From positions 1,539,425 through 1,603,424 of the forward strand of contig BCIH01000003.1 in NCBI GenBank assembly GCA_002897115.2: a DNA stretch of 64,000 nucleotides, read 5' to 3'. Position 1 is the stretch's first letter. Each line of letters opens with the position of its first letter. Position numbers and translations under genes: made by a program. This stretch comes from Prototheca cutis (lineage: Eukaryota > Chlorophyta > Trebouxiophyceae > Chlorellales > Chlorellaceae). The notes under the pieces are model-generated. The model made no database searches and had not been told where the DNA came from. It saw only the letters and a list, made by a program, of their open reading frames with translations. Shown piece after piece: positions 1 to 64,000 of the stretch.

Positions 1-938
1 CCTCTGGCGTCACCCGGGCGGCCCTGCGCGGCTGCTGCACGGGAGCGGGGCCGACGGCGCTGCCGCCCTGTCCGCCCTCGTGCCGTGCAATGAAAAACCG
101 GTTGCCTTGCGCGGACAGTCCGTCGAGCCTGTCCAGCACGCCGGTCACAACGGCGCGCAGCCTGGCCGGGATCTGCATTGGATGATTGGATTACTTCCAT
201 GGAGTGCGCAGATGTGCAATGGAAGGGCCAGTTCGGCAACCTCTCACCACAAGCAAAGGAAGCAACGACACATACCTTCCAGTTTTGGATATTGGCAACA
301 TTGGCGTTCCAGAGGGCGCCTCCCAGAATCCCTGCCGCGGCGGCGACGAGCCCCGCCTGACCCGCCAGAAGGGCCAGCTGCGCGCAGCCGGCGTAGACAA
401 ACAGCTTGTCATTCAGCGGCACGCCCGCAACGGCAAAGTCCTGCAGGCTTGGCACTGCCAGCCAGTAGCTCGCGAGGTCGGAGAAGACGAGGAGGTAGGG
501 TCCCGGCGCAGGGGTCAAGCGCAGCAGCCGGCACAGCGCGGCCTGAGCAGCCCAGGCCGCGCCACAGGCCGCCAGCCGCGCTCCGACGCTCCTGGCAGAG
601 CCCTCCAGCCTCTCCAGCACACGGAAGCAGTACAGCATGCTGGCACCGATGAACAGGGCGCTGGGACCGTGAAACTGGAAGCTCCGGAGCAGGGTACCCA
701 CAGCGCTCGCCCTGCCCCTGGACCGTCTGGCCAGCACATCGGCTGCCAGGCTGGAGGCCACCGTTGCCCAGAAAAGGCCCTTGGTCAGCGGAGCCCCCCC
801 TGCAGAGGGATGGGGAGCCAGGGTGAGCGCCGGTGAGCGCTCAGAGGTAGTTGCAACCAGAACCCCGGGTGTGCGGAGCCCCGCGACAAATGCCCCGCCG
901 CACAACTTACGGAATCCGGAGAGGCTCCTTGAAGACAT
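1..938 (-). CDS. UBAC2: UBAC2-like rhomboid pseudoprotease, 3' end cut by window edge
   Basis: Three exons are visible: 911-938, 276-799 and <1-172. All have GT-AG borders and matching phases. The ATG at 938 opens MSSRSLSGFRGAPLTKG, the short N-terminus plus 'AP(V/L)TKG' first helix of plant UBAC2-like proteins. Hydrophobic segments follow (around SALFIGASMLYCFRVLE, GPYLLVFSDLASYWLAV and KLFVYAGCAQLALLAG). The family is a catalytically dead rhomboid in the ER membrane that helps ER-associated degradation and usually ends in a UBA domain. That C-terminus would lie left of base 1, so its presence cannot be checked. I see no rhomboid Ser/His dyad. About 241 residues are visible. The family call is from recognised spacing and motifs and is fairly secure; the exact subfamily is less so. 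Confidence 0.75.
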   Translation of the reverse strand, partial: MSSRSLSGFRKLCGGAFVAGLRTPGVLVATTSERSPALTLAPHPSAGGAPLTKGLFWATVASSLAADVLARRSRGRASAVGTLLRSFQFHGPSALFIGASMLYCFRVLERLEGSARSVGARLAACGAAWAAQAALCRLLRLTPAPGPYLLVFSDLASYWLAVPSLQDFAVAGVPLNDKLFVYAGCAQLALLAGQAGLVAAAAGILGGALWNANVANIQNWKVCVVASFACGERLPNWPFHCTSAHSMEVIQSSNADPGQAARRCDRRAGQARRTVRARQPVFHCTARGRTGRQRRRPRSRAAAAQGRPGDAR

Positions 939-1105
939 CGATAATCCTCCACTGTGTGCGTGCAGGTGCGCTGCCTAATGGAACCCAACGCCTACAGTCC
1001 GACTGGCGGGGCTAGACGGAAGTGATCCTTCGCGACCATGTTTATTCGCGCGGTCGCTCCATACTTTTTCACATGCTCCGCACTATTAAATCATTGCGAA
1101 AGAAT

Positions 1106-3080
1106 CTAGTCCTTTTTCAGAGGCAATCCAGCCATCATGCGGGCGCCGGCGGTCGCTCGCAGGCTCACGATGTTGTCGACCATGCGGTCGACATCCGTGA
1201 CGTCCTGGGCTCCGTATGGTCCCAGCAGGTCCCTCATCTGAGAACAGAGGCTCTGGAGGTCTCTCCGCTTGAGCTCCCTCAGCTTGAGATGGCGAGGTGA
1301 ATCAAAGCATGGTGAGAGGGGAAATGGCATGACAAGCGTATTCAGAGGCGATACCCAGACAACCAAAGAGTACCTTGTCCAGTGCGGCTGCCCAGGCATG
1401 GGGCCCGTCTAGCAGGCGGCCCTCCAGCATTTGAATGGATCTCTTGACCGTGCTGATCTTTCGTCCCAGCTCCTTCAAAGCACCGTCTTGATGCTTCCTG
1501 CCATTGTCCACTTGCATCTGCTTGATAGTGGGTGGGAGGGTCTGGGGATTACCAGAACCAGATGCAGAGCGCACCAGAGTGTTCCACTGGGATCCCTGCT
1601 GGGAGAGTGTGCCACACGACGGACGACCTCACCCGGAGCTGGTTCAAGGACGTGCCAACTTCAGCAGAGAGCCGCCTCAGCCACGGTAACTCGTGCTGCG
1701 CTTCTTGGGTTTCCCACCCTGCAGCAAGGGTGCAGTCAGGTGGGGTGCGCCGCTGATAGTGCGAGACGAACCACAGCAATCTGGAGAGTTATGAATTACT
1801 ACGCCCCACCGCATCCTTCAGAACACCATCACAGACGCCTACCCAGTCTTTTAAGCTCGATGTCAGCGTGCATGCTTTCCAGCTCCAATTCCGCAGCGAG
1901 CTGGATGAGCTCGTAGTGCGCTGTGCGCAGCTCCTGTTGCTTCCTGCACGTGCAGTGTTGGGAACCGTGGGTCGATGCATTTCTCAGGGACGTCTTTGGA
2001 AAAGAACAATGAAACAGCCCGGTAACCCTATTTACCCATGCTCTGTCTGCGACCGTTGCTCTGCCGCTGCTTGCCACCCAGCCCTGAGCTCCGCCAGGTG
2101 TCGGGCCTGACTGTCAAGCAGTGCGTCCACGTGCTGGTCATTTCCTTGTTGGATTGCCTCCTGATGCGCCGCTCTCTTCTGGTAATAGTCCTGCTGCTTT
2201 GCCTGTAGTGCACTGGAAAACCGGGCCTGCAACGAATCCAACTGAGTCTCCAACGTAGCTCTAAAGTCGGCCTCCGCCTGCAAGAGCCTGTTGTAGACTT
2301 CTTCTCTCTCACCAGCCTGGCGGGTCAGCACGGTCCTGAACCTGGTGTTCAGCTCTTCGTACGAGAGGTCTCCGTCACGAATCAGGCTGTCCACCTCTGC
2401 AAGGGCGCTCTCCCACTGGTAGCAGGCCCGACTCCCAGACTGACACAGGCTGTCCCGGTCGCCGCCTGTGGGAAGGCCCAAAGCCAGCTCGCGTGCTGTT
2501 CTTGCCAGCTCGTCTGCATCACTGCTTCTGCTCTCCAGTGTTGTCAACTTTGCTGCCAGCTCTGCTAAGAGGCTGTCTTCACCTTCCACGTCCCTGCCTG
2601 CCAAGATGTCTCTCACGGCCGAGAGCACCTCCTGGCACTGGTTCTCAATCAGCCTTAGAACCTCTGTTTCATCCACATTGCCGGATTCCTGCGCTAGAGA
2701 CTGTTCATACGCGGAGATTTCTGGGCTTTCTGCAGGTGACAAGGACGGAGATGAGGAAATCTGGTCGGATCGTTGTTGAGTGCGAACGGTGTCTCACGAG
2801 TCTCTTAGGGTAACCCATCGACTTGCTTGCATTCTGACGCACAAACAGGATCCGAATTTTCACATAACCCGTTAAAAAGCGGTTAATATATTCAATGACA
2901 TGATTTGTTTATGTTACCAGAGTCGGCAGGGATTGAATCGCTTTGGCCATGGTCTGCCATGTCGGCCATGTCCGTCACGGTTGACTCTCCTCCATCCCGT
3001 TCAGACTCCATATCGTCATCGGGAAAAACCTCGAGTGCAAACTGAAATGTCGGTAACGCAGAAGGCTGTGAAATGAACAT
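1106..3080 (-). CDS. Coiled-coil protein of unknown function (481 aa, six exons)
   Basis: Modelled exons are 2918-3080, 2036-2729, 1843-1943, 1633-1718, 1374-1598 and 1106-1282; phases sum to 482 codons. The ATG at 3080 was chosen because exon 1 ends in phase 1 at a good GT donor and restores the frame at the strong acceptor before 2729. The other ATG, at 2832, needs a poorer acceptor. The N-terminal ~65 residues are acidic. Residues ~70-350 are rich in Glu, Gln, Ala, Leu and Arg with heptad-like spacing (predicted coiled coil). The tail is basic and ends LPLKKD. I do not recognise the family; cytoskeletal or centrosomal roles are possible for such architecture but unproven. Intron 4 (1599-1632) would be only 34 nt, which is the weakest part of the model. 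Confidence 0.6.
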
Positions 3081-3684
3081 GGTGGAAGCGATAGGTCCGG
3101 TGCGATTGTTGCCGCCGAAAACGGCGCTACTCCATCTGGTGCCGGAAAGGTGGCGACAGTTGGGAGAGCGTTGGGGAGATTGCGATGGTGCTCACAAGCT
3201 GCGTATCAATCAAAATCGGGCACATCGACTACATCCGAATGTGCCCATGCTCGCGGCAGTTTCTTGAAAGTGTTCATCACGGGTTCGCGATGGTCTTGCC
3301 TGCTTGCAGACCGGCAAGCCGCCTGAAGAGCATCGGAACGCAGACGACACGCAAAATGGCATCCTGAACAGCAGATTAGCAGCATCTCAGTTACAATACA
3401 AACACGTCATTTGCTGCAAAACGACGCACGAAGATGTGTCTTGCCCGTGGAGTACCCGGAGGTATTTGGCGCCAGTCACCCACCCAGCTTCCGTGCAAGC
3501 GATCGCGGCCGGGGGCTGCCCATCCAAACGTCCTTCGGCACCTCTTGCTCGACGGCCTGACGACTGACATTCTCAGCGTGCATTCCATCAAGAATATAAA
3601 ACGGCATATATACCATCCCTGTTCAGCAATTCCAACGTGCTGTATCTACCTGCACTGGCCGTATCTACAACATAGTCGTTGATG
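3081..3684. other. Intergenic, no gene recognised
   Basis: Mixed-composition DNA upstream of the coiled-coil gene. Only short ORFs (under 90 codons) occur, without recognisable motifs or a convincing splice structure. It probably holds the promoter of the minus-strand gene. Confidence 0.5.
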
Positions 3685-3975
3685 TCTACGATACGTGTTT
3701 CATGTAATGATATATTATATGTACTTCCATCAGTTATCGCTCATTTAAATACATTGTTATCACTTTCTGTTGGAGTTGCAATTGTTATTATTAATACTTT
3801 GCATTTGGTAGAACCTTTGTTTTTGATTAATTCTAAAAATTTCTTCCAATCATCTGTTGTGAACAAATTGGTACAGAAGAAGGCAGTAAACATATTCACT
3901 TTGGATGGAATATCGTCAATATTTACATCTTTAATTGGTTTATTTATTTCATTTTATTTTTTGAGGATCTCCCGT
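3685..3975 (-). pseudogene. AT-rich island with a broken foreign-looking reading frame
   Basis: This ~290-bp stretch is strongly AT-rich, in sharp contrast to its surroundings. Read on the minus strand it keeps a protein-like frame of roughly 90 codons, rich in Lys, Asn, Ile and Asp (for example TDDWKKFLELIKNK), with AT-ending codons and one in-frame TGA near 3748. The plus strand is also open. Composition and codon choice are unlike the GC-rich host exons, so transfer from an AT-rich genome (organelle or large DNA virus) is plausible. A faint likeness to the late part of a viral-type cap methyltransferase is inference only. The island stops where the inverted-repeat element begins. Confidence 0.35.
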
Positions 3976-3976
3976 G

Positions 3977-5446
3977 TACCATGCAGGGCCAAAATAATGC
4001 AACCAGCTCAGCCGGCAACAGCGTCACATCACCCCGGGGGTTGCTGGGCATCACGGATGGCTGTGAATTCTCACCCCCCACAGGGCAATAGGAAGGTGGA
4101 CCATTTCAATGGTGGACCACCCCCAGTTGGGAAGGCTATTACCCCCCATGATAGATGGGTGTATGTTCATCAGCACTGTGGCGTTGGGCACTGGAAGCAC
4201 TTCGGTCGCTGGCCGGCCTTCCGCAGGGTTACTGCACTGTGTGCCTCATGTTCAGACACGCCATCAAGTCTCTGTTCCAGAGACAATGCTTGCCTTTCGG
4301 GGGCCGGCACTTCTCATTGGTGCAGCGCAGCAGCCCGTGGCACACCACCTCGGGCGTCTGCTCCCTCTTGATCTTGTGCCGATCTGGCATCAGCAGTGTT
4401 CCCCAGATCTCCTCCAAGTTGGCCGAGAACCTGCCAAGCTTGCTGTCCTTCAGGAACTGCTTTGCAACAATCGAGTTGTCCATCTGCACCGCCCCAGGCA
4501 CATGCGAAGTGTGCATAGGGATCGCCCGGAACGTGCGCATTCCCTCCTGGACGCGGAAGCGGGACACCCCGATCATCGCGCGAACGTGCTCCCTCGGGTT
4601 GACCTTGGAGTCGTAGTAGAAGGTGCCCTTTTCGAAGCGATACCCCGGGGGATAGGCGCTGCGCAAGAGTTGCAGCAGCCGGTCGTACTTGCCTGCTGCG
4701 CGACGTCCATTCCCTCCACGGTCGCCTCCAGGCGCCCGAGCGCTTCCTTGATGCGCCTCGCAGGGCCGTTGACCTCCCCCTCGCGCGTCTCGTTGCGCCT
4801 CTTGCGATCCCAGCTCTCCCTGCGCGCCTGCGCATCCACCTCCTTCCGGCGGTCCTTGACGTTGAGGATTAGGCTCATGGTGCCCCGCACGTGCTCGCCA
4901 AAGTGCTTGCGAACGTTGGCCTCCACCGCCGCGCACTGGGCCTCCCCCAGTACGAAACATCCTGCACGTCAAGCAGAACGGGAACTCACGAGCGGATGTC
5001 GACTTGGCTCTCCTATTCGCCCAGAAGATCATGGAACCTGCGCTGCCAGATCGCACGCACCGACGCCTTGACGGTCGTCATGGCGCCCCTGGGCGCCTCC
5101 CGCCCGCTACCCCAAAAGTCGCGGGCCATTCGCTTTGCACCCGTTATTGTAATGGGTGCCTGAAATAGGCAGGTCAGCAGGGAATCCCCGTATGTTAGAC
5201 CGGGTTCCCACTGGCCGACCCCCCCTCGGGAGACCAGTGCCGTGCCAGGGGGTCAATTTCCGGGACCACCTAAAACCTCCTCGCACGACCTGCCCTGCTG
5301 CAAGGAAGGAACCCAACCCAATCACCTGAGCGACGCGGCAAGGAAGTGCGGTCCAACAGGCATTTTATTTGGGAACTATGCCCTTGCTGTGCAGGTGAGA
5401 GTGGACGAATCTCGAGAAGGCTTCATCATTTTCTGCCGTTAAGGTA
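3977..5446 (-). mobile_element. Terminal-inverted-repeat element, copy 1 (1470 bp)
   Basis: The left end reads TACCATGCAGGGC from 3977. The right end, reverse-complemented from 5446, reads TACCTTAACGGCAG. This is a degraded form of the perfect 18-bp repeat seen in the second copy at 17803-18506. TA at both ends fits a TA target duplication. Internal similarity to the second copy runs over about the first 350 bp and the last 170 bp. The extra ~900 bp here carries the minus-strand TnpB/Fanzor-like ORF remnant. The right end lies only 16 bp before the start codon of the folylpolyglutamate synthase gene. Confidence 0.75.
4229..4926 (-). pseudogene. Decayed TnpB/Fanzor-like nuclease ORF inside the element
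   Basis: The minus-strand frame starts near 4926 (MEANVRKHFGEHVRG), loses frame near 4690, and continues in another frame through YDRLLQLLRSAYPPGYRFEK and VPGAVQMDNSIVAKQF. It ends with a zinc-ribbon-like tail: CHGLLRCTNEKC, then LWNRDLMACLNM. Such a tail (Cys pairs, then R-D-x(3)-A/C-x-N) is typical of TnpB and the eukaryotic Fanzor proteins, where the Asp is the RuvC-III residue. A second frameshift near 4230 cuts off the end (the other copy reads on to LRKTGQR). I cannot find RuvC-I or RuvC-II, so this is an internally deleted, inactive remnant. The relation rests on the tail only. Confidence 0.55.
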
Positions 5447-5462
5447 GAGAAGGTTGAGAGCC

Positions 5463-8043
5463 ATGACGGCGTCTCCCGACATGGAGGAGGCAAAGCGGGC
5501 CCTCTCCTCTCTCATCAGCAGCAAGAGGAGGTCCAGCGGGGAGAACTGGAGCCATGCATTTGACATGATGGCGGGATACCTCCAGGTACTTTAGGGAGTG
5601 GAGCGTCGGCTGTGGCGTGGGCAGGTCGCCACCCGGGAGATGTGGCCAAGCCTCTGAGTGGCCGGCCTGGAGATCTGTCACACACACACACACACACACA
5701 CACGGGCATTCTGCTCAGTTAGAGATCGCATGGCGTGAGAATACAGCTCTTTTTCCACTGATTTCAGAGATTGGGACTGGACAAAGAGTTGGACAGACTC
5801 AAGGTGATCCACATCGCTGGAACCAAGGGCAAGGGCTCGACGGCCGCCTTCGCAGAGAGCATTCTGCGAGCATCTGGATACACCACTGGCCTGTTCACAT
5901 CCCCACACCTCATAGACGTCCGGGAGCGTATCCGGATCAACGGGTAAGGCATGGGGCTGGCTTGAATCGAACAGGTTGCGCAGTCGTCGTCGTGGGCGTG
6001 GAGAGCGGTGGGCCCAGGGTGACATGCTGCACGGCCAGCAACACATCGGGTTCTGCCTGTGCATGTGCCACCTCCAGGAAGCTGGTGAGCGAAGACGTCT
6101 TTGTCAAGAACTTCTGGAGATGCTTTAATGACTTTCAAGACTCGTCCAAGCCCGACTCCCCCGGAATGCCGGCTTACTTCCGGTTCCTAACATTGCTCAG
6201 TAAGCCATGGGTTCGGACTGGGGCTGCAATATTGCTTGATCATCTTGTAGACTCCAACAAACGGGTCTTGGTCTTTCTTTTCCTGTGCACCGGCAGCGGC
6301 GACAGCACCTCGACAGCGTGTTCCTATCAACGGGTCTCTGGGCTGCAGGCTTGAGGATTTTCCTAGAGGAGCGGGTGGACGTTGTCATCCTGGAAGTCGG
6401 TCTTGGCGGGCGGCTGGATGCCACAAACTGCATTCCCCGGCCCGTGGTCTGCGGCATCGCATCCCTGGGATTCGATCACATGGACCTGCTGGGTCACACA
6501 CTCCCGGTGCGGGATGCTCGAGGCGTCGGGCCGTGCACCCTCGAGGTGCCTGTATATGGTGGTCGAGGTGTGGGGCAGTGGCGGCGGTGAAGGAAAGACA
6601 AGTCTAATCGATTCACACCTTCGCTGCATGCATGTTGCAGGAGATTGCCGGGGAGAAAGTGGGCATCATGAAGCCAGGCAGGCCCGTCGTAACAGTCCCG
6701 CAACTGCCCGAGGCCGGCCCCGTGCTGGAGCAGCGAGCGCGGCAGCTGGACTGCCCGCTCAGCATCGCGCCGTCGCTCTCGGTCTATTCCGACGGTGGGG
6801 CCCTGCCAGAGCTCGGTCTCCCTGGAGCCCATCAGGCCGTCAACGCTAGCCTCGCCGTCGCACTCGCTCGCATCTGGGAGGCAGAGGCCGGGTCAAGAGA
6901 TGCGGCGTCCCAGCACAGGTTGCACAGTTTGTCCCAAGGGCACCTGCCGCTCGAGTATCTTTCGGGGCTGGCCTCGGTGCAGTGGCCTGGTCGGGGACAG
7001 GTGTGACTGGGGCAGGTCGACTGCCGATGGGGTGTGTCTATGGCCAGTGGTTGCAGCGCTTTCAGACAAGTAGGTGAGCTGGGCTACCACCGTGTACTCG
7101 ATCCCGCCTTTATCGGGGGTTGACAAGGCCACTCCCGCCCATGCACCCCTCCGTGATGCAGGTCGTGGACGACCCTGAGATGGTCGCCGCGGCTACAGAC
7201 CGCAAGGACTGTCGCCTTACTTTCTACTTGGACGGCGCACACACCGCGGAGAGCACAGAGGCCTGTGCGGAATGGTTTGCCGATACGGCCCGGGAGTGGG
7301 CCCATGACACGCACCTCACAACCCGGCATGTTCTGCTGTTCAATTGCCAAGAGGTGCGGCGAGCCTCGTAATGCGCATGCACGGGGCCTGGTTGAAGGTG
7401 CTGGTCGGTTTTGGAATGTCTTGTAAGAATGCTCCACACGTTGTCTCGCAAGTGAGGGGGATGTTCCACAATGCAGCCCTTCGCCACGGGCACAAACCGC
7501 TACAGGAAAGGAGCCCCGAAAACTTGCTGCGGCCGCTAGCCACCGTGCTGAGCAAACGCTCGGTACCGATACACCATGCACTGTTTGTGCCGCCAAACTC
7601 GTCGTACGGCAAGCTTGGTCCCCGTGAGGGTCCCGTGGACCTGGCCTGGCAGGAGAAGCTGCAGGCCACCTGGGACGTGCTTTGCACGAAGGAGGTGGGC
7701 GCCGCACCGACAAACCTGGGCACCGCCAGTCCCCGCTCCCTCAAGGTTCTGAGCACCCACCAGACCCCGACCTCTGCGGTCCTGCCCAGTCTCCAGGTGA
7801 GATATGAGTAGGGGCTCGCTGACTGGTTTTTGTTGTGCAGCGATGCTGCCGGTTGCATGATTCTCCGACAGCTGATGATAACCCTCCCCCAATCGTCGAG
7901 GGCCACACCCCTCGCAGGCGACACTGGATGTGCTGCGGCGGACGGTGAGAGAGTCCGCCAGCCTGCGGCTCAAGGTCCTGATCACAGGATCCCTGTACAT
8001 GGTTGGCGACATGCTCAACATCCTGAACATCAAGAACCCATAA
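5463..8043 (+). CDS. FPGS: Folylpolyglutamate synthase (515 aa, eight exons)
   Basis: Adds glutamates to tetrahydrofolates using ATP; plants and algae have cytosolic, plastid and mitochondrial forms. Exons: 5463-5585, 5768-5943, 6078-6199, 6349-6506, 6641-7000, 7162-7353, 7506-7796 and 7918-8043, all GT-AG, 516 codons including stop. Exon 2 carries the P-loop AGTKGKGST and the downstream SPHL. Exon 4 has [16 protein letters not shown] and the [10 protein letters not shown] segment. Exon 5 has EKVGIMKPG and ends in WPGRGQ. Exon 6 has the ligase-domain [12 protein letters not shown]. The protein ends [17 protein letters not shown] as in the family. The start ATG is only 16 bp from the mobile element, so the 5'UTR or promoter probably comes from it. 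No clear targeting peptide is visible. It converges with the CTP synthase gene, 230 bp away. Confidence 0.92.
5679..5703. repeat. (CA)n microsatellite in FPGS intron 1
   Basis: 25 bp of uninterrupted CA dinucleotide, within the first intron of the folylpolyglutamate synthase gene. Confidence 0.95.
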
Positions 8044-8110
8044 TCGATTGCTCGACGAATCAATGAATTCCCCTCCATGCACATCCTGCAACTTGGGGGA
8101 CAAGAGTATG

Positions 8111-8115
8111 TTACA
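8111..8115 (-). promoter_or_regulatory. Candidate TGTAA poly(A) motif of CTP synthase
   Basis: TGTAA on the minus strand, about 160 nt beyond the CTP synthase stop codon. TGTAA is the usual polyadenylation signal of green algae. Position fits but is unproven. Confidence 0.4.
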
Positions 8116-8272
8116 ATGGCAGCCCGTCAGCCAGATTGGAGGGAGCGTGCCGCACAAGGCGTGGTCAAGTTTTCCCTCTGGGATTATCAAAGGCAGGCCG
8201 GGGTCTAAAGGCCGAACGCGAGGGTGGCATGCATGTCAGTGGCTGGGTTTTCTCTTTCCTAAACCCGACAGC

Positions 8273-11219
8273 TCACGAGTTGGAAAGCGAGGCTGACAGC
8301 TTCTGGAAGCTTGCCGCAATGTTTCCATTCTCTCCGGTCTGCTTGTGGCCTCTGACCTTCTTCATCGGGCTGGTCACGGGAGTCGCACGGCCAGACAGGA
8401 ACGTGTTGAGCTTGCCTGCAGGTGGGGTTTGAAGCTAGGAGGTGGGAGTGCTGATGCACGAGAGGGAATCGCCGACGCACGCACACAACTCCTGGTCTGG
8501 GCGATGCAGCATCCTGAGGGCAGCATGCCATTCTTCTCTCCCCAACAGGAACAAACAAGCAGACAAGTCACATGCTGTCGCACCTGCGGCCGCCAGGATA
8601 AGTCCCAGGAAGAATGGCGATGCCTTCAACGGACGCGACTTGAACTCCGGGTGGAACTGCGGCGGACAGGTGCATGATAGAAGTGTGGGCGGGGCAGCGG
8701 CGATTCCGGGTGCGCAGTTCTCAGCCGTCCCAGAGCGGGCTGCATTCCTTCCGCCTCGACACGCACACGCACACCCACATCCACCTCCAACCAAGCACCG
8801 CAACCCCTACCGACCGCACACACCTGGGCAGCCACGAAATAGGGGTGGTCGCGCAGCTCCAGGATGCCCATGCGCGTGCCCATCTCGTCGCGGCCTACAA
8901 ACCTCAGGCCCGCCTCCTCCAGCTGCTGCACGTACTCGGGGTTGATCTCATACCTACGTGCATTGGTTGGAGTGTGTGAATGGGTGCGGGAGAGCGGGGA
9001 TGGGAAGACGTCACGAAGCATGGATGCAGGGCCACAACACAGAGGCCATCTCGCCCACCACCACCACATTCCTACCCCCACCAACCACCCCCAAACCCTC
9101 CTCGACTCACCTGTGGCGGTAGCGTTCGTCGATAAACTGCTCCACCTGGTAGAGCTTGGCCGCGACGCAGTCGGTGGTCTCCAGGATGGTGCGGCGGGAT
9201 CCCAGGCGCATGGTGCCGCCCTTGTGCGTGGTGGAGATTTCGGGCATGAACACGACGACGGGGTGTGGCGTGGCCGAGTCCCACTCGGTGGAGTTGGCCC
9301 CCTCCAGGCCCAGCACGTTGCGCGCAAACTCGATCACCGCGATCTGCATGCCCAGGCAGATGCCAAAGTACGGCACGCCGTTCTCGCGCGCGTACTTGGC
9401 CGCTGCAATCTTGCCCTCCGTCCCGCGGCCACCAAAGCCGCCGGGGACCAGGATGCCGTCCGCGGCACGGAGCACCGCCCACGCCGCGTCGTGTGCGGCC
9501 TGGTCGTGCGGCGTGTCGGCTGTCGCGGGCTCCAGGTCGCCAGACTCCAGAATTTCCAACTGCAGCTTCCGGTTGGCCGCCAGGCATGCATGCTGCAGCG
9601 CCTTGGTCACCGACAGGTATGCGTCCATCAGCTCCACGTACTTGCCCACCAGAACAATCTTCACAGGCTGCACACACGAGTTGGAAGAGGTGGCCAGGGC
9701 GAGCGGGTTTGTTGCTGGGCACCCGCGTGTGGCCGGGGAAGCGTGTGCACACGCGCATGCGCACATGCATGAACCCGCTCGCATGTCGACAGCCAGCTCG
9801 CCACCCACCCAACTTCAAAACAACGGCGACCCCACTAAAAAGGCGTACCTCCTTGAGCGAGTCCCACTTGTCGGCGATGTCGGCCTTCCAGCGCCCCATG
9901 TCGATGCGCGCGGCGTGTGCCTCGAGGCCCAGCACCTTGCACAGCGTGGCGTGCGCGCCCTGCTGCATCATCATCAGCGGCACGCGCCAGATGTTGGACA
10001 CGTCGTGCATGGTCAGCACCTGCTCTGGGTTCACGTGGCAGAAGGAGGCCAGCTTCTCCTGCACGGGCCGGCCCAGGGGCTCGGAGCTGCGGCACGCCAG
10101 CAGCGACGGGTTCAAACCCAGCGACCGCAGCGTCGCCACGCTGTGCTGCGTGGGCTTGGTCTTCTGCTCGCCCACTGCGCCGATGACGGGCACCAGGCTG
10201 ACATGCACCACGCAAAAGTTGCCTGCGCCCACACGGAACTGGAACTGGCGCAGCGCCTCGATGAACGGCATCGACTCGATGTCGCCCACAGTCCCGCCCA
10301 GCTCAATCACGCAGACCTCCGGCAACGCACCGCTGCCGTCCACGGGCACGTGCGCCACGCGCTCGATCCAGTCCTGGATCTCATTGGTGATGTGAGGCAC
10401 GACCTGCACCGTCTTGCCCAGGTAGTCGCCGCGACGCTCACGCTCAATCACCGTCTGCGCCAGGAATGGGGTGGTGCGGTGGTCGGGGTGGAAACGATGG
10501 GATGGCGAGTGTGAGACTCCTCAAACCACGCAAACAGCGCTTCTCATACTCATCGGGGTTCACCGACTCGATAGGAAGCACTGAACGCCTTCTATTCCCC
10601 AATCATCAGTAACCCCAAACGCCCCCCAACTCCCGCACCTGGTAAATCTTGCCCGTGGTGAGGTTGTTGTTGCGGCTCAGGGAGATGTCCAGGAAGCGCT
10701 CGTAGTTTCCGAGGTCCAGGTCAGCCTGCAGAGGGGCGGGCGTGGGACGGTGTGAGCGAGCTGTGGGCGTGGGACGGTGTGAGCGAGCTGTGGCCATGGC
10801 ACGGCAAGACCTCCTGTACCTCCCACCGCACAGGGGACGCCCCAGCATGCAGTGCAGGCTGTTCTTTGCATGCTCGCAGCCCATGTCGTACCTCACCACC
10901 GTCGTCCAGCACGAACACCTCCCCGTGCTCCAACGGAGACATCGTTCCCGCGTCCACATTGAGGTAGGGGTCTGCAGCGCGCAGGGAGGGCCAGGTTTAT
11001 GGCTTGGTCTCGCGGTCGACCACATGGCATGGCTCCAGCGGCCTCCCAACACTGTCTCAAACTCGAGCAGTCAATCCGCACAGATTCGTAGGGTAACACA
11101 CCGATTTTAAGGGAGGTCACGCGCAGGCCGCATGCCTTCAGCAGCACCCCAATGGAGGAGGCCGTCACGCCCTTGCCCAAACCACTGACCACACCGCCGG
11201 TCACCAGGATGTACTTCAT
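8273..11219 (-). CDS. CTPS: CTP synthase (597 aa, eight exons)
   Basis: Makes CTP from UTP, ATP and glutamine, the last step of pyrimidine nucleotide synthesis. Exons: 11102-11219, 10892-10971, 10639-10725, 9849-10454, 9111-9667, 8824-8953, 8584-8656 and 8273-8415; all GT-AG, 598 codons including stop. The N-terminus [17 protein letters not shown] is the synthetase P-loop. [20 protein letters not shown] and [13 protein letters not shown] are synthetase-domain signatures. Exon 5 holds the class-I glutaminase: PGGFGGRG, then the nucleophile in GICLGMQ. Exon 7 opens FHPEFKSRP, the His/Glu of the triad. All catalytic parts look intact. Length matches eukaryotic enzymes. The long plus-strand ORFs over exons 4-5 are shadows caused by high GC. 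Confidence 0.96.
10738..10791. repeat. Tandem duplication, two 27-bp units
   Basis: Two exact copies of a 27-bp GC-rich unit, 10738-10764 and 10765-10791, inside the second intron of the CTP synthase gene. Confidence 0.9.
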
Positions 11220-11684
11220 CCTGGCGTGACAGTGATGCTAAATTGATGTAGAATAATTTCGACCACTGTGCTGCGCCCAGACAGAGCTGCGTTGTTTCTA
11301 CCGGCGACTGCCCTCCCGTGGCGTCGCGGAGGCGCCGGACGTTTTGAACCCCCCAATTCCAAGTTCCGGGCCAGGCAGAGCGAATCCGTCCCCCCCGCGG
11401 TCCCACGCCTCTCGCTTGCTGATTGCCTGGAGCATTCACAACATCTTTGAAAGGATGGCTTTGTGTGAGCCAGCAGTGTGCTGCAATTCCTGCGGTCGGT
11501 AGGTGGCCCATTGGGGCGACGTCACATCAGCCACACCCAGTCTTTCCATCTCCAAGCAACGAAAAAGTGGGATTCCCAACACCCCTTTATTGGGTTAGAA
11601 TGTGCAGGCCCACTCTCTCCACCAGAAGGAGGGGTGGGCAGAGTTCAGAGGTCACTCGTCAACATGCCTCCACGTTGGCCACGC
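11220..11684. other. Intergenic between two minus-strand genes
   Basis: About 465 bp. It should include the CTP synthase promoter and the 3'UTR of the small gene upstream. No recognisable element or coding exon was seen. Confidence 0.5.
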
Positions 11685-12069
11685 TCACTTGGCACCCTTC
11701 TTCCTCTGCAAAACATGGGAGTTCCATCGGTCAGTTGCAAGCACTTTGGCCAGAGCGTACTCCGATAAACAATGGAAGGCGGTGGCTCAGACCTACCCAG
11801 ATGAACTTGGCGTCGTCACACTTGGGCTGCACTGGCATGGTGGAGCAGTAGGGGACGTAGTCCAGGCCATTGTACGCAGCGTCGTTCAGGGTCTTCCGAA
11901 TCTGGTACTCCCATGCATCGTCTGGGATCTTGACGTGGACCTGCACGGATGGAGAAGAGGCTCGCGGATGGCCCCACCACGGCAAGCCATGTTGCTTTGA
12001 CCAGCGGATGGCGCACTGTCCTCGACTCACCGCAGCGGACCAGATGTCGCTCCCCTGAGTGTCACTCAT
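11685..12069 (-). CDS. Small protein of unknown function (67 aa, three exons)
   Basis: Exons 12031-12069, 11797-11940 and 11685-11705, all with good GT-AG borders in phase 0, encode 67 residues. The core (VHVKIPDDAWEYQIRKTL, then YVPYCSTMPVQPKC) has two cysteines and many aromatic residues. The tail FIWRKKGAK is basic. There is no transmembrane helix or signal peptide. Such small, aromatic, Cys-bearing proteins are often accessory subunits of mitochondrial complexes, but I cannot place it in a family and do not assign a role. Clean splice structure and phase agreement are the main reasons to believe it. Confidence 0.6.
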
Positions 12070-12405
12070 CCTTGCTTATTGCTTGGTAAACAGAGTTTGC
12101 TGTTGCTGTTGAGGATGGCGGCAGGTGGTGCGCTCAAACGAGAGACCACCGCGACCCTTCGACTTCCCGTCTCCCGAGAGGTGGATCGCGACCCCAAAGG
12201 GCTCGTCTGGGGCCACGGTATACCCCCCCGGCTACTCAATCAAATGTGTTCCCCAACCTCACAGTTTCTGAAAGCACAGATCCAATGTGCGTTTAAAAAA
12301 ATCTTGCCAAGGATATTTCATTGAGGAAATCACGTTTTGTGCAATGAAAAGAGGCTGTGTCTGCATTGGACGAATCATTGGGGGCCCCGTCCTTCGTCGC
12401 AAAGC
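12070..12405. other. Intergenic, no gene recognised
   Basis: About 335 bp between the small gene and the 3' end of the NAK-family kinase gene. It should contain the small gene's promoter and the kinase 3'UTR. Nothing else was seen. Confidence 0.5.
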
Positions 12406-15400
12406 TCAGCTGAACGGGTCCAGCTGGTCAAAGCAAGAGGGCTGGCTCAGGTTCCGCACGTGCTTCTTGGGACTCGCCGGCCGAGCCAGGGACATGGACG
12501 GACCAGAGCCCCGCAGGGGAGATGTCGCCCGCATCGGTGCCGCCATCCCCGTCGTGAAGGACCGCGAGATGTGCTGACCAACCGTGCCCATGCTCACCGA
12601 GGAATCGTTGGTTAGGTCGCTGCCCTGCGATGCATGTGCAGGACCCGCATTACTCTGCAGAAAGAGAGTGGTTGGGCGGCAGTGTAACGGAGGAACCTTG
12701 CTTGGTGATCCCAGCATGGCACCAGAAGAGCAAGAATGAATGCAGCACGCCCCGCTCACCGCAGCCTTGGCCGAGGCCAATGCCAACTGCGCCTTCAGCG
12801 AGTCGATCTCCTCATCCTTGGACAACAGTGTGTTCTGCAGCTTGCGGAGCTTCTTAACATTGTCCTGCGTGGATCCCAAAGCGACAGGGAAAGGACGGTG
12901 AAGGACAGATCCCAGCAAGCTGTACGCTTGTGGCCCCGTCCGTGGCCAAGAGGATGTGCTCCGTAGGACGTCCACCATTCAGTCCGTAGATCCCCCCAGT
13001 CGATCTGCTCCTGACCAAGCCGACAGACGACCACGCTCGCACCTGGAACAAATTTTCAAGGGCCTGGCACGTCTCTTCCAAATCCTGGATCCGGCTCTGT
13101 GCCTCTGCCAGTTCCTTCTGACTATCAGGGCCTGCTGCTACAGGCTGCAGTGCTGCAGGCTGCACCACTGAAGGCTGCGGCGCCGGGGGCTGTGCCAAAG
13201 CAGGAGCTGCATCAGAAATAGTGGACAGGCGTGAGTGGCCCACCTCATCCTTCCGTTGCATGAGGAGGCTGAAGCCGATCAAAATTTAAAGGCGATGCGA
13301 CCAACGGGGCCCTACCTGTGTGCCTGGTGCTGGAGTGTGAACGAGCGGCAGCACTTGCCTCGCTGGAGGTGCTGCGACTCGCAATCTGGAGGTCGACCCT
13401 GGCCTGCTCCATAGGGTTGGCCCCCATGGATAGGAAGACGTCGACAGCATCTACCGTGGCGGCATTCCCAGAAGACTCCAGCTCCGCACCAAACGTTGCC
13501 CAACCGCCAAACGCTTCTGGGGGAGCCGGTGCCCCAGTTACATTGGCAGTGCTGCCGTCATCAAAATCGGTGACCCACGCAGCGGCAGCCTGGGAGGACT
13601 GCGGCCGTCGCAACTCCTGCCGTTCTGCCAGAGGCTTTGCTGTGGGCTCTGCCCGGACAGCGCTCGAACCGGTGCCCGCCCTCAGGGCGCCAGCCCGCGC
13701 AGCCAGGGGCCCCTCTGGCGCGACGAAGCCAGAGGCCGAAGTGGGTCGCTGCCCCGTGGTAGGCTTGGGCTGCTGTCGAGGCTGCTGCTGTCGAGGCTGC
13801 TGCTGCTCGACAGTACCGTTTCTGCTCCTGCTGGTCTCAAGAGATGCGGAGGATGGACGGCGACTGCTAAGCTGTGAAGAGGACGCGGTGGCAGACACCC
13901 GTGCGAGAGGCTCTGGAGCGGCAGTTTCTGCGTCAGCCTTGCACGTCCTAGCGACCTTGATTCCATCCAGAACCTGAAGTGAGGTCCAAATAACCAACGG
14001 GACATTGCACACACTCCATACCTTCCTCAACCAGGATCCTGTGAATGCAAGGATCTCATCGCAGCACATTCCTGCTGTATTGAGTCCCAACGCCTCATCC
14101 ACATTCCGCTCCAAACTAAGCATTCAAAATTAGACAGCAGCAGACACCGTGCTCCCACAGTGCCGGCGGCACACCTGAGAGATGGTCAACCGGCTGGTGA
14201 CTTCCGCATCCAGCATGCCAGCGAGCAAGGACTGGGCCTCCTGGGGCAAACCCCCGGGCCTGGTATAGCGCCCGTTTAGGATCTGCAACTTGGCCTCGCC
14301 CTCGAATGGCAAGCGGCCACTGACCAGCAGGTAAAACAAGCACCCGAGAGCCCAGATGTCGACGGGGATGCCGACAAAGTGCCGAGAGTACAAGTCCCAC
14401 ATCTGCAAATGGGGGTGGAGAATGGGACAGTCACAGCGTGATACTTCAGATTCCACATTTTCATAGCGCATTCGGTGAAGCTTGCGAGACGTTGCTTGCA
14501 AGGCTTCGCGTGTGGTTTACCTCTGGAGCACGATAGGCAGGCGTCGTCGTCTTCTGAATTTCATCCTCCATAACTGCGATCTCTGCTGTCGTGTTGAAAA
14601 CCTGCAGCAACAGGCATCGTACGTCACTCGCCATCGGGGCGCTCCAACCTTGTGACAAAGGAAATCGGTGGCTCAACCCCACACCAGCATGCAAAGCATA
14701 CGCATCGCACACCTGCTGTCGTGCCGTGGCGCTGCCAAAGTCGCACAGCACCCATTGCCCTTGACTCGACAAGAGAATGTTCTCAGCCTTGATGTCCCTG
14801 TGGTCAAGCAATGGCAGGAAAAAAGGAATGCCCATGAGTCCCGATGGCGACTCTAGAGGGCCACGGAAATGCTCAGCCAAGGGCCGTCTCCCGTGCTCTT
14901 ATCATCACGCACGACCTGGTGCACCCCTACCCTTACCGATGAGCAGTCGCTGGGACCAAGCTGTGCATGGCCTGCACGGCCAGGCACACAGGCTCAAAAA
15001 TGTCAAGAGCCTCGCCCAGCGCCAGGGCTTGGCCTTGCCTGCCGTGCAGAAACCCGGCAAGGTTTGCCTGGCAGTACTCCAGCAAGACGTAGGCCTCCTC
15101 CTCTCCCGCGGTGAACTCGGCCGCTACCAGCGGCAGCACATGGGGACAAGCCCCCAGCTCTGCCATGAGCCCAATCTCCTTGTAGATCGACTGCACGGCA
15201 TCTGGGTCGCCCCTGCAGACACACAAGACGGGTCACCAATTGCGTGTGCACAGTCGTGGCAAAACGAACAGTGCATCGATCCACAAATTACACACCACGC
15301 ACCCTAGTCGAAAATGCTTCAAGGCCAACGTGGTCCTCCTGCTCAGATCGATCACTCTGTAGATGCTGGCAAAGCCTCCTTCTCCAACCAGGCTCTCCAC

Positions 15401-15490
15401 GCGGACTTGGTAGCTCTCCACATTGAGAATACGGCCGCAGAGCTCCCCGCCTGAATCCCGCTTCTTCGCAAGAGCCTTGAACAGGTTCAT
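12406..15490 (-). CDS. NAK-family (AAK1/GAK-like) protein kinase (709 aa, ten exons)
   Basis: Exons: 15303-15490, 14937-15212, 14797?-14713, 14521-14601, 14173-14402, 14022-14115, 13316-13973, 13043-13206, 12760-12864 and 12406-12654; 710 codons including stop. The kinase domain covers residues ~25-300: glycine loop VGEGGFASIYRV, Lys in ALKHFR, HRDIKAENILL, DFGSAT, TPAYRAPE and VDIWALGCLFYLLVSG. The divergent loop and activation segment match AAK1/GAK/Ark1, which phosphorylate clathrin adaptors or actin regulators. The middle is low complexity (Gln/Pro/Ser/Ala, including QQQPRQQ repeats). A predicted coiled coil follows (KELAEAQSRIQDLEETC and KKLRKLQNTLLSKDEEI). The last residues are FDQLDPFS, containing DPF, the AP-2 appendage-binding motif. 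Exon 5 uses a GT one dinucleotide past the obvious CAG/GT; this restores the frame. Confidence 0.85.
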
Positions 15491-15905
15491 TCAAACGCTG
15501 AGCGGCGTGTTCAAGGGCAATCTATTGTGGACCAGCCGCGCCTGACGTGCCGCTCAGGAAGCAGGCCGAAAAGGGAGTCGACCAATTCCACCGAGTGGAT
15601 CAATGAAGCACCATTCATTCATTCATTCATGATTAAAAAATAACCGGATTGGAATACAACTCGCGAATCAATGGGCTGTTCTCGGAGAGCCTTGTGGTCT
15701 ACTGGCCTCAACCGTGTGACGGAAAGTGATCTGATAGCGGAGTACGCGACCAAGGCGCGCACCCCCAGACCTGCCCAGCCAGGAGTGCATGCGATTCCCT
15801 GTCTCCTGATTCTCCCAGCTACACCGTACACCACATATGTGGGCATCCTTGTATATTTGAAATAAATTGGGTGTTGTCTAAACATCGCGCGAGCTCTGGG
15901 GGGGG
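15491..15905. promoter_or_regulatory. Divergent promoter region
   Basis: About 415 bp between the start codons of the minus-strand NAK kinase and the plus-strand ataxin-10 gene, so it must drive both. A short ATTC tandem run lies at about 15614-15628. No defined motif was recognised. Confidence 0.5.
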
Positions 15906-17774
15906 ATGGACGATGACCTGAGAGCGTTTACAGCTCTGGTGAGTCCTGGACGGGCCTCTTTCTCTGATGCACAGGCCGCCCAGTTGGAGGGGCTGCTGCG
16001 CCGGCTTCGAAGAGCTGCGGCTACTGGGAAGTCCGATCACCTAGTGGAATCTGGAGCCTTGCCTCTCCTTGCCGACATCTTTCTTGGGAAGAATGGACAG
16101 GAGAGAGCTCTGCTTGCCACAGCTCAGATCCTTGCTGGTCAGACTCTGGCAAATGCTGTGGCCTCGTCGGGTGCTGCTGGGCAGTCCTACTGGGAGATAG
16201 TCGAGCAAGAGATCACGACACAGTCACTGGCATCCCTGCCAGGTCGGTACGCATGGGATGACCTGGTTGCGGGGCGTGGGTGCAGCTGTCCTCAGAGCTC
16301 CAGCTCGAGGGGGGCCCCATCGGGCAAACCTGGGGACTGGCACCAAGAGAGAACTGAGCGTGGAAATGATCATTGCTGCAGGAGCGCCCCTGGACATTCT
16401 GTGCTATCAGCTCTTTCTGCTTGGAAAGAACTGTGTAGCTAGCGAGCCCCGACTTGCCAGGATTTGCGACCTGGCAAGAACACTGCTAAACCTTGTTCCA
16501 GCCTTGGTGCGCTAAGAGGATTGATGCTGCGACAGCTCTGCTGCAGTGCTTCCGAAGTATGCAATCATCTCTTACCATCTCCTCGAATGTGCCGGGTGCA
16601 GGACCACGAGTGGGACAACCTGGTCCTGCTGCTGGGCTTTGTGATCTTTGACTGTGGCATGCCCACAGAACTCTTCTGGGGCTTCCGCCCTGATGACTCA
16701 AACGTCGCACTGGTGCTCAGCCTGCTCTGTGAGATGCTTGCTCATCACTTGCCGAGGTACGGTTGATGATGACTTGATGAGTGACAGAGGCCTGTCGTGG
16801 CCCTACTGCTCATGCGTGCATCAGTCAACTGGCCAAAACACAGCCGTGGCGTGGAGATTCTGACACCCTCCATGAGGATGAATCGCACTGTTGTGTGCAG
16901 GGACCGTTGCGGTGTTGAGAACCCCAGCACACGACGGGCAATGGACTATTTCAGTGACACGGCTCGAGAGTGCATGCGGCGCCTGGAGGGGATGCCTGCA
17001 GAGCCCAAGGCTGCCCAGCTGCAGCTCAATTTGCACGGTTTTCTTGTCTTCGGAAGAGAGCTGCTGGGCAGGGATGATGAGGGTGCATCGCTGTCGCCCT
17101 CGGGGAGTGCTCTTGGTGCAGCACTGCTGGACGCCGGGTTTGTCGACCTCCTGCTCTCGCTCTTGAAGCATGCACGGCTTCCCGATGCAAAGAAGGGGGG
17201 GAGTTTGCCACCCGATGCAACCATTTCACCCCTATCCAAGCTGAAAGTGGATGTCCTTGCAGGCAAGCTACGCGTCTGTTGCTGCAACGAACATGCAAAC
17301 GTGCTCGGGTTTGAGAAGATGCTCCTTGGGCTGTCCAAGCAAAAGGAAGTTGATTTCATGCCTGGAATTGTTCTGATGACATCAAGACTGAAGGATAACA
17401 ATTCACTCACGCGCTCTNATGCAGGATTGGCAAATGCGTTGTTCAACAGGCCGGCCGTCCAGCGACAAGTTCTTGCCTCAGGCCAATTGCACAGCATTCT
17501 GTCGCACTGTCAGTCTGACCATGACGCACCAATGGCAAGGGAATGGGCCCTGCTCGCGGTTCGAAACATCTGCGAAGGAAATGCCGAGGCTCAGGTGCGC
17601 CAGAGCGTCTGCAGGCGGGGTCGAGCAACGCTGACAAAAGATGGGCAGGGATGCCGAGGGCGTACTCGTCACCTGGAATTGGCTCTTCTGACACACGTTT
17701 CCATGCAGGGAGAGATTTCTTCTTTGCGGCGAATGAGTGGGCCGATGACCACATCTGGGCTTCAGACCAAGTGA
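15906..17774 (+). CDS. ATXN10: Ataxin-10-domain protein (404 aa, six exons)
   Basis: Exons: 15906-16242, 16382-16506, 16602-16756, 16901-17262, 17425-17594 and 17709-17774; 405 codons including stop. The protein is helical and Leu/Ala-rich, as expected for armadillo-like repeats. Near the C-terminus KVDVLAGLANALFNRPAVQ, then HCQSDHDAPMAREWALLAVR and NICEGN, match the ataxin-10 domain (R/K-EWA..A.RN..EGN). In animals and yeast the family supports cytokinesis and centriole or cilium-linked processes; the role in algae is unknown. Intron 4 begins with GC (AG/GCAAGC at 17263) and contains an ambiguous base at 17418. Reading through it would add about 54 residues that do not fit the domain, so I prefer splicing. 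The stop is 28 bp before the second mobile-element copy. Confidence 0.82.
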
Positions 17775-17802
17775 ATCTTGTGGAGCATACCCCAGACATG
17801 GG

Positions 17803-18506
17803 TACCGTGCAGGGCAAAAAATAATGCAACCAGCTCAGCCAGCAACAGCGCCACATCACCCCGGGGGTTGCTGGGCATCACTGATGGCTGTGAATTGTCA
17901 CCCCCCACAGGGCAATAGGAAGGTGGACCATTTCAATGGTGGACCACCTCCGGGGCTGTTTTTTCTTTCCAGGGCAAGGAGCACTGGGCTCGTTGCCCTG
18001 GGAAGGGAGCCCCCAGGGCTTCGACCCCCAGGGCTGCTTTCCCATTCCTGGGGAAGACAAGGAGCCCCGGGGGTTCCCACCCCCAGTTGGGAAGGCTGTA
18101 ACCCCCCATGATGGATGGATGGATGTCCATCAGCACTGCGCCCTTGGGCGCTGGAAGTGCTCCAGCCGTTGGCCGGTCTTCCGCAGAGTCTGCACGATGT
18201 GCTTCATGTTCAGACATGCCATCAAGTCTCTGTTCCAGAGATGATGCTCGCCGTTCGGGGTGTGGTAGTCTTTGTCAGTGCAGCACCAGCTGATGGCACA
18301 CCACCGTGGGCGTCTGCTCCCTGCAGTGCAGGCATGGGTTGGGCACGACCTGACCTGCTGCCAAGAAGGAACCCAACCCAATCACCTGAGCGACGCGGCT
18401 AGGGAATGTGGTCAAACAGGCACTTTGTTTGGGAGACATGCCCTTGCTGTGCAGGTGGAAGTCGACCAGTCTCGAGAAGGTTTCATCATTTTTGCCCTGC
18501 ACGGTA
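17803..18506 (-). mobile_element. Terminal-inverted-repeat element, copy 2 (704 bp, internally deleted)
   Basis: An 18-bp perfect inverted repeat, TACCGTGCAGGGCAAAAA at 17803-17820 and its complement at 18489-18506, bounds the element. TA at both outer ends fits a TA target duplication. The sequence is closely similar to the ends of the element at 3977-5446 but lacks ~900 bp of its interior. It has gained ~125 bp of GC-rich DNA at about 17946-18070, which holds its own inverted repeats (CCAGGGCAA / TTGCCCTGG). It sits in the short space between the ataxin-10 stop and the STE20 kinase, so it may supply 3'UTR or promoter sequence. Being non-coding apart from an ORF tail, it must have depended on enzymes supplied in trans. 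Confidence 0.85.
18130..18290 (-). pseudogene. Tail of TnpB/Fanzor-like ORF in element copy 2
   Basis: The minus-strand frame ending at 18130 keeps LWNRDLMACLNM followed by KHIVQTLRKTGQRLEHFQ. It matches the tail of the ORF in copy 1 and shows the undamaged end that copy 1 lost by frameshift. The preceding Cys pair is only partly retained. Everything upstream of the zinc ribbon is deleted. Confidence 0.55.
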
Positions 18507-18721
18507 GGCCACATTTGGAGGGAGCCTGATGGAAAACTCCGTCCAGCACCACATAACGTCGACGAATGTCTTTTCACGAGGACAATTTGAGTTGTTCGCC
18601 TATATTCACAAAATCCATTGAAAGCATTATCCTATCACAGACGGTCTTTACCTGCGATGCAAGCTTGGTGCTGTGTGAGGACTCCCCAGTGATCCTCCCG
18701 TCNTCCAGTGAGCACGAAGCG

Positions 18722-21152
<2,431 letters not shown>

Positions 21153-21241
21153 TGGCAAATTCGTGTGTACACGAGTGTACGTTACTTGCAGTTTTCGGCG
21201 TCATCTTGATGGGCTCATTTTTTCTCTCAAAAGGATATCAA

Positions 21242-21246
21242 TGTAA
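21242..21246 (+). promoter_or_regulatory. Candidate TGTAA poly(A) motif of the STE20-like kinase
   Basis: TGTAA about 90 nt after the kinase stop codon, the expected position for a green-algal poly(A) signal. Confidence 0.4.
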
Positions 21247-22638
21247 CAGCGAGTGCAGGCTAAATTTTTGGCTGGAAGGGGGCAAGAGCAGACCCTGCGT
21301 GTATGCATGCGCAGTGAAGCTGGGATAACATTTGTGCTGTCGCACTTCTCACTCGAATGATTCCATCACATCGCTTCCGGGCAGCAGCGAGATGATTCCA
21401 GGACCACAGTAAAGCCCACCTTGTCCAAGATGCACCTTCGACATCTGGACCCTGAGCGTGCACAGGACTTTTGGTCTGCCTGTTCATTTCTTCTGACATT
21501 CAGATCATCTTACAAGCAGCAATCAAGAACTGGCTGTACCACCAGTTCAGATGATCCTATCGATTTGGAATTGCGTTACAACGGTCTCTATTATGCGGGC
21601 ACTCGTGCATTGTCATGGGTCGCACGCCCCTGTTGGGTGAGCAAGGGGATGAACTCTGAGTAGCTTCCCAGAGGCTTGCAACCAGAAGGCATGCTCACAA
21701 AAGACTCTGACCCGCTCCAACCCTCCATAACATAAGCCACTTGGCTGGCGCGGGTTTTTCTATATTGGCACAAGGTACATGGACATCTGATGATGTTTGC
21801 TTCTCCTTTCTGGTTGCTGCCTCCCCTCGCAAGGTGTCCTTGGGTTGTTGCAGGCTGGTCCTCAACGCAGCTCATGTGACTTGAAGTCTGTTACCCACTC
21901 TGACCCCAAAGCACCAGCGCTGAAGGCCCTGAAACAGATGCTTCCAGAGGGGGTCGGCAGCCAACAGGATCCAGTACCCGCGATGGGTCTGGTTGCCCAG
22001 CGTCTTCTTTGCAGACGAAGTTGGATGGACATTGTGCGAGGAAATAATCATGCGGGCAATTTAAAACGACCGTCCATGCACTCAAGGGATTTGAGAGCTG
22101 GACATTCGCACTCCTACCAACCATTGCCGCTTCTCCATAAGACATGGAGATGCTCTGTGCCTCCACGAAATCACCGCAGAACAACAATGTGCATAAAGGA
22201 GCAGCGTAGCCATCAGAGTTCCGTACCTTCTGCGGCACAGAAAAGATAGGCCAACCAGGTGGTAAGTTGGCCTCATATTGGCCCAAAGGTAGCTGCGACC
22301 TCATGAAGACTAGCACCTACATCCGCTTGTTAAGTTTTGTCCCTCACAAGTTGTGCCTGTTTTGTCTTCGTTGGGCTTGCCTTCAAAACGACTCCTGTAG
22401 TCGGTACTCAACCGGGCCCTTTGCGGCAAATGATCAACGGAGCAGGGTACGATGATTATCAGATGGAATGTCCCACATCCCTGTTCTACTACCAGACTTG
22501 TAGCTCTGTGAATGCCAGAGCGAGTGGCTAAGGATCAATGCGTGCGGTCTGGCTTCATTCAATAGAGATGCAGTCAACCTATCAGAGTGTAAGAACGTCA
22601 CAAAATCAAGCCTGATTCAACGCATAGTGTAGCTCTTG

Positions 22639-22679
22639 ATCCTGTCCGATGGCGCACCTTTTCTCGGTGCGGACAGGAT
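22639..22679. other. Strong hairpin in the gene-poor tract
   Basis: Nine perfect base pairs (22639-22647 with 22671-22679), then five inner pairs (GCACC 22654-22658 with GGTGC 22666-22670), with a six-nucleotide bulge on the 5' side and a seven-nucleotide loop. It is not followed by a T run. Confidence 0.5.
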
Positions 22680-25600
22680 GTTCAGGAGTCTACACAGTAA
22701 GGTCCACAGTAGAGCGTACACATGCAAGGCGTTGGGAAATAGCGCACTGCTCTAGAGTATGAAGTGTCCATGCGCTTCAAATATTCCTGAAAGAGCCTCA
22801 AAGCTCTAGCCTGTGCAGAGCGCTTCCATGCATACTTTGGATACAAACATGGAGCAAGAACAAAACCCGTCCGCGCATTGATGGATGGATTAAATAAATA
22901 CCTTCCACGTGTGAAGTCGACCCATGGAAATGTTGGCCTGTGGACAATACAGGAATGCGATGTCCAGTGGCTATAACTTCTGATCTCTCACTGTGGTACC
23001 TAATTGACTTCTCAAAGCAAATATGATAAGATACTGTTGCAATTGTCAGCACTCTTTAGAATCATCACGATTTATTGGTGGGGCATTCCCCAGGACAAGG
23101 ATTCCAATCATATTTGGTTGGGGCAGGGCCGGACAATGGAGAATGCTCCCTGGAACCTCTCCAGCCATGCTGCTAATTGACTAAAATAGTTCGAACGAAT
23201 ACGCTCAACATTCTCTCCTTGTCTTCGAGGATAGAGTGACTCCCCAGCCGAGAATTATTGATCAAGGGTTTTGGTGCATCAGGGCGTCGTCCACATTGCG
23301 CTTTTGGATGTGAATTGTCGCTCCGCACGACGAAGCATGAACATTGGGAGTGACCAATCTCATTTTACTGGCACCATCCCCGGACAACGTGGGCTTCCAG
23401 TATGCATCGTCCCATCGGGATATTCATATCAGGATCACCCTTCCCTCCGGAAGGAGAAAGTTTGCTGATCATGTGAATGACATGTCCTGTATTTTCCAAG
23501 GAGTGAGCAGAGTTACGCTAAACCGCCGTTGAGTCGCAGCTCACAGATCTTGATGCCAGTGAAGTGGGCGCACAATTCACAAAGAGAGCAGCATCTGGAC
23601 CCCGTTACTCTTTGCCCAGGACCAAACAGTGCAGGAATCCTTGTTATGCAGGAAAGGCAAGATCTCCAGGAACTGCTGTTCCGATGACTGGTACAGTATC
23701 TGCTAATGAACACAACTGTCGGCATTCATGAAGACATTGGATGGAAGATTTTTCACGGAAGGGATGCCTCATCTGTCAACTCCAGGCTGTGATTTTTGCG
23801 CCTATTCTTTTATAAATACTGCACTGCGCCCGATAACTATGCCGCACGGGTAGTGAAGTAGTTCTCGTTAGGACCAAGTACACGGAACTCCGACGAAGAG
23901 TAAACGTCCTTATGGTTGTTCTTTTGACTTTGCAAGTGCCTAACAGCTTGATTTACAGGAGCCTGTCCCAAAGCGCAACCAACGTAGCCCATTATTACAC
24001 TTTGCGTCCACCAGATACCTTCTATGCATGCAGGTATTCATCAGCTAACTGTCAAACTACCTCTCTGCAGAAACACAAGACCTACTCACAATCTTTCTCG
24101 GGGCGTTATCAGCCCGAAGATGGAATATCATTCTGGGGCAGCGGTGCCAATGATAAGCTGTAGACACAACCTGGGATGGGGCCCACTTCGCATTTCAAGG
24201 GAAGTGCGAGACGTCATGTCTTACATACGTAAATGTGCTTTTTGGACTATCCCAAGACTTGCAACTGCAGACTGTGTCCCTCGGCAGCGAGCACAGTAGT
24301 TGTAGACGACTCTCTTCTTGTTCTGAGAATCTCATGCCCATACATAATAGTTGGCAATATTTGCATCCGAGGATAGCCCAAGATGGCACATTTGTTATGA
24401 GCAAGGATAGGTCTATTTCATCTGAAAGTCGGGACGGGCACGGGTAGAACCTGGCACCACCCCTCACTGGGACATGTCATGCAGCTGGCAGAGTCGTTTC
24501 ACGGGTACAGCCTAATTGCTCTGATTGATAACATGAACCCTGCTGCACGCTGGACCACTCACATCTGCCGAAACCTTCCTGCGGTAGTCATTGGCTATGT
24601 TCCATCTTAAGGCAGGAACGAGCGTTCCCGCTGGATAGTTGTAGTTTATGATTTTTGTGCGAGAACTGACAGTTCATCATGCGCAGAGCATGAATGCGAT
24701 GTGCTCGCTTACAACGTCAACGCGTCCAATGCCATCGAGGATTGTACTCGCATCTTGCCCAGCAGTAAGCTCTGGAAGGAAGTGTACTATACCACCACCG
24801 TTGGCAGCAGATGGACGTACATGTTGCAAGCATGTGTAGGTTTGGGTCACTTCCACTCGCGGATTCCTGCGGGGCATCATTCTCAATTGTGGGAGAGCCA
24901 AGATGTGCGGCAATAACGACGTCTTGGAGGTTAGCGGGAGCCTCGACATCGTCCTCAGGGGACAGAAAATGGATCTTATGTTGCTGATGCCAGTAGTTCG
25001 AGCTCCAAAGGCTTTATGACAAAGGGATGTTTGTCATGCACTATATTTCGGGGAATAGAGAATACACGCCTTATTTCTGAACCCAAATTGGACAGGAGTG
25101 TTGCCGGAGAACATGATCAAGGAACAAGATAAGTGTCTGTGAGGCACCACAGCATCAATGGTGACTCGTCTTCCACTGCGTTGCATTGTAGGATAAAATC
25201 TGAAGCACAGGATTGCCCACAGGTATTCAATCCTAAAGCACGGCCCGGCATCCTGTTTGACTGAGGGAATCATTGGTTATTCTCCGATCAGGTTTCACTC
25301 AGAGCATGTCATCCAATTGTAATGGAGTGGGACTTGGAAGGACGGGCGAGGTGCAAGCGAAGCATTGACCAACAGGACTGGCACTCCTCTGCAGTGTTGC
25401 TCGTGGCCGTCATGAACGGGACACCAGAATAACCATTGGCCGCAGAAGTGACCTCAGTGATTTCATCGTCGTCTGTTTGTGGTGAACATATTCTATAAGT
25501 CATGCCCAATACTCCGTTACTACGTACTAACACATACCAGGAGAGAATCCCTTGTGAGGAGACAGCGTGAGCCACCATTCGTTCGCCAGAGACAAAAGGC

Positions 25601-26585
25601 TTTCAATCAATCCTGTTTATCCCCTACCGGAATTCACTGGCGCAGACATTGCTCTGCCGAACAATCGCGAGGGGTTGTTTGTATACTGTGGGTGGCTCTG
25701 TTGTGCCTAGTCTTCGAAAGGAAAGGCGGCTTCGATGGAGTGCAACTCCGCTCCATGTAATCACGGTATTCTTCCATATCAACTATCATTCATCTGATTG
25801 TTGAATAGAGTCGGCCAGGTGCCCCCTCGTTTGTGAGGTTGGTTGCCAGCAGGCAGTTTTCAATGGCAGTCACAGGGCCACGGTCACATCAGCAAATGGT
25901 TCACAAGCCATCACCTCTCCCGTCCGAACTACTACGCAGCTGAAACACATGGCAGCAAAGACTTCGATTGTCTTGTGATATGCTGGAACAGCAGGAGGTG
26001 GAGTTCCAAGCTTACTCAATTTGGCGACGCGTTCCACCCTCCGCAACAAGATTTTGAACCGTGTCACGCCTCCTGGCTGAGAGGGTAATTCGTGGAGCCT
26101 GCACAACGTGCATATAACGAGATGCAGTTGTGCTGTTCAGCAAACTCTTGCAGTGCATCTCCCACTCCAGCTCCACGCCATGGGTTCCAGCCCAAGGGAA
26201 TCTTCGCACTCCAGAGCCCTCCTGATGTCCCGTAAGTAATTTGTTTGAAGCAAGAATAGATGTGTATAGATCAACAAGCAGGAATCAAAGAGTTGTCATG
26301 GCCATATGGATGTGCATTCCGCAAGTCCAACACAGTCATGTGTGACAGGGGGGCTGCAGGGAGCCTGAGGCCAGATCAGTTTGATTCCATGACGTGAGGA
26401 CCGTCCAGACGACTCGATCTGCCAGAGACCGTGTTCGTATCGGGGTTGACACCCAGCAGCTTATAACGCACATTCATGACTATTTTTATGAAATAATGCC
26501 ACTGTCCTCAAGTTTGACCGACCGGGGGGGATTCCCCGGCTAGGTTTCGAGCCTCAGGGCATCCTTGACTGGCCGAATCGTTGCC

Positions 26586-27579
26586 ATGGCCACGCTTGTC
26601 TTCAAGGTGTTCGCTCTGACCATCAGGACAGTCTCGAAGCCGCTTGCCGCCAGGCTAAACAAGACGTTGCTGTCGCATCAGACAGCAAGGGACCATTTGG
26701 TGCGCATCGCCAATGTGAGTTCCGTGATCCAGACATGCAAGGACTGCACGACTCAGTACCTGCCCTGAACAGGTGGGCCCGACCATGCCGATACGTCACA
26801 ATCCTTTGACTATCGAGACAAACCCTATCATTTTCTCAGGCCATGCACCGGGCGGAAGTTCGCCTGACTAGGGCTGCTGAGGGAAAGTCCAGCAGAGTTT
26901 TCATTGCTGACATGGCTGAAGAGCATGCCCTTGAAGTCGTCTCAAAGGTGGTCACGGAGACCATACTATATTCGGTGAGACGAGGGCGTTGGTTTTGGAC
27001 GTTGGCATGCTGGGATCAGGCTGCTTCATAATCGGAACATTGCCCGTTGCACGATTTTGTCTGTTCTCGGGCGCAGCTGCGGCGCAAGCAACATCTGCAG
27101 AGAGACCCGAGGGAGTGTTCCATCAACCCCATTCGAAACAATGTGCAGACTGCACTGGGCTTGCTGTTGCTGGAGCAGAATCGGAAGGCAAAGGACGATG
27201 CGGCAAAGAAGGAAGAATCCTNGAAGGAAAAGGCAAGAATTGAGAGACTGGATCAATGGCATACCGGCGTCGAATTGGTGAGCAGGATTGGCGCTGGCGA
27301 TGGGGCAGGGAGTGAGGGCTTCTGTCTGTGCAGCTGCATTCACTCTGGTCACTGGAACCGTCCGGACGTGGACGGTGCCGTAAGGGCATTTAAAGTTTGC
27401 CGGCGTCCATGGCCACAGCGTGCACACCTCGCCGGCAAACCTTGGTTATGCAGAGGATGACAAGGATAACCAGTGATCTTGAAGTGGCAATGAAGTCGAT
27501 GGAGGAGCGACTCGCAAGGATTGAGGCACTGATGGAGCAGCCAGAAACTCCCAAGAAGTTTTCCTGGTCCTTCCGATAG
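26586..27579 (+). CDS. OPA3: OPA3-like protein (172 aa, four exons)
   Basis: Exons: 26586-26714, 26840-26974, 27149-27277 and 27454-27579; all phase 0, 173 codons including stop. The N-terminus MATLVFKVFALTIRTVSKPLAARLN matches the conserved OPA3 start (hydrophobic stretch, then SKP-x-A-x-R-x-K/N). Exon 2 has HRAEVRLTRAAEGKS and the region before the family's second hydrophobic segment. Exon 3 starts TALGLLLLEQNRKAKDDAAK, the hydrophobic-to-charged transition typical of OPA3. The tail is a short coiled coil (EVAMKSMEERLARIEALME). OPA3 proteins act at the mitochondrial membrane, affecting morphology and lipid metabolism. An ambiguous base at 27222 falls within a Ser/Lys-rich codon run. Length is in the usual range. 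Confidence 0.82.
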
Positions 27580-27979
27580 CAATGAACCCCTGCTGCCAAC
27601 GCTTGCCTGTCTTTGATGGAATGCCTCAGCTTTGTTGAATTTCTTATATTATCTGATAGGGGAATCAGACGCAAATGCTAGATTCACTCCCGGCAAATTA
27701 GAACATTGATTGGCTGCCAGCCGCTGTACACTGGTGCCGGAGGGTGGGCCTTCCGGGGACCCTGCAGTGACGAACACCTCATCAGGGATGACCTCCTCGT
27801 CCACAGTAGAGCGCCGTCAAATTTTTTGCTCCACAAACCGTCTTTAATTGGGAACATAATCGACCTGCTCATCGCTCGTCGTGCGCCTGCGACCATCGTG
27901 TGCTGCATACCCCATCGACATCGTCTCAGCGGGGTTGGTCAGGCGCTGCAGAGGATAAGCGCCCACCCGCTTCGTCGCG
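27580..27979. other. Intergenic, no gene recognised
   Basis: 400 bp between the OPA3-like and EMC5-like genes, both plus strand. One open frame crosses it into the EMC5 first exon, but in a different frame from the gene. Nothing further was seen. Confidence 0.5.
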
Positions 27980-28558
27980 ATGGCTTTCAAAGCACTACCA
28001 AAGCTGATGGTGTTGATATCGCTGGCGCTTATTGTGGCGACAGGCGTTCAGATCATTCGATGTGAGCAGGCGCACTCGATCCATGCTTTGGGCAGCGGTG
28101 GGAGGGCGGCCATGCATCTCTGATTCCTCTCACTGGCGCACCTCTCGACACTGGTTTGTGCAGACCGGGAGACCCTGAAGATGGAGCAGCTAGAGTTCAC
28201 GGGTCTGCCAGCAGGGTTGCTTGTCAAGCTTGCCGTTGCCGCCGTGGTGGGCCTGCTTGGCGGCATTCAGTTCTGGGGCAAGTTTATTCCCATTCGCGTT
28301 GCTGACAACCCCAGGTGCGTACAGGATTGCAGTTGGTAGGCCCTGACTGGAGGGAGATGTGGCTGCTGTGAGATGCGAGGGGGATGTGGCAGCCAGTGCT
28401 CACCAGGCCCGTTCACCAGCCGAACGTTGCCGAATGTGCGCAGGTCCACCGTTATTCGGCCAGCGAGACCCGACTTTGTGGCATTTAACAGCAGAGCTAA
28501 GCTGTTTTCCAGTTTGCCACATGCACGTGCTGCAGCTCCCGTCCCTGTCATTCGATAG
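27980..28558 (+). CDS. EMC5: ER membrane protein complex subunit 5 / MMGT-like (115 aa, three exons)
   Basis: Exons 27980-28061, 28164-28314 and 28444-28558 join in phase to 116 codons including stop. Two transmembrane helices are visible: residues ~8-25 (LMVLISLALIVATGVQII) and ~45-63 (LLVKLAVAAVVGLLGGIQF). After the second helix comes GKFIPIRV, then RPDFVAFNSRAKLF, corresponding to the 'FN.RG' motif near the end of EMC5 proteins. The EMC inserts tail-anchored and some multipass proteins into the ER membrane; EMC5 is a core membrane subunit. Length (~105-130 aa) and the two-helix layout fit. EMC7 is encoded about 28 kb away in this window. Confidence 0.8.
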
Positions 28559-29131
28559 GCCCACCCGGAACCCTTTGGCTTGTTCATGTTTGGGATGCTG
28601 CTGCAACACGATCAGCCGCGAAGTTGTGGAAACGTGTTGTGGTAATGTTGAAGGTGCCTCGATAGTGAGGATTAAACCCCGTGGGGTGTCGACTCAAAAG
28701 GAGACATGATAGAACGCTCGATGGGAGGAGGGGCCGGTCGGTCTGGTGGTTTAACCAGCACGCTCACCGCAAGTGATGGGAGCGCTTTGCGAAAGGAGAC
28801 TTTTGCAGCATACCTGCATTGCTCGTCCGTTTCTACACGCACGATAGTACATTTCGAACGATCGAGAGGGAGTGGGGCAGGTGCCGTGTCGCGTGTTCCC
28901 GTCACGGTTCCAGATGGCAAGCTCGAGGCACACCACTGCCGGCCACGCCCACCCTCTTCCCTCGCAAGTCCCACGACCTCGAGCTTGGGGCAATTTCAAA
29001 GAGAACCCACCTTGCATAACAGTTCCGTTCGCTGAAATATTGACTCGTGCGGTCACTGTGCCGTGGGGAAGAGACTTTACTGTTAAGATTCGGTTGCGGT
29101 CGGCAGACTCGGGGCTCGAGCTCAAAACCCC
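28559..29131. other. Intergenic, no gene recognised
   Basis: About 570 bp upstream of the cyclin-like gene. Short ORFs occur on both strands but none has a motif or splice structure. It probably contains the promoter of the next gene. Confidence 0.45.
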
Positions 29132-30219
29132 ATGACAACCGGGGACACCTTTCAGCTCGCGTCCGATGGGGACAGCATGAGCAATGACATCGGTCATGTT
29201 TCGCAAAAGGAGTCTGTGATAGGAGCGGCCTTATTTTCGGCGCTCCCCGTGACGACAACCCCGCAGAGAGTGAGTTACCAGCTTCCGGACAGCGTGGAGG
29301 CCCTGCCGGCCCTTGGCCCATACCAGGCGCTCCTCCCCGGGGAGCACCCGAGCCGCTCTCGAGGACTTGCCTCGGTCTCACACCCACACGCCCTTGCTCT
29401 CGCAGAACCAAGAAGGCAAACGCCGCAGACTTACTCTGGGCAGTGAGCCCAGTGACACGCCTTGCAGCACCTGCGGTGCCAGCGATGGGGAAGAGGACGA
29501 TGAGGTGCTGCCCGCAGCACTCCTGGCCGTGCTGCGTGGCAAACTCACGCAGTGGTCTCTGAACCTGGTTCGTCTGCAACCCAAGGCGCGTCCCATTCTG
29601 TGGTGGCTCCCTGCAGGGGTAGCTGGGTCGAGACTGTAATCTGTGGGGACCCCGAGCCCGCTGGTGCGAGGACGAGGCAGCGGCCAGGACAATCCTGCAG
29701 ATTAGGATGCGATTGCTCGCGAGATGGGATCCTCACCTTCCGTTCTCTTGCAGGTCGTTGTGTCCGATTACTTGGTGGACGCAGGTCTGGCGCTCTTCCG
29801 GAACTTGCGTCGCCTGCAAGTAGCCAGCGCCGCGCTGGGTACGCTGCCAGTAGCCTACCTCATGAACGAGCACTATCTCCTCCACGACGCTATTGCCTGC
29901 TGGTGGCTTGCCATGAAGCACAGCAGCGTCAGGACTGCGGTGCCGAACAGGTGCGCAGGTTTTGGTGGGGATGCACATCGATTCCGTCTCGAGTGTCGGT
30001 GATCCTTGCGTTCCCCTGACGCTTGCATCCAAGCTTGGACACCCATTCACTACGGCCGACAGGCTGCTCAACTTCCCCTCCCATCCGTTGCACAGGACAC
30101 TCATGTGCCGAGCAACTGGTGCCTCCCCGGCACTCCTCACAGACAGAGAGCTCGCCGCGCTGGTCAGTCTGAACTGGCAGGTCAGCGGGCTGCTGCGCAA
30201 GAGCAACTTGTTGGAGTGA
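29132..30219 (+). CDS. Probable cyclin-fold protein (206 aa, four exons)
   Basis: Exons 29132-29269, 29406-29567, 29754-29950 and 30096-30219 give 207 codons including stop. The N-terminal half is acidic and Ser/Thr-rich. The C-terminal half resembles an N-terminal cyclin box: paired helices with HDAIACWWLAMKHSS, then LTDRELAALVSLNWQ, like the 'ACLWLA.K' and 'E.L.LL.W' helices of cyclins. It is short for a cyclin and the second fold is missing, so it may be a divergent PHO80-like or G1-type cyclin or a partial model. The donor of exon 2 (GTTCGT) is weak; another lies near 29619 and would lengthen the protein in frame. Confidence 0.55.
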
Positions 30220-30686
30220 GGACCCCTCTGCTGTGCGACGTTTTTGGCGTGGCCCCCCCCCCCCCCAAGCCCCCGTTCCAGTTTGCTTGCTAGCCAATGT
30301 CCTCGTGTCGCAGTTCCAAAGCCCCCAGAACACCAGCCTGTGACTTTGACTTTTATTCAGACCCGCGTTGTCCATATGCATGCCTCAAAACACCCTGCCT
30401 TGTGACTCCCTTGCTGTTGCCGTCCATACCATTTTTTTGGCCTACGGCAGCCCAGCCGCATCTGTATTCGCAATTCCACCCACCCCGATGGAGAGCATGC
30501 TGAAATGCATCGAGCAAAGCAGCACGCAGCTTGCTTTCCCGCTGCACCCACCATGGGGCCAGCTGCCCTTGCTCCCAGCAAGCTCGACCCCCCAAATCCA
30601 TGAAAAAGGCCAAGGAAAACTATGTAAAATAACATTTACACCATCGAACCTCAGGCCCAGTCCTTTCAAGCCTATTATTCCGATAT
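30220..30686. other. Intergenic with a 14-bp poly-C tract
   Basis: Convergent 3' ends of the cyclin-like and PDX2 genes. A run of 14 C lies at 30253-30266. No gene was seen. Confidence 0.6.
30636..30640 (-). promoter_or_regulatory. Candidate TGTAA poly(A) motif of PDX2
   Basis: TGTAA on the minus strand, about 47 nt past the PDX2 stop codon. Confidence 0.4.
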
Positions 30687-31790
30687 TCAGTGCTTGGGAA
30701 GGTCACGCGGCCGCCTGCTGCTGGCGGGCTCGGCTGCCACGGCCTGCTCCGGCCGCCGGCCATCGCCCCGCAGGGTCTTGCGCACCATGCCCGCGAACAG
30801 CGCGTGCCACCGCGTGTCGCCGACCAGCTCTGGATGGAAGGATGTAGCCAGTAGCTTGCCAGACCGGACGGCGACGATGACGGAGTCCGGCCGGTCGGCG
30901 TCCCGCTGCCGCTCCTCCTCGGTCAGGTGGTACTTCACCAGGACCTCCACACTCGGCCCCGCCGCAGTAATGGCGGGCGCCCGGATGAACACGGCCCTGA
31001 AATCAGAAGGGTTCTCCCCGGCTGGGCCGACGCCGCCACCCGACTCCAGCAGGCACGCCGGCGCCGGCAGCCGTGTCTCAAAGCTTTCCACCTGCGCCCC
31101 GAAAAAGTTGCGCGCCACGTCCACGTCCAGGCCACCCAACAGCGCCTGGCCGCCCTCCTTCATCCCGCTGGCACGGTCCGCCAGGAAGATCAGGCCCGCA
31201 CATGTGCCCCAGATGGGCTTGCCCTCGCTGCCCGCAAACCGCTGCAGCTCGGGGATGAGGCCCCACCGCTGGGCCACGAGGGCCATGGTCGTGCTCTCAC
31301 CGCCTGCACATCGACGTGTGTGGTTGTCATGGGGTGACACTTTGCGCGGGTTGGGTGGGAGTAAGGTGCTGAGGGGGTCACGGGAACGCAGGCCTCGTGC
31401 TTGCAGAGCAATGGCACCAGCCTCCTGCCGGATACCACGCCCTCCTGCATGGCTGATGCCAGTTTCCACACTTGCATGCAGGCACACATGCATGTAAGGC
31501 AGCATCATGGATGCATTAATGCATGCAGAATGTGAGTCTCATGGGTCTGTGAAGACTGTCAGAGTCTTCAACTCTGGCAACTGCCATGCCCCAGCCGTGC
31601 AGTGCATGTGGCAAGGGTTTGTGTTCCACACCACACCTGGGATGATGAGTCCGTCCACACTGTCCAGCTGCTCCTTGGTCCGAACTTCAATGGCTTCCAC
31701 CCCTGGCAGAGACTGCAGGCTTGTAATGTGTTCCCTGAAGGCACCCTGCAAAGCCAGGACGCCGATGCGGCATGGCTTGTCCACCGCCAT
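30687..31790 (-). CDS. PDX2: Pyridoxal 5'-phosphate synthase glutaminase subunit (256 aa, two exons)
   Basis: Releases ammonia from glutamine for the PDX1 subunit, which makes vitamin B6. Exons 31637-31790 and 30687-31303 join in phase within PGG/EST. The class-I glutaminase parts are all present: [13 protein letters not shown] at the start, the PGGESTTM loop formed across the splice, the nucleophile in [23 protein letters not shown], and the His/Glu pair in SFHPEL. The ATG at 31790 ([16 protein letters not shown]) is the first true ATG; the frame stays open further upstream but only from non-ATG codons. The C-terminal ~30 residues are a basic extension beyond the usual enzyme. The cognate PDX1 gene is not in the window. 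Confidence 0.93.
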
Positions 31791-32039
31791 TCCAAGCTCG
31801 GGCACAGGAGTGAGGAACTCTGGAGACAACTGAGAAGGCGCGCCCGGCCTCTCTGAGTTTTCTTCGTTAAGCAAAACTGTGCAAAATGATATGCAACAAT
31901 TGGGGAGAGGATACAATCATTCTGGGGAGATTCTTTTGCATTGATATCTCTCGCGGACTTGCCATGCCCACCCGCGGGTTCTTTTGTAAGCTGCGTTGGT
32001 TGTACATGTGGTGAAATTATCGACCGGATGCCAAGAAGG

Positions 32040-32140
32040 GTCGATGTAGTATAACGGTCAGTATACGTGCCTGTCAATTGGTACTGTGGTGCTCACTCCT
32101 ACGGGACGCACGTGATCCGGGTTCGATTCCCGGCATCGGC
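32040..32140 (+). tRNA. trnD-GUC: tRNA-Asp(GTC) with a 30-nt intron
   Basis: The 7-bp acceptor stem pairs 32040-32046 with 32134-32140 (one G-T pair). The anticodon stem CGTGC/GCACG encloses loop C-T-G-T-C-A-C with anticodon GTC. The T arm is CCGGG-TTCGATT-CCCGG. A 30-nt insert sits after position 37, the canonical place for a nuclear tRNA intron. A T run follows directly (about 32145-32150), acting as an RNA polymerase III terminator. It lies in the space between the divergent PDX2 and UDP-glucose dehydrogenase genes. Confidence 0.93.
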
Positions 32141-33013
32141 GAAACCTTTTTTGGGTGGGTCAACTTTTTTTGGCCTCCGTGCTTTGTGTTGACACTTGCA
32201 GTTAACTAACCAATCATAGAGCCGCTTTGGCTAGAGGCAACTGCATCTTTTAGATCCCAGATGCCACAGTCTTGTGATGTACCATCAATCCCCACATGGA
32301 CCAAGACTCAACGATCCCCACCGGTGTCAGCATGCATGGCATTTCGCTTTCTCTGGTCAACTGTGATCGTTGATGGTGCTCCACTGCCAAACAGAGGATT
32401 AGCGCATGACAGCGTGGCCCCACGGTGGTTCAGTAGCTTCTGTCCTGTCGCATCCAGAGCTGGCATTTCTTGCAGCAGCATGCATGAGAAGATATCCCGC
32501 AAGTTGGTGTCGTTTGTGTGGGGCATGCAGCTCAGAACACCAGTCCATCGTCCCCCCGGAGATGGCAGCCCAGACGCTGTGCAGGTATGAGATGATCCTG
32601 ACCTCCAAGGAACAGGCCTGCCTGCTACGCTGCCATGCACAGGAGAGCATTCCCAGTCGAAGACGAGTTGAGAACAACAATATTTTGCTTGTCAAAATGT
32701 GGAATGTAGGAAGGGTTGAACGATCAGCTGTCCGTTAGTCATCGCGATCACTCCGGTCCGCTGAGGCGGGACTGTGCCCCGGCCACGGAGTCGAGGCAGG
32801 AACTGCACTTTCCGGTAAAGGTCGCCAGAGAGCAAATCTGCAATAGAAAGGCGCGGACCAGGACGGAACACCTCGGCATTTCATAGTTGACTCTTTTAAA
32901 GCATTTAATTACACCTTTTGCTCCGCCAAGGCGTACAGAGCTATTCTCCCTCCTATTGGTACCTCGTCCAAGAGGGCATCCTCAGCGCCGGTCCTGTCCG
33001 CGGCAAACTCATC
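32141..33013. other. Intergenic, no gene recognised
   Basis: 870 bp between tRNA-Asp and UDP-glucose dehydrogenase. It includes two T runs just after the tRNA (Pol III termination). Short overlapping ORFs on both strands lack motifs. The last 200 bp should carry the UGD promoter. Confidence 0.5.
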
Positions 33014-35527
33014 ATGACACGCAAGATTGCTTGCATAGGTAAGCATAGGCACTGTTTTTATGATCTTTGAAGGATCAGCATGCCTGTTTCCGCCTATTCG
33101 CTGGCCGTTCGGTTGCCAGATCCCCCGCCGCGGGGACGTACGGCGCGCCAGGGGTTAGCCCGTCGCGAGTAAAATGGGGTGCCAATGTTCATTTAATGTC
33201 ATGGGACACTATTGCGTGGCTGATCCGCTCCTCCAACCATGCGCACACTACTTCCCTCATACAGGCGCCGGCTATGTCGGTGAGTGTGGCAGTGGGTGGT
33301 GGTGGTGGGGTCATGCCTGGGGTCATGCCTAGGGTCATGCCGTGCTGCCTGCACCATTGCCGTCTTGCAATGCTACAAGAAGGGTGCTTGCAATGTTGAC
33401 TGAAACATTCCTTGCTCCCCGGACCACAATTTCTCTCCCGAACAGGTGGCCCCACCATGGCCATGGTACGTGGCGGTTGGGGTGCCTCGTGACCTGCACC
33501 TGGCCAGGAACCCTGCAGCTGCATGCCAGCTGGCGGCTTCCGAAACAGGTCAATCGCATGTTTTTTAGTATAATTGCAAAAATAAAGAGTGTTTCCTGAG
33601 ACACCGCCCCCGATCCCCACAACTGCCTGCAGATTGCGCTCAAGTGCCCCGAGATCGAGGTGGTGGTGCTGGACATCAACAAGGACCGCATCGCGGCCTG
33701 GAACTCCAACACCCTCCCGATCTACGAGCCCGGCCTGCACGAGGTTGTGATGGAGTGCCGCGGGCGGAACCTGTTCTTCTCCACCGAGGTGGAGAAGCAC
33801 ATCGCCGAGGCCGACATCATCTTTGTCAGCGTCAACACGCCCACAAAGACGCGCGGCGTGGGCGCCGGCAAGGCCGCGGACCTGACCTACTGGGAGGGCG
33901 CCGCGCGCATGATCGCCAAGGTGTCCACCAGCTCCAAGATTGTCGTGGAGAAGTCGACAGTCCCCGTGAAGACGGCCGAGGCGATTGAGAAGGTGCTGCG
34001 CCGCAATTGCCCCGACCCCACCGTCGAGTTCCAGATCCTGTCCAACCCCGAGTTCCTCGCGGAGGGCACGGCCATTGAGGACCTGACCATGCCCGACCGC
34101 GTGCTCATCGGCGGCAAGGACACGCCCTCAGGTGCCGCCGCGGTCGACGCGCTTGCCAAGGTCTACGCGCACTGGGTGCCCCAGGATCGCATCCTGCGCA
34201 CCAACCTCTGGTCTGCGGAGCTGTCCAAGCTGACGGCTAACGCCATGCTGGCGCAGCGCATCTCCTCCATGAACTCCATCTCCGCGCTCTGCGAGGCCAC
34301 CGGTAAGGGAGTGGGGTGGGGAGAGGGGGGGGGGGGGCTAATCGGAGAGCGGCAGGTGAAGTGCACTGCCTCTGCTGTCATCATGCCTTAGACCTTTATT
34401 TCTGAGCATGTAGAGCTCCACCACCATGGGTGCACAGAAGTGCATGCATGTGGCCGCCAATCCCCCAATCGCCCCGTTCGGAACACACAGGCGCTGACGT
34501 GCAGCAGGTGGCTCGTTCCATCGGTACCGACTCGCGCATTGGCCCCAAGTTCCTCAACGCTTCTGTGGGCTTTGGCGGCTCGTGCTTCCAGAAGGACATT
34601 CTGAACCTGGTGTACATTTGCGAGACGGTGGGCCTCAAGGAGGTGTCTGACTACTGGCACTCGGTCATCCTGATGAACGACTACCAGAAGAAGCGTTTCG
34701 TGGAGCGCGTCATCTCGGCCATGTTCAACACCATCTCCCAGAAGCGCATCGCCATCTACGGCTTTGCGTTCAAGAAGGACACGGGCGACACGCGCGAGAC
34801 GCCCGCGATCGACGTCTGCCGCGGCCTCCTGGCCGACGGCGCGCGGTGCGTGGTGTATGACCCGCAGGTGGGCGCCGACGAGGTGCGCCGCGACCTGGCC
34901 ACGCCCAAGTTTGAGTGGGACCACCCCTCGCACGGCGGCCGCCCCGCCATCGGCTCCGACGAGGTCAGCACCGCGGCCAGCGCGTACGAGGCTGCCCGCG
35001 GCGCGCACGCCATCTGCTTGCTCACCGAGTGGGACGAGTTCAAGACCCTGGACTACGAGAAGGTGTGTGTTTCTGTGGTGGCAAGGGAATTTCAAGCATG
35101 AGACCATTGGCTTGTCTGGCTATGAGCCGTGAACAAGACGCTCCCCCTGCCAACTCGCTTGGCAAAGTGACCTATAACCAACAGCCAACGTCCCAGTACC
35201 AATCCTCATCTCACGCAGATCTACGCGGACATGGTCAAGCCCGCCTTTGTGTTTGACGGCCGCAACATTCTGGACCACGCCAAGCTGCGCGAAGTGAGAG
35301 CCAGTGTGTTCTGTTTGGGGGGAATTCTGTGGGCTTTCGCAGGCTCTGCAGGGCTGAATTTGGCACGCAATGGTGGCCGAGACGCCCGTCCTCCATGTCG
35401 TGTTGCCAGTTGCACCGACTCCACACCCATCCCTGTCCAACGCCCTCAAACCTGCCTGCAGATCGGCTACATCGTCTACGCCCTGGGCAAGCCGCTGGAT
35501 CCCTTCCTGCAGCGTGCCTACGACTGA
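33014..35527 (+). CDS. UGD: UDP-glucose 6-dehydrogenase (480 aa, seven exons)
   Basis: Oxidises UDP-glucose twice with NAD+ to UDP-glucuronate, the precursor of acidic cell-wall and glycan sugars. Exons: 33014-33038, 33265-33279, 33446-33465, 33633-34302, 34491-35062, 35219-35293 and 35462-35527; exactly 480 residues, the family length. The NAD-binding loop IGAGYVGGPTMAMIALKCP is assembled from exon 1, two micro-exons (15 and 20 nt) and exon 4. Other signatures are [27 protein letters not shown], the catalytic Cys in [18 protein letters not shown], and [13 protein letters not shown]. All active-site parts look intact. Tiny first exons make this gene easy to mis-start; automatic prediction could wrongly begin inside exon 4. 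Confidence 0.96.
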
Positions 35528-35860
35528 GCGCGGCATCGGCCTAGCGGCTGGGCCGCCCCCGAAGACTGCAGTGTGCCCCGTCACGTGTCGGCCACGCACC
35601 TGCGAGACTGCCGGGCCAAAAAAACAAAGCAAGGTTCCGCCTGGGGTACACACTTCTGGCATTGTAGTTGGGGATTATTCAGCTTGCCATGGTCATCTTG
35701 TGTAAGACTTTTCAATCACATCCGGCGCGCTTTGTGTGCACCTCAACAGTGGATAAGGCGGGGGCGAGCAGTGTGACGAAGGGTGAAATGCGTCCCCATT
35801 TGCCCAGAGGATCTATCTTTTGATAAGCATGAGTTTATTCACTCAGGGCATGCGCAAACA
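35528..35860. other. UGD 3' flank
   Basis: 3'UTR and spacer before the permuted tRNA. It contains the candidate poly(A) motif at 35701. No gene was seen. Confidence 0.5.
35701..35705 (+). promoter_or_regulatory. Candidate TGTAA poly(A) motif of UGD
   Basis: TGTAA 174 nt after the UGD stop codon, the usual spacing for a green-algal poly(A) signal. Confidence 0.4.
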
Positions 35861-35882
35861 CCACGGTCGGATCCGTTTAACT

Positions 35883-35975
35883 CCGTATTCCGAAAGGGCG
35901 TGGGTTCGAATCCCACTGGCGACAGTAACAACTGTCGGTCGCTATGGGGGAGTGGTCTAACTCGATACGTTAAGG
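35883..35975 (+). tRNA. trnL-AAG: Circularly permuted tRNA-Leu(AAG)
   Basis: The 3' half of the tRNA lies upstream of its 5' half. The 3' half (35883-35924) holds the anticodon-stem strand CGTAT, a long variable arm (CC-GAAA-GG), T arm GTGGG-TTCGAAT-CCCAC, acceptor strand TGGCGAC and discriminator A. After a 13-nt spacer (35925-35937) comes the 5' half (35938-35975): acceptor strand GTCGCTA, D arm with GGG/CTC stem and a GG-containing loop, anticodon-stem strand ATACG, then TTAAGG with anticodon AAG. All stems pair across the halves: acceptor 7 bp, anticodon 5/5 bp. The mature ends meet between positions 37 and 38. Flanks 35865-35871 and 35979-35985 can pair over about 7 bp to extend the anticodon helix, and TTTTT follows at 35988-35992. 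Established for red algae and prasinophytes; here deduced from sequence. Confidence 0.87.
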
Positions 35976-35987
35976 AATTCCGATCTC

Positions 35988-35992
35988 TTTTT
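35988..35992 (+). terminator. Pol III terminator of the permuted tRNA
   Basis: Five T residues directly after the 5'-half trailer of the permuted tRNA-Leu gene. Confidence 0.65.
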
Positions 35993-36711
35993 GCCGGCAT
36001 CCTCTTTATGTTCATGCTACGACTGTCATAACACATAATTTCTTGTAAACCATTCGAGCCTTAGCTAGCATGCCCATGCTGCATCCCGCGCCTCCAGAGC
36101 GTTGCTGGTGCCCAAATGCGTGCCCGCCCGCGTTCACTGCACCTCCAATCTCTCACTCTCATTCGCATGACATCAGCCCCAGGCAAAGGACAGGAGTGCC
36201 GGACGACAGAGAGACCAATGCAACGCCATGCTCGACCAACTCTTGTCCATGTGCTCGAGCGTCCAACGTTGGGCGAAGCACTGGTATGCTGCGCGTGGAA
36301 TGAGCCATCATCCCATCGTGCCCTCGTCGATTGGGCAGGGGCTGGCCACAGCCCATGTAGCTCCAGCTCCGCATGCCGCGTGCCGACCGATGCTTCCAGC
36401 CATCTGCAGCGCCCACGTCTGTCGACGCCGGGCGACCACCCTCAGGCGCGGATCCCGTCAGTGGCGGGATTAGGGAGTGCCCGGCCTGCGCCTCGCGGGC
36501 AGGCGCGCTTCCTGGTGATGGGCGGCAGCCCATGGCAAGGCGCGTCGAGGTCCCAGCCGGTGTGGCCCAGTGTGGGGCACGGCCCTGCCCAGTCAGGACG
36601 CCACCAGTGCCGTGGGTGTGATCGGCTTCTGCCCAGCACACAGAGCGGACGTGGGCTGCTGGCTGTCCCTTAGCTCCAGAGCGTGAGACCCTGGTGGGGA
36701 AAAGGTGCTCG
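35993..36711. other. Spacer between permuted tRNA and the UPF1 3' end
   Basis: About 720 bp. ORFs of 185 codons (+) and 194 codons (-) overlap each other, with no motif, and look like GC-driven chance frames. The UPF1 3'UTR should lie at its right side. Confidence 0.4.
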
Positions 36712-38335
36712 TCACGTGCCGTTCTCACCAACGCCTGCCACATCGTTGCCGACAGCTAGGCCCAGGTAGTCAAGGCCCGACCGCTTCTTGCCCGGCGCGG
36801 CGGCCGGTTCAGATGCGGCCGGCGCTTCGGGGATGGCAAACGGTGCTGGGGCAGTGTAGTACAGGCTCCGGTCATAGTCTGCAAGGGAGTTGGCGGATGG
36901 CATGCGGGTCAAGCCTGATCTGAGCATACGGGCAAGCCCATAGTCGTTGCAGGCACGCCAGAGTTCCCACGCCTGGGAGCAGCATCCCATCTCGCTGTGC
37001 AAGGGGCCACCATGGCCAACCATCAGCCTACCAGTGACCCACCCACCTGCAGCATCCTCCAAGACCTGGCGGCCCTGCTCCTTGCAGGCCCCCCGGGGGC
37101 TCCGCGGGCCCGGCTGCGGCGGCTCGTGCCGCTCGCCGGCATTCTCCACGGGCTTGAATCGGTGGCTGTGTGCGCCGCCCAGACCAAAGGAGCTGGCATC
37201 AAAGTACGGGCGCTTGCGCGGCAGCGGGATGGCGCTCTGCCTCAATGCCGTGATGGGGCCTGCAGGGTTTTTGGTGTTGTTGGGGGGCCCCGGGATTATG
37301 GATGGGGATGCAGGGGTTGCTGGGCAGACCTGGGGCGCATGCGCAAGAGCGTCCATCGACTGGAAATCTGCTCAGAAAAACTTTGCACACCACAAAGATA
37401 ATCGCTTTTCATCCTCTTTCCAACATAGATAAACAAAAATCACCGTCAACAAACAGCCAACGTGCCTTCCACCATGCAGCCATTGTCTTTAAAGTGGTGG
37501 AGCAGCGCGGCCCAGAGGGGCTGCTTGGCGAGCACGGCCGGATTCCCCAGGACAAAGAGGCCAAAGCGTGCGCGGGTGAGTGCGACGTTGAGACGGCGCG
37601 GATCGGACAGGAACCCGACGCCCTGGTGCACGTTTGAGCGGACGCACGACAGGACGATGAAATCCTTCTCGCGGCCCTGGAACGCGTCGACAGAGGCAAC
37701 CTCGACGCCACTGTAGAGCTCGGACCGCAGCGGCCCCGTGCGGAGCATGGTGCTGACGACATGCGCGCGCTGGCCCTCGTAGGGCGTGATGACGCCGACC
37801 TGGTCGGGGCGGATGCCGACGCGGAGCAGGTGAGTGACCAGCTTCTCCACGGCCGCCGCCTCGGCACGGTTCAGGTAGGATGTCCCCGAGGCCGAAATCT
37901 CCTCCGCACCCAGCGCGACGTGAAACACCAGCGGCGACGGAGCGGGCCAGGGGAAGGCGCCGGGTGGCAGCGACCGTGCCGCCACGGTGACCCCGTTTTG
38001 CAACGCGCCCTCGTAAAAGATGTCGGACGGCCAGCGCGACAGCGCTGGGTGCATGCGGTACTGCACAGCCAGCCGGATGGGCCGCACACCCAGCAGCATC
38101 AGCCGCTCAAACAGAGACTGCGCGAGGCCCGCCCGGGCGGCGGGCTTGGACAGGGTCACGGGACCCAGCTGGCAATGATCCCCAACGAGCACCACCTAGC
38201 GCGTGGTGTTGGAGTTGGGTGTACATTCAAAGTGCTGGTGCTTGGCTACGTGCGTCTTCACATGCCGGCTGTTTTGAACCGGTGATGACCGGCCCCCCCC
38301 TCTCCCATGGACCCAGACTGAACCCCCCCTTCCCA

Positions 38336-38398
<63 letters not shown>

Positions 38399-41023
38399 TT
38401 ACCCACCTGTTTGGCACCCAGGACAAGGGGAATCAGTGACTCGGGCTCCAGTGCCTGTGTGGCTTCGTCGATGAGGACTCTGCGGAAGCGAAAGTGCGCC
38501 AGACGCGGGTCCCCGGCGCCCACGCATGTCGCGCAGACGACGTCGGCGGCCTGCAGCACCTCGCGTTCCATGCTCCGCAGCAGCGTCCGGTGCTTACGCT
38601 CATCTGTAGGTGGGGGCGATTGTGCGTGCGTTTGCTCGCTCCAGAATCGCCCAGAAGAAAGAAAGGGGGTCTTCCGTGCCCCCCCACCGGTGCGCTCCAG
38701 CGCGCATCTCTACAGCCACATCTCTACACCCACATCTCCGCCAACAAGCAAAAAAACACATGCAGCCATCCGCCCAGGTGACACGCCCAACCTTGGGCAG
38801 AGAGTTCACCCAGCTCGTCCTTGAGCTGCTGGAGTTTGTGGAGTTCAGGAGACTCGAGGGCAGCCAGGGCCTTGACCTGGGCGTGCAGGGTGAGGTGCTC
38901 GATGCCCGTGGCCACGGCCTCGCGGGACCGGGCCTGCAGGCGGACGACCTTGAGCCCCGTCAGTGCCGTGCGCTCGGCGAGGTGGTCGACCGCGATGTTG
39001 GAGGGTGCGGTGACAAGGACCTGGCCCCCGCCCGGCTGCCGTGCGAGCGCATAGACGACGCTGGCGCTGGTCACCGTCTTGCCCGTGCCGGGGGGTCCCT
39101 GGATCAGGGACAGCGGCGAGCGAAGCACGCGGGCCACGGCATCGGCCTGGCTGGTGTTGAGCTCGGGGAGCCCAGGGGCTGACAGCGACTTGGGCACACG
39201 TGTCTTGAGCTCCAGCTCCTCCACGGGGTGCCCCAGAATGCGGTGGTAGAGGTACCCGCTCACGCTCGTCTGGTCCACTGCAAACGCCTTCATCGCGGCA
39301 TGCATGCGCTCAAACGTCGCGCCCTTCCACACAAACTCCACACGGTAGCCCGTTGTGACGTCCGTCGGTGGTGGCGAGCGGTCTTGGCCCTTTTCGCGGC
39401 CACGGAGCTCGACAACGATCTCCTCCCCAGCCTCGGCCAGGCGGACGACGGTGCCGACGGCGGCCCAGGGCGCGGCGCCCAGGCGCGGGCACGGGTGGCG
39501 CAGGAGCAGCTCGTCGCCGATCACGACACGCAGGTCCCCCGCGTCGCGGGCAAAGCAGAACCGGGCGGTGGCCTTCTTGTTCAGGCCCACGGCCCACTGC
39601 AGCGACACGTCGTCACGGGACAGGCTCTCCTTGGCGGCGCGGTCGTGGTCGGCCTCCAGCTTGATCAGCGGGCCAAAGATGTTTTGAAAGGCGTATGCGT
39701 CCTCGTACCGCAGCGCCACGGGGCACGGCTCGTCCTCGGCGCTGGGGGGTTCAAGGTCGTCCAGCCCCGCGCCGGGGTCGCGGCGCCACGCAGCCTCCAA
39801 CGCCGCCACCGCAGCGGGGGTCACGTGCCGCGCCCGCGCCAACTCCCCCGGCTCCGGTGGCCGCACCAGCCAGTCCACAAACGCACGGTCCTCCACCAGT
39901 GGCGCCCATGCGGCCACGTCCAGGTCCAGGTCCTTGATCGTCGGGTGCGACGCCGGCGTGTCCCGCGCCAGCAGCACCACCGTGTGCTCCCCGGCCAGCG
40001 GCACGAAACCCAGCGCAAACACGTTCCGTGAGCCTGTGGCGTAACATTCCAGCACCGTTTCGCCCAGCGGCGAGTCACGGTGCAGCGACACCTCTTTGCA
40101 CTTGGCACGCACTGCGCATGGATGTTTGACAGGTGTGTGTGTGTGTGTGGATGATTGGGTGGGGCCCGCGTTGTCAGTCAGAACCCCATATGTGAGTCCT
40201 TCCTTACATGCACACAAGAAAACCAACACCACTATCCACTTGCCAAGGTGTGTGATGATGCAAGAAGCACTGCCAGTGACGCGGCCGTTGCAAAACCACT
40301 TGCCAGTGGTCATGCACTTGACCACCGATTCTGGGTTGTGGATGCCGCAGTAGCTGCCAGGGTGCGCAGGTGAGACTCGTTGAACTGGTGCAATCTGAGA
40401 CGAGATGCAGTGCCCCGTGGTGTACGCATGGATGGAGAACAAAAACTAATGTCTGCTGCGAGGAGCAGTTAACGTCAACGCCCCCAGTTCTCCTCCCCAG
40501 CTCGCCTTCACCACCAAGCCCACGTACGCGCAGGCCCACTCGGGCGCCTTGACAATGGGCTCGCCATTCTCCTCGCCAAATCCATCGAATGCATCGTGCA
40601 GGCTGAGCTGGCTGAGGCCCGTCTCTGACAGCCCACCATCATAACTCAGCGCCTGCGACGCCTGGGAGGCCAGGGCCACCGGCGCCGCCGCTGCGGCCTG
40701 CACGCAGCAGTGACTCGAGCAAAAGGCGGGTTCAAGAGACATGTACGGCTTCCCAGCGTTTATTAGACCGGGTTCCAAGAGCCGGTACACATGCATAGCC
40801 TTGGCATGCATGTGATCTTGACCCGTCTCCTGCCCAGCCAGGTCACGGGCCCCACCTCCTCGTAGTGTGACAGTCCAGGCAGCCCTGAGGCGGCGTCCTG
40901 GGTGTTAAAGTCCAGGAATGAAAAGTCCACTTGGCTCCCAAGCTGCGTCGCCGTGATTTCGCCAACATCATAGGCGCTCTGCACCTCCGACAGAGGCTGC
41001 GAAAACAGGCCCCGCCCAGCCAT
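36712..41023 (-). CDS. UPF1: UPF1 RNA helicase (1024 aa, eight exons)
   Basis: ATP-driven 5'-3' helicase of nonsense-mediated mRNA decay. Exons: 40856-41023, 40528-40697, 40244-40353, 38792-40111, 38407-38603, 37466-38195, 37047-37259 and 36712-36878; 1025 codons including stop. The Cys/His-rich domain starts [13 protein letters not shown] and continues KWFCNGR. The helicase core has QGPPGTGKT (motif I), [12 protein letters not shown] (II), [10 protein letters not shown] (III), QYRMHP (IV), [12 protein letters not shown] (V) and [11 protein letters not shown] (VI). The C-terminal exons read [10 protein letters not shown] and [13 protein letters not shown], like the plant tail. Introns 3 (GCAAGT at 40243) and 6 (GCACGT at 37465) begin with GC; without the second the protein would stop early at ...EGTLAVC. 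Oddity: where other UPF1 proteins have ECYNCGCRN, this reads ECYATGSRN, losing two cysteines of a zinc-binding segment. Confidence 0.93.
38345..38397. repeat. (CA)n microsatellite in a UPF1 intron
   Basis: 53 bp of uninterrupted CA dinucleotide in the intron between exons 5 and 6 of the UPF1 gene. Confidence 0.97.
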
Positions 41024-41362
41024 TGCGGCTTCCTCTCGTCAGCTCCTCAAAAGCCTCCTCCTTTACTTCTATACTAATTCGTGCATCACAGTCAAATTCT
41101 GGAGTTGGTCATGAGCCTGTTCATGACGCGCGTGGTGGCCTGGATCTCATTGGAACATCACGCGCCCTCGTGGCCGGGCCCCCGCTGATGCCAACTCCTG
41201 ATGAAGACCCACGTTCTGATGAGCTTTCCTGGTCAATACTCCAGAAAAGAATTGAGTTCTACACACTGCATGTCAGCATTCATCCATACATTTGGAATAT
41301 CGGTAACAACATGTTCTTCAATACACTGTCTTGTTCTTCTCCTGGTGTGCACCGGCATGGGC
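41024..41362. promoter_or_regulatory. UPF1 upstream region
   Basis: 340 bp between the dihydroorotase stop and the UPF1 start, both minus strand. It should contain the UPF1 promoter. No defined motif was seen. Confidence 0.4.
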
Positions 41363-43810
41363 TCACTCCACGCTCCAGTCACAGCTCTGGCCAGCCCACA
41401 TGGGAACCACCTCGCCTTCCCCAAAGGCGTACGACTCTGGCACCTCCCAGCTCTTCCGCACCAGCGTGATGGTGTCTGCAGCCATGTGGTCATGTGGTGC
41501 GAGGTCACATGCATTGCACTCTTGGAGTCTTACGCGTTCATGCAGTGTGTGAATACGCATACCTCCGGGGAAACGGCCCATCGTCCATACGGTGCATGCA
41601 GATCAACCTGCAACAAGGCAATCCCGGTGCACCTGGGTTCCTGGGCAGCCCGTAGAAGTCGGGCCCGTTGTGGGAGGCAAACGCCTCCAGCTTGTCAAGG
41701 CGGCCCGCCTGGTCAAAGGCAGTGGCGTAGAGTCCCATGGCCACGGGCGCGCTGTAGATCCCGGCACAGCCGCACGCCGACTCCTGCGGGGGTTGGATGG
41801 ACGATGCATGTGGCGAGACTGAGTCAGGCTGCTCGAGTGCAACGACGTGCACACTTGCCCCGCCACGGTCTTGCACATATCCTCTTCTGACGAGCATCCA
41901 GCCTGCAATATACGCGCGCAACAATCACCTTGGCCTTGCGCGGGTGAGGTGCCGAGTCGGTTCCCAGGAAGAAAGCGGGGCTGCCACTGACAGCGGCTTC
42001 CAGCACCGCCCTGCGGTGCTCCTCACGCTTCAGGATGGGCAGGCAAAACGCGTGCGGCCTGAGACCGCCCACGAACAGCGCGTTGCGGTTGAGCAGGATG
42101 TGCTGGGGTGTGATGCTGGCCGCCAGCCGCTCCGTCTCGGCATTGGCAGCCACAAACTCAGCTGCCTGGCGCGTCGTGATGTGTTCCATCACAACCTTGA
42201 GGCCATCCACCTGACATGAGGGGGAATGGAAGGTGTTGATAAGTTGCAGCGCCGGAGGCAGGGACCGTGGTGGGGCCCGGGGGTGCTGGATGTCACGCCC
42301 AATGGCCACCTCCACAAACACACAAAAGCATTGAACACACGGCGACTTTCTTCGCAGAATGACCTGTCATGGTCAAGCCCCACCGACTGCAGCTGCACTG
42401 ACGACATCGGCCAACGACCAGCCCCCCCCCCCCCCAAACTCTGCACCTTGTCCAGGAGCGGCTTGAGAACGCGGTCGATAAACGTGGCCTCGCGATCGAA
42501 AAAGTCAATGGACGGGTCAGTCACCTCACCATGCACACACAGCACGATGCCCGCCTGCATTGACAAACGCGGTCAGAGGATGCTTGAACATGTTCGTTTG
42601 TGCACTTGAGCGGGTCAACCATTTTTGAAAAAACATACAGAGAACCAAATATATGAAAGGGAGAGGTGTGGTGTGGCCAGGCAAGCATGAGGCACTGGTT
42701 GAGAAGCCGGGGAGTGGAGCAGTTGCCGGGAGGAAAACCTCCCGGCAACCACATCCCCCGAGCCTGCCAATGCCCCATGCACGTCACCCTCTGCTCAGAA
42801 CGAGCAGAAGGCAGGGGGGCATGCGCTGGCACACACGTCAATCTTGCCCCCGAATGGAAGACACACAGGCCACAGAATTGGAAAAGACCTGGTGCTAACG
42901 TAGAAGGGCCAAAGAATGTGGATGGATTGGCTACATGAAAGCCCCACATACCAAAAGCAAAACCAATCCCCCCCCCAAAACAAACACTTAATGCAGACCT
43001 GGGCCATGGCCTTGAGTGTCCCCAGGCACCGTGACAGGTCAGTCACGCCCGAGTCGCTGTTGGTCGTCGCTCCCGCTGGGTAGAGCTTGAAGGCCCTGAT
43101 GCCTGCAGCCTTGGCAGCCTCGACCTCCTCTGTCGGTGTGCCATCTGTCAGGTACAGCGTCATCAACGGGTCAAAGTTGACCCCACTGGGGACCGCCGCA
43201 GCGACCCTGGACTTGTACGCCATTGCCTGTGCCAGGGCGTGCATTGGGAACAGGGTTCCATACAAGGGAACCTGTGGCGTCCCGCGCCACAGGTCGCATA
43301 CCCCCGGCAAGCCAGTCTCCCCGTATGCAGTCCGCCTTGCAAAACAACATGCATGCACTATTTACTTCCATACCACCAGCCCCACATGCATGCACATGTC
43401 CCACACCATAGTCCATCTACCCCCCCACCTGGGCAGTTGTGGTGACCGGTGGGACGAGGTTGGGCATGATGATGGCTCTTCCAAACACGGCTGCCGTGTG
43501 ATGCACCACAGAAGCCAGTCCAGGGCCGTCACGGACGTGCAGGTGCCAGTCATCGGGCCGGGTGATCGTCAGCCTGTCCGTCTGGTCAGCTGCCGCCGCC
43601 CGGGAGGTCGTCACGCCCCGGGCTCGGCCTGCCAGGCGCACAGCAGCCACACCTGAAACAAGAATGCATTAAAAATTGCATTTCAGTTATCCGTCACGTC
43701 ATGAATACCATTCATTGGTCTAACCGAGCTGGAACCAACGCACCGCTGCGTGCTCCTGCCATCGTCCTTGCAAGGGGGTTGACGGTCGTGAACCAACCCC
43801 CGGTCACCAT
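41363..43810 (-). CDS. PYR4: Dihydroorotase, plant/bacterial PyrC type (390 aa, seven exons)
   Basis: Third step of de novo pyrimidine synthesis: carbamoyl-aspartate to dihydroorotate. Exons: 43744-43810, 43429-43652, 42999-43226, 42447-42554, 41929-42210, 41633-41783 and 41363-41475; 391 codons including stop. The zinc site DWHLHVRDG, the carboxylated Lys in [12 protein letters not shown], the loop [20 protein letters not shown], and the catalytic Asp in GTDSAPHP are all present. The end reads [22 protein letters not shown] as in plants. Exon 1 was chosen because its GTGCGT donor restores the frame. It adds about 35 residues rich in Arg, Ala and Ser before the enzyme, compatible with a plastid or mitochondrial targeting peptide; a second in-frame ATG lies at MAGARSG. 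A 14-bp C run lies in intron 4 (42422-42435). Confidence 0.94.
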
Positions 43811-44151
43811 TGGACTTGTGGGTTCTAAGCAACAATGATTGATGTTCTGCGATTGCAACCTGTTGCCACACGCTATCCGTCCGCTGTTATTGCGTCCAGC
43901 GTCGAGCCAGTCGTTTGGGGGGGTTCCCCGCTTGCATTGCATGGCCGCTGAGGGCGCCCTCCTGCTGGAAAGAGGAGAATCGAGCGGGGGTTTGAAATTT
44001 TCGACCCCCAGAGGAGAGTCCCCTAGAAAACACGATTGATATTCCCTCCGGGCTCGTTCCTGCTAAGATTTTGGTGCGACATTTACATCGTTCAACAGTA
44101 GAAAGCATCTGCGGTACAGATCACATTCATCCGGGCGATAGATCAGCAAGG
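43811..44151. promoter_or_regulatory. Divergent promoter of dihydroorotase and PCNA
   Basis: About 340 bp between head-to-head start codons. Shared control would make sense, because both genes serve DNA synthesis. I found no clear E2F-type site by eye. Confidence 0.45.
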
Positions 44152-45844
44152 ATGTTCGAGGCACGGCTCGCCCAGGGCGCACTGCTGAAGAAGGTAGTGG
44201 AAACGCGCAGCTCGTGTTTCGATCCGAGAACTACTCGCACTGCTTACCGATTTAACAATGTGAAAGATTCGATCTCCATTCCCGGCCCGGATTACCACTC
44301 GACCTCGCGGCGAAGGCTCCGTGGGTTTCAAAATTTCGAGTCTGTCCCTGGTTGTGCCGACGTTCCCCCGGCACCATCAAATCCAGCACCGACTCTGCGC
44401 GCCAACACAGGTTGTGGAGGCCATCAAGGATCTGATCGAGGATGCCAACTTTGACTGTAACAGCAGCGGGTTCAGTCTGCAGGCCATGGACTCCAGCCAC
44501 GTCTCCCTGGTGGCCCTGTCCCTCCGCGCGGATGGCTTTGAGCACTACCGCTGTGACCGCAATGTGTCCATGGGCATGAAGCTGCAGAGCCTGAGCAAGA
44601 TCCTCAAGTGTGCCAACGGCGACGATGCCATCACCATGAAGTCGGAGGACAACGGTGACGCCATCACCTTCATGTTTGAGTCCCCTGGTAGGTGTTCTGG
44701 GTGGGACTAGGGTTGGCTTCCGTGCCAGGGCACGGGATGATGATGTGTCCTGGCTGGTGCCACTGCCAGAATGCATAGTGCAGGAGCAGTGCACATGGAT
44801 TTTTTTTCAGTCACTAAAGCAGTATCCCCCATCGCCAATCCACCGGAACCCACAGAGCAAGAGCGTCTGTCGGAGTTCGATCTGAAGCTGATGGACATCG
44901 ACAGCGAGCACCTTGGCATCCCAGGCAAGTTTGAATTTGTGGGTTTACTCGAGACGGTGCAGGTGCATGTGGGACTCCTCTTTTTGGCGTGCGCACACAG
45001 AACCATGGTGACCCTGCGACCAGGCGGCCTGCGCCTTTCTTTCTCCATCCACCAAACGCCGCACATGCATGAGACCGTGCAGACAACGAATACGATGCCA
45101 CGGTCAAGCTGCCCGCCGCCGAGTTCCAGCGCATCGTGCGTGATCTGTCCACCATCGGCGACAACGTGGAGATCTCGGTGACCAAGGACGCCGTCAAGTT
45201 TTCCACCACGGGCGACATTGGCAGCGCCAACATCATGTGCCGGCAAAACAAGGCCGCTGACAAGGTGTGCGCTGGTCGCCCGTTATTGCTGTGTTATCTT
45301 GCCATGCCCCGGGAGGACAGCCTCGAGGGTCCTGGGCACATGTTGCAGATGGCTACCCCGAGGAGTCGCGTGGGGGTAGTAGCATGCGTAATCGAGTGGC
45401 CAGGAGGTCTCACCTCGATTCCCTGCCTGCCCCCCTGTCCCGCAGCCTGATGACAGCACCGAGATTGACATCAACGNGCCCGTGGCCCTCACTTTCGCGC
45501 TGCGCTACCTGAATAGGCAAGTCTGTTGTTGAGATGGGTTGACTCATCGACGACGCGATGACATCGCTGCATTGGCAAGCACGTGCTTGGCCAGAGCGAT
45601 GTCCCCCTTTTTCCCTCTGTTCAACCTCTGTTCAAATTAAAAATCAAATCTCATCACTCACCTAAACCCTTTCAATAATCCCATGGGGCGCAGTTTTGCC
45701 AAGGCCACGCCACTCAGCACGCACGCCGTGCTGAAGCTGAGCAAGGAGCTTCCCATCCTGGTGGAGTACCACATCCCTGAGGTCGGTCGCCTTGCTTTCT
45801 ACTTGGCACCCAAGATCGAGGACGACGACGGCATGCGCGACTGA
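44152..45844 (+). CDS. PCNA: PCNA, DNA sliding clamp (263 aa, six exons)
   Basis: Trimeric ring that tethers DNA polymerases and repair proteins. Exons: 44152-44193, 44411-44687, 44856-44924, 45083-45264, 45446-45516 and 45694-45844; 264 codons including stop. Signatures: [67 protein letters not shown] and the C-terminal LAPKIEDDD. Two of the five introns start with GC (CAG/GCAAGT at 44925 and TAG/GCAAGT at 45517). Both are required to keep the conserved frame. The ambiguous base at 45477 lies in a codon GNG that is Glu in most PCNA proteins. It is head-to-head with dihydroorotase and convergent with the ABCG gene. Confidence 0.97.
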
Positions 45845-46182
45845 GCACCAGTTTCGTCAAACCATGCGTACCGGTGTATTGCTGCTGCGTCCCTCTCCTT
45901 GCCACACCTCAAACGGTAAAAGAAACCCCCCCAAGGACCATGCTCTCTCTAGACAATCAGTGTTCGGACCGGATATTTACAACAATTGAAGGCCCAGCAG
46001 TCCACGTTCACGGGACGTATCATAATGGAAGCGTGGGCAGGATGCCGCACGATCTTTGCAAAATAAGGGAATACCATGGCACATCGGCAGTCAGCGCTGG
46101 AGGATCAATTATAGCAACCGCTATCCCCCGGTACTGAGCAGCAAGGATCTGGTATACATTCCGGCAGCCAGCGCGTGGCCAA
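45845..46182. other. Convergent 3' flank of PCNA and ABCG genes
   Basis: About 340 bp with no gene. A TGTAA on the minus strand at 45977-45981 is a candidate poly(A) motif for the ABCG gene. Confidence 0.5.
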
Positions 46183-48849
46183 TCACCGCACAACGTGCTT
46201 GATGTAGCTCAGCGCTGCCCATGCACCCATGACAAACACCGCCACAAAGATGGTGAGGTAGCCGAAAAATTGCCACGAATTGTACGTCGCCAGCGCAAAA
46301 TACTCCAGTACCTGTGATGGTGACGATGTATGCAGTGTGTTTGTATGCAGAGTTCTTCGTATGCATGAAGGAAGGAGACTCGTGCATCTTGGGACTACTA
46401 CACCGACGAAGGTTCCCACTTCCTCCCCAAGAAAACAAGATGATAACCACCCCCCCTTCCAGATTGCTACTACTCACGTTTTGGCCGAGGTAGACGACGT
46501 CTTCACCCTTGAATTGGTTGAGCATGAGTGCTCCCCAGGAGTAGTGCAGAAAGTTGACGTACCCAACCCAGCGCCAGTACCAAGGCGTGTTGACCCATCG
46601 GATGAGCAGTCCCGTGAAGAAGAGCATGACAGTGATGAAAACAGGCAGGGCGGCGTTGGCGACATCCATGTTTGGCGAGAGTGCTGCGATAAAGTACCCC
46701 AGGGACACGCCGACCATGATGGAGACCCAGTAGACGAGCCAGAAGAGTGCCCAGCTGCCGTTGAGGTGCAGCGCGTAAAATACGGCAGCAGAGATGGGGA
46801 GCGAGACCACCAGGCCCAGCGAGAACTCTTCGAAAAGCTTGAATCCGAGGTACGTCACGACACGGAACAGGCCGTCGGCGCGCTCTCGCAGGAACAGCGC
46901 GCGTTCCATGAGGATTGCCGGCATGTAGGCGGTGGCAGAGTAGGCGACGACGACGGTCCACATGAACAGCACCGCGACAATGTTGTAGATGTTGCTCTCC
47001 GTCAGATTTTTGCCCACGTGCCAGTAGAGCGAGAAGAGGATGAATCCCATGACAATCTTCTCCGCCAGCCGCGACCCCATCCACAGCGGGTCCTTCAGGT
47101 CGGCCCGCATGCGATACTTGACCAGCGTCTTGAACGCAAACCAGCTGGGCGTCACCGTGGCGCGCTTGACGCTCAGGTACCCCCGCTGGCTCTCCGACAG
47201 CTCCCGCGTCTCGTGCAGCAGCGCCTCCAGCTCCGCTGCGTTGCGTGCGGCCAGGGACGACCCCGCATACCGGGTCGTCAGCTTCTCTGCCTGCTCCTCG
47301 CGGTCGGCCTGCACGACAATGTCGGTCATGTACTCGACGTCCGAGGCACTCATGCGGGGCACGGCGCTGCCGGCGATGTCGCTGGCGCCCTGGCGCAGGA
47401 AGGCGACGGCCTCGGGGCCGTTGGGGCCGAAATACGCGGTGCAGCCTCGCAGCACGATGAACATGCGGTCAAACAGGCGGAAGACGTGGGGCGTGGGAGA
47501 GTGGATGGTCGTGCACACCGTGATGCCCGTCCGCGCCAGCCCCGCCACCGCGTCCATCACCTCATGCGCCGTGTACGAGTCCAGGCCCGTCGTTGGCTCG
47601 TCCAAAAACAACACCAGCGGGTTGGTCACCAGCGCAAGCCCGATGTTGGTGCGCTTGAGTTGGCCGCCCGACACGCCGCGCTTGCTGGGTGTGCCCACAA
47701 GCACATGCTGGCAGCCCTGCAGATTAGATTGTATGTGTGTATATTGTGGGGGGGGGGTGTTAAAGAGGGGGGGTGTTATAGGTGGATCGTCGACAGGACG
47801 TGTGTGTCGTGATTCGTTGGAAAATGGAAGCCAAACTCAGGCAAGCGGACACCATACACACACTGCAGCGAAGAGTTGCTTGCTTGGCACAGCATGACCA
47901 AGCACTGGGGATGGCAATCAAACACAACCAGTTTCTTCTCACCTCGAGACCCAGCTGCGCGATGCTGCGGTCCACCCGTGCCATTTTCTCAGAGTAGGGC
48001 AGGCTCACTCGGGCCTTGAGCTCAGCCGTGTACTGCAGGTTCTCGCGCACGGTGAGGTTGCCAAGCAGCGTATCGAACTGCTCGACGTAGCCGGTGTAGC
48101 GCCGCAGGAAGGCTGTGCTGGCCGCCACACCGCCGTACAGCACCTTGCCTTCAATTTTACCGGCGGTCTTGCGCCCCGCCAGAACGTCCAGCAGCGTTGT
48201 CTTGCCAGAGCCAGACGGGCCTGCAGTGCGGCTGTGAGCAGTCGGGTTAACATCATTGGGAGGGTAAGGGACGCGACTCGGCCCGCGCACCCGCAACCGT
48301 ACTGCAAAAACTGAGCCGGCCATCGTTCCCAGTACTAGACTGATAGACCAGGTTGCCATCGCGACCTGATGCCGCTGTCATGCAGAATGGCCTCTGCGTC
48401 TTATTCGAACAGGCCCATGCCTAAAACCCTAAGAGCCCACACGTACCCATCAGGGCATTGAGTTTCCCGGGCTCAAAGTACCCAGAGACATTGTCCAAGA
48501 GCTTGAGCGTTTCCTTCTTGTTCGCGCTGTTCCGGACGGTATAGGTGAGGTCCTGCAGGCGCAGGGCGCGGGACGAAATAGCCTTGCGCCGCTTGCGCCG
48601 CACGTGCCCGGAACCTGCAGGCTTACTAACGAGCCAGAGGCAAAGACCACCCACAGGAAGGCACCGCACAGAGCTGGCCTCCCTCGCGCGTCATGCACGA
48701 TCATTTACCTGAAATGTCACAAGCATGCCATCCGCAGTGTAAGCCGTCGTGTCGGCGCTGTTCAATCCCGGCGTTGAATCGATGTGTGGGAGGGATGGCT
48801 GGCTCCGTTGTGGGGCCTTTGCCCCATCCTGATCGCGCGTTTCGGCCAT
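46183..48849 (-). CDS. ABCG-family half-transporter (630 aa, five exons)
   Basis: Exports lipids or other hydrophobic compounds across a membrane as a dimer. Exons: 48709-48849, 48447-48552, 47943-48220, 46478-47716 and 46183-46311; 631 codons including stop. The ATP-binding domain comes first: LVTFQDLTYTV, Walker A GPSGSGKTT completed across intron 2, YVEQFDTLLGNLTVRENL (Q-loop), signature VSGGQLKR, Walker B LVLFLDEPTTGLDS and the His of TTIHSP. The ABC2 membrane domain follows, with about six hydrophobic helices (from PLWMGSRLAEKIVMGFILFS to the last near AVFVMGAWAAL). This reverse order is the ABCG hallmark. The ATG at 48849 (MAETRDQDG) gives a ~45-residue hydrophilic lead. The substrate cannot be told from sequence. 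Confidence 0.93.
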
Positions 48850-50573
48850 TGCCGGGGCTCTCGATTCGCGGAGTTTGTAACTCCTAATGCGATCTATGTC
48901 TCAAACAAAATACATCCTTGGACTGTGCCCCGGCAACCAAGGTGCACCCAGTTGTCCCTGTTATCAGGCCCCCCATACCCCAAATTACGCCCTCATGTGC
49001 GGGCTATGACGTAACGGTTACCTCCGCTACAACTACGCCCCTGCACAACAAACGATGTCAACTTTTACCAGCGCTCATGCGCACAGCAGAATACCATATC
49101 ATAACCCATCCGATAAAAGCCAAGAGGCCAAACGAACGGCGGACGGCCGCGCTGGAGGGCGCGGAACGGTCGGGCGCCCATGTTCCAGCTAGCTAGCAGG
49201 CAGTTCCCTGCAGGCATGCGCGATGGCGGCAGCTGGTCCTCGCAGCTGCAGGTGGCAGGAGTGGGTACTATACGTCGCGCTGCTTCAAGCTCACCCTACG
49301 ATCCACAGCGCCTCCTAGATACTCATTCTAGTGCATTGTGTTAAGTGGCCTTCCTTTGGGATCGCCAACCATGTGCGTGCAAAGGATGCTCCTTGCACAG
49401 CCCAGTGCACCATCTACCAAGCTTTGTCATCGCAATATGGAGTGCACTACGTTGTATTTTGTCGTGTACGAGTGTTTCTCAGCATCCGCTGGGCGTGGCC
49501 TTGGGCTGACGTTTCCACCCGGTGTCTGAGGCGCAGCAGGGAAGAGGGGTCAAACCAACTGAGGCGGGGGGCCGCAGGAAGGCTCGGCGCCGGGACCGAT
49601 GCTGCTCACGGACCAGATCACAAGAGTCCGAGCCTGGGATGCCCCACCTCGCTGAAATTGACAAGATACCAAGCCCCAGGGCCGCAAAAAGCACTGATGG
49701 GCAGATCACGCGTTGCAAAGCGGAATCGCCGATCCATTTTTGGACAGTTTGATCTCACCTGGCGTCGGGGGCACCTCGGCTCCTTTCCTGCCGCTCTGCG
49801 CCTCACACTCCCTCACAGCATTACGGCGGTCATAGAGAACGAATGATCAAATGCGGAATCCAAAATATGAAGGGAGACAGGCACCGTCAAGAGGCCAAGA
49901 AGTCAGCGCGCGTTCTCGGGCACGAGCGCTGACGACCTGCCTCGGGGGCGTTACGGCTGCACCCGCGTTCGGAAACGTAGCCGTTCCCCCAGACGCTCGC
50001 AGGCCCCATACACAACATGATAAGCTATATCATGCCATACATGACTATTGAGGACGCGCCATGAACAACTTGACCTCAGTAGGCCGCTTGCGACTGGCTT
50101 CCTTTCCGGTCGTCACTGCAGTACTTCCGGGCGTCGTAGCCCGGCCGCATCAAAGCCTTCCCCAGCCTCTTTAGGTCTGCCAACACAGTGTCATTCGACA
50201 CATATACGCGAAATGCGGATGTTTGCAAATTGCAAAGGCCAGTTCAAAGGATTTGGACGAGCCTATGTTCTGCCACAAGAGCCAGCAGATATTTGACCCC
50301 GGCAGACCTTTGTGACAGGGCAACAAAAGCTGTGCCACGGTTTGGCAGCAGACCATTTCATCCAGAATGCCAGGACCAGTCCGTCAAACATTCTGTTACA
50401 TTTATACATGTTAATTGCACCGTTGTATAGCCCAACATGTTGGCCAGAAGGTTGTTACGCTTCATCTCGGCCGTCAACGGTTTCTGGTCGGTAGCAGCTT
50501 GAAACCGGAGGATGCTGAGGGTCCTGTGCCATACCGCGCGATGTGAAGCTTAAAGGATTTTACCCATCATAAT
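48850..50573. other. 1.7-kb intergenic region
   Basis: Between the ABCG start (minus) and an unidentified plus-strand gene. Longest ORF is ~170 codons at 49331-49846, overlapped by others and without motifs. The right-hand ~500 bp is AT-richer. Nothing supportable was found beyond presumed promoters. Confidence 0.4.
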
Positions 50574-51949
50574 ATGTGCAGGAGCAGCTGCGTTGTAGTC
50601 GATCGGAGCGGCGAGAAGGGCGTCGGCCGACCGATGGACAGGGCCAGTGCCCGCCAGGTGGGGGCCACGCGGTGCCGCCCCGCTTCTGGCCGTGAACTAA
50701 CCCTGGTACGGAGAAAACGCTGTGCGTGGTGTACCGGCAGCTTCCGATGAGCCTGACAGAGTGTTATATGCAGCACCTGCGCCGATCGTCTGCCGCAGGG
50801 GGTGCGGGCCGTGCAGTCGGCTTCCCGGTCTGTGGAGACGATTATCCCCGAGGACGAGCTCATCTTTCCGATCGACCTTGACGAGGACAACAATGACACT
50901 GCCGACTTCACTATTCCCAGCCCAGATGCGCCGCACCACATGCCTCCCATGTGAGTCTGGGCGAGTCCGACGCGGCCGAGTACACCTGTGCAACCTTCGC
51001 CTTTCCGTAGGCCGCTGACCCCCGCTCCCTCGCTCACTGCAGGTTCTCCGCCGACGAAGCGGAGGGTCCCCGACCCCCTTACCCGTCCACGTTTCTCAAG
51101 AAAATGCTTGAGGACAAGGAGTGGTATGAGATGAAGCGGGAGGAGAGGAGGCTGGCGAGGATGAACAACGGCGACCTTTTCGACAAAAGCGGGTACTGGG
51201 TGCGACCGCAGAAGACCATGAACAACCTTATTCCCACCGAGGTGGGACCCGCCCCCGCAACTCTCCTCGACTCCAACGCTGCTTCGACTGACAACGGCAC
51301 GTCCTTGGTTTTGGATTCCGTTGAGCTTCTCACCGACCTCCATCCCACTGCCGAGCCCCGGCTTTGTGCCCGCCCTGGGGTCGCTGCCCGCCCCACCTCT
51401 CTCCCACTTCCACCACTGGCCAGCCCTTCCCGGGCGTCGACGAGCCCGAGAGTCTCCAGCCTGCCAAACATCGTCGTCCACGGCTTTCACGTCACCCACC
51501 AGCCCATCAACCACTCTGACAATGTTTCCTTTCCGACTGGCCAAAGGCAGGCGCTGGATGATGTGCCCGGCGCGATGGTAAGCAGTCACAGGTCGATGCA
51601 CGGCGTGCACTGGGGTGTTGCATCCAGCAGATCACCATTTCCAAGTGTATGTTCCATACCTCCCTGCACTGATGCTTGTGTTGTTGAGGCGTCAAGCCTG
51701 CAGCCCACCAGGCCCAACTGCCTTCCCCCACGTCTGCAGGCCGGCACCAATGTGGGAACCAAAGCCCCGGCTTCCACTGTCGAGGAAACTGAGACTGAGA
51801 CCGTTGACACGTCCGTCCCGCCCGAGGCTGAGGTTTCTGACGAGCATTTTGACCTGGAGCCCGCCCTTCCGGAAGGCGCTGCCGGGGATGGGACCTTTGT
51901 CGTCGTGCCTGTCGCGGCGGCACATGACAACGAGACGGTTGTGGTTTGA
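50574..51949 (+). CDS. Unidentified acidic protein (326 aa, four exons)
   Basis: Modelled exons 50574-50657, 50799-50950, 51043-51577 and 51740-51949 are in phase (327 codons including stop) with good GT-AG borders from exon 2 onward. Exon 1 is the least certain. The N-terminal third is acidic (ETIIPEDELIFPIDLDEDNN). A compact charged block follows (FLKKMLEDKEWYEMKREERR and GYWVRPQKTMNN). The rest is low complexity, rich in Pro, Ser, Thr, Ala and Glu, ending FVVVPVAAAHDNETVVV. No family was recognised. The single conserved-looking block around LEDKEWYEMKREER could be a binding helix. Confidence 0.5.
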
Positions 51950-51957
51950 TCAGCCGC

Positions 51958-52430
51958 TCAGGAGACGAGGAAGGTCTGCGTTACCAACTCATGGGCGAGG
52001 TGGGCGAGGACCTTCTGGACAAGGACAGGGACGCGCCCATGTTTCCCGACGGCGACGTGATGTCTGAGTGCGGGGTGGCGGCGACGCGCCAGATGCCCCA
52101 CACGTACACGCCGCTGGGCGTGCAGGCAGACCTGCTTGGCTGCATGCTCTTCTCTGCGGGTGCCGCCGACCCCCTGCACTCGGACCTCCTGCCCAGAGTT
52201 CTTGAGCCGCCGCGCATGAGCGCAGCTCGAGGCTTTGGCGGGGACGAGCCGCGAGGAACGGCGCGCCATTGCCGCAATGGCAGAAGGCTCCGTGTTGTGG
52301 AGTGTCTGCACTGGCCTCGTGCCATGGCTTTGCGCACACATACTTACACCAATTGTCTTGGCCAATTTCATTTTTCAGGCTATCAACGCCTTTTTCTTGC
52401 GTGCTGATTTTATTGAACTTTGACCCCCGC
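51958..52430 (+). CDS. Possible further coding tract, unidentified
   Basis: A GC-rich open frame (51946-52407) reads GDEEGLRYQLMGEVGEDLLD, then CGVAATRQMPHTYTPLGVQ and SAGAADPLHSDLLPRVLEPP, and looks coding. Near 52235 another frame takes over (EERRAIAAMAEGSVLW, then a hydrophobic stretch), so there is either an undetected splice or a frameshift. It could be the end of the gene at 50574-51949 or a separate small gene. No family was recognised. Confidence 0.3.
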
Positions 52431-52997
52431 GGGGGGTTCTGTAATGACAAATGATATCAGTCCTGGCGCAGCATACAGGAAAGGATGATGTCATTGTCGT
52501 CGCAGGTGGGGAAAATTACGTTGCGTTGGGGGCGGCCGCCTTCTGGACTGACTGTACGAATGAGGATTTCCTCGGCGCCGAAAAAGCTAAAACACCCCTT
52601 CAAGCGCTGCAGCGGCTTCGACACAGCAGCTTACATTGCTTTCCTTGTTGAGCGCTGACCCGCAGCAGCGACTAGTAATTTGTCCTCTCCCTGTGCGCGA
52701 GCAAGTCTTGTGCTGGTCGCTTTTGATCACAGGCTTGGTCATTGCCACCTGACCTGCTGGCCGACTTGCCTGCTGTCATTTGTCACTGACCCCGCGGCGT
52801 CCGAGAAAGTGGGGGGGTTGGCCCTGTGGTGTCCAAGCCGCCAGCATTTCCATTCCTGAACCTTTCATTTCAGTCCATTGGCCTCGAGCACGCCCGCTTG
52901 CGACGCCCGGAGCACCCTGGCCCGGCGTCTGGAGGACATGGTCGAGGAAGGTGCGTGACTCGCAAGGCAGGCGATGCACTTTACCCCCACCCGCCCC
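52431..52997. other. Upstream region of the DUF506 gene
   Basis: No convincing exon. A frame around 52874-52950 ending at a GT could be an additional 5' exon of the next gene but has no supporting ATG. Confidence 0.35.
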
Positions 52998-55637
52998 ATG
53001 TCACGGATCTGGAGCTTCTTCAACCTTCGGAAGATTGGAAAACCAGCCCCGGACAGTTCCCGGAATGGAAGCAGCCACCGCGGCCAGCGGTCGGTGAGTA
53101 GGGTTGTTCAAACAGGGGTGTGTGACCGGGGTCACATGCACGGCTTTCCGGTGTTGGGGGCTGGGCTTTTGGGCAGAGCCCGTGTACGTGCGTGACAATA
53201 TTGAAGACGCTCGCCCGGGGCTCACTTGTGGTGTTGTGAGTGCGCTTGTGGGATTCGGGCTCGGCCTGGGAGCACCAGTACGGTGGCCGTCTGGGTGCTA
53301 CCCTGCTGGGCCTACAGGGTCCAGGTCCAGTCGATGGTACCCAGACAAGCGTGTCCTGTTCGGCACGTGATGAACCACATCCCACTGCCTTGAGCCACAC
53401 AACTAATGCACGGCCCCGACCCTCGTTCATCACCCAAACCAACCGCGCAGGCCGACCACGACGGTTCGTGCCACTCGGTGGAGGCGGTGTTTGACATGGA
53501 GCTGTCCCACCACAGCCCCACGACACCCGACTATGCGCTGACGCACGCGGCTTTGCTGCTGTCGCAGGGCATCCCACTGGACCTTGACGGGGGCGCTGTG
53601 GCAGCCCCAAGCCCCGCCCAGGCCCGCAGCGTGGCCAGCGCGGTCCGCCAGCTCAGTCGCCCGGGGACACCCTTTGAGGCCATGCTGCGCGAGGACGCGC
53701 TGGCGGTGCGGGCCAGTCTGGCCCTCAACGGCGCGGCCTCGACGGGGCTGGACCTGGGCGAATTCTGCGAGGAGCTGTGCGCGCTGGGCTACGACGCCCG
53801 CGTCGTCCTCAATGCCGCGGCCACGGAGCAACAGCGCAACGGTAATGGGGATGCGGAGAACGGCGCGCAGGCCGGTGCGGTGGCAGGGCCACGGCCGGCG
53901 CAGGGCGGTGCCCCAGCTGGCGCGCAGGCCGGCGCGCTGGCGCTGGAGAAGCGGCGGCACGCGCACGTGCTCGTCACGGGCCGCGCCGGTTTTTGCGAGG
54001 GCGAAGCTCGCTGGCACGACGAATATTGCGGTTCCGCAGCGGGGCGTGTTCACCTGGGACCGTCGCCGCGCGCCACGGACGCTGTTGACACCAGACCGAC
54101 GGCGCCACGTGGCGAAGTTTCTGTCTCCGGGCTGGTGCCGAGCGGCGATTGCCCTCCCTCTGCGCAGGAGGCGTTGCCGCTGCCGGTGCTGTTGATCGTG
54201 GACCCGCGTTTCCGGGAGCAGTTCCAGCTGGGGCACCCCACGGCGGCGTATTCGGCCATGCTGGAGTGCGTACCACAGGAGTTTGTGGGCCCTCCCGAGC
54301 GACTGCACGCGCTCGTGCAGCTGCTGTGCGGCGAGATCGCACGGGCATTTGCCGAGCAGGCCCGACCGCTGCCTCCGTGGCGCACGCTGCGATCCATGCT
54401 GGGCCGCTGGTTCGACCTGGGCAACCCGGCCTGGCAGCAGCAGGCGGCGCAGCACCGCACCCAAGCACACTTGCCCACCGGACCCCGACCGCGGGATGCG
54501 GCGCTGGCTGCAGCGGGGCCCAAGGTGGTGGTACAGTCCGCTGGTACGACCACGCAGGCGGCTGCGCCCACGAGCGCCAGGTGCATCACCGCGGCTGCTG
54601 CGGTCGCCACGCCCGGCGTTGCCACGGCGCAACATCCTACGACGTTGCCTGGCGCTGACGGCGACGGAGGAAGCAAGGCGCCCGGCAGGCAGGCCACCCC
54701 ACCTACAGGACCGGCAACAGCACACCAGCAGCCGCCGATGTCGCCAGCGGGCGAGGACTCGGAGGGCGTGCTGAGTTTGGGGCCGTCCATGGGTCTGTCG
54801 CTGGAAATGAGTGGGCTGCTGGAACGGCCTGCACAGTCGACAGATGGAGGTGCCGAGGCATCGTTCCGGCTCGCAGCGCACGGTCAGGCTGGCGTCGCTG
54901 AGATGGACGCGGAGCGCAGCAACAAGCCTCGGCGGCAGGCGGCGCAGCAGGCACAGCGTGTCCGTGATCTGTGCACGGGGCTGATCGAGGAAGGCAGGGC
55001 CGTTGCCGTGGCTGGCCATCAGATGATGGCCACCCAGGTGATGACGACGTCGTCATCGTCCAAGGGTGATGACCCGGCAGTGGAGCAACCAGTTGATGGG
55101 CGGACGGCACCGCCACCGATGGACAAGGCAACAGCCGGTCCACACACCCTGCAGAGGCCTCAGGTCAGCACACGGCCGCCCAGCCAGCTTGCGGCGGACA
55201 TTGCCGGGGCACGGGCGGATGGGGGTATGTTCCTCCCCCCCGGCCAGCCCGTCTCATCCATCGCCCGCGTGCGTCCGGCCGCCGTCCGGCCCGGCACGGC
55301 GCAGCGCTTGGTGCACAGCCGGAACGGCAACGGGGCGAGCAACTCGGTCGCCAGCGGCGAGCCGGTGCCCACGGCGGGCTGCGCCTCGTTGACGGGCTCT
55401 GTCACCTCAGCGACGAGTGGATCACAGCCGAGCCCAGCCGTTGCCCCAGATCCACCGGCGACGGGAGGAACTACCACGGACAGGGGTGCCAACCCCGTGT
55501 CCCTGCTGGCCCGCCGCATCTCGGCGGCAAGGTCGCAGGGCTGGGCGAGCCTGCTGCCGGCCGTCGTGACTGTGCGTCGACGGGGGCCGCAGCCCGCTGG
55601 CGCCGCCGATGAGCCACCGGTGGTGCGTCGCTCCTGA
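52998..55637 (+). CDS. DUF506 (PDDEXK-like) protein with long disordered tail (760 aa)
   Basis: Exons 52998-53093 and 53451-55637 join in phase 0. The short first exon reads MSRIWSFFNLRKIGKP. The conserved DUF506 core lies at residues ~130-350: LDLGEFCEELCALGYDARV, HAHVLVTG, LLIVDPRFREQFQLGHPTAAY and VPQEFVGPPERLHALVQLLC, closing with LPPWRTLRSMLGRW, as in plant DUF506 proteins. The DPRF Asp sits in the presumed nuclease-like fold, but activity is unproven for the family. The usual plant protein is about 300 residues. Here an insertion (residues ~165-205, Ala/Gly-rich) and a ~400-residue C-terminal tail rich in Ala, Pro, Gly, Thr and Gln are added. A 529-codon antisense frame is a GC shadow. 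Confidence 0.8.
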
Positions 55638-56085
55638 CAGTCAGGGGCACTGATTGTCTGCCGTGCACCGTCTGTCGGTCACGTTTGTGGTGCCGTCCAA
55701 ACTGCCGACGAGACTGTGGTGCTGTCCAAGCCAGTGGCAATGCCAACAACTCCGCATGATAAAAGGAGTCATGTCACGGGGCTCGCTCTTACTCACCCTG
55801 TTCACAGAGGGTGCCAGATAGCACTTTGCCGCTTTTATTCCATGCATGAAATTGTCTTTTTTCCTATATATATGTACGTGAACCGGGCCTGCATGCCCCT
55901 TCCCTTCCCACCGAGCAACTGTGCCTCAAGCTCTGTATCGGCGGCTCATCCTCCTGGTGCGCGATGCATGTTTCCTTTGCACGCCGTCGATTTTTGCTGT
56001 GTTACAATCAAGATCCAGGGCATGACCTCCAGAGAGGTGCACAGCACAGTGCAGAGCGATGGGGGGTTTGTACGATACCAAGGGG
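55638..56085. other. Convergent 3' flank of DUF506 and EMC7 genes
   Basis: About 450 bp without a gene. TGTAA on the minus strand at 56002-56006 is a likely EMC7 poly(A) motif (80 nt past the stop). Confidence 0.5.
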
Positions 56086-57210
56086 TCATCGGTCCTTGCG
56101 GCTCTGCCGGGGGGCCGCCACCGCACCGGCAGCAGCCTCATCGCCCCCCTCGCCCTCGGTCGAGCGGCGGAGCTCCTCGGGGTCCACCCGCAGTTTGGGC
56201 AGGATAAACAGACTGAAAACCATGAATGCTGCAGCGGTATCACAAGGCACAGGAGTGGAGATGGTTTTTAACATTCTTTTTGGCCAGGGAAGGTCCCTCT
56301 GTAAGGGAGATGATTCTGCTGGCATTGGAGCCCCACAGGCACGAACCGTTTCTGCCGACCCGACCATGCACAACTTCCTCCACAAAAGAAGGCGTGGGGC
56401 CATCGCACCTATCATGAGGCCGTACGGCGTCTTCAGGAATGCCAGGATATTGAACGGTTGCGACTTCTGCATCGAAGCAGGGGGGTCGTCATGGCAGGAT
56501 GAGCCAGCTGCTGGAACCACACCCAAATCACATTTCCTCTTGCCATCCCATCAGGATTTGGTCCTGCACACGCCATGCAAGCCCCGGAACCCTGACGCGC
56601 ATCAAACAAGTACACACGCACGTCCCCATAATACCCGCAGACAGGCACACGGTCCCCAACAGACCTGGAAAAATTCGAGGCGTCCTGCAGCCCGCATGAT
56701 GAGTGGGTAGGCCGTCGGGGGCCTGCCATGGACGTCAGAGAGCACGGCACTGACGGAGCCGTCGGCTTCCACGGTCACCTCGGCGGCAGAGTACACCAGT
56801 CCCAGAAGGTCGACTTCCACGAGGTGCTTGCCGGTGGGAATGCCCCGGAACGAGAACCGTCCCTCAGGGCCGGTGGGGAAGGTGTGCCGCCGGGAGCCAG
56901 ACTCCAGCATCAGCACCACCTCGGCGTCATTGGGGTTGGGAGTCCCATCTGCGGGCCATGGAAGTGGCGGCGCTCGGTCGCCTGGGGAGCATGATGGCAT
57001 GGAACACAAGTACCACAGCCCTGGACAAGGGCTCTCCCCACCCCAACACACACAGACAAACCACAATGCCCTGTCTTGGTGCCAAGACCGTTCCGGGCAG
57101 CCCTGAACCCCACCTGGAACAATAATCTTTCCATGCACATCTGCAGCGCGAGCCAGTGCCAAGCACGCCAAGCCTACGAGCGCCAGCAGCAGAGGCGCGC
57201 CCCGCTGCAT
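56086..57210 (-). CDS. EMC7: ER membrane protein complex subunit 7 (193 aa, four exons)
   Basis: Exons 57114-57210, 56665-56948, 56409-56466 and 56086-56228; 194 codons including stop. It starts with a signal peptide (MQRGAPLLLALVGLACLALARA). Next is the lumenal beta-sandwich domain: VHGKIIVP, GTPNPNDAEVVLML, GRFSFRGIPTGKHLVEV and YPLIMRAAG. The short PFNILAFLKTPYGLMI, characteristic of EMC7, leads into one transmembrane helix (FMVFSLFILPKL). A charged cytosolic tail follows (VDPEELRRST). EMC7 is a peripheral lumenal-facing subunit of the membrane insertase that also contains EMC5, which is encoded in this window too. Length is slightly below the usual 200-240 residues. Confidence 0.9.
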
Positions 57211-57816
57211 GGGTGCTGCCCTGCACGAGCTCCTTCCTCGTCCCAGCCAACAAGGACAGAGTGCGGAATGTAAATCGCGTCACAACGACTGCATGAAAGC
57301 AAAGTTGCCTTTCCGGTGAAGGGCCTCTGCCGATATCGGAGGACGATTTGCTTTCTGGAGTGTAGCGCCGAGGTGATCCGATCGATCTGGGGTGGGCTGG
57401 CAGGAGAGAACGTTCTGGCCGCTTGTGGAAGGGCTTGCTGCCACAAACAGCAATCAGGAACGCTTCTGGATATCGTGAGCGCATTATAGGTCGATATGCG
57501 ATCCGCAGCAGAGGTCTGACCGGGGCGATCTTCCCAACCGGCCGGGGCGAGGGAGAACAGGGGCTGTCAGCTTTTAGTCGCAGCGGACGGGCCTGTGAAG
57601 ACCCTCTTCTGCCTTCCCTGGAGCCCATTGCAGTTCAAATGAGGGCACATGTTCCTCAACCCACTGCAAAAAGTGGGTCGGACGGGCGCAGAGGGCACAT
57701 GGTCCAGTTTGGCACCATGAGCCTGGCCGCCTGAGATGACGGCGCATAACATTGGGCCACCAGGCCCCACGCTGAGGTGCAGGCAGGCCACACCTGGCCC
57801 TATCAGAGTTTCCACC
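57211..57816. promoter_or_regulatory. Divergent promoter of EMC7 and EDEM3-like genes
   Basis: About 600 bp between head-to-head starts of two ER genes. In-frame sequence upstream of the EDEM start reaches an ATG at 57736. No unfolded-protein-response element was clearly recognised. Confidence 0.4.
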
Positions 57817-60800
57817 ATGCTATGGCTATGCCTGTGGTTCTGCACGGCAGCCTCTGCAGGCCAGGACCACAAAGGGACCCTGACGGCCGACGATGCCCTG
57901 GCCGCCGCCGCTGAGGCTGCTCGCAGCATGTTCATCGAAGGCTACGCCAACTACACCACTCATGCCTTTCCCATGGCAAGACAGCGATGTGTGCTAGCGA
58001 TGGGTTTGGATATGGTGAAGTTGAATGGAGCGCGACAGCTTTGGTTGCACCATGCTGTTCAAACGTACAGTCCAACACCCCCCCGGCCTGCAGGACAACC
58101 TGCGGCCTCTGTCCTGCAATGGCTCAAATTCCCAGGGTGGGATCGGACTCACCTTGCTGGACAGCCTCGACACTCTGCTGGTACGTCCCTGGTCCCTGGC
58201 TGTGTTGTGAGGACCAGGCGTGGGCTATTGTGGTGGTAGGCGGGCAGAGCGAATCTCTTGAGGGGCAAAGGTGGCCCAGCAAGAGCACTCTGCTGCAGCT
58301 TGTTGCACCGGACAGGGCACACACATGGGCACCCTTTCAACACATGCAGGTTATGGACCGACTGCAAGATTTTCGAGATGCGGTGTGCTGGGCGGGCGGC
58401 GACTGCGCTGCCGGCAGCGCGCCGGGTGGCAGGCTGTCGTTCGACCTGAACGCCTCGGTGCACGTGTTTGAGACCACCATCCGTGCGCTGGGCGCGCTCC
58501 TCTCGGCACACCAGATCGTTGCCAAGGTGGTCTTGCTCCCGTGGTTGGTGGTAGTGTTTGGGGGGGGAGGGAGGGGGGCCCGCCCCCAAGGCCACATGCA
58601 AACCCTGCACGCCTGCCTGCAAATGGAGTGACAATTGACGGGCATCAGCACGTAAACATCCGGGCCCGAGTCCCACAAACTGTTGTTTGGTTTTGCACCT
58701 CATTGTCTGTCTTTCCGCTCCCTGAGCTCTACAGGACCCAACTCTGGTACCTGGGTACACGGGGAGTCTGCTCCACGCGGCCAGGGACCTGGCCGACCGC
58801 CTCGTTCCTTCTTTTCAGACTGGCACCGGCATCCCCGTGTCCAACATCCACCTTCAGCATGGTCAGGTCCGTCGGCATGCTGGCGTGCAGCTGCAGAGGT
58901 GGAACTGAAACTGCTGCCCTTGTTTTCCTCTCCCTTGCCTCTGCCGCTTTCCAGGATGCCTCCATCCACTCAATCATCCCTCCCCCGGCCCCACAAATTG
59001 GACAGCTGTCCAATGAGCCCCGGGACACCTGTACTGCATGTGCCGGCACGCTGCTCCTCGAATTCGGGACCTTGACCAAGCTCACTGGGAACGCCACCTA
59101 CGCCGACCTGGCCACAAGAGCTCTCGAAGCAATCTACTGTAAGTTTTACAGCTTGAGTGCGTACTTGCGGTTGCGGGGAGATGTGTGGGCTATGCACATC
59201 CCTGATTTTCTGGGCCACGAAGGTGAGCCCGGCACCGACCCGGGTTATGCTCACTTCCTCGGCACTGCAGCGCGGCGTTCGGCACTGGGTCTGGTAGGCA
59301 AGACCATCGATGTTGACTCGGGTCTCTGGCTGAGCAAGACAGCTGGCATTGGGGCGGGGCAGGATTCCTACTACGAGTACCTCCTCAAGGTTTGTTTCGA
59401 CAGGGTGTGTGAAACGAATGCCGGCTCCAGCGCCGACTCCAACAACAACCCCAGCTGACCCCGCCGCGATTTCCTTTTGGGGCAGGCTTACCTCGCATTT
59501 GGCAACGAGACGCATTTAGCCTGGGCCGCCGATGCGTACGCGAGCGTGATGGCGCACTGCCTTTTCCACACGCTGCGCACGGGGCAGGCCTGGCTGCTGG
59601 ACGTGGACATGTGGTCGGGGACCAATGCGCACTCCACTGTCTGGGCGCTCGCCGCCTTTTGGCCTGGCCTGCAAGTCCTGGCAGGTGCCCTTTTGTTCAT
59701 GGCCTCGGCTGGGGGAACCGGTTGACGAGCGTGGGCGCCTTTCCGGGGTGTTATGCTGGAGAGGGTTTCCCATCCATCTCCAAGACAGGCTTTTCTGTGA
59801 CTAGAACGACCCTTCTCGCCGATTTTCAATCAAACAGGTCAGCTCGAAAGCGCACGGCGGCAGCATCAGCAGTGGTTTGCGGCTTGGCAGCGGTTTGGCT
59901 GGCTGCCAGAGATGTTTGAGCTTCAAACCGGCACACAACACCCAAAGCTCGATGGTCAGTGTCCCGGAAGTGTGGTGGGTCGCTTAGTCATCTTTTTGAG
60001 AGTTTTCCTTCTTTTGGCGTGGGGTTTATTGCCGGTTGTAAAATTTCCTCCCGGCCCAAACCCCCTGATTGTCTTGCTGCAAGCACATGGGCACGCTGCC
60101 TTGTCCTCCGTCCACTAGGGGCATGCACAGGGTATGCTACAGTGGGTTTCTGATTCTCACATGCCAGTCGCCCCAGCCAACTGACTCCCAACAAACAAAA
60201 CCACAGATTATTTGCTGAGACCAGAGCTGATGGAGTCGACTTTTCTGCTGGCGACAGCAGTGGCGCCGCCCGAGCGTGCTGCCCTGCAGGTGTCGGGCCT
60301 GGGCATGCTCAACACGCTGCGCCGCGGCAGCGCGACACGCTGCGGCTTTGCGGCCATAGACAGCACGGCGACGGGGCGGCAGGCAGACGGCATGGAGTCG
60401 TTCTTTCTTTCCGAGACACTCAAGTACCTGTACCTCCTGTTCCGCCGTGCGTGGGGGGTGCTGGACAACTGGGTGCTGTCCACCGAAGGGCACCTGCTCG
60501 ACGCCTGGGAAGAGGTGCAGGATAGCGGCATGGACGGGCTCACGGCCAACATCACCGATCGGGACTCCATTTCTACGGGAGAACAAACAAAGCAGCAGCA
60601 GGAGTATCTTGCTGCTGGTGCAAACACCTCTCCACCGACAATTCCTGACTCTGCCAAAGTTGATGACGACCAGCAACGGCCCCCACTGACACCAGCGCCT
60701 CCTGAAGACCGGCGATCCTTGCTGGATCGTGTGGCAGCCAAGCTGGCCTGGCGGCGGCCCAGCGGCCTGGGCGCCACCACGACATCGTCCTCTGACGACG

Positions 60801-62751
60801 ACATGGCACAGCTTATCGCGGCGTGTGAGCCATTGTGTCGGGTAAAATCTGAAGACGAAGCGGTGCTCGAGCAAGCTGATTTGGTTTCAGCACTCCCCCT
60901 GCTACATGGGGCGCTTGCGCGCTCGCCATCGCCGCTGATCCGCTGGCGTCGGTGCCGCGCGTGTGTGGCCTTTTCCCGCGCTGTGGGCGAAGCGCAACTG
61001 GCGCGCGGCGCGGCGGCGGGACCCGGCTCGGAGGGTGCCCGGGCTGTCAGCGCCCGCCTGCGTCAGCGCCGCGGTGACCCTCTCGTTCGTTTCTATCTCT
61101 GTGACCTGGCCCGCCGAGGGGGCAGCCTGGCATGCACGCGCATGTGGCGTCTGTACGAGGCGCTGTCGGTCGTCGGGGTCCAGCAAATTCCCTTTGGCAC
61201 CGTCATCCTGGAAGCCGCCCTCGCACCGGATGACCCTGTTGGCAAGGGGCAAGATGACCAAGGTCTGTTGGTCTCATGCTGGTGTCTTGGGTTTGGTGTT
61301 TTTCGTGTGGGTTGCCATCCCAGTGCTGCAGACTCGGTTTGCTTGCTGTCTTTGGTACTATGCCACCAAGATGGTGCCGAGTCGTTTCTGCTGGTGGTGT
61401 TGCAGCGCGCTCTCCCTGGCACGGAGCAGGCCTCAGCGACACGCCAACTTCCCCTTTGCCCCAGGGATCAATCTGCCCTGGGTGAGCATTGATCACGTGG
61501 CAGTAGAGTCGGACCCCGGCAGCTGCGACGGCGATCTGATTGAGCCCCATTGGCAGGCGCCGTTGTTTGACCCCGTGATCGGCGTGCTGGCTGAGTTTGG
61601 GCCTGACTTGGGCAGTGGTGGGCCAGCCAATCAATGCCTTGGTCCCGGCATGCCAGAGGATGAAGAGGACGATGACGATGACGACGAGGATGGCGACGAG
61701 GATGGCGACGAGGATGGCGATGCCAGCGACAACGACGAGGGCAAACTGTCTCCAGGGGCATGCAGCCGATCGCTTCAAGGAGGAGTACCTCCGGGAGACC
61801 ATGGCGGTCAACAGCCAGCCACAGACACGTCTGTCATCGCCGTGATGGCTGAGCCCGAGGACGACCCGCTGCTCTGTGGGCAACTGACTACATCAGCACG
61901 GGCTGCGCCCGCCGACAGTAATCAGGGAGTCATTCTGCTGGCGGAGCGAGGGCTGTGCCAATTTGCAGACAAGGCACGCGAGGCGATGCGCCGCGGCGCT
62001 GTGGGCATGATCGTGATGAATGCCGGGGACGAAGGCGAGCACGACCTCTGGCCCATGGCAGGCGACGGTGACCCTGGTAAGCTGACAGCGGATCATGGGG
62101 TTTGAGTTTGTACTGATCCATTGTGGTGCATGTCTAGCCATTATGCTGACTGTGATCGAACCCCCTTTTTGCTGCTGATCCCAGCTTGGCTATTTGGAGC
62201 AGTGTCACACACCCACACAGACCAAACTGGCACTCCAGACCTTCAAACCCCAACCCCTTCCGGCCTTTTCAATGTATTCAGCTCTGGATTCGCTGCCGCT
62301 GCCGTCGGTCATGGTGAGCATGGCCAGCGGGCGGGAGTTGCGGGCAGCGCTGCGGCGGATGGCGACCCACCACCGGCGACTGGTGGTCCGGCTGCGGGCA
62401 GCTGACGTGACTCCGGCGACTGTGGCCCCCTTCGAGGGCGCCGCCCAGCCCCACACACGGTCCGGAGCGGGGCCGGTTAAAGTGCACATGCTTGTGCCAC
62501 CACAGTCGGAACTTCGCGTCATGCACATGATGGGTCCCGGGCCCGGGGCATTTAACGGCATCATGGAGTCGGTGCTCCAAGCCCTGGAGCAGGAGAACGG
62601 CGGGGTAAGCGGCGGTGCTGCTGAGGCACAGGAGAACAGCGGCGACACTGCTGCTGAGGCGCAGGAGAGCCATGCTGAGGAGGGCACGGCAGAACAAGGG
62701 CAATGCTCCATGATGGCCGAGCCGGGCGGCAGGGCTGATGGAGAGCTCTAG
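57817..62751 (+). CDS. EDEM3: EDEM3-like GH47 mannosidase with PA domain (1086 aa, 11 exons)
   Basis: Trims mannose from glycans of misfolded ER proteins or selects them for degradation. Exons: 57817-57975, 58094-58180, 58350-58526, 58735-58866, 59006-59138, 59271-59389, 59486-59684, 59838-59954, 60207-61262, 61465-62076 and 62282-62751; 1087 codons including stop. A signal peptide (MLWLCLWFCTAASAG) decided the start. GH47 signatures: EGYANYTTHAFPM, DNLRPLSC, LLDSLDTLL, FETTIRALG, TCTACAGTLLLEFG, GIGAGQDSYYEYLLK, RPELMEST and MESFFLSETLKYLYLLF. A protease-associated domain follows (GVILLAERGLCQFADKAREA, later LPSVMVSMASG), which is the EDEM3 architecture. An Asp/Glu run of ~20 residues precedes it (61655-61740). 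Intron 1 starts with GC (ATG/GCAAGA, 57976). Residues between GH47 and PA (~60650-61260) are low complexity and their exon structure is less certain. Confidence 0.88.
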
Positions 62752-63069
62752 CCAGTTGACAGCCCTTCCTGCTCTCGATCACATGCGCTGATTGCAAACA
62801 TACGAGGATATGAGCTCCTACACAACAGAGAGGCTCCCGCGCGTGCATCGTGCAGAGCACCCGTAATGAAAACGACGCTGCAGTCCACGACTAACAACCC
62901 AGAACTGGGCCTGTTGATGCAAGGGTGGGTGGCCTTTCAAGTCAAATCTACTGCATGACGAACAAGTTCACATCAAAATTGCTGTTCCAACGATCTGTCA
63001 TTGTCAGAAGGTGCGACCTAGAGCTACTCAGTCGGCACCTGCAACGGAACTGCCAATGCAGTGCCTTGC
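62752..63069. other. Convergent 3' flank
   Basis: About 320 bp between the EDEM3-like stop and the stop of the minus-strand hydrolase. Nothing was recognised. Confidence 0.5.
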
Positions 63070-64000
63070 TCAGAACTTGCTGGATGGCGCCGCCCGCTCC
63101 AGAATCCAGGTCTTCATCCACCCCGTGACCATCGCCTTTTCCGGGCCCTGCATCGGCTCGTGGTAGCCGCCGGGGATGTCCCGGTATACCTTGTCCTTGC
63201 TGGACGCGGCCTCGTAGACGGCCCTGGTAGCGGGGGGGTAGGTGATGATGTCCACATCGCCGTGGTGAAAGTACAGAGGCAGCGTCATCCGGCTCGCGCC
63301 CTGAGATGCCTTGGCCATACCCTGTTTTTTCGGTTGTAGGAGCATTATGCGTGCTTTTTTCTCGGAGGGTGTGCATATTTATTTGTGTTTGTGTGTGGGG
63401 GTGGAGCCATCAGAAGCCTATGTGCGCACCCACAGCGGCACCTTTGCACCCTTCCATCCAGTCGCCAAAACCGACAAGAGCAACAGAATATGCGTGCCTC
63501 GGTCATGGCACAGGCCGTGCGCAGGGCTACCGGCTTGATGGTGTTCAGCGGGTCGTCGAGGTACGCCTGGACGAGTTTGGGGTCGCGGTTGATCCCGGCC
63601 GGGTCGAGCTTGAGCAGAGGGGCGCGCGGCATGATGTGCACAAGTCCCCTGGAAAGCAACAGCTGCATGCGCATGCCCAGAGTGAGATTCACGCCCAGCG
63701 CGGGGGACAGGATCAGCGCGCCGGCCAGACCCTCGGGCCGGTCCTGGGCCGCTAGCGTTGCCACCAGGCCGCCCATGGAGTGCCCTGCCACAAACACTGG
63801 GGGCTGCGGCACGCTGGGCCAGATGGCTGCCACGTCGGCCACTGCCGCGTCGCGTTGTGCATGAAAGTCCTCGACCATGAGGTCCATCGACGGGATGAAG
63901 GCGCGATCGCCAGCAGACTTGCCGTGCCCAAACGCATCATGCAAGTACACCGCAATGCCAGACTCGGCGAGCTCAGTAGCAACTGTGTGGGGGGGGGGGG
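63070..64000 (-). CDS. Monoacylglycerol-lipase-like alpha/beta hydrolase, 5' part beyond window
   Basis: Two exons are visible: 63498-63982 (preceded by an acceptor and a long C run) and 63070-63321, in phase. The first reads ATELAESGIAVYLHDAFGHG, the loop of the MGL family. The nucleophile elbow is GHSMGG. The second exon has LPLYFHHGDVD (catalytic Asp region) and PGGYHEPMQG (catalytic His). The protein ends WILERAAPSSKF. The family hydrolyses monoacylglycerols or similar esters; plants have many paralogs, including caffeoylshikimate esterase, so substrate is open. The intron between the exons begins with GC (GAG/GCACGC, 63497). The N-terminus, including the oxyanion segment, lies right of base 64000. 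Confidence 0.85.

Follow-up and report, generated by a model that had tools for sequence, protein, structure and literature searches.

A permuted tRNA-Leu(AAG) gene, very probably in use, in a Prototheca cutis genome in which exchanged tRNA halves appear to be the majority layout

A stretch of 64,000 nucleotides of the Prototheca cutis genome (hereafter the window) contains a leucine tRNA whose 3′ half precedes its 5′ half, which raises the question of whether this locus is a gene that the cell uses or the residue of a rearrangement. From the computational evidence presented here, we put the probability at about 0.92 that it is a working permuted nuclear gene which alone was found to encode tRNA-Leu(AAG) and which belongs to a set of at least 41 permuted loci in the genome.

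All parts of the gene lie on the plus strand of the window (C3:1575307–1575399 on the assembly, from the first to the last nucleotide of the tRNA). The leader (35865–35882) provides one strand of an outer helix (35865–35871) and one strand of a central helix (TTAA, 35877–35880), and its last two nucleotides (35881–35882) lie in the 3′ bulge. It is followed by the 3′ half of the tRNA (35883–35924; 42 nt), assigned from the sequence and from matches to the two covariance models R1 and R2 described below, which consists of C38, the 3′ strand of the anticodon stem (CGTAT, 35884–35888), the variable arm (35889–35899), the T arm (GTGGG-TTCGAAT-CCCAC, 35900–35916), the 3′ strand of the acceptor stem (TGGCGAC, 35917–35923), and the discriminator A (35924). 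After the 13-nt spacer (35925–35937), the intervening sequence that joins the acceptor ends, comes the 5′ half (35938–35975; 38 nt) with the 5′ strand of the acceptor stem (GTCGCTA, 35938–35944), the D arm, the 5′ strand of the anticodon stem (ATACG, 35965–35969), and loop positions 32–37 (TTAAGG, 35970–35975), including the anticodon AAG (35972–35974). The trailer (35976–35987), of which the first nucleotide completes the 5′ bulge and 35979–35985 form the second strand of the outer helix, leads to a T5 run (35988–35992), a candidate Pol III terminator. A previous sequence-only reading had described a 3′ half placed 13 nt before its own 5′ half and followed by a Pol III T run, and the layout read here is the same. 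The order is not the conventional one, the sole exact match of the 5′ half in the genome being that downstream of the 3′ half.

When the halves are put in order, they give an 80-nt type-II tRNA with a short variable arm and a full cloverleaf. The acceptor stem has 7/7 pairs (one G-U) and the anticodon stem 5/5, in agreement with the earlier claim that both stems pair once the halves are exchanged; the T stem likewise has 5/5, so that the acceptor, anticodon, and T pairs are intact at 17 of 17 positions, and the broken stems or lost landmarks expected of a pseudogene were not found. The eukaryotic tRNA landmarks U8, A14, G18G19, U33, TTC-A, and the discriminator are all present. The D stem has three pairs (G10-C25, G11-U24, and G12-C23), of which G11-U24 is the exception among the landmarks, standing in place of the Y11-R24 usual in the A box; Y11 occurs in 39 of the 41 permuted genes of the genome. 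CCA is not encoded in the gene.

The joint falls between positions 37 and 38, as had been proposed, and computed pairing shows that a 3-4-3 bulge-helix-bulge can form around it. U32U33A34A35 of the 5′ half are complementary to UUAA of the leader, forming the central helix; a 3-nt bulge is placed at each predicted cut site (G36-G37^A and C-U^C38), and the outer helix comprises seven pairs, one of them G-U. The outer helix was already part of the sequence-only reading, to which the UUAA central helix is added here. The central and outer helices lower the calculated energy from −19.8 kcal/mol for the cloverleaf alone to −29.7 kcal/mol. When the cloverleaf was imposed, the native leader and trailer gave −36.1 kcal/mol versus −30.05 kcal/mol (sd 2.33) for shuffled ones, and 6 of 300 shuffles were as good. 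Folded without constraints, the precursor reaches its minimum energy (−42.8 kcal/mol) in a structure other than the cloverleaf, which counts against the proposed structure. Among 28 non-redundant permuted genes, pairing was stronger between a leader and the loop and trailer of its own gene (mean, −7.08) than when these were taken from different genes (−4.91; permutation p = 5e-5); for leader and loop alone, the same comparison gave p = 1e-4. Strict 3-4-3 geometry was rejected as a general rule; it is exact in the Leu(AAG) gene and several others, and most other permuted genes fail to pair all four central positions when it is fixed. When offsets were allowed, four positions paired in 17 of the 28 genes versus 20.6% of mismatched leader and loop combinations.

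Production of the mature tRNA would presumably begin with Pol III transcription of the whole unit, from the leader through both halves and the spacer to the trailer, into a single linear RNA ending at the T run. This RNA would fold into the bulge-helix-bulge by means of three helices whose pairing was computed (anticodon stem, 4-bp UUAA central helix, and outer helix of leader and trailer); the tRNA splicing endonuclease may then cut after G37 and before C38, and a ligase, probably RtcB, would join G37 to C38 and thereby close the circle. RNase P and tRNase Z would take out the 13-nt spacer, and CCA would be added, if the pathway that a review outlines for red and green algae (PMC3978253) operates here as well. 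The genome contains two gene loci with the catalytic domain of the tRNA splicing endonuclease (PF01974) and four exon pieces of RtcB (PF01139) at one locus. No match to the plant-type tRNA ligase family (PF09511) was obtained in the genome, a result that is uninformative since the controls gave no signal either.

Among the other explanations, the one that survives best, itself highly improbable in our estimate, is that a tandem duplication or other rearrangement swapped the halves of a tRNA-Leu gene and left an unused, rearranged pseudogene. Permuted tRNA genes are thought to arise through such rearrangements, and the unusual G11-U24 pair in the D stem would fit an unused locus. Comparison with the conventional tRNA-Leu(CAG) genes (L008 and L009) argues for use. 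These genes belong to the same family as the Leu(AAG) gene and are 74% alike to it over the mature tRNA, with 3′ halves that hardly differ across the variable arm and T arm; they have the ordinary order without an intron and differ in acceptor and anticodon-stem pairs. At pairs 5:68, 6:67, 27:43, 28:42, 29:41, and 30:40, both nucleotides are changed with pairing preserved; at 7:66, a single nucleotide is changed, again with pairing preserved, and the D pairs 11:24 and 12:23 are also changed. Because the first seven of these pairs bridge the upstream and downstream halves, they would be kept only by selection on the re-ordered molecule, as far as two paralogs can indicate. The gene-specific pairing of the bulge-helix-bulge and the presence of a terminator also speak against a pseudogene. 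Moreover, a search for a conventional tRNA-Leu(AAG) gene elsewhere in the genome, one of the checks proposed with the sequence-only reading, found none with the re-ordered DNA query, the Rfam tRNA model (which scored 63 of 246 candidates on the assembly), or three T-loop patterns; a rearranged pseudogene beside an intact copy is therefore left without support. Finally, 40 more loci of the same design, among them every gene found for any of 13 amino acids, would have to be accounted for. The permuted Leu(AAG) gene is thus very probably in use.

More improbable still is that the halves are expressed as two separate split-tRNA transcripts and trans-spliced. Each half is whole on its own, and the leader can base-pair with the trailer; yet the halves lie on one strand only 13 nt apart rather than at separate loci, there is no T4 run in either half or in the spacer, the T5 run comes after the second half, and the spacer is not needed by a trans-spliced product.

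The locus escapes standard scanners, as had been anticipated: ARAGORN (bacterial code setting, no introns) found no tRNA in the 64-kb window, and Rfam at the gathering threshold detected in it only a conventional tRNA-Asp gene and not the Leu(AAG) gene. A Plastid-ycf2 match of Rfam over the same place (21.4 bits versus a cut-off of 65.7) overlaps the T arm on the other strand and was rejected. Covariance model R1 was built from eight type-I tRNAs that this genome encodes conventionally, rotated at 37/38 and provided with random 13-nt spacers, and its training set did not include the Leu(AAG) candidate. On the window with filters off, R1 found the Leu(AAG) gene (35890–35975) with 36.5 bits and an E-value of 7e-8, which is rough owing to a short calibration; the next matches (26.6 and 19.4 bits) were both partial and at the conventional tRNA-Asp, and all else scored 10.4 bits or less. 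Model R2, which is not independent since the Leu(AAG) gene is in its training set, gave 108.5 bits over 35883–35975. When the flanks of the 41 permuted loci were block-shuffled while the T arm and acceptor 3′ strand were kept, none of 205 trials reached a script score of 15 (maximum, 14.9), whereas the permuted genes score 19 or more; the 156 T-loop matches in loci L019–L158 likewise fell into two score groups with none between 15 and 19. Chance likeness or an assembly artefact, in favor of which a draft assembly with some N could be cited, is scarcely credible in view of the match to the independent model, the shuffling results, the gap in scores, and the recurrence of this layout at 41 loci distributed over many contigs.

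The 19,886,974-base, 23-contig assembly that contains the window revealed not one but at least 41 permuted loci. The census is incomplete, and its counts are those of loci found: 41 permuted loci with 28 anticodons versus 18 conventional loci with 11 anticodons, no anticodon being common to both. About seven expected anticodons had no gene found (elongator Met, Lys-TTT, Glu-TTC, Gln-CTG, Ser-AGA, Thr-TGT, and Val-AAC). Among the loci found, 13 amino acids (Ala, Cys, Glu, Gly, His, Ile, Asn, Gln, Ser, Thr, Val, Trp, and Tyr) are represented solely by permuted genes and Lys, Phe, Asp, and initiator Met solely by conventional ones; Leu, Pro, and Arg have both layouts. The permuted genes with several copies include Gly-GCC (four), Glu-CTC (four), and Ala-AGC (three).

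These loci came mainly from three T-loop patterns, GGTTCGANYCC (97 matches), GGTYNNNNGTTCRANYC (37), and GGTTCAANYCC (88), of which every match was read; they hold 40 permuted genes, Leu(AAG) included (23, 13, and 4, respectively), and 17 conventional ones. A permuted Ser-GCT gene was added by a serine 5′-half pattern and the conventional initiator Met gene by Rfam. With two mismatches allowed, a D-arm pattern yielded 224 matches (control counts, 156); the 30 loci retrieved from these added no clear gene. Concatenated plant tRNAs used as DNA queries retrieved the two conventional Lys genes only, or nothing; DNA search is insensitive here, and these results therefore say nothing on absence. Loci with a script score of at least 19 were counted as permuted. 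L134, L189, L191, L160, L161, and L240 are repeats of genes counted elsewhere and did not enter the count a second time, and L166 was left out. The last of these (1448–1531) is a permuted tRNA-like candidate that scores 31.9 bits; its T arm is shortened and its anticodon, GGC, is unusual for a eukaryote, and it is perhaps a decayed copy. L190 was found via a 5′-half pattern and not a T-loop pattern, and its T stem has a mismatch; the Trp gene (L116) has a variable loop of 5 nt (hand-scored) and a T27-T43 mismatch. In one run of R1, all 20 matches of 36.4 bits or more were permuted genes; two further permuted genes, Leu-TAA (24.3 bits) and Ser-TGA (21.2 bits), overlap in score with a non-gene match to a lone Phe 3′ half (25.2 bits). 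In another run, every match above 28 bits was a permuted gene.

Further features of the permuted loci, which are spread over many contigs, were compared. The joint is at 37/38 in all 41, and the spacers are 9–80 nt long (median, 13), with exactly 9 nt in 11 of 41. A run of four or more T occurs within 45 nt downstream in 41/41 loci versus 9.9% of 1030 control windows. Signs of a candidate TATA-like element, expected within 50 bp upstream, are mixed: the A+T content across the 41 loci rises to 0.69 at −45 to −41, and TATA is found within 90 nt upstream in 9/41 versus 3% of control windows; near this zone, the Leu(AAG) gene has only TTTATT. TTTGC occurs in the 80 nt after 28 of the 41 loci versus about 8% of control windows, and is perhaps part of the terminator. 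In the permuted Arg-TCG gene L095 (C18:100850–100948), the spacer contains TTTT within a hairpin loop, which might stop Pol III early. Two permuted Val-CAC genes, L113 and L114 (C10:106087–106201 and 116508–116622), are separated by about 10 kb and oppositely oriented; their 3′ flanks are identical and their spacers different. At L110 (about 169–231, minus strand), next to a permuted Glu gene, a tRNA-Phe-like 3′ half stands alone with T runs after it, and no 5′ half for it was seen nearby. L081 is a short tRNA-like sequence, labeled tRNA-??? by ARAGORN, whose T arm is perfect.

The conventional genes of the genome provide a comparison. Near the Leu(AAG) gene on the plus strand of the window lies a conventional tRNA-Asp(GTC) gene (32040–32141; RF00005, 51.8 bits) with a 30-nt intron at 37/38, which was missed by ARAGORN as run and has two more copies in the genome (L010 and L011). 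The intron-bearing conventional genes are Asp-GTC, Pro-AGG, Pro-CGG, Leu-CAA, and Leu-TAG, with script-scored introns of 30 to 59 nt. They are interrupted at 37/38 like the permuted genes, the halves being in normal order, and are thus probably cut by the same endonuclease. The mature tRNAs (72 nt) of the permuted Pro-TGG gene (L034, C2:935281–935361) and the intron-bearing conventional Pro-CGG gene (L013) differ in a single base, in the anticodon, which points to a recent change of layout.

Permuted tRNA genes are known from Cyanidioschyzon merolae, four prasinophytes, a nucleomorph, and one archaeon, according to a 2014 review, and Leu(AAG) is not among the 34 permuted genes in its Table 1 (PMC3978253). 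The type II (37/38) genes of Ostreococcus, Micromonas, and C. merolae described there resemble the Leu(AAG) gene in having the 3′ half first, a joint at 37/38, a short spacer, a bulge-helix-bulge, a downstream T run, and no encoded CCA (PMC3978253). The permuted share differs: 11 of 43 tRNA genes in C. merolae and three to six genes in each prasinophyte, as given in that review (PMC3978253), versus 41 of the 59 loci found here. In Auxenochlorella UTEX 250-A, where the tRNAscan-SE set was incomplete, permuted tRNA genes were then found in 2025 (PMC12633428, PMC12636532); their number and list are placed in Supplementary Fig. S1, the text giving none (PMC12636532). Auxenochlorella is a sister genus in the same lineage of trebouxiophytes; an ABCG-transporter exon of the window shows 72% identity to Auxenochlorella protothecoides and 51% to Chlorella variabilis, the closest relatives that carry a name. 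No other report of permuted tRNA genes in trebouxiophytes was found among the open-access papers searched for Chlorella, for Prototheca, and for algae since 2015. The Leu(AAG) gene is therefore a new gene of an established class, and the earlier expectation that it would widen the range of permuted tRNA genes has partly been overtaken by the Auxenochlorella report (PMC12636532). In Prototheca wickerhamii, 64 tRNA genes were reported by tRNAscan, with all tRNAs but selenocysteine encoded (PMC7941945); should these be nuclear genes of conventional layout, this sister species would depart from the pattern, which would speak against a lineage-wide rule.

What is surprising is the share, the permuted class appearing to be the majority of tRNA genes in this genome. 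With most tRNAs apparently encoded back-to-front, many of them would become functional only by way of a small circular RNA. It seems likely that the permuted layout is the normal form of nuclear tRNA genes here, that about two thirds of the genes, including the only ones found for 13 amino acids, use circular RNAs, and that the switch is still ongoing, as the Pro-TGG/Pro-CGG pair would suggest. If so, cytosolic translation would depend on RNA circularization as a routine. Permuted tRNA genes have so far passed for curiosities confined to a handful of very small genomes, with at most 11 per species in the review's survey (PMC3978253); a genome with a permuted majority would demonstrate that circular intermediates can sustain the supply of tRNAs. 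Dozens of natural substrates could reveal what the splicing endonuclease needs at the joint, the near-identical permuted and conventional Pro siblings would open the origin of permutation to study, and tRNA counts from standard scanners would be wrong for such genomes. In the remainder of the window, exons were recognized for CTP synthase (9072–10520), UPF1 (38724–40445), an ABCG transporter (46121–47836), and a family 47 glycosidase (60185–61492).
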